Positions 1-64,000 of a DNA stretch of 64,000 nucleotides are shown one piece after another. The notes under the pieces were generated by a model. It ran no database searches, was not told the origin of the DNA, and saw only the letters and a program-made list of their open reading frames with translations. Positions within the stretch are counted from its first letter, which is position 1. Every line of letters starts with the position of its first letter. A program made the position numbers and the translations under genes. The stretch lies in assembly GCF_000259075.1 (NCBI RefSeq), contig NZ_AJKI01000053.1:26686-90685 (forward strand). Reading direction: 5' to 3'. This stretch comes from Marinilabilia salmonicolor JCM 21150 (GTDB taxonomy: Bacteria; Bacteroidota; Bacteroidia; Bacteroidales; Marinilabiliaceae).

Positions 1-2187
1 TTTAGCTATCACAAAGAGTTGGATGTCATTCAATCTTACGGACCGTCAGATGGTGTTAGACCCAATCAGTTTTTGCACAAGCCAGTTTTGAGGGCACGAA
101 ACGGAGATGTGTACATGGGAGGGGTCGCTGGTTTTGTCAGAATTAGAGCAGAACGATTATATGAAGATTTGGAATCCGTTGCAGAACCTTCCATTGTTAA
201 GTTGAAGCAAGACGGGCGTTTGTTGGATGAAAAGCAATTCCAAAGCTTTTCTGAACAGGGTAAGGTTTTTTTGCCACACAATTTTAATAATCTGGAAGTT
301 CAATTGTTTTTTAATGATGAGGAACTTTTTAATAAGCAATATTACAGATATTGGCTTAAGGGAGCAATGATGGATACCATCGAAACCACATCGATGAATC
401 TTAGTTTCTCAAATCTGGAGCATGGGGATTATACTCTTTATGTTTTTGCAAAAACATCTGAGGGATTGTGGGGAAAAGCTGAAAATCTATTGGAAATTAA
501 AGTTAAGCCTGCCTGGTGGAATACCTGGTGGTTTTATTTGTTGGCATCATTGCTCTTTGGAGGGTTATTGTACCTTGTCAGGTCCCTCATATACAGTCGG
601 GCAATGGATAAAATGCAGGTACAGCTTATAAAAAGAGAGAACCAGTTAAATGAACAGAAGGTTAATTTTCTGGTTAATATCTCCCACGAGTTGAGAACCC
701 CTTTGAGCTTAATATACAATCCACTTGAAAGGATGTTGAAAGGGCTTTGCAATTTAAAGGAGGAGCAGGCTCAATGGCTGCAGAATATATTCCGGAACGT
801 AAATTATATTAAAGGACTTATTGATCAATTGATGGACTACTCCAGAATGGAGAGTGCTGAAAATAAATTAGAGCTATCCTCTACAGTGTTTAATCAATGG
901 TTGCTTTCAACAGTTAGAGAATTTGAGAATGTTTTTAGAAATGTGGGGATTGGATTTGAGTTTGAGTTAGATGATAGAATTGGCGAGGCCTCCTTTGATT
1001 ATGTAAAACTAAAGCGGGTTATTCATAACTTTCTGATGAATGTTTTGCGTCATGCACCTGAGACAAAAACTGTTACCATCAGTAGTCAATTGCTTTCCAA
1101 CCAAAGAGTTCGTGTAACAGTTGGAGATGAGGGACCGGGTTTTTCTGCTGATAATGTCGAAAGAATTTTTGAACGCTATTATACTGACAAGGAGAACGAT
1201 GGTGGAACGGGAATAGGATTGGCTTTTTCCAAAATGCTTATTCAGATGCATCAAGGGAAAATAGGAGCTGTGAATAGGGAAAAAACAGGAGCTGAGTTGT
1301 ACTTTGAATTGCCGATGATTTCCGGAGGAGAGAATAATGCAGTTGAGGCAGAGAAAGAAATTTTTCGGGATAACGTTCAGGAGCAGGAAAATCAGCAAGC
1401 AGATATTGTGGATAAAGAGGCGTTGGGTCACTTAACTGTTTTATTGGTAGAGGATGACCGGGAATTGTTAAGTTTTTTAAAGGAAACATTAAAAGGGATG
1501 TTTAAAAAAGTGCTGACTGCCGGAAATGGGCGCGAAGCGTTGGATACTATTGGCACCGACAGCCCCGATCTTGTCATCAGCGATGTGATGATGCCGGTGA
1601 TGGATGGTTGGGAACTATGCAGAACTTTGAAATCAGACCCGGAAATCAGTCACATACCCGTAATTCTGCTAACCGCCAGGAGTTCCGAGGCGGATTCGGT
1701 TCACGGATATAAACTGGGAGCCGATCATTACCTGACCAAACCGGTCAGTCTTGATCTGCTGACTTCGGTAGTGCAGAATCTGGTACATTCCAGGGCGGAC
1801 CTGAGAAAGAAATACCGGGAGAACAGGAATGTGGTGGATGTGGCAGATGTTACGTTTAGTAATGCGGATGAAAAGTTTCTGAATAAATTGAATGAAATTA
1901 TAGAGAAAGAGATTGAGAATCCCGGATTGAACGTGGATTTGCTGGTCGATCGTATGGCAATGAGCCGGGCTTCTTTATATACAATGGTAAAAGCTGTGGT
2001 GGGTACCGGTGTGAATAACTACATCAATGAGTACAAAATTAATTTTGCTTCAAGAATGTTGAAAGAAACAGATCTGTCGATTGCCGAAATTTCTTTTAAA
2101 CTTGGATTCTCAAGTCAGGGTTATTTTAGTACGCTATTTAAGCAACAAACCGGGTATTCCCCTAAAAAGTACCGGCAGGTTGAGTAA
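1..2187 (+). CDS. Hybrid two-component system regulator (HTCS), 5' truncated by window edge
   Basis: The reading frame is open from the first base, so the N-terminal periplasmic beta-propeller is mostly outside the window. About 728 residues are visible. In order they are: the end of the propeller and a Y_Y_Y domain (about 1-165), one membrane segment rich in W, F and L (about 175-195), a HisKA domain with phosphoacceptor His229 in the motif SHELRTPLS, a GHKL ATPase with DEGPGF and GGTGIGLAFS boxes, a receiver with phosphoacceptor Asp528 in ISDVMMPVMDGW, and a C-terminal AraC-type helix-turn-helix (about 640-728). This single-protein sensor, kinase and DNA-binding design is known from Bacteroidota, where it senses glycan fragments in the periplasm and activates a nearby PUL. 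It is inferred to control the N-glycan genes that follow. The exact ligand is not visible. Confidence 0.95.
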   Translation, partial: FSYHKELDVIQSYGPSDGVRPNQFLHKPVLRARNGDVYMGGVAGFVRIRAERLYEDLESVAEPSIVKLKQDGRLLDEKQFQSFSEQGKVFLPHNFNNLEVQLFFNDEELFNKQYYRYWLKGAMMDTIETTSMNLSFSNLEHGDYTLYVFAKTSEGLWGKAENLLEIKVKPAWWNTWWFYLLASLLFGGLLYLVRSLIYSRAMDKMQVQLIKRENQLNEQKVNFLVNISHELRTPLSLIYNPLERMLKGLCNLKEEQAQWLQNIFRNVNYIKGLIDQLMDYSRMESAENKLELSSTVFNQWLLSTVREFENVFRNVGIGFEFELDDRIGEASFDYVKLKRVIHNFLMNVLRHAPETKTVTISSQLLSNQRVRVTVGDEGPGFSADNVERIFERYYTDKENDGGTGIGLAFSKMLIQMHQGKIGAVNREKTGAELYFELPMISGGENNAVEAEKEIFRDNVQEQENQQADIVDKEALGHLTVLLVEDDRELLSFLKETLKGMFKKVLTAGNGREALDTIGTDSPDLVISDVMMPVMDGWELCRTLKSDPEISHIPVILLTARSSEADSVHGYKLGADHYLTKPVSLDLLTSVVQNLVHSRADLRKKYRENRNVVDVADVTFSNADEKFLNKLNEIIEKEIENPGLNVDLLVDRMAMSRASLYTMVKAVVGTGVNNYINEYKINFASRMLKETDLSIAEISFKLGFSSQGYFSTLFKQQTGYSPKKYRQVE

Positions 2188-2217
2188 TGTTTGGTAAAAA
2201 AACTTGATACTTTTGTA

Positions 2218-2256
2218 ATGAACAAAAAGTTATTAATGATCCTGTTTGTAGTGTAA
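2218..2256 (+). pseudogene. Possible remnant of a signal-peptide coding start
   Basis: A 12-codon frame reads MNKKLLMILFVV and then stops. The composition (two lysines, then a hydrophobic run) is what the start of an exported protein looks like. It follows a TACTTTTG octamer (2208-2215) and ends where repeat DNA begins, so it may be the head of a gene destroyed by repeat insertion. It could equally be chance. Confidence 0.2.
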
Positions 2257-2435
2257 GGTTTGTAAACCATCCATTGAGTTATCAGGAATTCTCTGGTCCA
2301 TCTACCTTAATCATAAAACAGGTTAATCATAATCAGGCTGAAAGCCTGACAGCAATAGCCTGGGGCTCCGCCAAGGGGTTATAGTTATCCCTCACGCCCA
2401 CTCTCTCTCTTTATTACAATTTTCCCAGGTGTCCG

Positions 2436-2596
2436 GTTAAAAAATTGAGATTGCTTCACTACGTTCGCAATGACGGGGCTTTACATGAAACTGAGGGTTG
2501 GTAGGGGTTGATTTTCGGCAACGCCGAAAATCAACCCCTACCAACCCTGCTAAACTCTTTTAGACGCTGTCATTGCGAGCAGAGCGAAGCAATCTT
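2436..2596. repeat. REP-like nested palindrome with a 26-bp perfect hairpin
   Basis: The outer arms 2449-2474 and 2569-2594 are inverted copies matching at 22 of 26 bases (ATTGCTTC...GCAATGAC type). Inside them 2494-2519 and 2523-2548 form a perfect 26-bp inverted repeat with a 3-base loop. The left part, from the GGTTAAAAAATTGAG segment through GATTGCTTCAC, matches the start of the longer repeat at 16818 and the reverse-strand copy ending at 43029. Confidence 0.8.
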
Positions 2597-2640
2597 CTTT
2601 CATAATAACAGTTTTTTCCGGACAATAGTGAAAATTTATC

Positions 2641-2721
2641 TAAGTTATTGGTCTGATGGAACTCGCATGTAAGAATATTATACATATTCTATTGTGGTTC
2701 CATTGCCATGCTCGTTTCATT
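2641..2721 (+). repeat. 81-bp dispersed repeat, copy 1
   Basis: Identical over 81 bases to 16718-16798. Internal inverted repeats (ATGGAAC with GTTCCAT, and AGAATAT with ATATTCT) would fold it into a long hairpin. The same segment lies beside the REP-like repeat in both places, which suggests a composite element. Confidence 0.9.
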
Positions 2722-2772
2722 AGCCTAAAATTTTGTAATTATATGAAAAAGAACTAATTAAATATTTGAGAA

Positions 2773-2860
2773 CGAATGGAACCGCTTCGCTCTCGCATAA
2801 TATTTTTTAACATGTTCTCTCGTGATATTTATGTTTAAAATTATCATGCTCGTTTCATTG
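2773..2860 (+). repeat. Diverged copy of the 81-bp repeat
   Basis: It shares the start (AATGGAACC, CTCGCAT) and the end (CATGCTCGTTTCATTG) of the 81-bp repeat, with a changed centre. It is read as an older member of the same family. Confidence 0.5.
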
Positions 2861-3164
2861 CAATGTTTTTTCCGGGCCGATGAGAAATGGACTACATATC
2901 ATATCATTCCTTTTCTATTATTGTATTTGTATTTATAAAGCTGTTTAAAGTCTCCTTTTCAAAAGGCTAAAGAAACCTTAAACAAAGACAATATTGAAAA
3001 AATAACAGTTAAAACCAGAAAAATACGAGGTTGATAAAATCTATTTTTGACTTTACCGGGAAAAGTTAAATGAGGTGAGAAAGACATTTTTTGTCCATGG
3101 AAAACTTCCAAACATAAAAATGTTTTGATCGCTTAATTCAAAACAAGATTAAAACTTCGTATTC

Positions 3165-5489
3165 ATGTGTCAACGATTCAATTCTAAGAAAATTATTACA
3201 GGGCTTTTTATTGCTTTCTTTGCTCTTCTGTCTCAAAATCAAACAGCTCAGATAAATGTTGTTCCGGTTCCCCGGGAGGTAACCATGCATCCCGGCGTCT
3301 TCCGTTTTGATGGAAATACCCGTTGGGTTACGGAAAACAGGACGCAGGAAAAACTGCTGGTAGATTATCTGGAGTATTTCAGGGTATCAGTCAACATAGG
3401 GTATCGTCCCGAATTTGGTAGTGAAAATGTAAAAAATGCGGTTGTTTTTCGTACCAACAATGGCTTGCCGGACGAAGGATATCTGTTGGATGTGAAAAAC
3501 GATGTTGTAAGACTGGAGGCTTCTTCCACTTCAGGATTTCAATATGGAATGAATACCCTGATGCAACTGCTACCCCCTGAGATTTATTCGAGCAAGTGGG
3601 AAAAAGATATTGAATGGGAAGTTCCGGGTGTTACTGTTAAAGACTATCCACGCTTCAGTTACAGAGGTTTTATGTTGGATGTGGCACGTAAATTTATGCC
3701 TAAGGAGCATGTTCTCAAGATCATTGATTATCTGGCATTGCACAAAATCAATTATCTTCATTTGCACCTGGTCGATGACAATGGATGGCGCCTGGAGATC
3801 AAAAAGTATCCTGAATTAACGGATGTGGGCGCATGGCGGGCAGATCGATATAATTATTTTTCAGCTCGACAGAATCCTGTTGATGGGGAACCTACGTCTG
3901 TTGGGGGCTACTACTCACAGAGAGATATACGGGATATTGTTGCGTACGCTGCCAGCAAGCAAATAGAAGTGATACCGGAAATTGAAATGCCCGCTCATAC
4001 GGTATCTTCATTGTCGGCGTTTCCCCACCTTGACTGCCCTGTGGTGGAAGGATCAATTAATGTGTTACCCGGAATTGGTAGTGATATGAGTTCCGTGATA
4101 TACTGTGCCGGAAATGATTCTGTTTTCACTTTTTTGGAGGATGTGATTGATGAGGTGGCTGAACTGTTCCCGTCGAGATATATCCATATTGGCGGTGATG
4201 AAGCATGGAAAGATAACTGGGAGAAGTGCCCGCTTTGTCAGAACAGGATAAATGAGGAAGGTCTTGCAGATGAAGAAGCACTTCAGGCATGGTTCGTCAA
4301 CCGGATGGGTGACTACATTCGCGGAAAAGGGAAGAAGGTCATGGGCTGGGATGAACTCACCAATGGAGAGATTCCTGAAGGCGCTAACATATTTGGTTGG
4401 AGAGGTGATGGTCGTCATGCATTGAAGGCTGCAGATCAGGGATTCCCATTTATTATGTCCCCTGCCATTCCGTTTTATTTTATTCGTTACCAGGGCCCTC
4501 AGTGGTTTGAGCCATTTACTTATTTTGGGAACAATACGCTGCTGGATGTTTATAATTATGAACCTGCTGATGACATGAATCCCGGTCAGTTTGAATTGCT
4601 GAAAGGCGTTCAGGCATGTTTGTGGAGTGAATTTATCGATGATCCGGAGGAGGCAGAATACATGATATTTCCCCGGTTGGCAGCATTCTCGGAGGTTGCC
4701 TGGAGTAATCCTGGAAATCGCGACTGGAGAGCATTTCTACCCCGGTTGGATAATCTTACCAGTATTTACGACCATTTGGGGGTGAATTATGCTTCCAAGT
4801 CAATGTATAATTTGTTTCATACGGTTCGTCCGTTGAATGGAGATCTTGAAATTGACTTGTCGTGTATCCGGCCCGATGTGGATGTTAGATATACGACTGA
4901 CGGGAGTGAGCCTGATGCCTCTTCAACGATATTTGATGCCCCATTCAAAGTAAAGAATGGAGAGATTGTCCGTGCTGCTTCATTTGTTGGAGCAGAAAGA
5001 AAAGGGGAGATATTGACACTGAATCTGAGGTACAATAAAGCTACCGGAGCCATCGTGGTGTCTGAGGAACCCAATTCCGGTGCTTTAACCAACGGTTTAC
5101 TGGGAAGTGAGAAGCTTACTGACGGGGAGCATGTTGATCTTTACAATCGTGGTGGTGAATTTGTAATTGACCTGGGTAAGACGAAGTCCTTTTCAAATGT
5201 TACGCTCAGTTTTCTGAACAATTATGGTCGTGCTGTGCATCTACCTTCTGAAATTCAGATTTCAGTAAGTGAAAATGGACGCAAATATCGTTTGGTGGTC
5301 GATCGAACATTTTCAGAACATGAACGCATATCAGAGGGGATTAAGCATGAAATGGTTGGACTTGATCTGGATCAGATGAATGCCCGTTATGTGAAGATCA
5401 TCCTCAAAGCAACCGGGATAATGCCGGAAGGACATGTATTGGAAAATGATCCGGGAAGGATTGGGTTTGATGAAGTAATGGTAGAGTAA
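3165..5489 (+). CDS. GH20 beta-N-acetylhexosaminidase, exported
   Basis: The protein has 774 residues. It begins with a signal peptide (about 1-29), followed by the GH20b N-terminal domain (about 30-160, starting NVVPVPREVTM) and a TIM-barrel catalytic domain. The catalytic Asp345-Glu346 pair lies in HIGGDEAW, which is the GH20 signature; the Asp positions the substrate acetamido group and the Glu is the general acid. The C-terminal part (about 560-774) holds a chitobiase-type segment (YTTDGSEPD) and an F5/8-type beta-sandwich. It removes terminal beta-linked GlcNAc or GalNAc. Within this locus it should clip antennal GlcNAc or the chitobiose core of N-glycans. It stands alone on the + strand and converges with susD, with a shared terminator between them. 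The ATG start gives a clean signal sequence. Confidence 0.95.
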   Translation: MCQRFNSKKIITGLFIAFFALLSQNQTAQINVVPVPREVTMHPGVFRFDGNTRWVTENRTQEKLLVDYLEYFRVSVNIGYRPEFGSENVKNAVVFRTNNGLPDEGYLLDVKNDVVRLEASSTSGFQYGMNTLMQLLPPEIYSSKWEKDIEWEVPGVTVKDYPRFSYRGFMLDVARKFMPKEHVLKIIDYLALHKINYLHLHLVDDNGWRLEIKKYPELTDVGAWRADRYNYFSARQNPVDGEPTSVGGYYSQRDIRDIVAYAASKQIEVIPEIEMPAHTVSSLSAFPHLDCPVVEGSINVLPGIGSDMSSVIYCAGNDSVFTFLEDVIDEVAELFPSRYIHIGGDEAWKDNWEKCPLCQNRINEEGLADEEALQAWFVNRMGDYIRGKGKKVMGWDELTNGEIPEGANIFGWRGDGRHALKAADQGFPFIMSPAIPFYFIRYQGPQWFEPFTYFGNNTLLDVYNYEPADDMNPGQFELLKGVQACLWSEFIDDPEEAEYMIFPRLAAFSEVAWSNPGNRDWRAFLPRLDNLTSIYDHLGVNYASKSMYNLFHTVRPLNGDLEIDLSCIRPDVDVRYTTDGSEPDASSTIFDAPFKVKNGEIVRAASFVGAERKGEILTLNLRYNKATGAIVVSEEPNSGALTNGLLGSEKLTDGEHVDLYNRGGEFVIDLGKTKSFSNVTLSFLNNYGRAVHLPSEIQISVSENGRKYRLVVDRTFSEHERISEGIKHEMVGLDLDQMNARYVKIILKATGIMPEGHVLENDPGRIGFDEVMVE

Positions 5490-5510
5490 TCTTCAGGATT
5501 AGGTAATATA

Positions 5511-5547
5511 AAAGGGCTGCCTCGCGAGAAGCAGCCCTTTGTTTTTA
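5511..5547. terminator. Bidirectional rho-independent terminator
   Basis: A perfect 10-bp stem (AAAGGGCTGC with GCAGCCCTTT) is separated by CTCGCGAGAA and followed by a T-rich run on the + strand, with an A-rich flank on the other side. It lies between the convergent GH20 and susD stop codons and can serve both. Confidence 0.9.
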
Positions 5548-5562
5548 CTTTGGAGATTGGTT

Positions 5563-7437
5563 TTAGTTATTTGAACCGGCTCCGTATTGTGGGTTGTTTT
5601 TGTCGAACCACAATCTTTCAGTATTCAGAACTTGAGGATCTAATGTTCCTGTGGTAAATCCTTGTTCAGTAACAGAATTCAACTCGTTTTCGTAGTTTTT
5701 GCTATCTTCAGTGGGCGTGCCAATTCTAAAACGACGTGGTAATGTTATCTCATTACCGGAAGATAACAAATCTTCCCAAGCGAGATAGTTACTGTTCTTT
5801 TTAGGAATTCCAGCTCTGCGCACCAGTGTCCACATATCATTTGGGGTGTTTGCAAAGTTGATATACTGTTGGATGTAAACCTTTTCCAGTCCGTCTGTTG
5901 TTAAATCATATGCCGGTTGGGTTAGCAGCGCATCAATCTCTCCTTCCTTTAATTTAGTAGAAGCGGCTTCTGCTTTATCTTCAGCTTCAGGTCCTTTCTC
6001 CAAAGCATAAACCGGATCACTTTCGTAATAAGGCATTTGATTATTGTCAGCAATAGCATCCATTCTTCTGACAGACAATCTTACTCCCTGGTCAAAATAA
6101 TCCTGTGCAGCTCCCGGGATGTTTGCTCCCAATAATTTGAATTCAGCCAGGTAAAGATTGGTCTCAGCTGATGATCCTAATACTACATTCAGAGGAGGGT
6201 CGTTGTCTTTTAGCTGGATTACACTTCCCCCTGGTTTTGTGGGATAAGTGTAGTCGTAAGAGGTTCTGACTACTTTTTCTGAATACAAAGAGGTTCCTGC
6301 ATACGATTTTTCTGCGTCTCCGGCGGAGATTCTAAACAGTGATCCCTGGTTGAAGTAGATGTCATTTTCGCCTTCAAGCTGAGCATCCGGGGCCAAAGGA
6401 ATTCCATGGTAACGAACCCAGGGTTCACCGGGACCTGCCCATCCTGCGAAATTTCCATCTCCGTCATAGGTGACATATTGCTCCACGTATGGAGGAAGAT
6501 CAACTTCTGCATCAATAAAAGCTTGTACAACTTCAGCGTTGAAACCGTTTTTCTCGAAAATGAAACGTAAGCGGGGATCCAGGTTGTCACGTAAAAAGTT
6601 GATTACGTTCTGACCTCCATAACCAATCCACATTTCTTCCAGAGTTCCGTAATACTTTATTCCACGGTGGTAGATAAAGTCATCACCCAGAGCATTCATG
6701 TAGCCCGCTTCTGATGTGGCAACTTCTTCTGCAATCTGAAGGGCTTTTTGCAAATCGATGTTAATCATTCTGGCGGCAATCTTCAGCTTGAGAAGGTTGC
6801 AAAATTTTGCCCATTTTGAATAGTCTCCATTGTAGATTAAATCCTGAGTACCAAAGTCGATTTGGTTTTCAGCATTAGTAAGAATACTAATTGCTTCGTC
6901 TAATTGATTTAACCAAAGATTGTATAGCTCTTCCTGATTGTCATACTCGGGAGTAATTAACGGAGGGTTGGTGAAAGGAGCCATACCTGCCTCTTCATAA
7001 ATTACTGAACCTACGAGGTCAGAATTTGCCATTGCCGGCAATATCTGAACAGGGTAAGTGATTGCTTTGAGGACCTGATGTCTGGCCTTTTCTTCGTCAC
7101 CCATTTGATCAATCCGATACTGAATATCTCTTGTTTGAGGGAACAGAGCACGATAAATGTTTTGAGATCCATATGGGCCCATTTCATTGAGGTCAGGACC
7201 ATTGCCTCCCTGTTCTGAGGTCAGCTGAGACCATGGGAAGATGTACTGAAAGTTGTTGTAGAACCAGGTTGTATAGTCATTCTCATACATTTGCTCAACG
7301 GCTTTGGTAAGAGAAAAACGCAAATCGGGTTCATCCAGGACTGCCGGATCAGTATTCAATTCGGCAAACTCATCTTTATCACAGCCTATGGCCGTAATAA
7401 GGAAAAGAGCTAATAGGATAAATGATATATTTTTCAT
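5563..7437 (-). CDS. susD: SusD/RagB-like surface glycan-binding lipoprotein
   Basis: The protein has 624 residues and a lipoprotein signal ending at Cys19 (LITAIGCDKD). The mature start FAELNTDPAVL and the aromatic NFQYIFPWSQ region are typical of the SusD-like superfamily with its TPR-derived fold. It sits on the outer membrane and caps the SusC channel, capturing oligosaccharide. It begins 24 bases after susC on the same strand, so the two are co-transcribed and probably translated as a pair. The ligand is inferred to be N-glycan from the neighbouring enzymes. The closest group seems to be the SusD-like_2 type rather than starch SusD, so the symbol is a family name only. Confidence 0.93.
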   Translation of the reverse strand: MKNISFILLALFLITAIGCDKDEFAELNTDPAVLDEPDLRFSLTKAVEQMYENDYTTWFYNNFQYIFPWSQLTSEQGGNGPDLNEMGPYGSQNIYRALFPQTRDIQYRIDQMGDEEKARHQVLKAITYPVQILPAMANSDLVGSVIYEEAGMAPFTNPPLITPEYDNQEELYNLWLNQLDEAISILTNAENQIDFGTQDLIYNGDYSKWAKFCNLLKLKIAARMINIDLQKALQIAEEVATSEAGYMNALGDDFIYHRGIKYYGTLEEMWIGYGGQNVINFLRDNLDPRLRFIFEKNGFNAEVVQAFIDAEVDLPPYVEQYVTYDGDGNFAGWAGPGEPWVRYHGIPLAPDAQLEGENDIYFNQGSLFRISAGDAEKSYAGTSLYSEKVVRTSYDYTYPTKPGGSVIQLKDNDPPLNVVLGSSAETNLYLAEFKLLGANIPGAAQDYFDQGVRLSVRRMDAIADNNQMPYYESDPVYALEKGPEAEDKAEAASTKLKEGEIDALLTQPAYDLTTDGLEKVYIQQYINFANTPNDMWTLVRRAGIPKKNSNYLAWEDLLSSGNEITLPRRFRIGTPTEDSKNYENELNSVTEQGFTTGTLDPQVLNTERLWFDKNNPQYGAGSNN

Positions 7438-7461
7438 AACAATTAATACTTTTAGTTATTC

Positions 7462-10400
7462 TTAGAAGTCAACTTTTACGGTGAAAGTATAGCTTGCGGT
7501 ATAAGGCATAAACGAACGCTCCAGGAAGCTTTCTGTACTGGTAGTTCCCCGGAATCCTTCGGGATTTAGATTGTTGGGCATTGAGTTGTAAAGATAACCC
7601 AGGTTTCGTGCGTTAAAAGCAACGTAGAGGTTCTGAGCTTTGATGGATTGAGCTATACTTTTGGGGAGGTTATATCCTACAGAGATATTTCGTAAAGCAA
7701 TGTACTTAACTTCTTCAAACCAATCATCATTTACGACACCGCTTCCCCATGAATTGTTGAAATAAGTGTGCGTTCCAGCATGTGTAGGCTCAACGTATCC
7801 TGCATCAAAAGCTTCCTGGTAGGTCATTCCTCCTACATCAACAGTTGATCCATTAGGTGCAGTAACTGTTTGTCCTTCCTGAAAGACTCCGTCAGGTATG
7901 ATTCCATCTGAATATGTTCTTCCTTCAGTATCAGAATATTCTGAAGTCCATTCCATACCTCCATGTTGCGGGTCGCGTCCGGCAAGAGATGTCTCAAGCC
8001 ATCCGTAAGCAGTACCATAACGGTTTGCATATGATGCAAGGTGTCCTCCATATCTGGCATCCAAAAGAACTGACAAGGTGAGCCCTTTAAAACTGAAACT
8101 GTTGTCCCATGAGCCTTCAAAGTCTGGCTGCATCTTACCAACTTCTTCCACCTCATAACTGCGTGTATAATATGCGCCTCTCCAGTCATCTCTCCAGGTA
8201 AGAACTTTCATTCCGTTCCGGGGATCATTGGCATCTTCAGATTGCCATACTTTTGGTTTGCTGTCTGACATCAGAACACCATACTCACCGCCTTCGTAGG
8301 CAACCGAACCAATCCGGAAGTTTCCATAATCAACATAACCACCAAGTACACGATATGCACCATAATCTTCGTGCAACTCAGTGATTTTGGTCGTGTTGTC
8401 CCAATAGTTGAAAGTTGTGGTCCAGTTAAAGTTTGATGTTTTAACCGGGGTTAGTTTCAAACTTATTTCAAGACCTGAATTGTTCAATGTTCCAACATTG
8501 GTCAATAATTCATTAACTCCGGATTCATAAGGGATAGGAACATTACCGATTTGGTTCTCAATGGTTTCATCGTAATAGGTAACATCCAAACCAACCCGAT
8601 TCTGTAACATTCTTAAATCCAAACCTGCTTCAAATGAGTTTTTGCGTTCCGGTTTAATGTCAGGATCTACAGATGTTGTTGACCTTGTATTGTAATAAGC
8701 AAAGCTTGACTCATTGATTTGATGGTTTCCGACAGAATATCCCTTGTTGATATTGTAAGGATCTGTGTCATTACCTACTTGTGCCCATGATAAACGAACT
8801 TTTCCGAAGGTCATCCATGACGGTGTGTCAAATGATTCGGTGAAAATCCATGATGAACTAACAGAAGGGTAAAAGTAGGAGTAGTTTCCTGTACCATCGG
8901 TATAAACTAAAGAAGAAGACCAGTCGTTTCGTCCTGTGATGTCAAGGAACAATTGGTCTCTCCATCCAAAATTTGCCAGGAAGTAAAGCGAATTAATCTG
9001 TTTTGTTCCATATATACGTCCTTCGCTGAGCTTGGTCTTTTTGGAGTTGTCCAGAAAGAATTTACCGGGAACAATCAGTCCTCCGTCAGTCCAGGCACGG
9101 GTCATTGACATTTCCTGGTCAAAAATTTCCCCACCGAGCATTACACTGGTTGAGATATCTTCAGTGATGTCACCATTGATGTTGGCTACTAATTTCCCGG
9201 TGCGACTAACATTCCGGTCATGTTTCAATTCGTAGTATCCTCCTTCATTGGCATATCCTTGTCCTAGTTGCTTAAGTTCATGTTCCATGGTATAATGGTT
9301 CATGTTTCCTTCGGCTGTGATGGAAACCCAATCGGAGAGATCGGCTGTTAATCTTACAATCGGACGGGTTACCTGTTCTTTTCGAACATTCTCATTCATG
9401 TTATATGAAAACCAAATGGAGTTTCCGGGGACATATGCGTATTTGTCTCCATATGCACTGTTTGGTGTTCCGCCATGTGAAGCCTGATAAATTTCTCTTT
9501 CTTTCCAACGCTCAGTATCATAGAGATTGTTTAGACCACCTGTTGCAAATTGCTGTGCAAGGTCGTTTTGTGGATTCTTGGGCGTGGATGTAGTAAAAGA
9601 GATTGATGCTTCAGCTCTAAGCCAACTGGCTAAATTGTATGAGCCGGAAAATTTGGTTGCATTTCTGCTGAAGGTGTTTTTTGGCAAGGTACCATTCCTG
9701 TAGTTGTAAGAATGGGAGAGGTAAAAATTACCATCCTCATTTCCACCCTTCAAGGCAACAGATGTGTTATTGTTTATTCCCAGATCATAAGCATCAAGCA
9801 TATTGTCTTTTGCAGGCAGATATGGACGCATTTCCCCATCGTAATGTTCTACCATCCGGCCATCATATTTCGGACCGAATCCGTAACCTCCGCCCCATGG
9901 ATGGCTTCGGAATGATGGATCTCCATTGCTGTTTAAGTAGAATTGCTGAGAATCAAATCGATAATATCTGTCGTTGGCATCTTTCTCTCCATAATCGATA
10001 TAGCCAGGCATAACCCCCGGACCGTATTCGTATTGAAGATCAGGTGTGTTATACACGTGATCAATACCAACGGTTTGACTTACTGAAACACCTATTCCTT
10101 TGGCTCCTTCACCATCTTTTGTTGTGATTACGACGGCGCCATTAATACCTCGTGATCCATACAGTGCTGTTGCAGCGGCACCTTTTAGTACCGAAACAGA
10201 CTCGTATTCATCCGGGTTTAGGTTTTTCAACATGTTTCCAAAATCGTTGGAGCTGGCAGCCCAGTCGGCAGAAGAATCTGTAATATTGTTGTCAAGAATG
10301 ACTCCATCAACAACAAAAATTGGTTGGTTGTTTTTTGAATTCATAACAGATACTCCCCGAATCTGGATCTTAGAGTTTCCAAACAGGCCACCATCAGAAG

Positions 10401-10950
10401 CACCGATGGTCAAACCGGTTGATTTACCCTGAAGTGCCTGTACAGGGTTGACGGTGTTTGTGGATGCGATTTCATCCCCAGCCACTTCTGTCATTCCGTA
10501 ACCCAGTTTTTTGGTCTCTCTCTTTATCCCCAGGGCGGTTACTACCACCTCGTCAAGGCCCAGACTCTCTTCCTCAAGGGTTACATTGATGGTTGAACGA
10601 CCTTCTACCGGAATAACCTGTGTGTTAAATCCGATAAATGAAAATACCAGGGTGCCGTTTTCGGGGGCATCCAGGCTATAGTTACCATCCATGTCGGTGA
10701 TGGTTCCTGTGGTGGTTCCCTGTATCACAATGTTTGCTCCCGGAACAGGCATTCCTTGTGTGTCCTGAACATTACCTGAAACTGTAATTGTTTGTTGCTG
10801 TTGCAGGCTTGAAATGACTTTTTCATTGTTCTCATCAGCAAAAGCTGAAGAAGCTCCCCCAAAAGCCAGTAACCCGGCTAATGTTAAAGCCCCAATTTTG
10901 CTGTTCCATTTCCCCGTTTCCAGGGGGAAACAACTTTTTAATCGCCTCAT
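7462..10950 (-). CDS. susC: SusC/RagA TonB-dependent outer-membrane transporter
   Basis: The protein has 1162 residues. A signal peptide with an extended N-region (about 1-38, ending SSAFA) is followed by a carboxypeptidase-regulatory-like domain (about 54-130, VSGNVQDTQGMPVPGANI to FSFIGF), the TonB-box region and plug (LGLDEVVVTALGI, then VVDGV and GAAATALYGSRGINGAVVITTK), and a long beta-barrel ending in an aromatic terminal strand (FTVKVDF). No STN domain precedes the carboxypeptidase-like domain, so signalling to an anti-sigma factor is not expected. It imports oligosaccharides into the periplasm using TonB energy together with the following SusD. A 593-base upstream region with two inverted repeats suggests it has its own regulated promoter, separate from the glycosidase genes to the right. 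Confidence 0.96.
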   Translation of the reverse strand: MRRLKSCFPLETGKWNSKIGALTLAGLLAFGGASSAFADENNEKVISSLQQQQTITVSGNVQDTQGMPVPGANIVIQGTTTGTITDMDGNYSLDAPENGTLVFSFIGFNTQVIPVEGRSTINVTLEEESLGLDEVVVTALGIKRETKKLGYGMTEVAGDEIASTNTVNPVQALQGKSTGLTIGASDGGLFGNSKIQIRGVSVMNSKNNQPIFVVDGVILDNNITDSSADWAASSNDFGNMLKNLNPDEYESVSVLKGAAATALYGSRGINGAVVITTKDGEGAKGIGVSVSQTVGIDHVYNTPDLQYEYGPGVMPGYIDYGEKDANDRYYRFDSQQFYLNSNGDPSFRSHPWGGGYGFGPKYDGRMVEHYDGEMRPYLPAKDNMLDAYDLGINNNTSVALKGGNEDGNFYLSHSYNYRNGTLPKNTFSRNATKFSGSYNLASWLRAEASISFTTSTPKNPQNDLAQQFATGGLNNLYDTERWKEREIYQASHGGTPNSAYGDKYAYVPGNSIWFSYNMNENVRKEQVTRPIVRLTADLSDWVSITAEGNMNHYTMEHELKQLGQGYANEGGYYELKHDRNVSRTGKLVANINGDITEDISTSVMLGGEIFDQEMSMTRAWTDGGLIVPGKFFLDNSKKTKLSEGRIYGTKQINSLYFLANFGWRDQLFLDITGRNDWSSSLVYTDGTGNYSYFYPSVSSSWIFTESFDTPSWMTFGKVRLSWAQVGNDTDPYNINKGYSVGNHQINESSFAYYNTRSTTSVDPDIKPERKNSFEAGLDLRMLQNRVGLDVTYYDETIENQIGNVPIPYESGVNELLTNVGTLNNSGLEISLKLTPVKTSNFNWTTTFNYWDNTTKITELHEDYGAYRVLGGYVDYGNFRIGSVAYEGGEYGVLMSDSKPKVWQSEDANDPRNGMKVLTWRDDWRGAYYTRSYEVEEVGKMQPDFEGSWDNSFSFKGLTLSVLLDARYGGHLASYANRYGTAYGWLETSLAGRDPQHGGMEWTSEYSDTEGRTYSDGIIPDGVFQEGQTVTAPNGSTVDVGGMTYQEAFDAGYVEPTHAGTHTYFNNSWGSGVVNDDWFEEVKYIALRNISVGYNLPKSIAQSIKAQNLYVAFNARNLGYLYNSMPNNLNPEGFRGTTSTESFLERSFMPYTASYTFTVKVDF

Positions 10951-10997
10951 AGACTAGATTTTTAATTAATAATTAAGTAAAACATAAACCTGACTTT

Positions 10998-11020
10998 TAA
11001 ATTGAATTTCATTCAATTTA
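10998..11020. promoter_or_regulatory. 23-bp palindrome in the susC leader
   Basis: TAAATTGAAT and ATTCAATTTA form a perfect 10-bp inverted repeat around TTC, about 50-70 bases before the susC start. It could be an operator or a small leader hairpin. Low-GC palindromes also arise by chance. Confidence 0.4.
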
Positions 11021-11104
11021 CAAATTTTTACATAAAATGGCTTCATTGATTAACTTTCTTTTGTTAAAAAAGAATAGAGTTAATTCTTTAATGGTGTTTT
11101 ATAT

Positions 11105-11139
11105 TGTGCAAATGTATTATTTTTTATTTCTTTTGCACA
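11105..11139 (-). promoter_or_regulatory. Candidate susC promoter with overlapping inverted repeat
   Basis: On the minus strand TACATTTG (11116-11109) is a perfect match to the Bacteroidota -7 box TAnnTTTG. It lies inside TGTGCAAA...TTTGCACA, an 8-bp perfect inverted repeat with 19 bases between the arms. This is the size and position expected of a regulator site over a promoter. It would give a leader of about 150 bases. No clear -33 element is seen. Confidence 0.4.
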
Positions 11140-11379
11140 TTCTTTTATTATTTTTTTACAAAAGTTTCTTTTGTTGGCCGGGTTATTCTTGTTTGTTTTT
11201 ATTGTTTAACGAACAATGGCTAATACAAAAAACTACAATAAAAGACAAAAATTAACGGTGTCAATGTTTTTTGTCTTAACGGTAAGTGTTTGTATGTTAG
11301 GAAGTAAAGTGCCCTTTTGAGGAGGTTTTTAATGATGCAGATTTGCAACCGGGATTCTTGACTCTATGGACAGGCTAAT

Positions 11380-11546
11380 TAGTGCCTGTCCATAAACTAA
11401 GCAAAGTATCTCAAGTTCGCTGTGTCTGTTCAGAAGGTTTCGTTTACAAGGCTTGGCATTAGCGGAAATGCGGAGTTTACTCGAGTAAATGAGCAATTTC
11501 CGCTAATGCTGTAACGCAGTAAACGGGATTTTATGGACAGATTCTA
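11380..11546. repeat. Palindromic MITE-like element 1 (167 bp), overlaps fucosidase stop codon
   Basis: The ends are TAGTGCCTGTCCATAAAC on the left and the inverse of TAGAATCTGTCCATAAAA on the right. Inside are a 14-bp perfect inverted repeat (11456-11469 with 11496-11509) and a 14-bp palindrome around CTCGAG (11476-11489). The terminal CTA at 11544-11546 is, on the minus strand, the TAG stop codon of the GH29 gene. No coding capacity is seen. Confidence 0.85.
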
Positions 11547-13247
11547 ATTACTTTCAATGACTTGTCCCTCTTCGGTATAAAGATCTACGGGTCCGTCGAG
11601 TAAAACGGCTATAACTGTAGCCTCAGGGTCGAGTACTGATTCAGGAACCGGGATATAGGCAATTCCCGGGACTTCACTCCAATACAATTTCCCAAGTATT
11701 TGGTGCGATAATTTGGTGGCGTTGCCAACCACCCAAATGCGGTTAATTTTATTGTGTAATCCTTTAATCATTAATGGTCCGTTGGGTTTACCATCCAGGA
11801 TGAGATACAAAATGTTTTCATCTTCAGACAACAGGGAGTTTCCTGCAAAATGCTGAGTAGAGATGCCGGGTTTTACTTTTCCCATCAGGGGGAGGTGTTT
11901 TTTATTCCAAGCCTGATTTTCCGCAAGTTTGGAGAAATCCTCCATTGCCTGATTCGCTTCCGTTTCACCGGGTTTTACCTGATCAGCAAAGTCAACCGCA
12001 ACAACAGTTATTGCCGGATCGCATGCTTCTGACGGAATGTTAACCATCAGGTTGGCCTGCTCCTGATTGTATCGATAATCGATTCCGGTTTTCTTGCCTA
12101 GCAGTCTTACATTCTCAACCTTTCCTTTGATACCTCGCACAGAAATGGGGCTTTCTGGAGTGTAATCCAGATAGAGGTACAGTGTTTTATGATCCTTGCT
12201 AAGGGCGGAGGGGCCATTGAAATGTCCCTCGGGCAGTCCTGCTCTGGTACCGTAAATGGCTTCACTGTGTTTGCTTGTCCAACGACCAAACTCATCAAGG
12301 ATCTCGATTTGTGGTTCAGGGATCGTGCCATCCTGCATAGGACCTACATCCAATAATAGATTTCCTCCCTTGCTGATGCAATCTACAAAAGTACGTAAGA
12401 GCTGATAAGGCGTTTTGTAATTATGGTCATTGTGCTGATAGCCCCAACTGTCGTTCATGGTAAGGCAAAGTTCCCAGTATGGGTTTTCAGGTTGAGCTAC
12501 CGGGACTCCTTGTTCGGGAGTCATGTAATCACCGTATTCATTGAGTCGGCTGTTGATGATTACCCCTTCTTTATAGGAAAACAGCTTTTCTCTTACCTGT
12601 TTTGATCTCCATTCGTCGGCAGAATGTTCCCAGTCTCCGTCGAACCAGTAAAGATCGGGATTAAATGTGGAGGAGAGTTCATCCAGTTGTTCGAAGTAAA
12701 AGTCCACAAAACGGGACCATCGCTCCGGATTTTTCGAATATCTTACGCTGTCGCGTGTGAATGCCGGGTAATCCGGGTACGACCAGTCTATTAGTGAGTA
12801 ATAGAGTCCCACTTTAAGATCGTTTTTGCGAAGTTCATTGACAAAGGGGGTTATCAGATCCTTTTTTGCAGGGGTGTGTTTTGTCACTTTGTAGTGATCT
12901 GTTTCTGAGTCCCAGAGAGCAACACCGTCATGATGTTTGGTGGTGATGACCGAGTATTTAGCCCCTGCATTTTTGAAAAGTTTTGCCCATCGTTCGGCAT
13001 CGAAGTTGGAGGCATGAAATCCGTTAAGCTGGTTCATGTAATCTTCATGAGAGATATATCCGTTGAAGAAAGACCAGGATTCATCGATTCCGTTTACGGC
13101 ATATATACCATAATGAACAAAAATCCCCAGCTTGGCATCTTTGAACCATTCCATTCTTTCGGCCTTTTCTTCTTTTGTTTCTTGTGCCTCAACGGTGAAT
13201 AAAACCATGAGGAATGAAATTAAAAACAGAGTTGATTTGCGAATCAT
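11544..13247 (-). CDS. GH29 alpha-L-fucosidase with C-terminal extension
   Basis: The protein has 567 residues and a signal peptide (about 1-21, ending VEAQ). The GH29 barrel shows the conserved motifs MEWFKDAKLGIFVHYG, TTKHHDG (about 103-108) and LYWFDGDW. Asp203 in the last motif is the probable nucleophile by family comparison. Residues from about 340 onward form two similar beta-rich segments (both with a pattern like ILYLILDGKPNGPL), larger than the usual single C-terminal sandwich. It removes alpha-L-fucose, here probably from N-glycan core or antennae. It follows the CBM9-like gene by 20 bases and is the last gene of the GH20-CBM9-GH29 set. Its TAG stop is supplied by the end of a palindromic element, so the original C-terminus may have differed. 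Confidence 0.93.
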   Translation of the reverse strand: MIRKSTLFLISFLMVLFTVEAQETKEEKAERMEWFKDAKLGIFVHYGIYAVNGIDESWSFFNGYISHEDYMNQLNGFHASNFDAERWAKLFKNAGAKYSVITTKHHDGVALWDSETDHYKVTKHTPAKKDLITPFVNELRKNDLKVGLYYSLIDWSYPDYPAFTRDSVRYSKNPERWSRFVDFYFEQLDELSSTFNPDLYWFDGDWEHSADEWRSKQVREKLFSYKEGVIINSRLNEYGDYMTPEQGVPVAQPENPYWELCLTMNDSWGYQHNDHNYKTPYQLLRTFVDCISKGGNLLLDVGPMQDGTIPEPQIEILDEFGRWTSKHSEAIYGTRAGLPEGHFNGPSALSKDHKTLYLYLDYTPESPISVRGIKGKVENVRLLGKKTGIDYRYNQEQANLMVNIPSEACDPAITVVAVDFADQVKPGETEANQAMEDFSKLAENQAWNKKHLPLMGKVKPGISTQHFAGNSLLSEDENILYLILDGKPNGPLMIKGLHNKINRIWVVGNATKLSHQILGKLYWSEVPGIAYIPVPESVLDPEATVIAVLLDGPVDLYTEEGQVIESN

Positions 13248-13267
13248 AGCTGAATGTTTAAGAACGA

Positions 13268-14380
13268 TTAGTTATTCATTTTTGCTGACCACACCCGGCC
13301 CTCCTGGTTGATAAACCAGTCGGAGTTGCTTAGGGATGATTTTATTTCAAAGGTGTGCCATCCCCTGCGAATTTCATAAGATCCATTTAACGCATCAGGA
13401 TTAAATCCCACCTCTCTGAGCTGATTTAGAGAATTGGCAAAATGACCATGAAGGCCATGATATTTTCGTTGGGCCAGGAAGATATTCTGAAGGGCCCATT
13501 TGGTCTCTTCTTCTATGCGGTTTTCAAATTTTGAGCTTCCGGCTCCGGACTCTGATTCCGAAAACTGGACATAACCCCATGTTTCCGGTCGGTGCATATC
13601 TATTACCCCCTGGGGTGACCACACCCAGTTTTCTTCAGGCAGGGGGTTTCCGGTTTCGGGCTTTGTTATTTTTTCATAAGCACCATCCACTACTCTGGTG
13701 TGCCACTGAACACGGCTGAAATTTACTCTCCATTGGGTCCCTTCGGTCGGCTTCCTTTTTCCGTTAAGTTCCGTAAGAGTCCCCAGCGGGATTGCCATTT
13801 CCACAGACCAGCAGGAATCGGTATCTGCCGGATTGTTTAAAGTGCCAATGATGTGAACTGCTGTTTTTATTTCCGGAGACTCCAGACTATTTACCGGGGG
13901 GCCACCAACTCTGTAAGGTTTAATGAGCAACAGATCCCAAATGGTGTTGAGGGCATTTATTTCCAATTCGTAATAGAGGTGTGTGTCTCCCGATGGGTCA
14001 ATGAAAACCTCGAAGTCGTTATCACGAAAAATAACTGCATCATGTCGGGTGATGGTTCCCTGGATGTGGGGTTCTTCCAAATGTGCAGCCACATAAAAAT
14101 AGTTGTCGTCCCAGAGCATTTTGACTTTGGTAGCATGCGTGGGAGCAGGGAATTCCGATCCTCTGATATCCACAAATTCCCCTGACCATTCTGCTTCTTT
14201 CCAGCTGTTCTCATCCGGAATTCCATCAATATTAATGGAATCAGAAGTTCTGTAACAAACATATTTTTCCCGGTTTAATTCAGGTACTGGTGCATCTTTG
14301 TGCCAGTATTTGTTTTTTGTTTTTCCCTGAATTGAGGCGGTTAAAAGAATAAGTGTAAATGCGAGTAATACAAATTTCAT
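13268..14380 (-). CDS. CBM9-like carbohydrate-binding family protein
   Basis: The protein has 370 residues and a signal peptide (about 1-19). Residues about 45-235 resemble the family 9 carbohydrate-binding fold: a start like INIDGIPDENSWKEAEW, then KMLWDDNYFYVAAHLEEP, and DNDFEVFIDPSGD with acidic residues that in this family bind calcium. It lacks a recognisable catalytic domain. The C-terminal third is unique. It starts 11 bases after the upstream GH20 and precedes GH29 by 20 bases, so it is part of the same transcript. It may hold glycan or glycoprotein near the enzymes. Similar proteins occur widely in Bacteroidota PULs without an assigned role, so the function is inferred from fold only. 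Confidence 0.8.
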   Translation of the reverse strand: MKFVLLAFTLILLTASIQGKTKNKYWHKDAPVPELNREKYVCYRTSDSINIDGIPDENSWKEAEWSGEFVDIRGSEFPAPTHATKVKMLWDDNYFYVAAHLEEPHIQGTITRHDAVIFRDNDFEVFIDPSGDTHLYYELEINALNTIWDLLLIKPYRVGGPPVNSLESPEIKTAVHIIGTLNNPADTDSCWSVEMAIPLGTLTELNGKRKPTEGTQWRVNFSRVQWHTRVVDGAYEKITKPETGNPLPEENWVWSPQGVIDMHRPETWGYVQFSESESGAGSSKFENRIEEETKWALQNIFLAQRKYHGLHGHFANSLNQLREVGFNPDALNGSYEIRRGWHTFEIKSSLSNSDWFINQEGRVWSAKMNN

Positions 14381-14391
14381 TTTTTCCGGAT

Positions 14392-16701
14392 TTATTCAAC
14401 AACAATTTCATCAACAAAAAGCCAGGTGGGTTTTCCTTCTCCCGGATGACCTGCCGGGCAAACTCCGAAATTTTCGGCAGTTACTCTGATAAACCGGCCT
14501 TTAGTGGTGTTCTTATCAGTGGTGTAATTCAGGATTTTGTTTTCTTTATTGTCCCGTTTTATCGGCAAATCCACAGTTTCCATTCGGGAAAATGTTTTCC
14601 CGTCTGTAGAAATTTCAAATGTTACAGAAGAGGCCGGAAATATCCAGTCTTTTCTTTTTTGCAGGATTCCCACCGATAAACGATTGATGTCAGTGATGGT
14701 TCCTAAGTCGATGGTGGCGGCCATATCTGTGGCGTGAAATCCATGCCAGTATTTTCCTACGGTGAAGGTACCCCGAACACCATCGGTTAAGGAGTTGGGA
14801 CCATCGGCCATATAATACCGGCTCACAGGATTTTTGTAATCGACGTTTTGTCCAACCGCTTTGTGAATTTCAAACGACTGTGATGCAGGTACCATCCCGA
14901 GTACTTCTCCATTTAGCAGTGTGGATGCTTTGATGGTGGCTGATTCTTTGATTTCGACAGGTTTTGAATACTTTTTGCTGTCTCTTTCCGGCCGGGAACC
15001 ATCCAGGGTGTAAACAATTTCTGCCCCTACGATTTCGGATTCAAGTTCCACCAGGAGTTTGCCATCAACAGATTGTGGTGTAATCACCACTTTGCTGTTT
15101 CCTTTATTGTAATGATATCCTTTTTGGTCGAATGCCCGGAAATGCCAACCGCGAAGTCGGTTGTTAAAATCTTCCCAATCACGATGTTCTGCAGGAGACC
15201 AGACCACCTCAGATAATGCCAGCATACGTGGGAGAACCATATATTCGAGATGCGACAGGGTGGCAATGTATTCCGTCCAGACATTTGCCTGGGCTCCCAG
15301 CACATATTTGGCTTCTTCTGCATTAAGTTCCTCCGGGATTGGTTCATATTCATAAACATCCTTAAGGGTATTCATCCCTCCAATGGCTGCCGGCTCTCCT
15401 TCGGGTCCGGCCTGATAATGGTCGAAATAACAGGGTGAGCCGGGAGTCATCACCACATCATGTCCCATCTTGGCAGCTTTGATACCGCCTGCTTCACCGC
15501 GCCAGCTCATGACGGTGGCGCCGGGAGCCAGGCCTCCTTCCAGTATTTCATCCCATCCAATGAGTTTTCGTCCGTGTGCATTCAGGAATTTTTCGATTCT
15601 TTTGACCATGTAACTTTGCAAGCCGTCTTCGTTTGCAAGATTTTCTTCATTGATTCTGGCCTGACAGGCATCGCACTTTTCCCATTGCGATTTGTCCAGC
15701 TCGTCACCTCCGATGTGTATGTATTCTGAAGGAAACAGTTCCAATACTTCAAGAAAGATGTCTTCCAGAAAATCAAATGTTTTGTCTTTTCCCGGACAAT
15801 AGGCACTCTGGATCCCTTTTGGGTATATTCCTCCTGTATTTACCAACTGGGGCTCTTCGGTGCAGGAATATTCGGGATAGGCTGCTAGTGCTGCCACCGA
15901 GTGGGCAGGCAATTCAATTTCGGGAACAATGGTGATGTTGCGCTTTTGTGCATAGGCAACAATTTCTTTGATTTGTTCCTGAGTGTAATATCCTCCATAC
16001 GTAGCTTCTTCGCCTTCCTGAGCAGGTGGGCGTTCGCTCCATACTTTGTCGAGATGATCTACACGCCATGCTCCAATTTCGGTAAGTTTTGGATATTTTT
16101 TTATTTCAATCCGCCAGCCCGGATCATCTACCAGATGCCAGTGAAAGGTGTTGAATTTATAGGTAGCCAACAGGTCGATGTATTGTTTTACTGCTTCGGG
16201 CGAATAAAAATGTCTGCTGACATCCAGCATCATCCCCCGCCACTGAAACCTGGGATGGTCGGTAATCTCCATAGCCGGGATCTCCAGTGAGGCATTGGTC
16301 CGGATGGCGGGAAGTGTTTGAAGAAGGGATTGTATGCCGTAAAAAATTCCTTTTTCATTGGCAGCCTCAATAAGGATGTTCTCAGAAGTTACCTTAAGGT
16401 GATACCCCTCCATGGCTAATTCAGCATCATTGGACTCTTTTAAAATGATCCTTTTATTGGTTCTGCTGTTGTGTGACAATTCAATTCCGGAGATGTCTCT
16501 GATGTAACCTGTAAGGAAAGCGGCAACCTCTTTTAGTTCTTTCTCCTTCTTATCGAATTGAATGGTTGTTTTGGCATCAATCGTGAAAGTACCTTCATTG
16601 ACCTGCATCTTTACCGGAGTCGGAATGATGTCAGGTCCTTTCTGGCTGTGGACCGGGAGAGTACTAAGCAGGATGGCAATTAAAAAGATAGTTCGTTTCA
16701 T
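14392..16701 (-). CDS. GH20 beta-N-acetylhexosaminidase (second copy)
   Basis: The protein has 769 residues and a signal peptide (about 1-19, ending VHSQ). The GH20b domain (about 22-150) is followed by the TIM-barrel with FHWHLVDDPGWRIEIKKYP and the catalytic Asp333-Glu334 in HIGGDELDKSQW. The C-terminus carries a chitobiase-like YTLDGSRPE segment and an F5/8-type sandwich ending FVDEIVVE. The layout is the same as the enzyme at the left of the locus, but the sequences differ throughout, so the two probably split work between linkages such as antennal GlcNAc and core GlcNAc. Its upstream gap is filled with repeats, so its promoter or read-through from the PNGase gene must cross them. Confidence 0.95.
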   Translation of the reverse strand: MKRTIFLIAILLSTLPVHSQKGPDIIPTPVKMQVNEGTFTIDAKTTIQFDKKEKELKEVAAFLTGYIRDISGIELSHNSRTNKRIILKESNDAELAMEGYHLKVTSENILIEAANEKGIFYGIQSLLQTLPAIRTNASLEIPAMEITDHPRFQWRGMMLDVSRHFYSPEAVKQYIDLLATYKFNTFHWHLVDDPGWRIEIKKYPKLTEIGAWRVDHLDKVWSERPPAQEGEEATYGGYYTQEQIKEIVAYAQKRNITIVPEIELPAHSVAALAAYPEYSCTEEPQLVNTGGIYPKGIQSAYCPGKDKTFDFLEDIFLEVLELFPSEYIHIGGDELDKSQWEKCDACQARINEENLANEDGLQSYMVKRIEKFLNAHGRKLIGWDEILEGGLAPGATVMSWRGEAGGIKAAKMGHDVVMTPGSPCYFDHYQAGPEGEPAAIGGMNTLKDVYEYEPIPEELNAEEAKYVLGAQANVWTEYIATLSHLEYMVLPRMLALSEVVWSPAEHRDWEDFNNRLRGWHFRAFDQKGYHYNKGNSKVVITPQSVDGKLLVELESEIVGAEIVYTLDGSRPERDSKKYSKPVEIKESATIKASTLLNGEVLGMVPASQSFEIHKAVGQNVDYKNPVSRYYMADGPNSLTDGVRGTFTVGKYWHGFHATDMAATIDLGTITDINRLSVGILQKRKDWIFPASSVTFEISTDGKTFSRMETVDLPIKRDNKENKILNYTTDKNTTKGRFIRVTAENFGVCPAGHPGEGKPTWLFVDEIVVE

Positions 16702-16717
16702 CAGTATAATGTTTGTT

Positions 16718-16798
16718 TAAGTTATTGGTCTGATGGAACTCGCATGTAAGAATATTATACATATTCTATTGTGGTTCCATTGCCATGCTCGTTTCATT
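16718..16798 (+). repeat. 81-bp dispersed repeat, copy 2
   Basis: Identical over 81 bases to 2641-2721. It begins 16 bases upstream of the GH20 start codon and is followed after 19 bases by the REP-like repeat. Confidence 0.9.
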
Positions 16799-16817
16799 CG
16801 TATAAAATTTTACTGGA

Positions 16818-17000
16818 GTTCGGTTAAAAATTGAGGTTGCTTCACTGCGTTACCGATGACAGATTTTTGCAATAAGCAAAAAAATCAGATAATTAATAAT
16901 TGGACCCCATTCGGGGACCTGATTCATTTGTTATGCCAACCCCGGGTTACCCACCCGGGGTTATTGACTGTCGTCGATCTTCGATTCAAATTGGCCCCTT
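16818..17000 (+). repeat. REP-like repeat, about 183 bp, copy 1
   Basis: It matches the reverse complement of 42848-43029 along its length, from GGTTAAAAATTGAG to GATCTTCGATTCAA. It contains a perfect 10-bp stem, AACCCCGGGT with ACCCGGGGTT (16938-16947 with 16953-16962), and a smaller CCCC...GGGG hairpin. It ends about 10 bases after the PNGase stop codon, so it lies in the 3' untranslated region. Confidence 0.85.
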
Positions 17001-17010
17001 TCAGGGACCC

Positions 17011-18930
17011 TTAATCCCTGTTGATCCGGTCTTTATGCACCAGCTGACCGTCCACGTATATTTCCACAACATAACGTCCGGCTGGCAGATAACTCAGAGA
17101 GTACTCAAAAGTTCCCTGTTTAAAGTTGGAATATTCATGTGTTTCCACAGCTACACCATCAGACATGAATTGTACTCTCATGGTTTGGGGTTTCTCAAGA
17201 AAAGCATCCAGCTCAAGTTTGTCTTTTGTGCGACGTGGATAAATGAAAAAGGCATTTTGAGAAACGGTGGTGTCTTTTTGTGCATCCGTTGTAGCTTCAA
17301 ACGACAGGAACTGGCCATTGCCGCAGTCGCTTATAAAGTGATGAAGAATGTTCCCCTCAATATCCAGAAAGCGCAGGTATCCATATCCGGCATCCGGTTG
17401 TGCCCAGAACTCAAGTCCGTTTCCTTCGCTATCTGTAAGCTCGAACTCATAAAGTCCGGAATCTAACCTCAAGGTGTCCTGATAAAGCGTGTTGGCTTCA
17501 CATTCTGATGGCATCCTTTGATAAAGGGTGTCCTTTTTTTCATTGATCAGAAACAGGTGGTTCTCTTCGGGGTTGTTATTGGTTTTATAGGTTACCACAA
17601 ATTCTGTGGGTAACTGTTTGGGAGCATGGAAAACCGATTTCATTTTATTGTCCCCCTGCCATTGATCTTTTTTTCCGTTTGGACGCAGCAATTCAACGCT
17701 GTAGGTATTTTGTCCGGCATTGAACTGTACCATCTCCAGGAGGTAAAGCGTTGTCTCTTCGTTAAAGTTGAGGTTTCCTGTCCATTTGAATGTTTTAGTC
17801 TTGAATCCCTCAGTTCCGTATTTGATTTTAAGTTCTTTCAGCGGTTCACTTCCGAGGTTTCTGAAACGAATTACCGGTTCAAAAACCGCCGGGTTCATGC
17901 GTCCGTAATTTTGTTTTTTATTGGGCACCATGATTTCTTCCATGGCCACATCAAATTTGTTGTTGGGAGCAGCGTACTCAATCAGATAAGCAGTTACTAT
18001 TTCACGCCCTTCCACTTCACCTATTGAGTCCACATAGGGCATCATATCGATGTCAATGGAGTTGGTTCCTTCTTTGGCTGGCACTTGAAATACATCCGGA
18101 TCCTGCAGATCTCCCGGGCACCAGTGTCCGCGATCAAAAATCCAGGTGCCTCCCTGAGGATATAACGGGTTGTCTCCGCACTCTTTCCAGAGGTGTCGTT
18201 TATCAATTATCTGGTTATTAAAAACCACTTCGCGCCAGCGGGTGCAGAATTCACTGCAAAGGTCCGGTTTTCCAAAACCATGTCCGGTATGCTGGATTCT
18301 TATCCTTCCGAAGTCTGCCTGATCTTCAAATCTGAATGAAACGGGAGTCAGGTAATTCTCCACCGGGTCATCAATGTTTCCGTAAGGAAAATCACCTTTA
18401 TAAAGCTCGGTGAACTTGATTTGCTTTGCAATTTCCGTTCCTTTCTGTATCTCAAAGTTGACTGTCAGTTCCCATCCCAGTTTCTCGGGCTCCCAGCCGT
18501 TATGGACAAATTCAATCAGGACACTGTCGCGCAGCATTGAAGAGAAATCAGTAACATCCACTTCCCATGTGTAACTCCAGTCTTTGGTGAAGCTGCTTCC
18601 ATAAGGAGTTATCAGTCGTCCGAGCTCAATGTCACGTGTTTGTCCTGAAATTCCTCCTGTTTTTTTGATGTTGATAAAGTCCAGGTAATCCCAGTGGGCA
18701 ATAGCCAGAGAATCCGGATGTCCCAGAGTTACCTGCATTTTGATGCGACGAATGCTTTCCTGTTGATGCGGGAATAACCCCCATTCAGTAAATGAATTGG
18801 TGCCCTGCGAGACATCAGTCGTGATGGTTATGTGATCGTGGGTCGTCACATTGGTAACCTCCTGAGCTTTTGCGTCTGAAAAAGCAAGTGTCAGAACGAG
18901 CGTGCAAATACTCCAAAATATTTTTTTCAT
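17011..18930 (-). CDS. Peptide-N-glycosidase F-like amidase with T9SS-type C-terminal tail
   Basis: The protein has 639 residues and a signal peptide (about 1-22). Residues about 30-170 match the PNGase F N-terminal jelly roll, including AHWDYLDF, whose Asp81 may correspond to the catalytic Asp of PNGase F. Residues about 190-330 match the second jelly roll, with GHGFGKPDLCSEFC, HLWKECG and YPQGGTWIFDRGHWCPG, and with Cys225, Cys229, Cys251 and Cys271 conserved. This family cleaves the amide bond between Asn and the first GlcNAc, freeing the whole N-glycan. The last 75 residues (FFIYPRRTKDKLELD to LPAGRYVVEIYVDGQL) resemble a type A T9SS sorting domain, so export to the surface by type IX secretion is inferred. 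Its place among GH29, GH20 and GH92 enzymes is what points to N-glycans as the PUL substrate. Confidence 0.88.
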   Translation of the reverse strand: MKKIFWSICTLVLTLAFSDAKAQEVTNVTTHDHITITTDVSQGTNSFTEWGLFPHQQESIRRIKMQVTLGHPDSLAIAHWDYLDFINIKKTGGISGQTRDIELGRLITPYGSSFTKDWSYTWEVDVTDFSSMLRDSVLIEFVHNGWEPEKLGWELTVNFEIQKGTEIAKQIKFTELYKGDFPYGNIDDPVENYLTPVSFRFEDQADFGRIRIQHTGHGFGKPDLCSEFCTRWREVVFNNQIIDKRHLWKECGDNPLYPQGGTWIFDRGHWCPGDLQDPDVFQVPAKEGTNSIDIDMMPYVDSIGEVEGREIVTAYLIEYAAPNNKFDVAMEEIMVPNKKQNYGRMNPAVFEPVIRFRNLGSEPLKELKIKYGTEGFKTKTFKWTGNLNFNEETTLYLLEMVQFNAGQNTYSVELLRPNGKKDQWQGDNKMKSVFHAPKQLPTEFVVTYKTNNNPEENHLFLINEKKDTLYQRMPSECEANTLYQDTLRLDSGLYEFELTDSEGNGLEFWAQPDAGYGYLRFLDIEGNILHHFISDCGNGQFLSFEATTDAQKDTTVSQNAFFIYPRRTKDKLELDAFLEKPQTMRVQFMSDGVAVETHEYSNFKQGTFEYSLSYLPAGRYVVEIYVDGQLVHKDRINRD

Positions 18931-19087
18931 CGTTGAAATGATTTATTCTGTTTTTGTTTTCTAGAATGATTGGGAAGGGGTGTTGAAATAAACTGCAAAG
19001 TGGGGCGGGAGAGAGTCGCTTAGTGGCGGAATAGATTTTAGTCAATTGGTGCTGTTTTATTTTTCAGCATTAAGATGCTCTTGTGAA

Positions 19088-19125
19088 GCAGGTTCCGTCC
19101 TCTGTTATCAGAAGGCGAAACCTGC
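19088..19125 (-). terminator. Hairpin downstream of the GH29 gene
   Basis: GCAGGTT and AACCTGC form a 7-bp stem about 33 bases after the fucosidase stop on the minus strand, with a secondary pairing in the loop. There is no strong T-run, so it may be a weak terminator or an mRNA 3'-end stabiliser. Confidence 0.3.
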
Positions 19126-19157
19126 ATCTTTAAGTTGAGTGTGTGTGAAAAGAGATT

Positions 19158-20624
19158 CTACTTTTCGATTTTTGTAACCTTAATTACCCAGGCATATTTA
19201 CTGGGTGGATTTTCTTGCAACGCGGATGGGATTTTGACTGTAAAACCCTCTTGAGTTTTTTCCCAATCCAATTGCTCCTGGGTTCCAAGAAGGGATACCT
19301 TTGCACCTTCTGCAGGACAATGAGTGTTGATGGAAATTGATTGAGGCAACTGATTGGTACCTTTTTCGTCTAAATAGAGAAAATAAACAGTTCCCTCTTT
19401 TTCGGTAATGCCGATGTTGTCTGTTTTATAGGGTTCCATCGTGCGGGTTCCGTAGATGGCCTCTCCGTTTATCTTTATCCATTCACCGATGTCTTCCAAT
19501 AGGTCGTAGGCTCCCTGTTGCCAATCACCATCAGGTCCGGGAGCGATATTGTATAAAAGGTTTCCTCCTTTAACTACAATGTCGATGAGCATATGGATGG
19601 CCTCTTGACCGCTCATGTATTTTGCATCAGGAGTATATGACCATCCACCTCCTGAGATTATGCAGGATTCCCACGGATAGGGAAGTGGTTTTTCCGGCAC
19701 CCTGTTTTCCGGAGTTAAGTAGTTTTGATTTTTCCCATGAACAGCACGATCTACTACGATAAGCCCGGGTTGCTTTTTCCTTGCTTTCTGCACCAACTCA
19801 TCCATACGAATGTCCTGATTTATTACCTGGGCTTTAATAAATCCTGATTCAGTGTTTTCCAGTTTGCGATTATAAGCTTCTTTGATGGTTTTGGGAGATT
19901 TCTTTGCTACCCATCCTCCATCAAGCCATAGTATATCAATATCTCCGTAGTCCGTCATTAATTCAAGGATCTGGTTGTGGGTAAACTGAACAAAAGATTC
20001 CCATTTCTCAGGATATTCTTCCGGATCGTAGTTGACATTGCGGTCTGGTGTGGCAAAATTGCTCCACCAGTAATCATTGTTGTGCCAATCCGGTTTTGAG
20101 AAATAGGTTCCAATCCAAAAATCTTTTTTCCTGAATGAGTCAAATATCTCCTTCGCAATATTTGAACGCTTGTTGGTATGAAACGGACACTCCTTGGAGG
20201 TTACCTTGTAGTCGGTATATTTGGAGTCGAACATGCAAAAGCCATCATGATGTTTGGTGGTAAAAACAACATATTTCATTCCTGCATTGTTGGCTGCTTT
20301 GGCCCATTTGTCGGGATTGAAATTTACGGGGTTGAAAGTTTCTTTTAATCCTTCGTATTCTTTTTTGTATGCAATGTAATCCTCATGTGGACGCCGACAC
20401 CAACCTTCATCCTCGGCACAAATACTCCAGGATTCAACGATTCCCCATTGACTATAAGGGCCCCAATGCATTAGCAGACCGAACTTAAAGTCTTTCCATT
20501 GTTCCAGTTTTTCCAGTACCAGCGGGTCTGTTTCCGGGACGTATCGTTCGTCTTCATATATTGCCTGGCCTGTTGCAGCGACTGTAAAGAGTATGATGAT
20601 TGTTGTAAGGAATAGATTTTTCAT
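19158..20624 (-). CDS. GH29 alpha-L-fucosidase
   Basis: The protein has 488 residues when started at the ATG that gives MKNLFLTTIIILF; an upstream TTG two codons earlier is less likely. A signal peptide (about 1-20) is followed by a GH29 barrel with FGLLMHWGPYSQWG, TTKHHDGFCMFDSKYTDYKV and ILWLDGGW. Asp235 in the last motif is the likely nucleophile. A short C-terminal beta domain closes the protein. It differs strongly from the other GH29 of the locus, which suggests different linkages, for example core alpha-1,3 or alpha-1,6 fucose versus antennal fucose. Which is which cannot be told here. It lies between the PNGase and transglutaminase-fold genes, all leftward, with spacers of 137-230 bases. 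Confidence 0.93.
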   Translation of the reverse strand: MKNLFLTTIIILFTVAATGQAIYEDERYVPETDPLVLEKLEQWKDFKFGLLMHWGPYSQWGIVESWSICAEDEGWCRRPHEDYIAYKKEYEGLKETFNPVNFNPDKWAKAANNAGMKYVVFTTKHHDGFCMFDSKYTDYKVTSKECPFHTNKRSNIAKEIFDSFRKKDFWIGTYFSKPDWHNNDYWWSNFATPDRNVNYDPEEYPEKWESFVQFTHNQILELMTDYGDIDILWLDGGWVAKKSPKTIKEAYNRKLENTESGFIKAQVINQDIRMDELVQKARKKQPGLIVVDRAVHGKNQNYLTPENRVPEKPLPYPWESCIISGGGWSYTPDAKYMSGQEAIHMLIDIVVKGGNLLYNIAPGPDGDWQQGAYDLLEDIGEWIKINGEAIYGTRTMEPYKTDNIGITEKEGTVYFLYLDEKGTNQLPQSISINTHCPAEGAKVSLLGTQEQLDWEKTQEGFTVKIPSALQENPPSKYAWVIKVTKIEK

Positions 20625-20761
20625 GTTCAAGATTATTGAAAGTTAGAAAATGGGATTTGATTACATGGTTTTAAGTTTCTGTGTTTGAAAGTAATGTTTG
20701 GGTGTGTGGGGTAGGAGGTTGATTTATCTGGGTAGAGATGGAGAGGGTTTTCTTCAGATAA

Positions 20762-23431
20762 TCAGTTGACTGCACATCCCGTAACCACCTGGTTTAACAC
20801 ATCATCACCAATTCCGATTCTGTATCCCGAAGAGTGATAAATAACCTCCTTGTCACCATTGATGACAAGTGCTACGGGCAGCTCATCTTTTTGAATGACG
20901 TTGATTTTTTGGCTTAATTTTGAAAGCCAGTCCGAGTCATCGGTGGCAAAAACAGTTCGGGTGGGTAATCCGGGGTATTCGCCTGGGGAAAAGGCCGGGG
21001 TGATTTTATCATGGTCTGTCAGGAGAAGAATGTTTCCATTCCAGTTATTGAAATTACTTCTTAATCTGATCAGATCGTTAAGCAGGTGTTTGGAAGGTTC
21101 ACGGGCTGGGTCAAACCATATAAGCACCAATCCGGATTCACTGTGAAGCGTTTGTATATTTATATCTTCAGCAGTATCCCATGATTTTACGGATTGATTA
21201 AGATCGATGGTGATTTTACCGGCCAGCGTGTTTTCCTCTTCGCTCTCTTCAGGTATTTTAAGGATAATTTCCTGTTTCTGGTTTGCGTTCATTTCAAAAA
21301 ACAGACGTCTGATTTTTGATGAACCATCAGGTAATCTTCTAACAGTTACCAGAGAGTACAAGCCTTCGTCAAGTTGAATTGACGCCGGGAATTGGTTGAA
21401 CACATCGGTATTGCTATAGTCCAGTGTCTTGAATTGATTTTTCTCAAAACGGTTGAGCGTAAAATCTTTGAAATATTCCGGAAGGGAAGTGTTTTCCTTC
21501 GGATCATCAAACGTCAGTTTCAGAACCCCTTTTGCGGCATTGCCTACTTTGTTATTGTCCGGATCAACATCTGTCCATTCATTGTTCAGCAGAACTTGTG
21601 GCTCTTTGTTAACCTGGTTTATTCTCGAAGGAATTCCGAAGCTGCGTGCAATTGCTACAAAAAGAATATTTCTTGAATTGGTGTCGGCAACCTTCAATTC
21701 AAGAACCCCTGAGGGAAGCTGCGGGACTCCCCATGCGTTTGCAGAATCCCGGACTTCAATATTGTGGTGAATCCAGTCAACTAACACAGAAACATCCGAT
21801 TGAACTTTAGTTTTAAACTGATCGTCAAAATAATCCCGGATAAAAGCTTTATATGCTGAAATTTTTTCATTGGCGATTCTCGGGTTCAAGATGTAACTCC
21901 TGAAGATTTCCGGATCGATATTTTCTTCATTGATGGAATGATCAAAATGGTCTGTAAATACCTCAAGGGGGGTATCGCGCCTGTCTTTGTCAGAAATCAC
22001 TGAAAGAAGGGTCAATGCTTTTTGTTTATCAATGGGGACAGCGTACTCCAAAAATTGCTTTATGATGTCCCAGTTACCCCTGCTTTGTTTAAACAGGGTA
22101 ATGGTTTGCGTTGGATCGATCTCCAAATTTTTGCTGATTTTCAGTGATGTCAGAGAATCAATGAAGGTGCTGACGTAAGCATTGCGAATAGAATCCCCCT
22201 GTTTTAATCGTTCTGCATGGCCGGTTCTGTCAACATTGCTGTGATCTTCAGTGGACGATGGTTGGGGTACATTTATCGAGAACTCCTTTAGCGTTCCGGC
22301 AGCTGGCATGCTGTTGTTGCTGATAGTGACAAGGAGTGTGTCTGTTTCGGGCACGGGAAGTTTCTCCCAGGCATATTGCCGATCATGAATGACCTGCACC
22401 ATCAGATCGCCCAGTCCTGTGGTAAATTCAATTATTCCGTCTTTGTTGGTGCGAATGCTTGCAATGTCGTAAAACTCAGCAAAATTGGGAAGCTGAAAAT
22501 GTACAACCGCATCTTTAAGGGGGTTTTGATTCTCATCCTGAACTTTGACCCATATTTTTTTTGTGGGGGCGTAGTGGTCAAGGGTGTTAATTTCGGTAAA
22601 GGGCCTGTTTTGAGTGACGATTTCCCCGCCATTGGAAACGTGTCCATAAGTACGATGATGGGTAAGCATTGCTCTGGTAGCAGGGCTCTCAAACCAACCC
22701 ATATTAAGTTCAGGTTCGGGTTCGCAAGCTCCCAGAAAGTACCAATTGCCGTCGATCCATACTTCCACCCATGCGTGGTTGTCGTTGGTGTGTGCCCAGC
22801 GGGGTGTGTAAATCTGGCGTGCAGGAATACCTACAGAGCGCATTGCAGCGACTGTGAATGTGGACTGTTCTCCGCAACGTCCATAGGCTGTCTTGACCGT
22901 GCTTAACGGGGCACTGGTGCGGTATTCATCGGTGGAATGATAGATTACTTTTTCCTGACACCAGTGGTTAACTTCGAGGGCGGCCTCTTTTAAAGACAAG
23001 TTTTTTACCCGGTCTTTGAGTTCATTGTAAAAAACGACTCTGGCAGTATCAGTATATTCATTATTGACCCGGTGGGGCAGGACGTAATGCAGAAAAATTT
23101 CATCCGGAATGTTTTTCCCCCATGGAAGTGTATTCTTTGCTTTCAGCGCATAGCGAACGTTTTGCAGGTAGAAATCTCCCGTATGGTTTGACAGGTCGCT
23201 GAGGGGCATCCATGCATAGAGAAAGTCTAATGCCTGCTTTTCGGAATGAGAGAGGTTTTCATTTTCAAAGTTGAAGAGTTTATCTTTTCTGCCAGATGCC
23301 AGAATTTGGGTTTCTTCACTCTTTTGTTTTATTTCCAGTGCTTTTTTTTTATCCCCTGTCAGTGTGTCGTGGGTCTGGCATCCCGATATAATCAGGGTGC
23401 AAATAAGCAATATGGAAACTCTGATGAACAT
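20762..23431 (-). CDS. Transglutaminase-fold lipoprotein with C-terminal thioredoxin-like region
   Basis: The protein has 889 residues and a lipoprotein signal ending at Cys18 (IISGCQTHD). Residues about 130-250 form a transglutaminase-like core with the catalytic Cys186 in YGRCGEQS and His219 in NDNHAWVEVW. The third residue position falls in FLGACEPEPE, where a usual Asp is not seen. A beta-sandwich follows (about 290-370), then a second transglutaminase-like segment (about 545-630) without a clear Cys-His pair, and a C-terminal thioredoxin-like region (about 740-885). The fold is that of cysteine amidases and peptidases, and the eukaryotic cytosolic PNGase also belongs to it. In this locus a role in cutting glycoprotein or glyco-asparagine is attractive but is inference. 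It lies between the ROK regulator (115 bases) and a GH29. Confidence 0.8.
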   Translation of the reverse strand: MFIRVSILLICTLIISGCQTHDTLTGDKKKALEIKQKSEETQILASGRKDKLFNFENENLSHSEKQALDFLYAWMPLSDLSNHTGDFYLQNVRYALKAKNTLPWGKNIPDEIFLHYVLPHRVNNEYTDTARVVFYNELKDRVKNLSLKEAALEVNHWCQEKVIYHSTDEYRTSAPLSTVKTAYGRCGEQSTFTVAAMRSVGIPARQIYTPRWAHTNDNHAWVEVWIDGNWYFLGACEPEPELNMGWFESPATRAMLTHHRTYGHVSNGGEIVTQNRPFTEINTLDHYAPTKKIWVKVQDENQNPLKDAVVHFQLPNFAEFYDIASIRTNKDGIIEFTTGLGDLMVQVIHDRQYAWEKLPVPETDTLLVTISNNSMPAAGTLKEFSINVPQPSSTEDHSNVDRTGHAERLKQGDSIRNAYVSTFIDSLTSLKISKNLEIDPTQTITLFKQSRGNWDIIKQFLEYAVPIDKQKALTLLSVISDKDRRDTPLEVFTDHFDHSINEENIDPEIFRSYILNPRIANEKISAYKAFIRDYFDDQFKTKVQSDVSVLVDWIHHNIEVRDSANAWGVPQLPSGVLELKVADTNSRNILFVAIARSFGIPSRINQVNKEPQVLLNNEWTDVDPDNNKVGNAAKGVLKLTFDDPKENTSLPEYFKDFTLNRFEKNQFKTLDYSNTDVFNQFPASIQLDEGLYSLVTVRRLPDGSSKIRRLFFEMNANQKQEIILKIPEESEEENTLAGKITIDLNQSVKSWDTAEDINIQTLHSESGLVLIWFDPAREPSKHLLNDLIRLRSNFNNWNGNILLLTDHDKITPAFSPGEYPGLPTRTVFATDDSDWLSKLSQKINVIQKDELPVALVINGDKEVIYHSSGYRIGIGDDVLNQVVTGCAVN

Positions 23432-23546
23432 ACCAAATTGTGTTTGAATTTAAAACCAATGGTCAGCCATTCAATTCTTTGAAACCGCTGTTGGGTAGGG
23501 CTTCTTCAATAGGCTTTATTTAATTGTAAAATGTTTTGTGCAGGTG

Positions 23547-24830
23547 TCAGACAAGAATCTTACCTTTTTTCTTGCTGTGTAGTCCTGCCAATTCATCAAA
23601 AACATCTTCCATGGCTACAGCCAAAGCCCCTTTTAAACCTATTTCTTTGCCCATCTCAGAGTTTTTGATGGTAACTCCTTCGCTGATTTTGTGCATCGAA
23701 TAGGTGTTGATTGACTTCTGTACAGGAATGGTAATGTATTGTCCCGATTCTGCCATTTTACCTCCCAGGATGATCATTCCGGGATTAAAAATCTGGATGA
23801 GAATTGCGATGGCTTTTCCAAGATGTTCACCCACTTCTGACAGCAGATTGATGGCAAACTGATCTCCATGAAGGGCGGCCTCTACAACAGTTGTCATATC
23901 TACATCTTCAATGTTCTCGGCGGCATAATGTGACATTAGAGAACTTTTTCCGGCCATGATTCCTTCCCGGGCTTTGGCCACAAGTGCAGACCCGGAAGCG
24001 ATTGTTTGAAGACATCCGTTTTTTCCGCATATACATGAAGCCCCGTTTTCTACCATGGGGATGTGGCTCAATTCTCCGGCAAACCCATTGGCCCCCCGGT
24101 ATAATTTCCCGTTTAAGATCATTCCAAGGCCAATACCCCAGTCCAGCAATAGTACCAGTACGTTTTGTTGATTTCTGGCAGCTCCGAACCGCCAGGCTGT
24201 TAAAGCAACTGCCTTTGCATCGTTTTCTATGAAAACCGGAAGATCCAACTCTTCCTGCATGAGCTTTCTAAAAGATTTTTCTCCATAATTGAAGTAAGAA
24301 TAATTAAACCCGTTTTGTGAATCTACCAGTCCGGGCATGCTAACTCCTACGCCAATAATTTTTGAGGACTCAATCTCCTTTGTTTGTATGTATTTCTTTA
24401 TTTGTGACGTGAGTTTTTTTAATGTGGTCAACTCACTGTCCATTTCAAGGGGGAAAATAAATGTTTCCGAGATTTGCTTATTCTCGCTGTCAAAAATGGT
24501 TAACCGTGTTTTGTGGATGTTCATGTCCACTGCCACAGTATAGAAGGCATCTGCTTTCAGACCATACAATTCGGGTTTGCGGCCTCCCTTGGAAAGACCA
24601 TAACCTTTTTTTTCTATCAGGTCGTGATCCATGAGCATTCCCAAAATGGCATTTCCATTTGGAGAGCTGATCTTGAGATGACTGCAGATGTCCGCAACGG
24701 GATTTGGGCCTTTAAAATAAAGGTACTTTAAAACTCTGACCAATAAATTATATTTTTTTTTCTCAATATTGGAGAGTGTTTTAAATAAGAAACTGTTAAG
24801 TAATATATTTTCCATTTTATTTTGCAACAT
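23547..24830 (-). CDS. ROK-family transcriptional regulator (NagC-like)
   Basis: The protein has 427 residues and no signal peptide. An N-terminal winged helix (about 20-85, with ISSPNGNAILGMLMDHDLIEKKG) is followed by a ROK sugar-kinase-like domain. That domain has the ENDAKAVAL motif with the conserved Asp and the zinc-site signature GELSHIPM...CICGKNGCLQ. ROK regulators bind sugars or sugar phosphates and release or bind DNA accordingly; NagC senses GlcNAc-6-phosphate. Here the gene is at the divide between the leftward and rightward arms, next to the GH3 promoter, so it probably adjusts both arms in response to a cytosolic product such as GlcNAc or mannose. The kinase residues look largely intact, so a glucokinase-like activity cannot be excluded. 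A second ATG, five codons in, is possible. Confidence 0.88.
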   Translation of the reverse strand: MLQNKMENILLNSFLFKTLSNIEKKKYNLLVRVLKYLYFKGPNPVADICSHLKISSPNGNAILGMLMDHDLIEKKGYGLSKGGRKPELYGLKADAFYTVAVDMNIHKTRLTIFDSENKQISETFIFPLEMDSELTTLKKLTSQIKKYIQTKEIESSKIIGVGVSMPGLVDSQNGFNYSYFNYGEKSFRKLMQEELDLPVFIENDAKAVALTAWRFGAARNQQNVLVLLLDWGIGLGMILNGKLYRGANGFAGELSHIPMVENGASCICGKNGCLQTIASGSALVAKAREGIMAGKSSLMSHYAAENIEDVDMTTVVEAALHGDQFAINLLSEVGEHLGKAIAILIQIFNPGMIILGGKMAESGQYITIPVQKSINTYSMHKISEGVTIKNSEMGKEIGLKGALAVAMEDVFDELAGLHSKKKGKILV

Positions 24831-25156
24831 AGTGAATTAGATTTTACAAAGCACACTATTTTTTTTCTTTCTTGCAAGACTTTTATCAAAAAATACCAAA
24901 AGAAAATGATGTTGTGTTATTTTTTGTATATTCGCATAATGATAAATTCTAATTACCGTGAAATGTAAATGCATGTTGGTTGTGCCAATAGAAAAGAGCG
25001 GTTATTATCGAAAATGATGTAGAGTTCATGGGAGGTGGTTTAGCGTGCATGATCAATTTTATAAATTAAAGAACAGTGCTGTTTTTCTATTTTTTTAAAA
25101 GTATAAAAAATAGCGTTTAATACATTTATTGTAAGAAACCGGATAAGAAATAATTA
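24831..25156. other. Divergent promoter region between ROK and GH3
   Basis: These 326 AT-rich bases contain no gene. They should hold the start signals of both PUL arms. On the + strand TATATTCG (24927-24934) is a one-mismatch fit to the -7 box. I see no long palindrome that would clearly be the ROK operator. Confidence 0.5.
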
Positions 25157-27490
25157 ATGAGGAATAAGAAGATATTTTTGACATTGTTGCTGAGCCTGAG
25201 TGTTGGCATAATGTCCGGGCAGTTTTATAAAAATTCTTCCAACGGTGTTGAAGAGAGAACTCAGGATTTACTATCCCGAATGACTTTGGAAGAAAAAGTT
25301 GGACAGCTGCTTTGCCCTCTTGGATGGCCAATGTATGAGAAGAATGGGAAAGGGGTGGAAGTTTCAATGCAATTTAAAGAAAGTCTGAAGCAGAATCATA
25401 CTGGAATGTTGTGGGCTACTTTCCGGGCAGATCCATGGACCAGAAAAACTTTGAGGAATGGTTTAAAACCGGTATTGGCAGCTGAAGCGGCCAATTCTAT
25501 TCAAAAGTATGCCATGGAGGAAACCCGTTTGGGAATCCCTCTTTTTCTGGCAGAAGAAGCTCCTCATGGACATATGGCTATCGGGGCTACTGTTTTTCCA
25601 ACCGGGATAGGCCTTGCGTCCACCTGGGCTCCGGAATTAATTGAAGAAGTTGGTAAGGTTATTGGTCGGGAAGTCCGCCTCCAGGGAGGACACATTGGTT
25701 ATGGACCTGTTTTAGATCTGGTACGTGATGCCCGTTGGTCCAGAGTTGAGGAGACTTATGGGGAGGATCCCGTGCTTGCCGGAATTATGGGGGCAGCTAT
25801 GGTCAGGGGAATGGCCGGTGATGGTCTGCATGATAAACATGGTCTGATTGCTACATTGAAGCATTTTTTGGCTTATGGAACTCCGGAGGCTGGTCAAAAT
25901 GGCGGAATAACAACGATAGGCCCGTTGGATGTTATGCAAAATTACCTGCCACCCTTTAAAGAGGCTATTAATGCCGGGGCCTTGTCGGTAATGACTTCCT
26001 ATAATTCTATTGATGGTATTCCTTCCACATCCAATCATTATCTGTTGACAGATGTTTTAAGAAAAAAATGGAACTTTGACGGATTTGTGGTATCTGATCT
26101 TGCAAGTATTGAAGGTCTTTATGGATCCCATTACGTTGCCCAATCTGTTCAGGAAGCTGCCAATATGGCTTTGTCAGCGGGTGTGGATGTAGATCTTGGA
26201 TCCAATGCCTTCGTTAAACTTGTGAATTCGGTAAATGCCGGAGAGGTTCAGGAGTCCTTGATTGATACAGCAGTCACCCGGGTGTTAAGATTGAAGTTCG
26301 AAATGGGACTTTTTGATAATCCTTATGTTGACCCTACGAAGGCTGAAAAAATGGTTCGTAGTGCCGAACATATTGCTCTGGCCAGAGAGGTAGCACAAAA
26401 TACACTGGTGTTGCTGAAGAATGACCATGAGATTTTGCCTTTAAAGAGGGATCCGGGAAAAATTCTGGTTGTTGGGCCCAATGCGGACAACCAATACAAT
26501 ATGCTGGGTGATTACACAGCCCCTCAGGATTCTGACAATGTGGTTACTATATTGGAAGGAGTATTGAATAAATTATCACCCGAACAGGTTGAGTATGTTA
26601 AAGGTTGCGCAATCCGCGATACCAGCAATGTAAATATTGATAAGGCAGTGGAGGCTGCTGAGCATTCTGATGTTATTCTTGCTGTGGTTGGAGGTTCAAG
26701 TGCCAGGGACTTTAAAACTGAGTATTTGGAGACTGGTGCTGCCGTTGCCAACAACCAATCGGTTAGTGACATGGATGCAGGTGAGGGTTTTGACAGGGCA
26801 ACACTGGATTTGCTCGGCAAACAGACGGACTTGTTGAAAGCGTTAAAGAAAACCGGTAAGCCATTGGTGGTGGTTTACATTCAGGGACGTCCTATGAAGA
26901 TGAATTGGGCCGCTGAAAATGCCGATGCCCTGATCTGCGCCTGGTATCCGGGACAGGAAGGTGGTAATGCGATCGCTGATGTACTATTTGGAGATTACAA
27001 TCCTGCTGGCCGATTGCCCATGTCGGTTCCAAGAGATGTGGGACAATTGCCCATTTATTATAATAAAAAGAACCCCAGGCCGCATGACTATGTGGAGTTA
27101 TCTGCAACACCACTTTATAGTTTTGGTTATGGGTTAAGTTATTCTTCTTTTACGTATTCTGATCTTGAAGTTGCTCCTGTGGGGCAAGAGGAATTTGTTG
27201 TGAATTTTAAAGTGAAAAACACCGGAAACTTTGATGGAGATGAGGTGGTTCAGTTATACCTGAGAGATGAGTATGCATCAGTTGTTCAACCCGTTCAGCA
27301 GCTTAAACACTTCAAGAGATTGTTCTTGAAGAAGGGCGAAGAAAAGCAGGTCTCTTTTCACTTGAATGAAAAAGACCTTGCCATACTCAATCAAAAAAAA
27401 GAATGGGTAGTGGAACCGGGGACCTTTCAACTGATGATTGGTGCAGCATCGGATGATATCAGGTTGTCAGGAACAATTAAAGTTGATTAG
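25157..27490 (+). CDS. GH3 beta-glycosidase, exported
   Basis: The protein has 777 residues and a signal peptide (about 1-21, ending IMSGQF). The GH3 N-terminal barrel starts at VEERTQDLLSRMTLEEKVGQL and contains KHFLAYG and the nucleophile Asp314 in DGFVVSDLAS. The C-terminal alpha/beta sandwich follows, then a fibronectin type III-like domain (about 665-777, with YSFGYGLSYSSF). This three-domain layout is typical of periplasmic beta-glucosidases and beta-xylosidases (BglX type). The linkage it cuts within an N-glycan locus is not obvious; plant or insect glycans carrying xylose, or glucosylated glycans, are possible. It opens the rightward arm and is followed 27 bases later by the symporter. 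Confidence 0.9.
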   Translation: MRNKKIFLTLLLSLSVGIMSGQFYKNSSNGVEERTQDLLSRMTLEEKVGQLLCPLGWPMYEKNGKGVEVSMQFKESLKQNHTGMLWATFRADPWTRKTLRNGLKPVLAAEAANSIQKYAMEETRLGIPLFLAEEAPHGHMAIGATVFPTGIGLASTWAPELIEEVGKVIGREVRLQGGHIGYGPVLDLVRDARWSRVEETYGEDPVLAGIMGAAMVRGMAGDGLHDKHGLIATLKHFLAYGTPEAGQNGGITTIGPLDVMQNYLPPFKEAINAGALSVMTSYNSIDGIPSTSNHYLLTDVLRKKWNFDGFVVSDLASIEGLYGSHYVAQSVQEAANMALSAGVDVDLGSNAFVKLVNSVNAGEVQESLIDTAVTRVLRLKFEMGLFDNPYVDPTKAEKMVRSAEHIALAREVAQNTLVLLKNDHEILPLKRDPGKILVVGPNADNQYNMLGDYTAPQDSDNVVTILEGVLNKLSPEQVEYVKGCAIRDTSNVNIDKAVEAAEHSDVILAVVGGSSARDFKTEYLETGAAVANNQSVSDMDAGEGFDRATLDLLGKQTDLLKALKKTGKPLVVVYIQGRPMKMNWAAENADALICAWYPGQEGGNAIADVLFGDYNPAGRLPMSVPRDVGQLPIYYNKKNPRPHDYVELSATPLYSFGYGLSYSSFTYSDLEVAPVGQEEFVVNFKVKNTGNFDGDEVVQLYLRDEYASVVQPVQQLKHFKRLFLKKGEEKQVSFHLNEKDLAILNQKKEWVVEPGTFQLMIGAASDDIRLSGTIKVD

Positions 27491-27517
27491 TTATCAGTTT
27501 AACCTTTAAAGGATCTC

Positions 27518-29356
27518 ATGAATCTCTCACTAATAGATATAAGCATTCTTCTTGGTTATTTAGTCCTCACCTTATTTATCGGTTTCTGGCTGTCAAAGCG
27601 GGCATCCAAGGATCTGGAAGCTTATTTTCTTGGAGGAAACAGGATTAAATGGTACTACCTGGGGTTATCAAACGCCTCGGGAATGTTTGATATCTCCGGC
27701 ACAATGTGGACTGTGGCCATTGTTTTTGTTTATGGTCTTAAGAGCGCCTGGATTCCCTGGCTGTGGCCTGTCTGGAATCAGATATTTGTGATGGTTTTTC
27801 TGGCCGTCTGGATGAGACGCTCCAATGCCATGACAGGGGCGCAGTGGATCACTTTCCGTTTTGGAGATGGACGGGGCGGACGTTTGTCTCATATTATCGT
27901 GGTGCTTTTTGCGGTGGTGAGTGTAATTGGATTTATTGCCTATTTTGTAGAAGGCATTGGGAAGTTTGCCACCACCTTTTTCACTTGGGATCTGTCGGCT
28001 TCAATTCTGGGTTTCCAGCTTACATCTCAGCAGGTTTATGCACTGATAATAATTGCCATCACTACCGTATATACCATGAAAGGCGGTATGTATAGTGTGG
28101 TAAGTACCGAAGTGCTTCAGTTTCTGATTATGACAGTTGCCTGTGTTTCCATCGGGGTAATCGCTTTTAATGAAGTGACACCTGATCAAATTGCAGCTGC
28201 CACACCTGAGGGGTGGGCCAATCTGTGGCCCGAGTGGAACCTGAGCCTTGACTGGTCGGGAATATTTCCTGAACTTAACGATAAAATAGATCAGGACGGA
28301 TATGAGATGTTTGGTATGTTGTTGTTGTTGATGATTCTCAAAGGAGTCTTTGCCAGTCTTGCAGGGCCGGTTCCAAGTTATGATATGCAGCGTATCTTAT
28401 CCACCCGGACTCCGGCTGAAGCCGCTAAAATGAGCGGACTGACCTCGTTGGTTCTTTTTATCCCACGTTACCTTATGATTGGGGGACTTGCAGTTCTGGG
28501 TTTGGTTTATCTGAAACCTGAGTTGATGAAGATGGGGGCTGATCTGGATTTTGAAATGGTGCTGCCCATGGCTATTCAGGAGTTTATTCCGGTAGGTATT
28601 AAAGGATTGTTGCTTGCCGGTTTACTTGCCGCTTTCATGGGGACTTTTGCTGCATTTATTAATGCTGCACCTGCCTACCTGATCAATGATTTGTATAAGA
28701 AATACCTGAATCCCGGCGCCTCCGATAAAAAACTGGTTCGTTACAGTTATATGTCCAGTTTGTTGCTGGTAGTGATCGGTCTGATTTTTGGTCTTTTTGC
28801 CCAATCGCTGAACAGTCTTACTTTGTGGATCACTTCTTCTCTATATGGGGGCTATGCTGCTGCAAACGTCTTGAAGTGGATCTGGTGGCGATTCAACGGA
28901 ATGGGCTATTTCTACGGGATGCTGGGAGGTTTGGTCGCATCGGTTGTGGTGCCGCCGATTTACAGAATTATAGTGCCCGGTGCCATCGATATTTATATGT
29001 TTCCTGTTACCCTGCTGATTTCCATGTCCGCTTCTGTTATTGGAACCTTAATGACCAAACCCGATAAAATGGATGTCCTGAAAAAGTTCTATAAACAAAC
29101 ACGTCCCTGGGGATTTTGGGAACCTGTAAAAAGGGAGGTTATTAAAGATGATCCGTCTTTCATCCCCAATAAAGATTTTAAACGTGACAGTTTTAATGTA
29201 CTAATTGGTATCACCTGGCAAATGTCTATGGTGGTGTTGCCGCTCTATTTTCTTTCTGGAGAATATACGGCTGCCTGGATTTCACTGGCAGTGCTGGTTG
29301 GAACGTCTGCAATATTAAAATTTACCTGGTACGATCATATAAAAAACATTGATTGA
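27518..29356 (+). CDS. Sodium/solute symporter family transporter
   Basis: The protein has 612 residues and is highly hydrophobic, with about 13-15 membrane segments, and begins with [36 protein letters not shown], a typical SSS start. An AGGATC ribosome site precedes the ATG. SSS proteins carry sugars, sialic acid, nucleosides or vitamins with sodium across the inner membrane. The GH130 gene starts five bases after its stop codon, and GH130 is cytosolic, so the symporter most likely brings in the disaccharide (Man-beta-1,4-GlcNAc) or monosaccharides for it. Substrate assignment is from context only. Confidence 0.9.
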
Positions 29357-29361
29357 TATTT

Positions 29362-30333
29362 ATGAGTGCAAAAGATATTTCAATTCCCTGGGAAGAACGT
29401 CCTGCAGAATGCAAGGATGTTATGTGGCGGTATTCCAACAATCCGATAGTTGGTCGGTATGACATTCCCTCTTCCAACAGCATTTTTAATAGTGCAGTGG
29501 TCCCTTTTGGAGACGGGTATGCCGGAGTGTTTCGATCCGATAACAAGGCCGTTCAGATGAATATCTATGCCGGATTCAGCAAAGACGGGATAAAGTGGGA
29601 TATCAATCACACGCCCATTGAGATGAAACCCGGGAATACAGATATGATCGACTCGGACTATAAGTACGATCCGCGGGTGGTCTTTATCGAAGATCGTTAC
29701 TGGGTGACCTGGTGTAACGGATATCACGGACCGACCATTGGTATTGCTTACACTTTCGATTTTGTGGATTTTTATCAGTGCGAAAATGCATTTCTCCCTT
29801 TCAATCGCAACGGGGTTCTTTTTCCTGAAAAAATTGACGGCCGTTATGCCATGCTTAGTCGTCCAAGTGATAACGGGCACACGCCTTTTGGAGATATTTA
29901 TATCAGTTACAGTCCCGATATGAAATACTGGGGAGAGCACCGATGTGTCATGAAAGTGGCGGATTTTGAAGATAGTGCCTGGCAATGTACAAAGATTGGT
30001 GCTGGTTCGGCCCCCATCAGAATTAATGAGGGGTGGCTGATTTTTTATCACGGAGTCATCAATACCTGCCGTGGTTTCCGTTATTCTATGGGGGCTGCCA
30101 TTCTTGATTCGGAGGATCCGTCAAAGGTGCTTTACCGGACACAGCCATATTTGCTGGCTCCCAACGAGACTTATGAACTGACGGGGGATGTGCCTAATGT
30201 AATTTTTCCTTGTGCGGCGCTTTGTGACGGAGAGAAAGTAGCTGTTTATTATGGTGCAGCCGATACGGTGATAGGACTGGCTTTTGGTTACCTTGATGAG
30301 ATTGTTGCCTTTATTAAGAATAACAGCTTGTAA
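29362..30333 (+). CDS. GH130 glycoside phosphorylase (mannosyl-GlcNAc phosphorylase-like)
   Basis: The protein has 323 residues from the ATG that follows the symporter stop by five bases; an in-frame TTG upstream would overlap that stop and is not preferred. There is no signal peptide, so the enzyme is cytosolic. The five-bladed propeller family is shown by [60 protein letters not shown] and [10 protein letters not shown]. The Asp in the DPR motif corresponds to the family's catalytic acid. GH130 enzymes split beta-1,4- or beta-1,2-mannosides with phosphate, giving mannose 1-phosphate. Next to a symporter and among N-glycan hydrolases, Man-beta-1,4-GlcNAc, the N-glycan core, is the best substrate guess. 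Confidence 0.9.
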
Positions 30334-30444
30334 TGCAGGTTGAATTAATTTATCATATACATATAACGGCTATTGCTCAAAGACCTTCGGCCTTAAAAAA
30401 AACGCTGTTCGACGGAGTCAATAAAGTAGGCTAAATTTATAAGA

Positions 30445-31176
30445 ATGAGAAAAAGAAATCTTGAGATTTGTGTCTTTTCCCTGGATGCGGCAATGAAAGC
30501 TGAAAATAGTGGCGCAGACCGGCTGGAACTTTGCAGCAACCCGATGGAAGGGGGAACAACACCTCACCCTGCCTTGGTAACAGCAGCCTGCCGGAAATGC
30601 AACATCCCGGTATATCCCATTATTCGTCCACGGGGAGGTGGTTTTTGCTATTCAGAGGATGAGTTTGAAATGATGAAGGAAGATATCCTCTTTTGCAAAG
30701 ATGCAGGTTGTAAAGGTATTGCTACAGGAGTTTTATTACCCGACAATCGGTTGGATGTCATCCGAATGAAGCAACTGGTAGAACTTGCCCATCCTATGGG
30801 GGTGACTTTTATCCGTGCTTTTGATCTGACTCCCGACCCGTTCGAAGCACTGGAAGATGTTATTGAAACAGGATGCGAAAGGATTCTGACTTCAGGACAA
30901 AAAGGCAAGGCCACGGATGCTCCGGAGTTGATAGAACAACTTGTGAGAAAAGCCGCCAACCGAATTTCAATAATGCCGGGGTCCGGGGTTCGGGCAGACA
31001 ATATCAGGCAAATTATGGATGCAACCAACGCCATTGAGATCCACTCTTCGGCGAGAGTGTTTTTACCCAATGACTCTGAAAGGGCAGATAAGTTGGGGTT
31101 CGGACAAGCTGTGAGTTGCGATGAGAATCAGATTTTGGAAATGCGGAAAGTGTTGGATTCAATTAAAGTGAAATAA
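30445..31176 (+). CDS. cutC: CutC-family TIM-barrel protein
   Basis: The protein has 243 residues and no signal peptide. The start LEICVFSLDAAMKAENSGADRLELC, followed by GGTTPHPALV, IIRPRGGGFCYS and IMPGSGVRADN, is the CutC family barrel. The family was named for copper tolerance in E. coli, but its biochemical role remains uncertain. It is found in many Bacteroidota glycan loci next to GH92 or GH20 genes. That pattern, and its position between GH130 and GH92 here, hints at a part in sugar metabolism such as handling a released sugar. Fold and family are clear; function is not. Confidence 0.88.
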   Translation: MRKRNLEICVFSLDAAMKAENSGADRLELCSNPMEGGTTPHPALVTAACRKCNIPVYPIIRPRGGGFCYSEDEFEMMKEDILFCKDAGCKGIATGVLLPDNRLDVIRMKQLVELAHPMGVTFIRAFDLTPDPFEALEDVIETGCERILTSGQKGKATDAPELIEQLVRKAANRISIMPGSGVRADNIRQIMDATNAIEIHSSARVFLPNDSERADKLGFGQAVSCDENQILEMRKVLDSIKVK

Positions 31177-31201
31177 ATATTTAAATTATAACTGTTTAGC
31201 C

Positions 31202-33499
31202 ATGTTTCAAGTTTTTCTTTTTAAAAAAATACGAAAGCCGGGAGTATTGCTGTTGGCAATTCTCGGACTTTCTGTAATTCAGGGGTGTTCTTCTCCGCAG
31301 GAAGCTGCTGTGGAGGATGATTTTGCACAATATGTGGATCCCTACATTGGATCTGATTATCACGGGCATGTTTTCGTGGGAGCAAATGTCCCGTTTGGGG
31401 CAGTTCAGCCGGGACCTACCAATTACATCAAAGGGTGGGACTGGTGTTCGGGGTATCATTACTCCGACAGCATAATGACCGGTTTTTCTCAACTCCACCT
31501 CAGCGGAACGGGAATCGGGGACCTGGGGGATGTGCTGATTTCTCCATATACCGGAGAGTTACTCTTTTCTCCCGGAACGATCAAAGAGCCTTTGGCAGGA
31601 TATGCCTCCATGTATTCTCATGAGCGCGAAAAGGTAGAGCCCGGATACTATGAGGTGGATCTTCTGGACTATGATATCAATGTGAAACTCACAGCTTCGG
31701 AGCGGGTTAGTTTTCATGAATATACTTTCCCCGAAAACAATGCTTCACGCATTGCCATTAATCTGGAGTTGGGGATTGGCTGGGATGCTCCTGTGGATAC
31801 TCGTCTTGAACAAATAAACGACACAACTCTTGCAGGCTTCCGGCACTCAAAAGGATGGGCCGAGGATCAGGAGCTTTATTATGCCATCATTCTTTCCAGG
31901 CCAATAGAGCATTTGGATTTACATACTGATCAGGGCCGGATAGAGGGTAACCTGGCACAGGGCCGTGATGTAGCAGGGGTGATTACTTATGCAACTGCTG
32001 GAGAAGAGGCGATTCAGCTTAAAGTGGGAATTTCTCCTGTCAGTCACGAAGCAGCACTTAAGAATATTGAAAGCGAAATCCCTCACTGGGATTTTTCTCA
32101 GGTGAAAGCCGAAGCCCGTGAGAAATGGAATAATGAACTGGGAAAAATAAAGATCGATGTTCCGGATGTTGAAACCAAACGGAAATTTTACACAGCGATG
32201 TACCATTCATTCATTGCTCCGGTTTTATTTAATGATCATGACGGATCTTACCGCGGAACGGACAAGAAGATCTATCAAAATCCCGGATTTGACAATTATT
32301 CTGTTTTCTCTCTTTGGGATACTTACCGGGCAAACCACCCTCTTTTTACCATTGTTCAGCCCGAAAAGGTGAATGATATGATCAATTCCATGCTGGCTAT
32401 TTACGAGCAGCAGGGCAAATTGCCGGTTTGGCACCTCATGGGTAATGAAACTAATTGTATGGTAGGCTACAGCGCGGTTCCCGTGGTTTCGGATGCATTT
32501 TTCAAAGGATTTGATGGTTTTGATGAGCAGCTTGCCTTCGAATCTGTATTGGCAACTTCTACCAATGATGAGTTTGGGCTGGATGAACTAAAAGAGAAGG
32601 GGTACATTCCTGCCGATAAAGAGAAGGAATCGGTTTCCAAGGCACTGGAATATGCCATCTCCGATTGGGCCATTGCACGTTTCGCTGAGAAGATGGGAGA
32701 TTCAGAAAATGCAGCCTATTATCATGATCGCTCCAGGGCTTACGAAAAGTATTTCGATCCGGAAACCCGGTTTATGCGTCCCATAATGAGTAATGGGGAG
32801 TTTAAATCTCCCTTTAACCCCTTCCAGTCAGTTCATGAAGTGGGCGACTATACCGAAGGAAATGCATGGCAATATACATGGATGGTTCCCCACGATGTTC
32901 AGGGGCTGATAGATCTGTTGGGAGGAGACGATGCGTTTGAGGCCAAGTTTGACAGTTTTTTTGTGGTGTCGGGAGATATGGGAGCTGAAGCATCTCCGGA
33001 CATTTCCGGGCTTATTGGTCAGTATGCCCAGGGCAACGAGCCCAGTCATCATGCTGCTTATATGTATGCATTTGCCGGTCGGCAATGGAAAACAGCCGAG
33101 AAAGTCCGTTACATAATGGATGAGTTCTACACCGATCAACCCGATGGTATTATAGGAAATGAGGATTGTGGTCAGATGTCTGCCTGGTATATCTTTTCTT
33201 CCATGGGATTTTATCCTGTGAATCCTTCCTGTTCGGTGATGGTATTGGGTTCACCCGATCTCGACAGAGCGGAGGTGAAACTTCCGGGTGATAAAACTTT
33301 TACCATGATTGCACACAATAACAGCAAAGAGAATATTTACATTCAATCGGCAACTCTCAATGGTGCTGATCTTGAGAGAAGTTATATCACTTACAAGGAA
33401 ATTATGAATGGAGGTGTTCTGGAGTTTACCATGGGAGATACTCCCAATAAACAGTTTGGTACGGCTCCGGAAAACCGCCCCATTGAAGAGCTACCCTGA
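31202..33499 (+). CDS. GH92 alpha-mannosidase, lipoprotein
   Basis: The protein has 765 residues and a lipoprotein signal ending at Cys29 (VIQGCSSPQ). The N-terminal beta-sandwich (YVDPYIGSDYHGHVFVGANVPFGAVQPGP) and the alpha/alpha barrel are typical of GH92. Family residues are visible: a probable acid Glu in EGNAWQYTW, the calcium-site Asn and Glu in GNEPSHH, and the basic region in GNEDCGQMSAWY. GH92 enzymes are calcium-dependent inverting exo-alpha-mannosidases that act on high-mannose N-glycans or yeast mannan. It is the first of three family members in this arm. The linkage, 1,2 or 1,3 or 1,6, cannot be told from motifs alone. It starts 25 bases after cutC. Confidence 0.95.
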   Translation: MFQVFLFKKIRKPGVLLLAILGLSVIQGCSSPQEAAVEDDFAQYVDPYIGSDYHGHVFVGANVPFGAVQPGPTNYIKGWDWCSGYHYSDSIMTGFSQLHLSGTGIGDLGDVLISPYTGELLFSPGTIKEPLAGYASMYSHEREKVEPGYYEVDLLDYDINVKLTASERVSFHEYTFPENNASRIAINLELGIGWDAPVDTRLEQINDTTLAGFRHSKGWAEDQELYYAIILSRPIEHLDLHTDQGRIEGNLAQGRDVAGVITYATAGEEAIQLKVGISPVSHEAALKNIESEIPHWDFSQVKAEAREKWNNELGKIKIDVPDVETKRKFYTAMYHSFIAPVLFNDHDGSYRGTDKKIYQNPGFDNYSVFSLWDTYRANHPLFTIVQPEKVNDMINSMLAIYEQQGKLPVWHLMGNETNCMVGYSAVPVVSDAFFKGFDGFDEQLAFESVLATSTNDEFGLDELKEKGYIPADKEKESVSKALEYAISDWAIARFAEKMGDSENAAYYHDRSRAYEKYFDPETRFMRPIMSNGEFKSPFNPFQSVHEVGDYTEGNAWQYTWMVPHDVQGLIDLLGGDDAFEAKFDSFFVVSGDMGAEASPDISGLIGQYAQGNEPSHHAAYMYAFAGRQWKTAEKVRYIMDEFYTDQPDGIIGNEDCGQMSAWYIFSSMGFYPVNPSCSVMVLGSPDLDRAEVKLPGDKTFTMIAHNNSKENIYIQSATLNGADLERSYITYKEIMNGGVLEFTMGDTPNKQFGTAPENRPIEELP

Positions 33500-33561
33500 C
33501 AGCGTTTCTGTGAGGTGTGGAGTTAATCAGTAGAACAATAACACAGAGATTTGGAGATGCC

Positions 33562-33598
33562 CCCGGAGTCTGTCTGATGTAAATCAGCCTGCTCCGGG
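33562..33598. terminator. GC-rich hairpin between two GH92 genes
   Basis: CCCGGAG...CTGAT pairs with ATCAG...CTCCGGG through about 15 pairs with one bulge and a four-base GTAA loop. A T-rich stretch (ATTTCTTTGTTTC) begins a few bases later. It may end or attenuate transcription so that the downstream GH92 is expressed at a different level. Confidence 0.5.
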
Positions 33599-33681
33599 TC
33601 ATTTCTTTGTTTCACTGTTGGTCTTTCAATTCCTCCCGGGTTAGCTTTATTTACTTTTCCGGTCATTAATCAAATGTAAGT

Positions 33682-35895
33682 ATGAAAAAATCTCTTTTTC
33701 TGATAAGTATTCCGTTAATGTTGCTCCTTTTTATTCTGTCTTGTCAACCACGACAAAGGGAGGCAGAAACACGTCTTACCGATTACGTTAATCCATTTAT
33801 GGGAACTGACGGGCCGGGAAATACCTACCCCGGAGCTACAGTCCCCTTTGGCATGGTACAGTTAAGTCCCGATATCGGTTACTCCGGATGGGACCGGATT
33901 GCCGGTTATTTCTATCCGGATAGTATTATTACCGGCTTTAGCCATCTTCATCTCACCGGAACTGGTGCCGGTGACCTCTATGATATTTTACTTACGCCGG
34001 TGAACAGCAGAGCTGTTAAAACTACTTCCGAAAACGGAAACCGTCCGTATTCGACATTTTCTCATGACAATGAACATGCCGAACCCGGGTATTATCAGGT
34101 CTTCCTGCAGGACTATGGTATTAATGCCGAACTTACTTCCACGCAAAGGACTGGTATTCACAACTATACTTTTCCAAAGGATGAGCATTCTGGATTTTTA
34201 CTCGATCTGGGGTATTCACTGAACTGGGATCGGCCGGTGATGACTTCCATCGAAGTAGAAGACAATCAAACCATTTCCGGATATCGGATGTCCTCAGGCT
34301 GGGCTGCCGATCAGCGTGTCTGGTTTGTGGCAAAGTTTTCGAAGCCAATTGAGAATACTACTCTTTTTCTGGATGGAGAAGAGGTGGAAGGCAGGGAAGT
34401 AAAAGGAACACATACAAAGATAGACCTTCGGTTTTCCACTAAGGAACAAGAAGAGGTTATGGTAAAAGTAGGAATTTCAAGTGCCGGCAGAGAAGGAGCT
34501 TTGGCCGCTATTGAATCTGAAGCCCCTCAATGGGACTTTGCCTCCTACCGGAAACAGGCCTCGGATATTTGGGAGAATGAACTAAGCAAAATTAAAGTGG
34601 AGAGTGATAACGAAGTCTGGAAAAAGACTTTTTACACCACTTTGTATCAGTCGATGCTGGCGCCTACACTTTATAGTGATGTCAATGGATATTACAAGGG
34701 TGCTGATGGAGAAATTCATCAGGCAGAAGGCTATCAGAAATATGACACCTTTTCACTTTGGGATACTTTCCGGGCCGCTCATCCCCTCTATACAATTATG
34801 CACCCCGACCGGGTTCCGGATATGGTTCAGTCACTGCTTAGTCATTATCGGGAAACCGGATTGCTGCCCGTTTGGTCAATGCAAGGCAATGAGACCAATA
34901 TGATGATTGGTTACCACGCCGTTCCTGTAATTGTGGATGCGTGGTTCAAGGGAATTGGCGGGTTTGATCCGGAGGAGGCCTTTGAGGCTTGCAAATCCAA
35001 TGCGATGTCGGATGATCACGGCATTAAAGAGTACCGGGAGCTGGGTTATGTGCCTCTTTCGGATGACCATGAGAACTGGTCGGTATCCAAAACACTGGAG
35101 TATGCCTACGATGACTGGTGTATCGCCATGTTTGCCAAAGATCTTGGTAAAACAGAGGATTATGAATATTACCTTGAACGAGCTTCCAACTGGAAAAATC
35201 ATTTTGATCCCGAAACCGGGTTTATGAGACCACGTCACGCCGATGGTCGTTTTATCAGTCATTTCGATCCTAAAGAATATACCGACCATTTTTGTGAAAG
35301 TAACGGCTGGCATTATTTCTGGTTTGTCCCCCACGACATAGAGGGGCTCCGTGACAAACTCGGGAGTGAGCGCTTCAGTCATCGACTGGACAGTATGTTT
35401 ACTTATGAACCTGAGGCCTCTGACGATTTACCCATATTCAGTACAGGAATGATCGGGCAGTATGCTCACGGAAATGAACCCAGCCACCATGTAGCTTATC
35501 TTTACAACTATACCGGAGAGTCATGGAAAACGCAGGAACGGGTGCGACAAATCCTGACGGAGATGTACCAGCCTGAACCTGCCGGACATTGCGGAAATGA
35601 AGATTGTGGTCAGATGTCTGCCTGGTATGTGCTCAGTTCCATGGGAGTTTATCCGGTGAATCCGGCTGATGGTATATACCACATAGGAAGTCCGCTGTGG
35701 AGAAAGGCGACAATCTCCCTTCCAGGAGATAAGAATTTTACGATCAGCGCCCCCGGAGTTAGCGAAACGGCAAAATATGTGGCATCTGTAACCTTGAACG
35801 GTGAGAAACTTAGTAACCCATGGATTCATCACAGTGATATTGTAGCAGGAGGAACTTTGGTCTTAGAAATGACTGATGAGCCAAACACCAATTAG
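33682..35895 (+). CDS. GH92 alpha-mannosidase, lipoprotein (second copy)
   Basis: The protein has 737 residues and a lipoprotein signal ending at Cys21 (ILSCQPRQ). It begins YVNPFMGTDGPGNTYPGATVPFGMVQLSPD and carries the family motifs ESNGWHYFWFVPHD, HGNEPSHHVAYLY and GNEDCGQMSAWYVLSSMGVYPVNP, so the catalytic Glu and the calcium site look intact. The sequence differs enough from the first GH92 to suggest another alpha-mannose linkage. It is separated from the preceding gene by 182 bases containing a GC-rich hairpin. The TAG stop codon is also the first three bases of a palindromic element, so the present C-terminus may have been set by its insertion. Confidence 0.95.
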   Translation: MKKSLFLISIPLMLLLFILSCQPRQREAETRLTDYVNPFMGTDGPGNTYPGATVPFGMVQLSPDIGYSGWDRIAGYFYPDSIITGFSHLHLTGTGAGDLYDILLTPVNSRAVKTTSENGNRPYSTFSHDNEHAEPGYYQVFLQDYGINAELTSTQRTGIHNYTFPKDEHSGFLLDLGYSLNWDRPVMTSIEVEDNQTISGYRMSSGWAADQRVWFVAKFSKPIENTTLFLDGEEVEGREVKGTHTKIDLRFSTKEQEEVMVKVGISSAGREGALAAIESEAPQWDFASYRKQASDIWENELSKIKVESDNEVWKKTFYTTLYQSMLAPTLYSDVNGYYKGADGEIHQAEGYQKYDTFSLWDTFRAAHPLYTIMHPDRVPDMVQSLLSHYRETGLLPVWSMQGNETNMMIGYHAVPVIVDAWFKGIGGFDPEEAFEACKSNAMSDDHGIKEYRELGYVPLSDDHENWSVSKTLEYAYDDWCIAMFAKDLGKTEDYEYYLERASNWKNHFDPETGFMRPRHADGRFISHFDPKEYTDHFCESNGWHYFWFVPHDIEGLRDKLGSERFSHRLDSMFTYEPEASDDLPIFSTGMIGQYAHGNEPSHHVAYLYNYTGESWKTQERVRQILTEMYQPEPAGHCGNEDCGQMSAWYVLSSMGVYPVNPADGIYHIGSPLWRKATISLPGDKNFTISAPGVSETAKYVASVTLNGEKLSNPWIHHSDIVAGGTLVLEMTDEPNTN

Positions 35896-36231
35896 TTTCT
35901 GTTCATAAAGTACCACTTGCGTCCCCGAAGGATCGGGACAAGCTGTTACGCTTGCCCGAAAATTCCTCATTTCAAATGGATGATATTTTAATAAACGATT
36001 CTTACTATTTAATGGGCGGGGTGGCTTGTCCGTTTTCCGGGCCGGCGGATAGCGGGAAGCCAAAATGGGCGAATTTCAAGGCCTTGCGCAATGGTCGGAA
36101 ATTTTGGCTTTTGCGGGGGGATAGGTTTAAACGGACTAGACCTTTTTGGTTCCTTTTTGGGGCAATGCCAAAAAGAACAATAGAAAATAGATTAAAAATT
36201 AAAATAAACTTTGCTTAATAGACCGACTCTA
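35893..36231. repeat. Palindromic MITE-like element 2 (339 bp), starts in GH92 stop codon
   Basis: The left end TAGTTTCTGTTCATAAAGT and the right end (inverse of TAGAGTCGGTC) follow the terminal pattern of the family. It is longer than the others, fills the whole gap before the GH2 gene and holds several internal inverted segments. An 88-codon frame inside it (35952-36218) is rejected as a gene because it is repeat-derived. Confidence 0.6.
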
Positions 36232-36260
36232 ATGAGTGGGAAAATAAAGAAAGGACACTG

Positions 36261-38792
36261 ATGGATAGAAGATTAATATTTATTGCCGGATTTATCGTGC
36301 TGATGTTCTCAGCTTGTAAGGAGTCGCAACCGCTTGTCGGAAAGCGATTGCTGAATCAAGACTGGGAATTCAGTCAGTCCGGAACCGATACCTGGCATCC
36401 GGCAGAAGTCCCGGGTTGTGTACATACCGATCTAATGAGCAATGGCATCATCGAAGATCCGTTTTACCGGGGTAATGAGGACTCGGTGCAGTGGATCAGT
36501 GAAAAGGATTGGGCCTATCGTACTTCTTTCCGGATCGATGAGCCTGAAAACGCCCACCAAGCGGCAGAACTGATCTTTGAAGGTCTGGACACCCATGCCA
36601 CCGTTCAGTTAAACGGAGAGGTGATTCTGGAGTCCGATAATATGTTTAGAACCTATACCATAGATGTTTCCGATTATTTGACAAAAGGAGAGAATCATCT
36701 GGAAATATTGTTTCATTCCCCTGAGGAATACAACAACCGGCAGGCGGCCAAACTGCCTTATGTGCTTCCGGAAGATGAACGCGTTCATTCGCGTAAGGCT
36801 CCTTATCAGTTTGGTTGGGACTGGGGGCCCAGACTGATCACATCAGGTATTTGGAAACCTGTTTATCTTCGCTTCTGGAATCAGGTACGAATTGACAATG
36901 CTTTCTTAAAGACTGATAAGATATCCGATGAAAAGGCTGTTGTAATTGCTGATGTGGAGGTGGATGTGATTGAGCCTGTCAACGCTACCATAAAGATTTT
37001 CTCCCCGGAAGGTGCGTTTGAATCTGTTTCCAGGGAAGTGTCTTTGCAAAGAGGGATCAATAAAGTCAATCTTGATTTTGAAATTCCCGAGCCAAAGCTT
37101 TGGTGGAGCAATGGGTTAGGAGAACCTAATCTGTATGATGTGCATGTGGAACTGCTGACTGAAAACGGTCGTGATCTATTGACAGAACGAATAGGTATCC
37201 GTACCATCGAACTGGTTCAGGAAGATGATCAACACGGAAGAAGCTTTGAGTTTCATCTGAATGGTGTGCCGGTATTTGCCAAAGGAGCCAATTTTATCCC
37301 CCTGGAAAGTTTTCCTTCCCGCCTTACCCGTGACGATTATGAAAGTGCAATCAGAGATGCCGTTAAATCCAATTTCAATATGTTGAGAGTTTGGGGAGGA
37401 GGGATTTATGAAGATGATGCCTTTTATGAATTGTGTGATGAGAACGGTATAATGGTCTGGCAGGATTTTATTTTTGCCTGTGCTATGTATCCCGGGGATG
37501 ACGGGTTTGTGGAAACAATCCGCCACGAGGTGGAGGACAATGTGGTACGGCTCAGGAATCATGCATCTCTGGCGCTTTGGTGTGGAAACAATGAAATCCG
37601 GAATGGCTGGTTCGACTGGGGATGGCAGAAGCGTCTGGGATATTCCGAAGAGGATAGTACCCAAATATGGAGCGACTATCAGAAAATTTTTCATGAACTG
37701 ATTCCTGAGGTTTTGGGCCATCAGGATCCTACCCGTGACTACTGGCCTTCTTCACCTTCGTACGGATGGGGCCATGAGGAGGCACTTACAGAGGGCGACA
37801 ATCACTACTGGGGTGTTTGGTGGGGGATGGAACCCTTTAGTATGTACCGGGAAAAAGTGAGCCGGTTTATGAGTGAGTTTGGTTTTCAGGCCTTCCCGCC
37901 CTGGGAGACCATTAAGTCCTTCACCCTGGAAGAAGACCGGAGTTTGTTCTCGGATGTGATGCAGGTGCATCAGAAGCATCATGTTGGCAACAAGACCATT
38001 CAGACTTATATGGATCGCTGGTATCCGCAACCTAAAGATTTTGAATCTTTTATTTATGTCAGTCAGGTGATGCAGGCAGAGGGGATGGCGGATGGCATTG
38101 CAGCTCACCGAAGGTCAATGCCCTACAGTATGGGAACGCTTTACTGGCAGTTTAACGACTGCTGGCCGGTGGTCTCATGGTCGAGCCGGGATTATTACGG
38201 CAACTGGAAGGCACTGCATTATAAAGTGCGAAAGATTTACAGTAATTTGTATGTCTCCCCTTTCCTTGAGTATGACCGGTTAAAGGTCTCTCTGATTTCT
38301 GATGAAAGAACTCCTGTTAAAGGTACACTGGTTTTGTCCCTTTATGATTTTCAGGGAGAATTGTTGAGACAACTGTCCGAAGAGGTGGAGGCTTTGCCCA
38401 ACCAGGGAGTGGAAGTGACAGATATGGCGTTGCAGAATTTCCTGCAGGGAGCATCTTCCAAATCGACGGTTCTGAAGGCTGAATTTTTAAGAGGAGATGA
38501 GGTCTTGTGTGACAACGATCTCTTTTTTGAGCTGCCAAAAGATCGTCAGATGGAAGTAGCAGAAATCAGTTTCACCGTGGCCCAAAATGAAAAGGGATTT
38601 GAAGTTACACTTGCGACTGATGTGGTGGCAGAAAACGTTTATCTTACTATTCCTGAAAACAGTGGCTGGTGGAGTGACAACTTCTTTAATATGATTCCGG
38701 GAGAAACAAAAACGGTGACTTTCGAAACCGGTGAAGAGATTCCTGATTTTGAAGAAGAACTTGAGATTCGTTCACTGGCAGATGCTTTTTGA
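36261..38792 (+). CDS. GH2 beta-mannosidase, lipoprotein
   Basis: The protein has 843 residues and a lipoprotein signal ending at Cys19 (LMFSACKESQ). The layout is the GH2 sandwich, immunoglobulin-like domain and TIM-barrel, then C-terminal sandwich. LNQDWEFSQSG and VPGCVHTDLMSNGIIEDPFYRGNE are typical of beta-mannosidases rather than beta-galactosidases. The acid Glu445 lies in WCGNNEIRNGWFDWG and the nucleophile Glu539 in RFMSEFGFQAFP. It cleaves the single beta-1,4-mannose at the N-glycan core, so it competes with, or acts outside the cell in parallel to, the cytosolic GH130 route. It stands between two GH92 genes that remove the alpha-mannoses first. Confidence 0.95.
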   Translation: MDRRLIFIAGFIVLMFSACKESQPLVGKRLLNQDWEFSQSGTDTWHPAEVPGCVHTDLMSNGIIEDPFYRGNEDSVQWISEKDWAYRTSFRIDEPENAHQAAELIFEGLDTHATVQLNGEVILESDNMFRTYTIDVSDYLTKGENHLEILFHSPEEYNNRQAAKLPYVLPEDERVHSRKAPYQFGWDWGPRLITSGIWKPVYLRFWNQVRIDNAFLKTDKISDEKAVVIADVEVDVIEPVNATIKIFSPEGAFESVSREVSLQRGINKVNLDFEIPEPKLWWSNGLGEPNLYDVHVELLTENGRDLLTERIGIRTIELVQEDDQHGRSFEFHLNGVPVFAKGANFIPLESFPSRLTRDDYESAIRDAVKSNFNMLRVWGGGIYEDDAFYELCDENGIMVWQDFIFACAMYPGDDGFVETIRHEVEDNVVRLRNHASLALWCGNNEIRNGWFDWGWQKRLGYSEEDSTQIWSDYQKIFHELIPEVLGHQDPTRDYWPSSPSYGWGHEEALTEGDNHYWGVWWGMEPFSMYREKVSRFMSEFGFQAFPPWETIKSFTLEEDRSLFSDVMQVHQKHHVGNKTIQTYMDRWYPQPKDFESFIYVSQVMQAEGMADGIAAHRRSMPYSMGTLYWQFNDCWPVVSWSSRDYYGNWKALHYKVRKIYSNLYVSPFLEYDRLKVSLISDERTPVKGTLVLSLYDFQGELLRQLSEEVEALPNQGVEVTDMALQNFLQGASSKSTVLKAEFLRGDEVLCDNDLFFELPKDRQMEVAEISFTVAQNEKGFEVTLATDVVAENVYLTIPENSGWWSDNFFNMIPGETKTVTFETGEEIPDFEEELEIRSLADAF

Positions 38793-38813
38793 ACAGATTA
38801 AAAAATAAATATC

Positions 38814-41105
38814 ATGAGATTATCATTAATAAAATCAGCTATAAAAGACGCCTTTTTATTTTGTGCTGCTGTAATGGGAATGCTTCTTTTACCCTTCACA
38901 GCGCAGGGACAGAAGCCCGCTGAGTATGTAAACCCTTTTATCGGAACCTCCAATTACGGAGCGACCTTTCCCGGGCCGGTGGTGCCATGGGGCATGGTGT
39001 CTGTGGTGCCTTACAACGTTACGCCAGGGGAGGGCAATGAGTATTCCAATACCGATAGCTGGTGCTCCAACCCGTATGTGTACAATAATGAATTGATGAC
39101 CGGCTTTTCGCATGTAAACCTGAGTGGAGTGGGTTGTCCTGATCTTGGAAGTATTATTCTGATGCCCACAACCGGTGATCTGGAGGTGGATTTCAACAGG
39201 TATGGTACCGCCATCAGCAATCAGAAAGCGTCCCCCGGTTACTATTCTGCTTTTCTGGACAGGTACAGCATTAAGGCGGAGGCGACAACGACTACCCGAA
39301 CCGGAATCAGCAGATATACTTTCCCCGAAGGAAAAGCCAATATTCTGTTGAACCTGGGGCATGGACTGACCAATGAATCGGGAGCTTTTGTGAAAATGGT
39401 TTCCGACACTGAAATAGAGGGTTACAAGCTGATGGGAACATTTTGCTACAATCCTGAAGCCGTTATCCCGATTTATTTTGTGGTAGAGTTTAGCAAGCCT
39501 GCCATTCAACTCGGCTACTGGAAAAAACAACCCCGACTTCCGGGAACTCGTCACCAGTGGTCATCCACCAGCGGTCAATTTAAAATTTATGAAAATTATT
39601 CCCGCGAGTTGGCCGGGGAGCAGATCGGAGCCTGGTACTCTTTTGAAACCGAAGAGGGTGAGGCTGTCGAAGCCAAAGTGGGGGTTTCTTATGTGAGTAT
39701 AGAGAATGCCCGTGAAAATCTGAATGCCGAACAGCCTGCTTTCGATTTTGAACAAACAGTGGCTCAGGCAAAGGAGCGCTGGAATCATCAGTTATCGAAA
39801 ATTGAAGTGGAAGGTGGTTCTCAGGAAGACAAAGTGAAGTTTTATACTGCGCTCTATCATTTACTTATTCATCCCAATATTCTTCAGGATGTGAATGGAG
39901 AGTATCCGGCCATGGAGTCAGCTGAAATCCTAAATACCGACGGGCATAACCGACATACCGTTTTCTCACTTTGGGACACTTACAGAAATGTGCACCCGCT
40001 GCTTACGCTGGTTTATCCTGAGCAACAAACCGATATGCTCAACTCTATGGTGGATATGTATAAAGAGAGTGGGTGGTTGCCTAAGTGGGAGCTCTATAGC
40101 AGGGAAACCAACGTGATGGAAGGCGATCCTGCGCTTGTGGTTTTGGCTGATTCCTATCTTCGGGGGCTCACCGGCTTTGATGTGGAGACGGCTTACGAGG
40201 GTATGATGAAATCAGCTATGTCGGAAGGAACAGAAAATCCACTTCGTCCGCACAATGGGTTTTTTAAGAAAAACCATTTTATAGCATTTCGCGATAGCTT
40301 TGATAATACCGTTTCTGAAGCGCTGGAGTTTTATGTTGCTGATTACAGTCTTTCCCGTCTTGCCCTCGCACTGGGCAAAAAGAAAGACCATAAAATGCTT
40401 TATGAGCGTTCTCTTGGGTATAAGAAATATTTCGATCCGGAGTTTGATCTCATGAGGCCTCTGGAAGCGGATGGTTCTTTTATGCCAAACTTTGATCCCA
40501 TGCAGGGAGAGAATTTTGAGCCGGTTCATGGTTTTCACGAAGGCAATTCCTGGCAATATTCATTTGCTGTTCCCCATGATATTCATGGGCTGATGAGACT
40601 GATGGGAGGGGCGGATCGCTTTGTACATCAGTTGGAGCGGACTTTTAACGACGGATTGTATGATATGAGCAATGAACCGGATATGGGTTATCCCTGGTTC
40701 TTCAATTATGTAGAAGGGCAGGAGTGGCGGACCCAAAGGACTGTCCGCGACTGTGTGAATCGTTATTTCCATACCGGTCCTGATGGGCTTCCGGGGAATG
40801 ATGATACCGGAACCATGAGTGCCTGGTTGCTTTACAGTATGATGGGCTTTTATCCGGTGAGTCCGGCAGATCCAGTTTATACCCTCAGTTCTCCGGTTTT
40901 TGACAAAGTAACTATTCATCTCGATAAAGATTATTTCCCGGGGGAAAAGATTGTCATCGAGTCAGTTAATAATTCTGGGGACAATATCTATATCCGAGAA
41001 ATGGAACTGGGTGGAAAACCGCTCAGAAAATATATGATATCACACGATGAGCTTATTGATAAAGGATATTTGAGGTTTTATCTGGATGATCAACCGGATA
41101 AATAG
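38814..41105 (+). CDS. GH92 alpha-mannosidase (third, divergent copy)
   Basis: The protein has 763 residues. Unlike the other two it has an ordinary signal peptide (about 1-32, ending TAQGQ) and no lipobox, so it is probably periplasmic. It begins YVNPFIGTSNYGATFPGPVVPWGMVSVVP. The motifs are shifted: EGNSWQYSFAVPHD keeps the probable acid Glu, NEPDMGYPWFFNY replaces NEPSHH, and GNDDTGTMSAWLL replaces GNEDCGQMSAWY. This marks a separate GH92 subgroup, likely with another linkage. It starts 21 bases after the GH2 gene. The TAG stop coincides with the first bases of a palindromic element. Confidence 0.94.
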   Translation: MRLSLIKSAIKDAFLFCAAVMGMLLLPFTAQGQKPAEYVNPFIGTSNYGATFPGPVVPWGMVSVVPYNVTPGEGNEYSNTDSWCSNPYVYNNELMTGFSHVNLSGVGCPDLGSIILMPTTGDLEVDFNRYGTAISNQKASPGYYSAFLDRYSIKAEATTTTRTGISRYTFPEGKANILLNLGHGLTNESGAFVKMVSDTEIEGYKLMGTFCYNPEAVIPIYFVVEFSKPAIQLGYWKKQPRLPGTRHQWSSTSGQFKIYENYSRELAGEQIGAWYSFETEEGEAVEAKVGVSYVSIENARENLNAEQPAFDFEQTVAQAKERWNHQLSKIEVEGGSQEDKVKFYTALYHLLIHPNILQDVNGEYPAMESAEILNTDGHNRHTVFSLWDTYRNVHPLLTLVYPEQQTDMLNSMVDMYKESGWLPKWELYSRETNVMEGDPALVVLADSYLRGLTGFDVETAYEGMMKSAMSEGTENPLRPHNGFFKKNHFIAFRDSFDNTVSEALEFYVADYSLSRLALALGKKKDHKMLYERSLGYKKYFDPEFDLMRPLEADGSFMPNFDPMQGENFEPVHGFHEGNSWQYSFAVPHDIHGLMRLMGGADRFVHQLERTFNDGLYDMSNEPDMGYPWFFNYVEGQEWRTQRTVRDCVNRYFHTGPDGLPGNDDTGTMSAWLLYSMMGFYPVSPADPVYTLSSPVFDKVTIHLDKDYFPGEKIVIESVNNSGDNIYIREMELGGKPLRKYMISHDELIDKGYLRFYLDDQPDK

Positions 41106-41258
41106 TGCTTGCAAGAAAACGCCAATTGCTGCGTTGGGCTTGCCTTCAAAACAGTCATTTACGAAAAGTAAACTCCTGTTTTTCAGTCATCGCCCGCCTT
41201 GCACTTGACGCTTTCTTATCAAGCACACCCAAAAACAGGAGTTTTCTTGCTGACACTA
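41103..41258. repeat. Palindromic MITE-like element 3 (156 bp), starts in GH92 stop codon
   Basis: The left end TAGTGCTTGCAAGAAAAC matches the inverse of the right end (TAGTGTCAGCAAGAAAAC). A 13-bp perfect inverted repeat lies inside (41171-41183 with 41231-41243, AACTCCTGTTTTT type). It has the family's TAGTG terminus but a different inner terminal sequence. Confidence 0.8.
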
Positions 41259-41260
41259 AA

Positions 41261-41415
41261 TAGAGTCTGTCCCTAAACTAAGCGTTTTTGACGTGTTTGA
41301 GATAGAAAGTTCAAATTTAAGGCGTGTGAAAAATCTAAACCGCAGAATACTAATGTATTTGAGGATTTAGATTTTGAGCAACAACGCTGAAGTTGGACTT
41401 TATAGACAAACACTA
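41261..41415. repeat. Palindromic MITE-like element 4 (155 bp)
   Basis: The left end is TAGAGTCTGTCCCTAAAC and the right end is the inverse of TAGTGTTTGTCTATAAAG. It is nearly identical in sequence and length to 62877-63031 and shares both halves with 51932-52132. Only two bases separate it from the element before it. Confidence 0.88.
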
Positions 41416-41417
41416 AA

Positions 41418-41525
41418 TAGTGCCCGTCTATAAAGTCGTGATAGTGTATTTATTATCACGTGTCTGGTCAGAAAGTGCCAGTTGCAAGCACAACGAAGCA
41501 AATGGTACTTTATGGACAGACTCTA
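41418..41525. repeat. Palindromic MITE-like element 5 (108 bp)
   Basis: The terminal inverted repeats are TAGTGCCCGTCTATAAAGT and the inverse of TAGAGTCTGTCCATAAAGT. A CGTGATA...TATCACG hairpin lies inside (41437-41460). It ends 25 bases before the phosphatase start codon, so it must lie across or next to the promoter of the hydrogenase region. Confidence 0.85.
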
Positions 41526-41550
41526 AATAAGCAAAACGAACCTTTTTGTC

Positions 41551-42744
41551 ATGCATTTACCCGAGCAAAATATTTATCTGGACATATTCTGTGAACAACG
41601 CGATCACGAGGGGGAAACTATTTGTGGTGATGTTTTTCTCTCCCGGAGGGTGCGTGAAGAGGGGAGAACCATTGTGGTGCTTTCCGATGGGATGGGCTCC
41701 GGAATTAAGGCCAATGTGCTGGCATCTCTGACGGCTTCCATGGCTATCAATTTCACCATAGAGCATCGGGAAGTCAGGAAAACTGCAGAGATTATTATGG
41801 ATACCCTGCCTGTTTGTTCCATTCGAAAAATCAGCTATTCCACCTTCACCATTGTCGATATGGAAGATAATGGCCAAACAACCATTGTGGAATACGATAA
41901 TCCCTCTTGTCTGGTGCTCCGGAATAACCGGGAGTTTGATCCGGGGTGGGAAAATCTGGAACTTGAATCGGATCGACATAAGGGGAAAGTTATCCGAACC
42001 TGCAGTTATATGGCTCAAAAAGAGGACAGAATTGTGTTCTGGACGGACGGGATTATTCAATCGGGCATGGGAACCCGGTCGTTTCCGTTTGGCTGGGGCA
42101 GAGACGGTGCTGTGGAATATGTGATGAAAATTCTGGGAAATGAACCTTTTATTTCGGCAGCCAAAATGTCCCGGAAAATTGCAAATATGGCTGCTCTTCA
42201 TGATGGGGAGAGTCCGAAGGATGATACCTCCTGCGGTGTAATCTATTTCAGGGAACCCCGAAAATTACTGTTGGTGTCCGGTCCTCCTTTTGATGAGCGT
42301 CATGACTTTGACTTTGCGCTGAAAGTACAGCGGTTCAATGGAAAAAAGATTATTGCCGGAGGAACCACTGCCGAATTGGTGGCCAGAGAGCTGGCGCTGA
42401 AGTTTGATGCCGGAATGGACTCATCTGATCCGGAATTGCCTCCTGTTTCTTATGTGGAAGGGATTCATCTGGTAACCGAAGGTATCCTGACTCTGGGGAA
42501 AGTGGCTCGTATTCTTGAGCATTACCATCGTGACACCCGTTTGGGCAACGGTCCTGCTGATCAGATTATCCGTATGCTGTTGGAGAGTGACAGGATTCAC
42601 GTTCTGAATGGAACGCGTATCAATGTGGCTCATCAGGATCCTAACCTGCCGGTGGAACTGGAAATTCGCCGAACAGTGATTAAGCGAATTGTTCATCTGC
42701 TTGAGGAGAAATTTTTGAAAGAGATTGATCTGGAATATATGTGA
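41551..42744 (+). CDS. SpoIIE/PP2C-type serine phosphatase with C-terminal extension
   Basis: The protein has 397 residues and no signal peptide. The PP2C fold is visible in about residues 1-235: VVLSDGMGSGIKANVLASLTAS with metal-binding Asp, VEYDNPSCLVL, FWTDGI and DDTSCGVIYF. The remaining 160 residues (from LLLVSGPPFDERHDF) form a separate domain rich in GGTTAELVARE and EGIHLVTEGILTL patterns. I recall this arrangement beside clostridial and thermotogal hydrogenase genes, but I do not know its function. SpoIIE phosphatases dephosphorylate anti-anti-sigma-like proteins. Together with the two GHKL ATPases downstream it suggests a phosphorylation switch over hydrogenase expression or activity. 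The whole upstream spacer is made of three palindromic elements. Confidence 0.85.
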   Translation: MHLPEQNIYLDIFCEQRDHEGETICGDVFLSRRVREEGRTIVVLSDGMGSGIKANVLASLTASMAINFTIEHREVRKTAEIIMDTLPVCSIRKISYSTFTIVDMEDNGQTTIVEYDNPSCLVLRNNREFDPGWENLELESDRHKGKVIRTCSYMAQKEDRIVFWTDGIIQSGMGTRSFPFGWGRDGAVEYVMKILGNEPFISAAKMSRKIANMAALHDGESPKDDTSCGVIYFREPRKLLLVSGPPFDERHDFDFALKVQRFNGKKIIAGGTTAELVARELALKFDAGMDSSDPELPPVSYVEGIHLVTEGILTLGKVARILEHYHRDTRLGNGPADQIIRMLLESDRIHVLNGTRINVAHQDPNLPVELEIRRTVIKRIVHLLEEKFLKEIDLEYM

Positions 42745-43271
42745 GATTGGGAAACCCTTTTTGTTTCAAAAATTTGGTCATTGCGAGTGTCAACCCCAAT
42801 AAAATTTGGGAAATAATGCGTAAATGACAGAAGGAGTTCGTCCCTGTAGGGGGCAAACTTGAATCGAAGATCGACGACAGTCAATAACCCCGGGATCTCG
42901 ACCCGGGGTTATTGGGCAAATGAATCAGGTCCCTGAATGAGGGCCAATTATTATTTGTTTGGTTTTTTGTTTGTTCCATAAATCTGTCATTGGTAACTGG
43001 GTGAAGCAATCTCAATTTTTTAACCGGGCATCAATGTTAAAAAACCTTTAATCCGGATTCGACTTTTTTGTCTTTCTTTTCAAATTTGCATCTTTTGTAC
43101 TTTTCATTCTTACAGTAATTTAGACCGGATATATATTGCAAAGTGTGTCTTTTTTTATTTTTTAAATTCCTTAAAAATTGTAGTTTCGTGTATTAATTAT
43201 TGAAAAAAATCTTTAATCAGGGGCGAGTGACTATGCTCTTGTTTGTCAGTTTTTTAAATGGCTAAAAGTAA
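42745..43271. other. Spacer with REP-like repeat and AT-rich leader
   Basis: The 527 bases contain the reverse-oriented REP-like repeat (42848-43029) and then about 240 AT-rich bases. TAGTTTCG at 43181-43188 is a one-mismatch fit to the Bacteroidota -7 box and could start the main hydrogenase transcript about 85 bases before the next gene. Confidence 0.5.
42848..43029 (-). repeat. REP-like repeat, about 182 bp, copy 2 (inverted)
   Basis: It is the reverse complement of the repeat at 16818-17000, with local differences. It contains a stem of about 13 bp, CAATAACCCCGGG with its inverse (42882-42894 with 42902-42914). Confidence 0.85.
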
Positions 43272-43616
43272 ATGAAGATAAACAGATTACTTGAAGTTTT
43301 AGAGGGAGAGCTCGTTTGTGGCGAACAGTTTCTTGAAAAGGAAGTGGCTTGGGGATTCGCAAGTGATTTGATGAGTGATGTTTTGACATTAGATACTGAC
43401 AAACTGGTTTTGGTTACAGGGTTAAATAATTTACAGACAATCAGGACAGCTGAAGTTGCAGATATTGAGTGTATTGTATTTGTCAGGAATAAGAAGGTAT
43501 TGCCACCAATGATTGCCATAGCGCAGGAGCATGAAATGGTGTTGATAGAGTGTCGCTATTCCATGTTTGGTGCTGTTGCACGTTTGCATGAGGCAGGATT
43601 GAAGCCTGTCTATTGA
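43272..43616 (+). CDS. DRTGG-domain protein (first)
   Basis: The protein has 114 residues and no signal peptide. The pattern VLEGELVCGEQFLEKEVAWGFASDLMSDVLT followed by VLVTGLNNLQTIRTAEVADIECIVFVRNK matches the DRTGG domain, a small fold of uncertain function found in phosphotransacetylase N-termini and beside hydrogenase genes. A second, different copy lies 2 kb downstream in the same gene set. It may bind a nucleotide or mediate protein contact in a regulatory complex (inference). Confidence 0.75.
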   Translation: MKINRLLEVLEGELVCGEQFLEKEVAWGFASDLMSDVLTLDTDKLVLVTGLNNLQTIRTAEVADIECIVFVRNKKVLPPMIAIAQEHEMVLIECRYSMFGAVARLHEAGLKPVY

Positions 43617-43652
43617 TTGGTCAAATTCAAGATCTTGAAAAAAATCATCAGT

Positions 43653-43734
43653 GGATGAAACGAGCATGGAACTTTGACCCTTCAGACGTGCCGAAAAAGT
43701 GTATGTATAAAAGGATTGCGAGCTCCATCCGACC
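43653..43734 (-). repeat. Diverged 81-bp-type repeat on the minus strand
   Basis: Read on the minus strand it begins GGTCGGATGGAGCTCGCA and ends GTTCCATGCTCGTTTCATCC, following the plan of the 81-bp repeat with a changed centre. It fills most of the 140-base gap between the DRTGG and ATPase genes, inside what is otherwise an operon. Confidence 0.55.
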
Positions 43735-43756
43735 TTAAGAAACAAATTTTATACGG

Positions 43757-44170
43757 ATGAAATTTAAATACGAAATAGAGGGGGGCAATTTCTCGAAGGC
43801 GGGAAATGCCAGTAGTGCCGTAAAGAAAATATTGAAACAGCTTAATGTCCCGCCTGCAACCATAAAAAAACTGGTGGTGGCTCTTTATGAAGGAGAGGTA
43901 AATGTTGTTGCACATGCCTGGAATGGATGCATTTATGTTGATATCGATCCCGATCGCATTTTTGTAACTATTGAAGATGAAGGACCCGGAATCCCGGATA
44001 TAGGACAGGCCATGCAGGAAGGGTATTCAACAGCCTCTCAGGCCGTGAGAGAAATGGGATTTGGTGCCGGAATGGGGTTGTCCAATATGAAGAAAAATGC
44101 TGATTTGCTAAATATCAAAAGCGAGGTAGGAAAAGGCACCACGGTGGAAATTACAACATTGTTAAAATAG
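43757..44170 (+). CDS. GHKL ATPase, anti-sigma-factor-like
   Basis: The protein has 137 residues. The single-domain GHKL fold has an N box in VVALYEGEVNVVAHAW, a G1 box in IEDEGPGIPD and a G2 box in MGFGAGMGLSNMKKNADLL. This is the size and plan of RsbW/SpoIIAB-like serine kinases, with no phosphoacceptor histidine. Such proteins phosphorylate STAS partners that SpoIIE-type phosphatases then reset; no STAS gene is seen in this window. It stops nine bases before the hydrogenase-like sensor gene, so the two are probably translated from one message. Confidence 0.85.
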   Translation: MKFKYEIEGGNFSKAGNASSAVKKILKQLNVPPATIKKLVVALYEGEVNVVAHAWNGCIYVDIDPDRIFVTIEDEGPGIPDIGQAMQEGYSTASQAVREMGFGAGMGLSNMKKNADLLNIKSEVGKGTTVEITTLLK

Positions 44171-44179
44171 AAGGGTTTA

Positions 44180-45568
44180 ATGGTTGAAAGCGGGTTTTAT
44201 CATGCATTAAAGATTGATTCGGACAAGTGCTTCGGTTGTACGCACTGTATGAATGTGTGTCCTACAGCCGCGATTCGTATCCGGGATGGTGTGGCAACCA
44301 TCAGGCCTGATTGGTGTGTGGATTGCGGAGAGTGTATGCGTGCTTGCCCGGTTGATGCCATCTTTGTTGAGCAGGACGATTTTGATAAGATTTTTCAATA
44401 CAAGTGCCGGGTGGCACTGGTGCCGGCTGTTCTTATCGGACAATTTCCGGAAAAGGTAACCGAGGCAGAGATTTTTTCTGTGATGCGGGAGTTGGGCTTT
44501 ACACATGTTTTTCAAACGGAACATACGGCCGGAATTATTTCCCGGGCCATGGTTGAAACGGCCCGTGAGGTGGAGGATAAACCTGTTATTTCGTCTTTTT
44601 GTCCGGCAATCGTCCGGCTGATTCAGATAAAATTTCCTTCACTGCTTGATCAGGTAATGCGTATCAAGCCTCCCATTGATGCTTCTGCTGTATATTTTCG
44701 GAAAAGATTGGAAGATGAAGGAATTCATCCCGATGATATCGGCATCTTTTACATCACTCCGTGTGCTGCAAAGATTGCCGCCGTAAAAAGCCCTGTTGGC
44801 GAAGAGCAGTCTCCTATCGATGGGGTCATCAATATGCAGTTTGTCTATAATAAGATTTACAAATTAATTAAATCAAGACACGAGACCAGCAGTATTTCTC
44901 CGGGAGAGATGTTGCCATTGCTGAGTCCGGGATCTATTAAATACAGTCTTACCGGCGGAGAAGCATCCCGAATGGAGGGTCGATGTCTGGCTATTGATGA
45001 GATTCATAATGTCATTGAATTTCTTGAAAAGCTGGAGCATGATGAGATTGAAGGGGTTGATTTTTTGGAGCTCAGAGCATGTGATCAGAGTTGTGCCGGA
45101 GGTGTTTTGGTGGGAGGTAACCGTTTTCTGACTACCGAACGGCTTAATAAAAGAGCCAGAAGGTTTGAAGGTGTTTCAGATATCCCGGGAGATATAAAGG
45201 CCTACTCCCATTTTATGGCCAATAATATGGATATAGGATTGCTGGAGCCCCGTTCTATGATGGCACTCGATGAAGATATGGGAGAAGCCATGCGGAAGAT
45301 GCAGCAGGTACGTCATCTGATGTGTTTTTTGCCGGGTATTGATTGCGCAGCATGTGGAGCCCCAAACTGCCAGAGTCTTGCCGAAGATATTGTGCGAAGA
45401 GAATCGCAGCTGTCAGCGTGTGTTTTCATTCAGCGAATGATGGAGAAGCACAGCAAGCTTAGCGGTGAACATGCACTTAAAATCATAGAGAAAATATGGG
45501 GCAAAAACCGGTTGGATAAAGATTGTAAGAAAAAAGGGGCGGAAAATGAGGCCAATATGGAGCGTTGA
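44180..45568 (+). CDS. [FeFe] hydrogenase-like sensor (HydS type) with extra Fe-S domains
   Basis: The protein has 462 residues. Two 4Fe-4S clusters lie at the N-terminus (Cys17, 20, 23, 27 and Cys46, 49, 52, 56). The H-cluster-like core keeps the cluster ligands as Cys141, Cys195 in TPCAAK, and Cys301 and Cys305 in RACDQSCAGG. The residue before Cys141 is Phe140, where catalytic enzymes have the proton-relay cysteine (SFCP instead of SCCP). A C-terminal Fe-S domain follows with Cys382, 389, 392 and 397. Loss of the relay cysteine and the company of phosphatase and GHKL genes fit sensory [FeFe] hydrogenases such as Thermotoga HydS. It is therefore read as a hydrogen or redox sensor rather than a producer. 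No PAS domain is present. Confidence 0.85.
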   Translation: MVESGFYHALKIDSDKCFGCTHCMNVCPTAAIRIRDGVATIRPDWCVDCGECMRACPVDAIFVEQDDFDKIFQYKCRVALVPAVLIGQFPEKVTEAEIFSVMRELGFTHVFQTEHTAGIISRAMVETAREVEDKPVISSFCPAIVRLIQIKFPSLLDQVMRIKPPIDASAVYFRKRLEDEGIHPDDIGIFYITPCAAKIAAVKSPVGEEQSPIDGVINMQFVYNKIYKLIKSRHETSSISPGEMLPLLSPGSIKYSLTGGEASRMEGRCLAIDEIHNVIEFLEKLEHDEIEGVDFLELRACDQSCAGGVLVGGNRFLTTERLNKRARRFEGVSDIPGDIKAYSHFMANNMDIGLLEPRSMMALDEDMGEAMRKMQQVRHLMCFLPGIDCAACGAPNCQSLAEDIVRRESQLSACVFIQRMMEKHSKLSGEHALKIIEKIWGKNRLDKDCKKKGAENEANMER

Positions 45569-45616
45569 TTTTCCTGGTTGTGTCGGAACCATATTTAATA
45601 ATTAAAAAAGAGTCTT

Positions 45617-45952
45617 ATGACTGTAAATGAAATTGTTGAAGGGTTGAATTTATCCGTGTTTGGAGGGAAAAAGGGTCTTAGTCGGGAGGTGACCGGAGGT
45701 TATATTTCCGATCTGTTGAGTGATGTCATGGGAAATGCTTCTGAGGGAGACATCTGGGCAACTCTGCAAACTCATAAAAATGTGATGGCGGTGGCTTCTC
45801 TGAAAGAGGTGGCGGCAGTTATTCTGGTGAAGGGGTTAATTCCTGATGAGGATATGCTGGCTCAGAGTAACGAAGAAGAACTGCCGGTTCTGGGAACTGA
45901 AATGGAGACTTTTGAGCTTGCAGGTAAGCTATATGGATTGATAAAGAAGTGA
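45617..45952 (+). CDS. DRTGG-domain protein (second)
   Basis: The protein has 111 residues. The motif REVTGGYISDLLSDVMGNASEGDIWATLQTHKN is a clearer DRTGG-domain match than the first copy, with the variant VTGG in place of RTGG. Its stop codon overlaps the region where the PHP gene begins, which shows translational coupling. It probably partners the PHP protein or the GHKL ATPases (inference). Confidence 0.8.
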   Translation: MTVNEIVEGLNLSVFGGKKGLSREVTGGYISDLLSDVMGNASEGDIWATLQTHKNVMAVASLKEVAAVILVKGLIPDEDMLAQSNEEELPVLGTEMETFELAGKLYGLIKK

Positions 45953-45957
45953 CAGAT

Positions 45958-46710
45958 ATGTTGAAGGAATTTCGTGCTGATTTGCATGTCCACACGGTTC
46001 TTTCGCCTTGTGGAAGTCTGGATATGAGTCCGGCACGGATTATTTCGGAAGCAAAAGAAAAGCACATTGACATATTGGCTATAACTGATCACAACTCAAC
46101 CCGTCAGTGTAGTGTGGTAATGGAAATGGGAAGAAAAGCAGGGATTACAGTATGGGGCGGTGCAGAAATTAATACGCGTGAGGAGGTGCATTGTCTGGTG
46201 TATTTTGATGAGGTTGAGACTTTGAAGGAGTTCCAAAAATGGCTGGATCAATGGTTGGTGAAAATTAAGAACAAACCCGATTATTTTGGAGATCAGGTCT
46301 GGGTGGATGCAGAGGAGAATATTCTGGGTGAAGAACCATGGTTGCTCATTGCGGCTCTGGATCGGAGTCTTGATCAGTGTTACGAGGAGGTTCACCGGCT
46401 GGGCGGCGTTTTTGCACCGGCTCACATAGACAGACAAAGCAGTAGCCTGAGCAGTCAGCTTGGTTTTGTGCCTCCGGATATAGAGGCTGATGCGCTGGAG
46501 ATAAGCCCCAATGCCACATTGAAGATGATTGAAACGTTTGGTTGGGCGAAGATTAAGCCACTGATTGCGGGTTCGGACGCTCATCATCCGGAGAGACTGG
46601 GGATGAATATGACACGGTTAAGAATGCAAAATGCCGGTATTAAGGAATTTAAAAAGGCTTTAAAAGGAGTTGCAGGACGTGGGGTAGTACCTGAAAAATT
46701 AATGTTGTAA
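45958..46710 (+). CDS. PHP-domain metal-dependent phosphoesterase
   Basis: The protein has 250 residues from the ATG giving MLKEFRADLHVHTVLSPCG; a GTG three codons earlier overlaps the previous stop codon and is the alternative start. AAGAAG lies about nine bases before the ATG. The PHP metal-binding motifs are in place: DLHVHT, ITDHNS, GAEINTREEVHCLVYF, APAHIDR and GSDAHHPERLG. PHP enzymes hydrolyse phosphoesters of nucleotides or sugars; the substrate in hydrogenase-linked members is unknown. It sits between DRTGG and GHKL genes, which suggests turnover of a signalling nucleotide or phosphorylated partner (inference). Confidence 0.85.
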   Translation: MLKEFRADLHVHTVLSPCGSLDMSPARIISEAKEKHIDILAITDHNSTRQCSVVMEMGRKAGITVWGGAEINTREEVHCLVYFDEVETLKEFQKWLDQWLVKIKNKPDYFGDQVWVDAEENILGEEPWLLIAALDRSLDQCYEEVHRLGGVFAPAHIDRQSSSLSSQLGFVPPDIEADALEISPNATLKMIETFGWAKIKPLIAGSDAHHPERLGMNMTRLRMQNAGIKEFKKALKGVAGRGVVPEKLML

Positions 46711-46718
46711 AGGACAAG

Positions 46719-47264
46719 ATGAAGGATTTATCCATGCACATACTTGACATTGCAGAAAACTCTGTTAAAGCCGGTTCGGATAGGGTGGAAGTGGAGTTGG
46801 TTTATACTGATCGGATGCTGGAGATGACCATCTGTGACAATGGTTGTGGTATGGATGAACATATTTTAGAGAGGGTTACAGATCCTTATGCGACTTCGCG
46901 GACGTCGCGAAAAGTTGGGCTGGGGCTGCCTTTCCTAAAGATGAATGCGGAACAGACAGGAGGGACGGTTGAAATCTGGTCTGCCCCGGGAGAGGGAACC
47001 AGTGTGAAGGCAGTGTTTGACACGGGACATATAGATTGCGTTCCTGAGGGTGATTTGTCCTCAACGCTTGCATTGTTGATGACCGGTCATCCGGCAATCA
47101 ATTTTGTCATTCGATTGAAAAGAGAAAAGGATGTTTTTGAAATTTCATCCGACGAAATAAACGAAGTGCTGGACGGAGTTCCTATTTCACATCCGAAAGT
47201 GGGGATTTTTGTCAGAAATATGATTATAGAAGAGATAAAGCATATTAAATCCAATGAGTTATGA
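46719..47264 (+). CDS. GHKL ATPase, histidine-kinase-like (second)
   Basis: The protein has 181 residues. An N box (MHILDIAENSVKAGSD), a G1 box (ICDNGCGMDE), an ATP lid (VTDPYATSRTSRKVGLGLPFLK) and a beta strand end (GTSVKAVFD) define a GHKL ATPase without a dimerisation or receiver domain. The C-terminal 60 residues are an extra segment of unknown role. Its stop overlaps the next start as ATGA, so both are tightly coupled. With the other ATPase and the phosphatase it completes a putative partner-switch module. Confidence 0.85.
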   Translation: MKDLSMHILDIAENSVKAGSDRVEVELVYTDRMLEMTICDNGCGMDEHILERVTDPYATSRTSRKVGLGLPFLKMNAEQTGGTVEIWSAPGEGTSVKAVFDTGHIDCVPEGDLSSTLALLMTGHPAINFVIRLKREKDVFEISSDEINEVLDGVPISHPKVGIFVRNMIIEEIKHIKSNEL

Positions 47265-47659
47265 GCAAAGTTAAAAATCTACAGGACCTCAAAAAAATGA
47301 GGGACGAGCTCAAGGGAAAAATCAGCCTGCGAGAAAAAAGCGACCATCCTGAAAGTATGGTTCAAATAAAAGTGTCGATGGCCACCTGCGGCATTGCATC
47401 GGGAGCAAGAGATACCATGAATTATATGATAGATGAACTGGATAGTCAGGCCATTGATGCAGTGGTGACCCAAACCGGATGTATGGGGTATTGCTATGCC
47501 GAGCCCACCATTGAGGTGACTTTACCCGGAGAGAAGCCTGTAGTTTTTGGTCATGTAAATACCAAAAAGGCATCGGAAATTATTGAGAAATATATCAAAA
47601 ATGGTGAATTGGTGGACGGAATAATTCCCGATAGCTACGAAACCATCGATGGAAAATAG
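47261..47659 (+). CDS. Thioredoxin-like 2Fe-2S protein
   Basis: The protein has 132 residues. It begins with a short coiled segment, then a thioredoxin-like fold with Cys43 in MATCGIASGARD and Cys74 and Cys78 in TGCMGYCYAEP. Only three of the four cysteines usual in NuoE-type proteins are visible, as in related small proteins of hydrogenase operons. It probably passes electrons or senses redox state between HydB and the sensory module. It overlaps the preceding ATPase gene by four bases. Confidence 0.83.
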   Translation: MSKVKNLQDLKKMRDELKGKISLREKSDHPESMVQIKVSMATCGIASGARDTMNYMIDELDSQAIDAVVTQTGCMGYCYAEPTIEVTLPGEKPVVFGHVNTKKASEIIEKYIKNGELVDGIIPDSYETIDGK

Positions 47660-47803
47660 GCTGCTATTGTCAGTAATAGTATAATGTAAATTCATCAGTT
47701 GTTTTTCTGAATACCACCAGGTTTTTAAGAGGATGAAAATCTTCTATTCCGGTAATCGGGTTTAAAACTTCTGATATCTAAAAACCTAATGATCTAATTT
47801 GCT

Positions 47804-49597
47804 ATGGCCAGATTCAAAAATCATATCCTTGTTTGCGGAGGTACCGGTTGCCGGGCCTCTGAAAGCGAAGCCATTGCCGTCAATCTGAAGAGATCGATTG
47901 ATGAAAACAACCTTGAAAATGACGTACAGGTAGTACGAACCGGTTGTTTTGGCTTTTGCGAAAAGGGACCAGTGGTTAAAATGGTTCCCGATAATACCTT
48001 TTATGTTCATGTGACACCTGATGATGCCGAAGACCTTGTGCTTGAACACCTGATAAAGGGACGTAAGGTGGAACGTTTGCTTTATGTGGATCCTGAAACA
48101 AAGGAACATGTGAGCGATTCCAAACACATGGATTTTTACAAAAAACAGATTCGTATTGCTCTGAGAAACTGCGGTTTTATCAATCCGGAAAATATTGATG
48201 AATACATTGCCAGGGATGGATACAGTGCTTTGGGAACCATTCTGGATGAAATGACACCCGAAGAGGCCATTAAAGTGGTTAAAGATTCCGGCCTTCGTGG
48301 ACGGGGTGGCGGTGGATTTCCTACCGGATTGAAATGGGAAATAACCCTGAAATCGGAGTCGGAACAGAAATATGTGGTTTGTAATGCCGATGAAGGCGAT
48401 CCGGGAGCTTTTATGGATAGATCTATTCTGGAAGGCGACCCGCACTCGGTTCTTGAGGCCATGGCCATTTGCGGATATTGCATTGGCGCCGATGCCGGAT
48501 TGATCTATATCCGGGCGGAATATCCTCTGGCCATTAAACGTCTTAAGATTGCTATTGAGCAGGCTCGGGACTATGGCTTGTTTGGAAAAGATATTTTTGG
48601 ATCCGGTTTTAATTTTGATGTGGAGATCCGCTACGGAGCCGGTGCTTTCGTTTGTGGAGAAGAGACCGCTTTGATTCATTCTATGGAGGGGTTGCGAGGC
48701 GAACCTACTGTGAAGCCTCCATTTCCGTCGGTCAGTGGATATAAAGGGAAGCCTACCAATGTAAACAATGTGGAGACTTTTGCCAATATTCCTGCCATTT
48801 TCCTTAAAGGAGCTGATTGGTTCAGGAAGATTGGAACGGAGAAGAGTCCAGGAACCAAAGTTTTTGCATTGGCAGGAAAAGTTAATAATGTGGGGTTGAT
48901 TGAGGTGCCTATGGGGACAACTTTGCGTGAAGTGATATTTGATATTGGCGGAGGCATCAAAGGAGGCAAGAAGTTTAAGGCTGTTCAGACCGGAGGTCCC
49001 TCCGGCGGCTGTTTGACTGTAAATCACCTTGATTTGCCCATCGATTATGACAGTTTGATTGCCAGCGGTTCCATGATGGGGTCGGGAGGTATGATCGTGA
49101 TGGATGAGGATGACTGTATGGTGTCAATGGCCAAGTTCTATCTGGATTTTACAGTAGAAGAAAGTTGCGGTAAATGTTCGCCCTGCCGGATTGGAAACAA
49201 ACGACTTTACGAATTGCTTGAGAAAATCACCCTGGGTAAAGGAGATGAAGGAGACCTGACCCGTTTACGCAATCTGGCCAATGTCATTAAGGATACTGCT
49301 TTGTGTGGGCTGGGACAGACATCACCAAACCCGGTCCTTTCGACGATGGATAATTTCCCGGAAGAGTATGAAGCTCACGTGAAAGAGAGTAAGTGTCCTG
49401 CCGGTCAGTGTCGTGCATTGATGCAATATGTTATCCATCCCAAGCTTTGCACCGGTTGTACATTGTGCGCCCGCGTTTGTCCGGTGGATGCCATTTCAGG
49501 CGATAAAAAGATGCCGCATTTCATCGATACCTCTATCTGCATAAAATGTGGAGCTTGTATGGATAAATGTAAGTTTGGTGCCATCAGTATTCAATAA
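47804..49597 (+). CDS. hydB: NADH-dependent [FeFe] hydrogenase flavoprotein subunit HydB (NuoF-like)
   Basis: The protein has 597 residues. An N-terminal thioredoxin-like 2Fe-2S domain (Cys11, 16, 48, 52) precedes the NuoF core, with the glycine-rich NADH/FMN loop GLRGRGGGGFPTGLKW (about 163-178) and the 4Fe-4S site ESCGKCSPCR (Cys455, 458, 461 and Cys501). Two ferredoxin-type 4Fe-4S clusters close the protein (Cys549-559 and Cys579-589). This is the layout of the HydB subunit of trimeric bifurcating hydrogenases, which links NADH, ferredoxin and hydrogen. It precedes hydA by 35 bases and lies in the order hydB-hydA-hydC. Confidence 0.95.
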   Translation: MARFKNHILVCGGTGCRASESEAIAVNLKRSIDENNLENDVQVVRTGCFGFCEKGPVVKMVPDNTFYVHVTPDDAEDLVLEHLIKGRKVERLLYVDPETKEHVSDSKHMDFYKKQIRIALRNCGFINPENIDEYIARDGYSALGTILDEMTPEEAIKVVKDSGLRGRGGGGFPTGLKWEITLKSESEQKYVVCNADEGDPGAFMDRSILEGDPHSVLEAMAICGYCIGADAGLIYIRAEYPLAIKRLKIAIEQARDYGLFGKDIFGSGFNFDVEIRYGAGAFVCGEETALIHSMEGLRGEPTVKPPFPSVSGYKGKPTNVNNVETFANIPAIFLKGADWFRKIGTEKSPGTKVFALAGKVNNVGLIEVPMGTTLREVIFDIGGGIKGGKKFKAVQTGGPSGGCLTVNHLDLPIDYDSLIASGSMMGSGGMIVMDEDDCMVSMAKFYLDFTVEESCGKCSPCRIGNKRLYELLEKITLGKGDEGDLTRLRNLANVIKDTALCGLGQTSPNPVLSTMDNFPEEYEAHVKESKCPAGQCRALMQYVIHPKLCTGCTLCARVCPVDAISGDKKMPHFIDTSICIKCGACMDKCKFGAISIQ

Positions 49598-49632
49598 AAC
49601 GGGTCTGAAACTTTCAACAAAAACAACGACTT

Positions 49633-51402
49633 ATGAATTTAGTGAAATTAACCATAGATAATAAACCGGTGGTGGTGGAAAACGGAACCACCTTATTGGA
49701 AGCGGCCAAATCCATCGGCATTAAAATTCCGTCTTTGTGCTATATGAAGATGGACGATATGAATTTTGAAAACAAACCGGGCGGTTGCCGGGTGTGTGTA
49801 GTTGAAGTAGAGGGAAGGCGCAATCTGGCTCCGGCCTGTAAAACTGAATGTACCGAGGGAATGGTGGTCAATACCCATACGGTAAGGGTGGTCAATGCCC
49901 GCCGTACCGTGGTTGAGCTGATCTTATCTGACCATCCGGCAGAGTGTCTGACATGTGCCAAATCCGGAGAATGCGAATTGCAGGATCTGGCGCAGAATCT
50001 GGGTATTCGTGAAATCCATTATACCGGAGAGCAGTCGCATTACAAAGGTGATCTGTCTCCTGCAATTATTCGTGAAATGGATAAGTGCATCATGTGTCGC
50101 CGGTGCGAAACAGCCTGTAATGAAGTACAGACAGTTGGTGTTTTGTCGGCAGTGAACCGTGGCTTTGAATCGGTAGTGGCTCCGGCATTTGAGATGGATC
50201 TTGACCATTCGGTGTGTACTTATTGCGGCCAGTGTGTGGCTGTTTGTCCCACAGGCGCGCTCACAGAGCGGGATTATACCTGGAAGGTGATTGAGGCGCT
50301 GGTGGATCCCACAAAAACAGTGGTGGTACAGACAGCTCCGGCAGTTCGTGCTGCATTGGGTGAATCGTTCGGCATGGAACCCGGAACACTGGTGACAGGC
50401 AAAATGGTCTCAGCACTTCGGAAATTGGGATTTGATTATGTATTTGATACTGATTTTGCTGCTGACCTGACTATTATGGAGGAAGGAACAGAGTTGCTGG
50501 ATCGGTTGAACAGACATCTGAATGGTGATCAAGAGGTGAAACTGCCAATACTGACCAGCTGTTGCCCCGGATGGGTGAAATTCTTTGAGCATCAGTTTCC
50601 GGAAATGATGGATGTGCCATCTACTTCAAAGTCGCCTCAGCAAATGTTTGGCTCTATTGCCAAATCATATTTTGCCAAAAAAATGAATAAAAAGCGGGAA
50701 GATTTGGTAGTGGTATCTGTAATGCCTTGTCTTGCCAAAAAATATGAGTGTACAAGGGAAGAATTTTCTGTGAATGGAGATCCCGATGTGAATGTTTCTA
50801 TTTCCACTCGTGAGCTTGCCCAGTTGATTCGAAATGCGAATCTGGATTTTGCCGTCTTACCTGATGATGATTTTGACCAACCATTAGGTGAATCTACTGG
50901 AGCAAGTGTTATTTTCGGAACTACAGGTGGTGTCATTGAAGCTGCTGTGCGCACTGCCTATGAGCTGCATACGGGCAAACATCTGGAAAAAGTTGATTTT
51001 ACAGAACTCAGGGGCATGGAAGGTTCCCGGAAAGCAACGGTTGATTTTGATGGTCTAAAACTGAATATCGGAATTGCCCATGGATTAGGAAATGCCAGAA
51101 AGCTGCTGGAAGAGGTCAAGTCCGGAAAGTCTGAGTTTCATGCCATTGAAATTATGGCATGTCCCGGTGGATGTATCGGAGGTGGTGGACAACCTTATCA
51201 TCATGGTAATGTGGATATTCTGAAGAAACGTCAGCGGGCCATTTACGAGGAAGATAAGGGTAAGCCCATTCGTAAGTCACATGAGAACCCATTTATTCAG
51301 CAGTTGTACAAAGAATTTCTGGGTAAACCAATGAGTGATTTGTCGCATGAATTGCTGCATACGCATTATTTCGACCGTAAGAAAAAGGCCGAGATCGAAT
51401 AG
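49633..51402 (+). CDS. hydA: [FeFe] hydrogenase catalytic subunit HydA
   Basis: The protein has 589 residues. A plant-type 2Fe-2S domain (Cys36, 52, 55, 69) is followed by a His-Cys 4Fe-4S cluster (His101, Cys105, 108, 114), two 4Fe-4S clusters (from Cys152 and Cys195) and the H-cluster domain. The signatures TSCCPGW with proton-relay Cys310 and ligand Cys311, MPCLAKKYE with Cys366, and MACPGGCIGGGGQP with Cys510 and Cys514 are all complete. A small-subunit-like tail ends the protein (from about 530). It makes or consumes hydrogen in the cytosol using electrons from HydB. The intact motifs contrast with the degenerate sensor 5 kb upstream. Confidence 0.96.
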   Translation: MNLVKLTIDNKPVVVENGTTLLEAAKSIGIKIPSLCYMKMDDMNFENKPGGCRVCVVEVEGRRNLAPACKTECTEGMVVNTHTVRVVNARRTVVELILSDHPAECLTCAKSGECELQDLAQNLGIREIHYTGEQSHYKGDLSPAIIREMDKCIMCRRCETACNEVQTVGVLSAVNRGFESVVAPAFEMDLDHSVCTYCGQCVAVCPTGALTERDYTWKVIEALVDPTKTVVVQTAPAVRAALGESFGMEPGTLVTGKMVSALRKLGFDYVFDTDFAADLTIMEEGTELLDRLNRHLNGDQEVKLPILTSCCPGWVKFFEHQFPEMMDVPSTSKSPQQMFGSIAKSYFAKKMNKKREDLVVVSVMPCLAKKYECTREEFSVNGDPDVNVSISTRELAQLIRNANLDFAVLPDDDFDQPLGESTGASVIFGTTGGVIEAAVRTAYELHTGKHLEKVDFTELRGMEGSRKATVDFDGLKLNIGIAHGLGNARKLLEEVKSGKSEFHAIEIMACPGGCIGGGGQPYHHGNVDILKKRQRAIYEEDKGKPIRKSHENPFIQQLYKEFLGKPMSDLSHELLHTHYFDRKKKAEIE

Positions 51403-51456
51403 TCTTTGACAGCGAGTTGATAATTGGTAATTGTTCATTGTTAATTGAAAACAGTT

Positions 51457-51930
51457 ATGGCAAAAGTAAAAATACCCGAAAATAAAGTTCAGGAATTGAA
51501 AGATTTGTGCGCCAAATTCAATAATGAACCTGGTGAGTTAATTAATGTGTTGCACGGTGCACAGGAAATGTTTGGCTATCTGCCTGCTGAAATTCAGGAG
51601 ATTGTGGCAGAAGAGATGAATGTTTCTGTTGCTCATGTTTATGGCGTGGTGACATTTTATTCCTTCTTCTCCATGCTGCCCAAAGGAAAACATCCGATAT
51701 CAATTTGTATGGGTACCGCCTGTTATGTGAGAGGCGCTGAAAAAGTCCTTGAGGAGTTTAAGCGGCATCTGGATGTGAAGGTGGGTGAAACAACGCCTGA
51801 TGGAAAGTTTTCTCTCAGTTGCCTGCGTTGTGTCGGAGCTTGTGGACTTGCTCCCGTGGTTACAATTGGTGAGCGTGTTTACGGGCGCGTATCTCCCGAA
51901 GATGTAAAAGGAATTCTTGGAGAATATTAA
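51457..51930 (+). CDS. hydC: NADH-dependent hydrogenase subunit HydC (NuoE-like)
   Basis: The protein has 157 residues from the ATG giving MAKVKIPENKVQELKDL; a TTG four codons upstream is not preferred. The thioredoxin-like 2Fe-2S fold has Cys84 and Cys89 in CMGTACYVRG, and Cys125 and Cys129 in RCVGACG. It completes the HydABC complex that couples oxidation of NADH and ferredoxin to hydrogen evolution. It is the last gene of the structural set. A palindromic element begins one base after its stop codon. Confidence 0.94.
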   Translation: MAKVKIPENKVQELKDLCAKFNNEPGELINVLHGAQEMFGYLPAEIQEIVAEEMNVSVAHVYGVVTFYSFFSMLPKGKHPISICMGTACYVRGAEKVLEEFKRHLDVKVGETTPDGKFSLSCLRCVGACGLAPVVTIGERVYGRVSPEDVKGILGEY

Positions 51931-52284
51931 ATAGTGCCTGTCCATAAACTAAGCGTTTTTGACGTGTTTGAAATAGAAAGTTCAAATTCAAGGCGTGTGA
52001 AAAATCTAAACTGGAGTCCCGAAGTAGCTTTTGTAAGGTTTTTTAAACAAAAAACCAACAAAAAGCACAATCGGGATGAGGATTTATATTTTGAGCAACA
52101 ACGCAGAAGTTGGACTTTATAGACAAACACTAAATCATGAACCCACTGGATTGCAGGGATGGCGGATTCTTTGGCATGTAAAGCAGAAATGCTAGATGCC
52201 GATCCGCCGTTTCTGTAAAAAATCTGTAAAACCTTTCCGATAACAGCACTTTCATTGTACCTTTAAAGTCTTAAAGGTTATGTT
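51931..52284. other. hydC-hydG spacer
   Basis: The first 200 bases are a palindromic element; the remaining 152 are unique and should carry the hydG start signals. A 62-codon frame that runs through the element (51934-52122) is not a gene. Confidence 0.6.
51932..52132. repeat. Palindromic MITE-like element 6 (201 bp)
   Basis: The left end TAGTGCCTGTCCATAAAC starts one base after the hydC stop. The right end is the inverse of TAGTGTTTGTCTATAAAG. Both halves match 41261-41415 and 62877-63031, but the centre carries about 46 extra bases with its own TCCCGA...TCGGGA inverted repeat. Confidence 0.88.
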
Positions 52285-53718
52285 ATGTCCGTAATTTATC
52301 ATCCGCAGAAATATAAGTTAGAAGATCTTCCCATGCAGAATTTTATCGATTCTGATGAGATATGGGAGATATTGAAGCGAAATGAAAATCCGACTCCGGA
52401 GAGAGTGCGTGAGGTTATTGCCCGTTCGCTGGATAAGCATCGCTTGTCGCTGGATGAAACGGCTGTTTTGATTAATGCCAATACGCCTGATCTTATTGAG
52501 GAGATAAAAAACGGAGCCCGCGAATTGAAAGAACGGGTTTATGGAAAACGAATTGTTCTGTTTGCTCCGCTCTACATCGGGAATCTTTGTGTCAATAACT
52601 GTGCTTATTGTGGTTTTCGGACTGATAATAAGAAACAGAAACGAATTACGCTCTCTTCCGAAGAAATAAGGGCAGAGGTGGAGATGTTGGAAGATTCGGG
52701 TCATAAACGTTTGATATTGGTTTATGGAGAACATCCCAAATATGATGCAGCGTTTATCGCCGAAACGGTGCGTAATGTATATAGCGTGAAGAAGGGCAAC
52801 GGAGAAATCCGACGCGTTAACATCAATGCCGCCCCGATGGATATAGAGGGTTTTAAAGTAGTGAAAGATGCAGGAATCGGGACTTATCAGGTGTTTCAGG
52901 AAACATATGATCGGAATGCTTATCTGAAAGTCCACCTGGGAGGAAAGAAACGGGATTACGACTGGCGCATCACTGCTTTGGATCGTGCTCAGGAAGCCGG
53001 TATTGATGATGTGGGGATTGGTGCTTTGCTGGGACTTTATGACTGGCGCTTTGAGGTGTTGGGTTTGCTGCGGCATGTTAATCACTTTGAAGCGGTTTAC
53101 AATGTGGGCCCTCATACAATTTCATTTCCAAGGTTGAAAAAAGCTTCCGGATTTGAGGTGAAGCCTGAATTTGATGTGAGTGATGAGGAATTTACAAGAT
53201 TGGTGGCCATTCTCCGGCTTGCTGTGCCCTATACTGGAATGATTCTTACGGCCCGCGAACCCGCCCATATTCGTGATGAGGTACTTCAGTTTGGAGTATC
53301 GCAGATTGATGGAGGAACCAACATTGAAATGAAAGGCTATTCTTCTAAAAAGGATCAGCAGGACCTGGACCATGAGCAATTTACCATCGGAGACAACCGT
53401 ACGTTGAATGAGGTAATGGAGGAATTGCTGGGGCATGGCTATCTTCCTTCATTTTGTACCGCCTGTTATCGTTTAAAGCGTACGGGAGAGCACTTTATGG
53501 AGTTTTCTGTTCCCGGGTTTATCAAACGGTTTTGTCAACCCAATGCTATGCTTACCATGGCTGAATATCTGGAAGATTATGCCCCTGCAGAGACCCGTGA
53601 AAAGGGATATAAATTGATTGCTGAAAACCTGAAAGATTATCAGGATGAACAATTTCGGGAAAAATTGATTGATCGCCTGGAGAGGGTGAAAAAAGGGGAA
53701 CGGGATTTGTACTTCTAA
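52285..53718 (+). CDS. hydG: [FeFe] hydrogenase H-cluster maturase HydG (radical SAM)
   Basis: The protein has 477 residues. The radical SAM cluster motif is LCVNNCAYC (Cys102, 106, 109). The C-terminal cluster motif FCTACYRLKRTG with a later Cys in RFCQPNA matches the auxiliary cluster of HydG. The family cleaves tyrosine to supply the CO and cyanide ligands of the H-cluster. Its place just after hydBAC supports that role and separates it from ThiH, which is usually shorter and lies with thiamine genes. HydE and HydF, needed for the same pathway, are not in the window. Confidence 0.95.
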   Translation: MSVIYHPQKYKLEDLPMQNFIDSDEIWEILKRNENPTPERVREVIARSLDKHRLSLDETAVLINANTPDLIEEIKNGARELKERVYGKRIVLFAPLYIGNLCVNNCAYCGFRTDNKKQKRITLSSEEIRAEVEMLEDSGHKRLILVYGEHPKYDAAFIAETVRNVYSVKKGNGEIRRVNINAAPMDIEGFKVVKDAGIGTYQVFQETYDRNAYLKVHLGGKKRDYDWRITALDRAQEAGIDDVGIGALLGLYDWRFEVLGLLRHVNHFEAVYNVGPHTISFPRLKKASGFEVKPEFDVSDEEFTRLVAILRLAVPYTGMILTAREPAHIRDEVLQFGVSQIDGGTNIEMKGYSSKKDQQDLDHEQFTIGDNRTLNEVMEELLGHGYLPSFCTACYRLKRTGEHFMEFSVPGFIKRFCQPNAMLTMAEYLEDYAPAETREKGYKLIAENLKDYQDEQFREKLIDRLERVKKGERDLYF

Positions 53719-53763
53719 TTGTGGTGTGCTGACTTTTTCTGCGGTTCCTAATAATTTAATTTT

Positions 53764-54345
53764 ATGCTTATGAAACCTAAAACTAACCAGTCTGCCCCCT
53801 CCATGGGAGGTAATGCAGCATTTCTTATTTTATTTTCATTGTTTTTTGTCTTTCCGTTAAAATCGCAAAACCCCGTTGTGCTCCATCCCGTTGTGGGCGA
53901 TACCATCGATTTGATAGAGAAACTTGATTATCTCTTGTTTTCGGATGTGCCTGATTCCTTGTTTAATCAAGGTGTTTTAACCCCTGATGGGAATGATTAT
54001 AAACTTACTGTCTGGCATGAGGGAGATATCTCGAAATTCGACATTGACAGGGAAGAATTTGAGGTACTCTCCGGAAATGTGAAAAAGCTTTCTGCTTATT
54101 ATCAGCAAAAAACCGCTACCGCAGATTCTTCGGCGGTGGGAAACTCTCCTTTAATCACCCGTGACTCCATTCCTATAGGGCTGAACATCGAGTGGATGTC
54201 GGAACAGCAGATTAAGAAAATGACCAAGGAATCCAGACGCTACAATCAGTTGAAGTTGGAGGCTGATGAACAAGGTCTGATGGGGTATGACCGGAGAAAA
54301 TATATTGAAACCGGCGGAAGAATGGAGTTCCCATTAGCCAAATAG
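53764..54345 (+). CDS. Secreted hypothetical protein
   Basis: The protein has 193 residues and I do not recognise its family. A signal peptide (about 1-35, with FLILFSLFFVFPLKSQ) is preceded by an N-region that could start at either of two ATG codons six bases apart. The mature part is acidic with a helical, charged C-terminus (EWMSEQQIKKMTKESRRYNQLKLEADEQG) and no cysteines. It lies 45 bases after hydG on the same strand, but nothing in its sequence links it to hydrogenase maturation. Confidence 0.7.
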   Translation: MLMKPKTNQSAPSMGGNAAFLILFSLFFVFPLKSQNPVVLHPVVGDTIDLIEKLDYLLFSDVPDSLFNQGVLTPDGNDYKLTVWHEGDISKFDIDREEFEVLSGNVKKLSAYYQQKTATADSSAVGNSPLITRDSIPIGLNIEWMSEQQIKKMTKESRRYNQLKLEADEQGLMGYDRRKYIETGGRMEFPLAK

Positions 54346-54353
54346 CGATAAGT

Positions 54354-55277
54354 TTATTTTTTCTTTGCTTTTTCTTCCATCAAAATCAGCGAGTAATAGA
54401 TAAACCGGTTTATGGGGACATCTAATCCGATTTCATCAGCGAGTTTCACCACGCTTCCGTTCTGATATTCCAGTTCAGAAGGCTTTCCTTCCCAAACGTC
54501 CCTCGTTAGCGATGAGGTAGATTCCGGTGGAAAAGTGTCGATAAAGGCCATGGTTTTATCCACAAAATCGGGTTCGATGTTTACCCCTTTTTTGTAAGCC
54601 AGTTCGGTTACTTCTTCAAACAAATCTCGCATTACTTTTCGGGTTTCCGGTTGTTCTCTGACCTCTCCATAGGTGGATCGTGTAACGGCCAGCCAGGCGC
54701 TTACGCAAATGGAGATGAATTTTTTCCAAATATCAGACTGGATGTCTTTTGCTACTCTGCCTTTAAACCCGCTGTCGTTAAAAACTTTTTCCAGTGCATA
54801 AACCCTGTCGGTTTTACTGTTGTCGCATTCTCCGAATACAATGGTGGGGTCCACAGCAAGATGGTTGATCTTTCCAGGACCGTCGATTTTACTGATGATG
54901 CGACAGAGACCGGAGAGTACATTTTGTTGAGGTAAGAACTCTTTTAGTTCGTCGCTGGCCAAAACTCCGTTCTGCAAAGGCAAAACCATGGTTTCTTTTC
55001 CAATTACCGGCTTCAACTGTTGGGCAATGTCTTTTACCTGCCATGCTTTTACTGAAACAATTATTAGGTCTGGCCGGGGTACATCGGAGATTTTGTCGGT
55101 GACGCTGATGTTCGTCACCGAGAAATTTCCATTGATACTTTTTACATCCAGGCCGTGCTTTTCAATGGCTTCCCTGTGTTTGCCACGTGCAATGAAAGTC
55201 ACCTCGTGACCGGCTTGTGCCAGCCGACCGCCAAAGTAGCCGCCTACACCGCCGGTTCCAACAATCAGAATCTTCAT
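54354..55277 (-). CDS. Ketopantoate reductase family protein
   Basis: The protein has 307 residues. An N-terminal NADPH-binding Rossmann motif (ILIVGTGGVGGYFGGRLAQAGHEVTFIARG) and the PanE/ApbA C-terminal helical domain (KKFISICVSAWLAVTRSTYGEVR) identify the family. It reduces 2-dehydropantoate to pantoate in coenzyme A synthesis, or a related 2-keto acid. Without pantothenate genes nearby the exact substrate is uncertain. It starts six bases before the stop codon of the lipoprotein gene upstream, on the same strand. Confidence 0.87.
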   Translation of the reverse strand: MKILIVGTGGVGGYFGGRLAQAGHEVTFIARGKHREAIEKHGLDVKSINGNFSVTNISVTDKISDVPRPDLIIVSVKAWQVKDIAQQLKPVIGKETMVLPLQNGVLASDELKEFLPQQNVLSGLCRIISKIDGPGKINHLAVDPTIVFGECDNSKTDRVYALEKVFNDSGFKGRVAKDIQSDIWKKFISICVSAWLAVTRSTYGEVREQPETRKVMRDLFEEVTELAYKKGVNIEPDFVDKTMAFIDTFPPESTSSLTRDVWEGKPSELEYQNGSVVKLADEIGLDVPINRFIYYSLILMEEKAKKK

Positions 55278-55283
55278 TAAGCT

Positions 55284-55589
55284 TTATTTTGTAAGTTCTT
55301 CAATCTCCTTTTGGATATCTTCCATTCCTTTTTCGAAGTCTTTGAGTGACTCCTCAATTTCTTTTTCGGAGGTCACGTTGGTGACGGTGTCGTTTTCGAA
55401 TATCAACAATACCTTATCTTCTTCGTAAACCCACCATTCAATATCCAGTGGCATTTCCACTTTTTCGGCAGGCTCGCCGGCAATATCAGTAACTTCAGTT
55501 GAAGACATTCCTTCTTTAATGTCATTGATGTCCCTGGTCACACATGCAGTGAGCAAGGCAATGGTTGCAATAATTATTATTTTCTTCAT
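55284..55589 (-). CDS. Small lipoprotein with BamE-like features
   Basis: The protein has 101 residues and a lipoprotein signal ending at Cys16 (TIALLTACVTRD). The mature part holds a GMSSTEVTDIAGEPAEKVEM segment, which resembles the SmpA/BamE pattern of a small alpha-beta domain (KxGMSxxxVxxxxGxP). The C-terminal 30 residues are a charged helix. It may be an envelope assembly or structural lipoprotein; the function is not known. Confidence 0.7.
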   Translation of the reverse strand: MKKIIIIATIALLTACVTRDINDIKEGMSSTEVTDIAGEPAEKVEMPLDIEWWVYEEDKVLLIFENDTVTNVTSEKEIEESLKDFEKGMEDIQKEIEELTK

Positions 55590-55679
55590 TTGTTCGTTTT
55601 TAGTTAAGCGAATCTACAAAATGTGCTGCAAAACCTCAATAAAAAAGTGTAGGATTGAGCATTCGGGAATGAGGGAGTA

Positions 55680-55734
55680 ACAAAAGATATTGCCTCCCGT
55701 TCTTTCTTTTTGGTTGAGAGACAATATCTTTTGT
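55680..55734. terminator. Long-stem hairpin after the DUF4139 gene
   Basis: A 13-bp perfect stem (ACAAAAGATATTG with its inverse) encloses a 29-base loop in the space between the DUF4139 stop and the lipoprotein start. It could stop transcription of the DUF4139 gene. A long T-run is absent, so the mechanism is uncertain. Confidence 0.5.
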
Positions 55735-55755
55735 CCTTATTTAGGTTCTTGTTTT

Positions 55756-57381
55756 TTATTCGATAATCAGATCCATCTCTTTAGGATATCGAACCGTATA
55801 AATGAATCGTAATTCTTTGGTTTCGCCGGGGGCCAGTATCAGGTCCCAGATGAGCAACCCGGTTTGGGGATTTACTTTGGCTCCGTTACTCTCTTCTAAT
55901 TCCACTTTGATGTCACTATTGGTGGAAACGGGATATTGATCTTCCACCAGCACAGATGCTTTGGTGTTTTTACTATTTCGCACTGTGATTTTCCATGCTT
56001 TGGTCTCTTTGGCATTATTGCCAAAAAGGGATTTGGAAGAGAAATCTTTCTGTAATTCGCGCTCCACGATGATGCCGGGATCGCGGCCTACGGACAGATT
56101 GAGGGTATCTTCGGAAGAGAAAGGATTCAGAATCGTTTTACCCTGGTAAGTCTGATCGAAATAGATGTTGGCTTGTCCGGGAAGCAGATTTAGTTCGTTC
56201 CAGTCCGCAATATGAGCCATCAGGTAAACGTGGGGTGAGCGTTTGGGCACTGTTGCGTATTGGAAATCTGCTTTTACCTGGTGATCCGAAACGGCTACGT
56301 CATATCCCTGATTATCGGAAGGAATAGTGTAGGGGATTTGGATTTCAAAAGCTGTGGTTGTTTGTTGTTGAATGGTGGTGACGTTTTGTTTACCAAGAGA
56401 GGACATACCTCTGATGCGTATGGGCCTGGCTTCTTCTTCCTTGTCTTCAATTACCATTTCTTCATATAGTTCTACATCGTCTTCAACGATGTTTATGCCT
56501 TTCATTACTTTCGGCATTTGCACAGGAGCAGGATATAAAAACCAGGGTTGCAACTCAGGTTTGTAGTTGCTTATGGTGGGGTTGCCAGTGGAGAGTGTCA
56601 GCTTTACGTTGTCCCAGTTTTCGTTGGTGCTTTGAAAAACTTTGGCTTTGTACACCAGCGTTATCGGTGCATCGGTATCCTCTACGCGAATATCATAAAA
56701 TGGCTGCCAGCGTGCATCACGAACGGTGTAGGTAAGTTCAACCGGTGCTTGAACGGTTCGATTGGTTGAAACAGCTATTTTGATGGTGCTGGTGGGCTGG
56801 TCGTCCTGGGCATTCAACTCGTTCAGCTGACGATTAATTTTATCCAGACGTCTTTGCATCTCAAGGGTTGTTCTGTTATTATCAAACAGGTTTTTTTCAA
56901 TTTCCGTGAGACGTTGACGGAAAAAATCAGTCGCCCTGATGAGTTGCTCCACATTAACACCGGTTTGCTGTCCGCCAATCGACTGATTGCTGATTAACAT
57001 TTCCTGTTCCTTGATGTAGATCAGCCGGGTGTTCTTGTTAAGTGAAATACTGTCCTGGAGTTCATCTCTTCTGTTGACCAGTTTTTTGGCCAGCTCATCC
57101 GATTTTGGGGAGTCCAGATAATCGATGCTGTGATTTACCGAAAGAATGGTGATTCCGGTTCCGGTAGAAACCTGCAGACTGTTGGAATTGAGACGGGGAG
57201 TAAGTCCCTTGAACAGAAGTATTGATTTGCCCGGGCCAACGGAAACGTTTGCTGTCCGTGTAACCTGAGCGCCTTTTAAGTAGACCACTACATCGGATAT
57301 CTCAGATGATATCTCTTTTTGTGCCTGGGCCTGCATGAGAGATAAGCCCATCATGGCAATTACAAATACGAAAGTCTTCAT
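55756..57381 (-). CDS. DUF4139 protein, mucoidy inhibitor MuiA family
   Basis: The protein has 541 residues and a signal peptide (about 1-20). An N-terminal domain with VVVYLKGAQVTRTANVSVGPG is followed by coiled coils (about 90-200, rich in E, L, R and N) and a DUF4139 region with VELTYTVRDARWQPFYDIRVED, TGNPTISNYKPELQPWFLYP, TVPKRSPHVYLMAHIADWNELNLLPG and a C-terminal LIWDLILAPGETKELRFIYTVRYPKE. Related proteins are exported and of unknown biochemical role; a link with mucoid surface polymers is only known by name. No partner gene is seen next to it. Confidence 0.85.
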   Translation of the reverse strand: MKTFVFVIAMMGLSLMQAQAQKEISSEISDVVVYLKGAQVTRTANVSVGPGKSILLFKGLTPRLNSNSLQVSTGTGITILSVNHSIDYLDSPKSDELAKKLVNRRDELQDSISLNKNTRLIYIKEQEMLISNQSIGGQQTGVNVEQLIRATDFFRQRLTEIEKNLFDNNRTTLEMQRRLDKINRQLNELNAQDDQPTSTIKIAVSTNRTVQAPVELTYTVRDARWQPFYDIRVEDTDAPITLVYKAKVFQSTNENWDNVKLTLSTGNPTISNYKPELQPWFLYPAPVQMPKVMKGINIVEDDVELYEEMVIEDKEEEARPIRIRGMSSLGKQNVTTIQQQTTTAFEIQIPYTIPSDNQGYDVAVSDHQVKADFQYATVPKRSPHVYLMAHIADWNELNLLPGQANIYFDQTYQGKTILNPFSSEDTLNLSVGRDPGIIVERELQKDFSSKSLFGNNAKETKAWKITVRNSKNTKASVLVEDQYPVSTNSDIKVELEESNGAKVNPQTGLLIWDLILAPGETKELRFIYTVRYPKEMDLIIE

Positions 57382-57636
57382 AAGAAAAGAAGGTTATGTT
57401 TTATGTTCAAATATACATTTATTGTGCCGTAATTAATTTATCATAAACTGTTTTTATCCCTTGCCGGTTTTCATCCAAACATTCATTGACCAATTTGTGT
57501 TTATATTCTGAGAATGACTATTTATCTGGTTTTCTTCATAATTTATTATCATTTATCAAAGATGTTTTTACTGAGGCGACATTTGCATGTTTTTTGTAAA
57601 TAATGGACTGACTCCATACAGTTAAAATTCAGCTTC

Positions 57637-58875
57637 ATGAGTTTATTATTAATTATAGGAATCATTATTTTTTCAGGTTTTTTGTTGGGTGAATTGGCAG
57701 CCCGTATTTCTCTGCCTAAGATATCAGGTTATATTATAGCAGGTATTTTGCTCAATCCACAGGTTCTGGGTGTTGTCCCCCACAGCTTTATCGAAACCGG
57801 GGATCCGCTGGTTAATATTTCATTGGCCGTAATCACTTTCCATATAGGAGGATCACTCTCTTTCGATAAAATCAGGAAGGAAGGAAAGAATTACCTGATT
57901 ATGACGCTGGCCGAATCATTGCTGGCTTATTTGCTTGTCTTTTTGCTTGTTTTTCTGACTGTTCAGTATGTTTTTAATCTTTTTGATTCTATTTATCTGG
58001 CTTTGGCTTTCAGTATGTTGCTAGCCTCTCTGGCAGCTCCGACGGATCCCTCCGCTACTTTGGCAGTGATTGAAGAATACAAAGCCAGCGGGCCTGTTAG
58101 TTCCTCTGTTTTAGGCATTGCAGCATTCGATGATATAATGGGCATCATTTTGTTTACTCTTTCATTGGCATCCGCCAGGATTTTAATGGGAGGGGGAGAC
58201 ACTTCAATGCTTGAATCTTTGGGACATCTGTTTTATGAGGTGGGGGGTGCTGTGTTTTTGGGAGCAGCTTTTGGGTTTTTATTGAATATGCTTTCTTCAT
58301 ATTTCAAGAAGGAGACCGAAGGGGCATTGATCGTTTTGATCCTGGCCATTTTAGTTACCTGCTACGGAACGGCCACATATATTGGAGTCGACGAATTATT
58401 ATCTACCCTGGCCCTTGGAGTGGTAGTTATTAATTACAACAAGCAAAGAAAGGAAATCTTCGGCCTTTTAGAGCGATATACCGAAGAGCTTATTTTTGTC
58501 ATTTTTTTTACCTTGTCGGGGCTTCATCTCGATATTTCGTTGCTCTCAGGGAATTCGGTATTGATTCTGGTGTTTATTGCAGCCCGATTTTTAGGAAAAT
58601 ATACCGGTATCTGGGCTTCGTCATCCTTTCTTCCGACTCCCAGACAGGTACAGAAATACACTGCCGGTGGCTTGTTACCCCAAGGTGGCATTGTCATAGG
58701 GTTGGCATTGCTGGTATCAAAAGAAGAGGCTTTTAGAACTTTCTCTACCTTAATAATGACGGTTGTTATTGGTACGGCAATTATTCATGAGTTATTTGGC
58801 CCGGTGATATCGAAACTATCTTTAAAAAATGCCGGAGAGATTAAAGATGAACGTCGCAATGAGGAGGATTCATAA
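57637..58875 (+). CDS. Cation/proton antiporter
   Basis: The protein has 412 residues and about 11-12 membrane segments. Motifs PTDPSATLAVI and AAFDDIMGIILF with paired Asp match the CPA1/CPA2 sodium-proton exchanger core, and GGLLPQGGIVIGLALLV is the usual late helix. The N-terminus begins in a membrane helix and there is no cytosolic TrkA-like domain. It exports Na+ or K+ against protons across the inner membrane; a salty habitat would need this. It has its own 255-base leader and no operon partner. Confidence 0.9.
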   Translation: MSLLLIIGIIIFSGFLLGELAARISLPKISGYIIAGILLNPQVLGVVPHSFIETGDPLVNISLAVITFHIGGSLSFDKIRKEGKNYLIMTLAESLLAYLLVFLLVFLTVQYVFNLFDSIYLALAFSMLLASLAAPTDPSATLAVIEEYKASGPVSSSVLGIAAFDDIMGIILFTLSLASARILMGGGDTSMLESLGHLFYEVGGAVFLGAAFGFLLNMLSSYFKKETEGALIVLILAILVTCYGTATYIGVDELLSTLALGVVVINYNKQRKEIFGLLERYTEELIFVIFFTLSGLHLDISLLSGNSVLILVFIAARFLGKYTGIWASSSFLPTPRQVQKYTAGGLLPQGGIVIGLALLVSKEEAFRTFSTLIMTVVIGTAIIHELFGPVISKLSLKNAGEIKDERRNEEDS

Positions 58876-59038
58876 AAAAAAGTGGAATAAGCCGATGTTT
58901 ATCCGGCAAATAGCCGAAGGAAAATGATGTTATCGAATAACTTAAGTTTTTTAAAACCTTTCCGAAAATCAAACATTTTCATTGGCTACGTGTTTTTATT
59001 ACTACAATCATCTTTTTGAAATCTAAAAACTACGGAAT

Positions 59039-59776
59039 ATGGAACGACGTCATTTTTTATCACTCGTGGGTATGGCAGCTGTAAGTGCCTGTGTTCCCAC
59101 AGGGAAAAAAAGTAACAATAACGGAGCAACTGCTTCGGCAGCCGCGACCATCGATGGTCATAAATTTCCCGAACTGGGATATGCTTATGATGCGTTGGAA
59201 CCATATATTGATGCACAAACTATGGAGTTGCATTACGATAAACACCATCGCGGATATTATGGTAAGTTTATGAAAGCCATTGAGGGAACCGAGATGGAAA
59301 CGACGGCTATGCATCAGATTTTTGCCAATGTATCCGGGCATAGCGAATCTGTTAGAAACAATGGAGGGGGATATTACAATCACCGCTTGTTTTGGGAAAA
59401 TATGTCTCCTGATGGAGGTGAGCCATCAGCTCGTCTGCTAAATTCATTGGTTAAGGATTTTGGATCGATGGATGAGTTTAAAAAGGAATTTTCTAATGCT
59501 GCCAAGACACAGTTTGGCAGTGGTTGGGCCTGGCTCTATATGGATGCCAATAAAAAATTGAAGGTGTCTTCTACACCTAATCAGGATAACCCTTTGATGG
59601 ATGTTGTTTCTGAAAAAGGCATTCCCTTGCTTGCTTTGGATGTCTGGGAACATGCCTATTACCTGAAGTATCAGAATATGCGTGGCACTTACGTGGACAA
59701 TTTCTGGAATGTGGTGGACTGGAAAACGGTTAGCAAACGCTGGGAGAAAGCCAATAAAGGAGAATGGAAGGGATAA
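59039..59776 (+). CDS. sodB: Superoxide dismutase (Fe/Mn) with Tat-like lipoprotein signal
   Basis: The protein has 245 residues. The start MERRHFLSLVGMAAVSACVPTG combines a twin arginine with a lipobox Cys18, so export as a lipoprotein is inferred. The mature domain keeps the four metal ligands in HYDKHH, GGGYYNHRLFW and LDVWEHAYYL. It disproportionates superoxide. Most bacterial Fe/Mn SODs are cytosolic, so an envelope form in what looks like an anaerobe is notable. A rho-independent terminator follows. The metal, Fe or Mn, cannot be told with certainty. Confidence 0.93.
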   Translation: MERRHFLSLVGMAAVSACVPTGKKSNNNGATASAAATIDGHKFPELGYAYDALEPYIDAQTMELHYDKHHRGYYGKFMKAIEGTEMETTAMHQIFANVSGHSESVRNNGGGYYNHRLFWENMSPDGGEPSARLLNSLVKDFGSMDEFKKEFSNAAKTQFGSGWAWLYMDANKKLKVSSTPNQDNPLMDVVSEKGIPLLALDVWEHAYYLKYQNMRGTYVDNFWNVVDWKTVSKRWEKANKGEWKG

Positions 59777-59795
59777 TTGACAGTTAAAATGATAT

Positions 59796-59845
59796 AAAGG
59801 TTAAAAGAAACGATGTGTCTGAAAGGTTTCTTTTAGCCTTTTTCC
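59796..59845 (+). terminator. Rho-independent terminator of the superoxide dismutase gene
   Basis: A 16-bp stem (AAAGGTTAAAAGAAAC with GTTTCTTTTAGCCTTT, one G-U pair) has a 14-base loop and runs into TTTTTCC. It begins 20 bases after the stop codon. Confidence 0.85.
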
Positions 59846-59963
59846 TTTCCGAAACGTCGCTGCCGAATTGTCCGGGGGCATGTTTGAAGCGATCACTCAG
59901 TTGGTTTTTGTTCTTTAATTCCGGTTCTCGATCTCTTCCTTTATATGCTTGTAAACTTATCCT

Positions 59964-60653
59964 TTATAATCTTATTTTAAACCCAAAGTTCCAATATGCC
60001 GGATCGAAATTTACAGACCAACCGGAGTTTTCCGATTCCCAATCAATCATCGTGTGTTTTACACCTCCCAATCCGAGAGAAAGACCAACTTTAGGAGAAA
60101 TAAACCAAGTCAGCTCCGGTATGATTTCAACATTGAATAAATCAGCTTCGTAAGCATCTTGCGACACTGTCGTATAAGGGGGAGGGGAATACGAAGATTC
60201 TGATGGATAATTGGATCTACCGGCAATGAGTGTACTACATTCAGATTTTATTTTACCGTATCCAAATTTTACTTTTCCACTAAGGTACAGCTTGTCAATA
60301 ATTGAATGATAGTATCCTATATAAATGTTCGGCAAATATGCATTTGATTTTAAATCCATGACTTCAGCCTGATAGAAGTCTCCGATCATTAATTTATTCG
60401 TTCGGGACTCTTTTTCCCAATAATAGTCAAGTCCAACCCCCAATTCAACTCGGTCTGCTATAAAATAGCCAACCGACGCTCCAAGATTTAAATTTTTAAT
60501 TTGTGACGCATTATGATTCGATGTGACACCATTTTCAGTGTTGTTTTTTAAATAATTTCCATCTAATGATACAACTGTCTCTCCTTTTTTTAGTTGTGAG
60601 AAAAGATTCAGACTTGAAATTGAAAGTAAAATTATAAGAACTGTTTTTTTCAT
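59964..60653 (-). CDS. Outer-membrane beta-barrel protein
   Basis: The protein has 229 residues and a signal peptide (about 1-20). Alternating pattern strands such as LGASVGYFIADRVELGVGLDYYWEKE, LYLSGKVKFGYGKI and a terminal FDPAYWNFGFKIRL (aromatic, ending in L) suggest a small eight-stranded barrel. No ligand or partner is visible. It is 48 bases downstream of the zinc-ribbon membrane protein, on the same strand, so they may be co-transcribed. Confidence 0.78.
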   Translation of the reverse strand: MKKTVLIILLSISSLNLFSQLKKGETVVSLDGNYLKNNTENGVTSNHNASQIKNLNLGASVGYFIADRVELGVGLDYYWEKESRTNKLMIGDFYQAEVMDLKSNAYLPNIYIGYYHSIIDKLYLSGKVKFGYGKIKSECSTLIAGRSNYPSESSYSPPPYTTVSQDAYEADLFNVEIIPELTWFISPKVGLSLGLGGVKHTMIDWESENSGWSVNFDPAYWNFGFKIRL

Positions 60654-60701
60654 TGTCTTATTGAATTAGGGATTGGTATTAATTATTCCACGGAAAATCG
60701 A

Positions 60702-61772
60702 TCATATTTTGATGAGTTTTATTACTTCTTTATTCAGAAATGGTCCTCCCGGATAACTCTTTGTATAGTCAAAGTTTAACCATATTCCTTCCTCATTCTG
60801 AACGACTCCGAAATCTTCTTCGTAGATATCTGTAAATAAAAGGTTAAGAAGCGGTTTGACTTTCAGATTGTATTCATACTTGTCACTTGCTACCAAAACA
60901 ATGGGGAAAGCATGCTCTTTGACCCAAACAATCCTGGTTTTTCCTCCAACAGCTTTTATGCACGCAGCCATCATTATTGAATAGTCCTCACAATCACCTG
61001 CCATAGAATTTAAACTCTCAGACGCGTTTGCAAAATGTTCTTCATCTGACGGATCAGATACATATTTCCATGCTCCATTAATTGTTTTAAAGACTGAGAA
61101 ATATCTTATTATATTTCCATAATTATTAAAATATTTATCATTATCTTCTGTAAAATAATTTATGGCGGCTTGATTTGAAAATTGTTTTACCTCTGAGTGG
61201 TTGTAGTCAATGGAACTGATGATATCACTTTCAACGCTTATAATAATGCTATTTTCAACATCTTTTAAAAGGTTGGGATTGTTTTCAAATTTATTTTCAA
61301 CAAGAGTTACATATCCTCTGAATGCCTTATTATACGTCAATCCTTTTTTATTAAAATATTGATTATATCCCATTTTAAGAAGTAGGATAATCATAAGTGC
61401 AAAAGCAAGTTTTTTAAATTTGAAGATCAGGAGATATACAGATAAAGCGTATATTAATACAACAACAATCATCCTGATTTCAATTGATTTTATGGGTATC
61501 CACATAAGATATTGATAGTACCCGATGACAATAGGTATTGAAATGATTAAGGATGATAAGATTAAGGCAATATGTCCGATATAACCTGTTTTTTCTTTTT
61601 GTGCTTTATCAGTCTCTTTTGGATTTATCCCGCTGTTTTTACTAATTTCCGGAAGGTCATCATATTCCAGTTCTTCAGCACATGATGGACAAACAAATCT
61701 TATCTTTTTTCCAACCGGAATTCTTACTTTTTTAGAACATTTTGGACAGTCAACTATTATTTTTTCGGTCAT
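60702..61772 (-). CDS. Zinc-ribbon membrane protein with transglutaminase-like domain
   Basis: The protein has 356 residues. An N-terminal zinc ribbon (VDCPKCSKKVRIP and FVCPSC) is followed by about three membrane helices (about 65-145) and a C-terminal domain with AGDCEDYSIMMAACIKAVGG and VKEHAFPIVLV. The latter Cys and His fit a transglutaminase-like core, facing the periplasm or cytosol depending on the helix count. Activity as a peptidase or amidase is possible but unproven. It precedes the barrel gene. The AT-rich sequence is unlike the GC-richer neighbours and could mark a recent arrival. Confidence 0.75.
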   Translation of the reverse strand: MTEKIIVDCPKCSKKVRIPVGKKIRFVCPSCAEELEYDDLPEISKNSGINPKETDKAQKEKTGYIGHIALILSSLIISIPIVIGYYQYLMWIPIKSIEIRMIVVVLIYALSVYLLIFKFKKLAFALMIILLLKMGYNQYFNKKGLTYNKAFRGYVTLVENKFENNPNLLKDVENSIIISVESDIISSIDYNHSEVKQFSNQAAINYFTEDNDKYFNNYGNIIRYFSVFKTINGAWKYVSDPSDEEHFANASESLNSMAGDCEDYSIMMAACIKAVGGKTRIVWVKEHAFPIVLVASDKYEYNLKVKPLLNLLFTDIYEEDFGVVQNEEGIWLNFDYTKSYPGGPFLNKEVIKLIKI

Positions 61773-62113
61773 CTTTTATATCTGTATTTGTTCCTTTTTT
61801 TTCTCTGGTTGTTGAATGTATTTCAACCCCCGGATTATTCCAGAGGTGTCGGTTATGGCATTTTTGAATATTTTTCCATTAACCAATATTTTCAGGTATA
61901 AAATTAAGAAATCTTCTTAAAAAAACTGGTTCTGGCCTCAAACATTTACAACTTATTTGATTAAGAGTCGAAAGCAGTGCATGTGATTATTTTTTAGCTT
62001 ACTGGATCATCTCAACGACTGCCTCCAGGCATTCCTGTTTTTTTTTAATAAAGACCTCCGCATCTGTCTTCAAAAGTGTATTTTTGCTTTCTTTTTGAAA
62101 TGATTATTGAAAC
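61773..62113. other. Intergenic region without recognised features
   Basis: These 341 AT-rich bases separate two divergent genes. I see no repeat, RNA or strong promoter motif. Confidence 0.5.
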
Positions 62114-62665
62114 ATGCATTTAATTCTTTTTAAAAGTCGTCGTTTAAAAAGGGCAGATTATGCCTTGACGCATGGTGCTTATCAAAAGGCATTTAGGCTT
62201 GCACTTCCGCTTGTCGATTCAGTAAAAATTGAAATTGCATTTCTGGCAAATCGGATGTGTGGGTTGGCGTTGTATAAGCGAAAGAAATATGAAGAGAGCC
62301 TCCATTTTCTTGAAAAGACATGCCATTTAAGAAACTATCGGCACGATTGGTACAACCTGGCAATGGCGTCGGCATTTTGCGGTAATCTGGAAAAGGCTGA
62401 AGAGGCTTTTAAAAATATCTATCGAAGCAGTGTACAGCCCGGATATCTGTATGCAACACCTGTACCCGGGTTGTTATTTCAATATATGAAAGCTTTAAAG
62501 AAAAAACAGTTTATTGATGCTGCAAAAATTCGGGCAAATGAGCTAAAGCAGATGTATGTCGGGGTGGGGAAAGATATATCAAAGCAAGTTCAACGGGGTC
62601 TTCCGGCTTATCCCGCCTTCCAGCGGGAAGTTGAATCGTTATTTCCGACTGATAAAGTTTTGTAG
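62114..62665 (+). CDS. TPR-like hypothetical protein
   Basis: The protein has 183 residues and no signal peptide. Helical repeats are suggested by YALTHGAYQKAFRLALPLVD, GLALYKRKKYEESLHFLEKTC and NLAMASAFCGNLEKAEEAFKNIY, each with the small and large residue pattern of tetratricopeptide repeats. It should mediate protein contact. The sequence is basic at the N-terminus. No partner can be named from the neighbours. Confidence 0.72.
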   Translation: MHLILFKSRRLKRADYALTHGAYQKAFRLALPLVDSVKIEIAFLANRMCGLALYKRKKYEESLHFLEKTCHLRNYRHDWYNLAMASAFCGNLEKAEEAFKNIYRSSVQPGYLYATPVPGLLFQYMKALKKKQFIDAAKIRANELKQMYVGVGKDISKQVQRGLPAYPAFQREVESLFPTDKVL

Positions 62666-63168
62666 GTAAGGAATTATTTTTGTGCAACTTTACTGATTAT
62701 GAATTTTTTAAATGCGGTTGATTTTTAATTTTCACTCGTATTTGGTCGGGGTGGCTTCTTCAAAATAGATTTATTATTGAACAACACTGATGTCCTTTTA
62801 AAGAAAAGAAATTGCTTTCCTATCATTGTTAAATTATTTTATTGGGTTGGAGGGAGTAATTTTCGATTTTGCTGATAAGTGTCTGTCCATAAACTAAGCG
62901 TTTTTCATGTGTTTGAGATAGCAAGCTCAAATTCAAGGCGTGTGAAAAATATAAACCGCAGAATACTAATGTATTTGAGGATTTAGATTTTGAGCAACAA
63001 CGCAGAAGTTGGACTTTATAGACAAACGCTAATTAGCCCCTCCAACCTGGCCTGTTTTACATAAATGAAATTATTGTAAGTGAAACGAAGCAATCTTTAC
63101 CTTAAGTTTCGATTTCTCCGGGTACTGGTGGGGTTTTATAGAAACGGCTTCATAACAGTTTTTCAGGA
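62666..63168. other. Spacer with a palindromic element
   Basis: The 503 bases hold element 7 (62877-63031). Just after it GAAACGAAGCAATCTTTACC resembles an end of the REP-like repeat. No gene is supported. Confidence 0.55.
62877..63031. repeat. Palindromic MITE-like element 7 (155 bp)
   Basis: It nearly matches 41261-41415 along its whole length, with ends AAGTGTCTGTCCATAAAC and the inverse of TAGCGTTTGTCTATAAAG. Unlike several other copies it is not next to a stop codon; the nearest gene end is over 130 bases away. Confidence 0.88.
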
Positions 63169-63882
63169 TTAGCCGATTAAAATGAGATTCAGGATATAAT
63201 TGCCGCTGCTATTTCCGTCTTCGTCTCCGTCCAGAATCACTCCATTGGTATCTGTGATGGTCCCGTTTCCTGCATCATTGCCGATGAGAATAAAATCAAA
63301 ATATAAATCTGGTGAAAACGTACCTAACTCAGAAGCTGTTTCTGTGGTTGTAAATGTCACAGTTTTATTATCATTCGAAAATTCAACTGTTCCCTGTGAA
63401 ATGATATCTGCTTGGAAATAGATGGTCTCCCCGGGTTTTACTGAATTGACATCTACAGGTCTGTTAAAGGTAACTTCCATGACTAAATGTCCATTACCAT
63501 CGGTTGTAAATGCTGTGGCAGAATAATAATCGCTTTGATCTGGAGAGACAACCATAAACGGGTTGGGTGTGGCGGAAATATCAACAGATTGTGATTTGTT
63601 TCCGTGTTTATCTACAGTTTTGACGGAAAATGTATATTCCGTTCCGTTTGACAACCCCTGGACCGTAATTTGTTCCAATCCAGATGATTGTGTGAGTGTC
63701 GGATTCGTTCCCGGAGTATACGATATTTCAATATCTTCGAGATCGTCATCCTCCGGTTCTGTCCAGGAAAGTGTAATTTCTCCTTCGCCAATAACAGCTT
63801 CCAGGTCTGAAACTTGTGCTGGTGGTGTTTTATCTTCGTTGTCATCCTCTGAACAGGAAACCAGAACAAGTGAAAATGCCAA
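63169..63882 (-). CDS. Fibronectin type III lipoprotein, start uncertain
   Basis: About 237 residues are readable. A lipoprotein signal (FSLVLVSCSEDDNED, lipidated Cys ten residues in) is followed by an FN3 domain (about 20-110, with PPAQVSDLEAVIGEGEITLSWTEPEDDDLE and NGTEYTFSVKTVDKHGNKS) and a beta-rich Ig-like C-terminal domain (DQSDYYSATAFTTDGNGHLVMEVTFNRPV). The only start codon in frame is TTG at 63882, which leaves no positive N-region. The frame continues upstream (TFITTILLAF...) to a stop at 63958-63960 without ATG or GTG. The true start may have been lost. It is probably a surface-exposed binding protein. Confidence 0.7.
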   Translation of the reverse strand: MAFSLVLVSCSEDDNEDKTPPAQVSDLEAVIGEGEITLSWTEPEDDDLEDIEISYTPGTNPTLTQSSGLEQITVQGLSNGTEYTFSVKTVDKHGNKSQSVDISATPNPFMVVSPDQSDYYSATAFTTDGNGHLVMEVTFNRPVDVNSVKPGETIYFQADIISQGTVEFSNDNKTVTFTTTETASELGTFSPDLYFDFILIGNDAGNGTITDTNGVILDGDEDGNSSGNYILNLILIG

Positions 63883-63915
63883 AAGTATTGTTGTTATAAA
63901 TGTATGTTGACATCT

Positions 63916-63971
63916 AAAGTAAGCCTTCGGCCTCGGGCATATTGTAAGCCCCCGTCTTCAGCCGTTACTTT
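63916..63971. repeat. Short inverted-repeat segment upstream of the FN3 lipoprotein
   Basis: AAAGTAA (63916-63922) and TTACTTT (63965-63971) bracket 42 bases that include a GCCTTCGGC hairpin. It lies where the start of the lipoprotein gene would be expected. It may be a small insertion; the arms are short, so chance is possible. Confidence 0.3.
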
Positions 63972-64000
63972 GATGGCAAAAAATGAGGATGACATTATCA

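Follow-up and report, generated by a model that had tools for sequence, protein, structure and literature searches.

Junctions of a MITE family coincide with stop codons in Marinilabilia salmonicolor

A preference for safe insertion sites is known for a few transposons, such as Tn7, which inserts behind glmS, and some insertion sequences that insert into palindromes. A partial precedent for short repeats that coincide with stop codons is provided by the pneumococcal BOX repeats. According to the passages that describe them, in 36 of 58 BOX-overlapping genes the repeat encodes the stop codon at the far 3' end of the gene, and no strong evidence of truncation is given for BOX-encoded stops (Croucher et al. 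2011, PMC3049150). The window analyzed here, a stretch of 64,000 nucleotides from Marinilabilia salmonicolor JCM 21150, contains short repeats that meet the ends of genes at their stop codons. An earlier sequence-only reading proposed that such a repeat supplies the stop codon of a fucosidase gene.

The repeat family and its target

The ends of the element family are AGTGYYYGTCYATAAA and its reverse complement. The sequence AGTGYCTGTCCATAAA has 361 matches with up to two mismatches throughout the host draft genome (4.98 Mb, 72 contigs), compared with 13 for the reversed control. We characterized the family in 13 contigs (2.67 Mb) picked for size and for the presence of end matches, all used whole with the exception of C31 (254,604 of 335,585 bases). 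Pairing of the ends yielded 99 elements, and merging of neighbours gave 88 arrays. The relevant features of the window are as follows (no strand is assigned to the elements).

11381..11545, element 1, a MITE of 165 bp with the family ends and AATT at 11377-11380 and 11546-11549; predicted RNA fold z -5.2
11544..11546, minus strand, TAG stop of the fucosidase gene, with T from the duplication and AG from element 1
11547..13247, minus strand, alpha-L-fucosidase, coding part (PF01120, 304 bits)
33682..35895, plus strand, first GH92 gene; its TAG at 35893-35895 consists of the T of the duplication (35890-35893) and the AG of the element
35894..36230, element that follows the first GH92 gene, decayed or composite
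38814..41105, plus strand, second GH92 gene; its TAG at 41103-41105 consists of the T of the duplication (41100-41103) and the AG of the sister element
41104..41257, sister-family element with ends AGTGCTTGCAAGAAAAC and GTTTTCTTGCTGACACT; AAAT at 41100-41103 and 41258-41261
41262..41414, second element of the tandem array, 153 bp, AAAT on both sides
41419..41524, third element of the tandem array, 106 bp, AAAT on both sides
51928..51930, plus strand, TAA stop of a 2Fe-2S thioredoxin-like gene (51445-51930, PF01257), within the target TAAATA at offset +2
51933..52131, element of 199 bp; AAAT at 51929-51932 and 52132-52135
62878..63030, element of 153 bp; flanks GATA and AATT, a mismatch

The fucosidase reading frame (11544-13247, minus strand) encodes 567 amino acids and closes with the TAG at 11544-11546. 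The top match to the second GH92 protein, among the matches listed, is from Marinilabilia salmonicolor (94%). The right border of the element at 35894..36230 is uncertain, and comparison with a genome of the same genus (G004) places it approximately 15 bases further out. No stop codon is present at either border of the element at 62878..63030. The window also contains a 100-nt sequence in two copies with 95% identity (2635-2734 and 16712-16811) and a perfect inverted repeat of 26 bp with a 3-bp loop (2494-2548). Inverted copies at 16879-17008 and 42840-42968, which are possibly another repeat family, lie around AACCCCGGG..CCCGGGGTT hairpins with arms that are 86-87% complementary.

The repeats of the window are MITEs. 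All 99 paired elements have terminal inverted repeats, a property that the pairing itself demanded. The main element lengths in the host sample (153, 164, and 165 bp) indicate a lack of coding capacity, and the 361 end matches indicate a dispersed family of high copy number. The flanks agree at three or four of four bases in 76 of the 88 arrays, agreement having been part of the pairing score, and this together with empty alleles at two loci in G004 identifies a target site duplication. Reconstruction from the host arrays gives the target YTAWWTAR, in which the 4 bp ANNT are duplicated, and at two sites (C3 162047 and C31 143357) the duplication appears by eye to be 5 bp. No Rfam model matches the window at its gathering score, element 1 has no match among plasmids at E 1e-5, and the exact junction pattern has none among viral contigs.

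Multiple elements, or an abutting element-like end, are found in 22 of the 88 arrays. The junction, TANNTA followed by G, is itself a target sequence, and the re-creation of the target at each junction would explain the tandem arrays. The sister family shares the ANNT target and forms stacks with the main family; it is also present in G004 (L347). In the 2.67-Mb sample, its ends have 31 matches with up to three mismatches, part of which arise by chance.

Coincidence with stop codons

The coincidence between repeats and stop codons is real. Among the 1766 genes that our own simple caller identified in the 2.67-Mb sample, 3' ends face 84 array sides. The T of the duplication and the AG of the element form the closing TAG of a gene (offset -2) at 25 of the 88 arrays, where 3.8 are expected (p ~3e-14), and the stop lies inside the target (offset +2) at eight of 88, where 3.0 are expected (p 0.01). 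Up to 60 bp, no other offset is seen more than once, and no called gene spans an array or ends deeper within one (0 of 88). The expectation comes from a weight matrix that was trained on 48 insertions located away from stops and applied to permissive positions, a motif-matched control of approximately 588 effective sites. The suggestion that the coincidence exceeds chance thus holds, and the genome-wide comparison of distances to stop codons, proposed as a check, does find enrichment. The near hit noted at hydC has its place in this pattern: the reading frame at 51445-51930 ends with a TAA inside TAAATA at offset +2, and the element at 51933 follows closely.

A second proposal, that the element recognizes a TAG or TAA target, agrees with the consensus, whose half site, TAR, corresponds to a stop triplet. 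Since YTAWWTAR holds stop triplets, the target motif alone might be thought to produce the coincidence. However, this is very improbable given that 25 of 88 arrays are observed at -2 against 3.8 for the matrix-matched control and 5.2 for strict YTANNTAR sites; stops are enriched beyond the motif. Spurious short reading frames were rejected as a cause because the -2 result is the same at cut-offs of 100, 150, and 300 amino acids (25, 23, and 15 arrays versus 3.6, 3.2, and 1.9 expected). The genes at the 25 sites range from 103 to 1245 amino acids. The +2 excess is weak when only genes of at least 300 amino acids are used (4 versus 1.9 expected, p 0.12).

The host count leaves out 25 unpaired ends, one of which (C2 98424) also closes a gene with TAG in the same register, and the sister-family elements. 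Both GH92 genes had been described as repeating the coincidence seen at the fucosidase. The register is indeed the same, but the junction at 41103 is that of the sister family rather than of element 1, and since sister repeats are outside that statistic, it does not count towards the 25. The element end that faces the gene at the -2 sites is CC-type in 12 cases, CT-type in seven, and other in six; elsewhere the numbers are 64, 53, and 26, and there is no clear bias in orientation.

The same register is found in other genomes. A contig scan for TANNTAGTGTCTGTCCATAAA gave at least 118 stretches outside the host, with listed titles that include Bacteroidota, spirochaetes, Nitrospira, Thermodesulfovibrionales, Desulfobulbus-like bacteria, a lentisphaerote, and others. 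Of 206 junctions from these stretches, 18 are at -2 (5.0 expected) and 15 are at +2 (3.3 expected), with 21 ends that have less than 300 bp of flank left out. The register is therefore a property of the family, not of the host genome alone. An earlier count of exact ends only, in 80 of the at least 118 stretches, gave four junctions at -2 and seven at +2 of 76. In a genome of the same family as the host (G016) the exact end pattern has 416 matches, about twice the host's 200, and the repeat family has thus expanded there too.

Origin of the stop codons and of the excess

When the empty sites are rebuilt by joining flank to flank, a stop is present at the same codon in 22 of the 25 -2 sites (11 TAA, nine TAG, and two TGA), and in 24 if two duplications are taken as 5 bp. 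Four of the 25 sites carry little information on the original codon: at two of them a sister element forms the far flank, and at two more that flank resembles a decayed end by eye. The partner end is missing for four of the 18 outside -2 sites; a stop preceded the insertion in 12 of the 14 that can be reconstructed, including two (L301 and L323) where the far flank is another element.

Comparison with G004 gives the same picture. Its fucosidase is 94% identical and, with no element present, ends at the same residue with ESN and a TAA stop; three fucosidases with 60-61% identity likewise have ESN and then TAA. We therefore rejected the element as the source of the fucosidase stop. The observation that the final CTA of element 1 is the TAG of this gene stands insofar as the stop is located there; however, the AG alone belongs to the element, and the T is part of the duplication. 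The first GH92 gene of G004 (L348) ends in ACC AAT TAA, again at the same residue and with no element. Reconstruction of the site at 35894 gives TAG where G004 has TAA, so single reconstructions can err in detail. At the second GH92 gene the sister-family element is common to both genomes at the same stop, and the window carries two further tandem elements beyond it.

That the element supplies the stop, either truncating or rescuing reading frames by its TAG, is thus most unlikely as a general account. Three rebuilt empty sites, the single host exception at C2 48690 and the outside sites L266 and L273, are without a stop, and in these the element may have made it. The stops that precede insertion at the great majority of host and outside sites, and the two G004 genes that close at the same residue with TAA, argue against it. 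They also count against the idea that elements are kept where their TAG restores termination. The identical C-terminus and stop in an orthologue that lacks the element had been named beforehand as one of two outcomes that would refute the proposal.

An alternative with a greater, though still limited, likelihood is that insertion occurs at any YTAWWTAR and the distribution is produced by retention only. Insertions that disturb genes, promoters, operons, or terminators would be lost, and the survivors would gather at stops, where the AG end makes insertions harmless. None of the 88 arrays is inside a called gene. The sister element that meets the second GH92 stop also occurs in G004 and is thus old, and the oldest third of the arrays, as judged by nearest-neighbour identity, has 11 of 33 at -2 compared with seven of 33 in the youngest third. 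These observations are consistent with retention. However, insertion 3-30 bp behind a stop ought to do hardly more harm, yet such sites hold eight arrays where 6.5 are expected. The other distance bins up to 300 bp roughly match expectation, and those beyond 300 bp are under-filled (7 versus 26.5 on the 3' side and 27 versus 47.2 on the 5' side). This perhaps reflects uncalled genes there, in which case all other expectations would rise somewhat.

The excess is also already present in the youngest third (p 4e-4), and this points to a preference during insertion. Added retention would fit the oldest third, although the difference between that third and the youngest is not significant, and age comparisons by nearest-neighbour identity do not separate targeting from retention. 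We infer that insertion preference and retention both act, with insertion preference the larger.

It had further been suggested that the repeat places a strong RNA hairpin at the 3' end of the mRNA. Strong folding is indeed predicted for the two elements that were folded, those at 11381 and 51933 (z -5.2 and -5.0). Such folding might favour the elements being domesticated hairpins, maintained at stops for their effect in ending or protecting mRNAs, which we consider improbable. A consensus scan of 11300-11700 for intrinsic terminators (a GC-rich hairpin and then a T run) found no U-tract terminator in element 1; its single match, at 11622-11607, is outside the element. Additionally, such a benefit should be independent of the exact base, yet -2 and +2 alone recur.

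The likely transposase and comparison with known systems

An Ignavibacteria metagenome-assembled genome (L232) contains an element of 2006 bp that shares these ends, is flanked by AATT on either side, and encodes a 443-amino-acid ISNCY-family transposase, which scores 379 bits against NCBIfam NF033593 (cut-off 325). In G028, a genome of the same order as the host, a 41-residue transposase fragment, 66% identical to that of L232, lies 246 bp inward from the end AGTGCCTGTCCATAAACTAAGC. Of 100 genomes searched, 15 contain a match of any strength to the L232-type transposase, whereas a search of the host genome gave none. A candidate autonomous partner with the same ends is found in other genomes (L232 and G028) but not in the host. 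The host also has no match to PF13751, and its three PF01609 matches were rejected as the mover since they have no pair of family ends, although L226 and L228 have a single weak end apiece. Where ends in the host sample pair over long distances, the DNA between them contains ordinary genes.

Based on these findings, an ISNCY-family transposase likely moves the MITEs, presumably in trans, a view weakened by the lack of a match in the host search. In L232, a reading frame at 11-532, which resembles an IS30-type transposase, is interrupted by the 2-kb ISNCY-type element and runs 15 bases into it. Gene-breaking insertions therefore exist in other genomes.

We consider it probable that MITEs moved by an ISNCY-type transposase enter ANNT/YTAWWTAR targets, that the terminal AG rebuilds the stops they split, and that the excess comes mostly from insertion preference. 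The transposase would place the element in ANNT within the palindrome YTAWWTAR, and where this target overlaps a stop codon, the terminal AG would restore the split codon as TAG. The protein is likely unchanged, and the repeat likely spreads without a change in protein. The larger part of the excess would then arise at insertion through site preference, and not only by later loss of harmful insertions. A bolder reading, which we advance tentatively, is a stop-codon-homing family of several phyla, with an insertion complex that prefers true gene ends to equal motifs in other places and an AG terminus that rebuilds the split stop, which would let the family colonize gene-dense genomes nearly free of cost.

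Under such a mechanism the stop codon, as a very frequent motif, would be a safe harbour, since the damage done by splitting it is mended by the end of the element. Should a share of the excess originate during insertion, the machinery tells genuine gene ends apart from motifs of identical sequence. Repeats annotated as stop-supplying may in other cases have entered pre-existing stops. Among the titles and abstract openings listed by literature searches, none was recognizable as a description of this repeat family or of stop-registered insertion, and neither 'stop codon' nor 'ISNCY' occurs in the available text of PMC10969869.

BOX repeats resemble the family in being short and non-autonomous and in inserting into one another. 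However, they are modular (boxA-boxB-boxC) and apparently unrelated in sequence, and the passages devoted to them mention neither a fixed register nor a target motif, nor a terminal dinucleotide that rebuilds the stop (PMC3049150). The ISNCY-family insertion sequences (NF033593) are linked to the window elements by the ends and the 4-bp AATT duplication of L232, but the window elements themselves lack a transposase, and no match to that of L232 was found in the host. RUP, Correia, ERIC, and similar MITEs differ in their TA-type targets and in the absence of a stop-codon register from the sections that describe them; they share with the window elements a length below 200 bp, terminal inverted repeats, target duplications, and strong RNA folding (PMC2229807).
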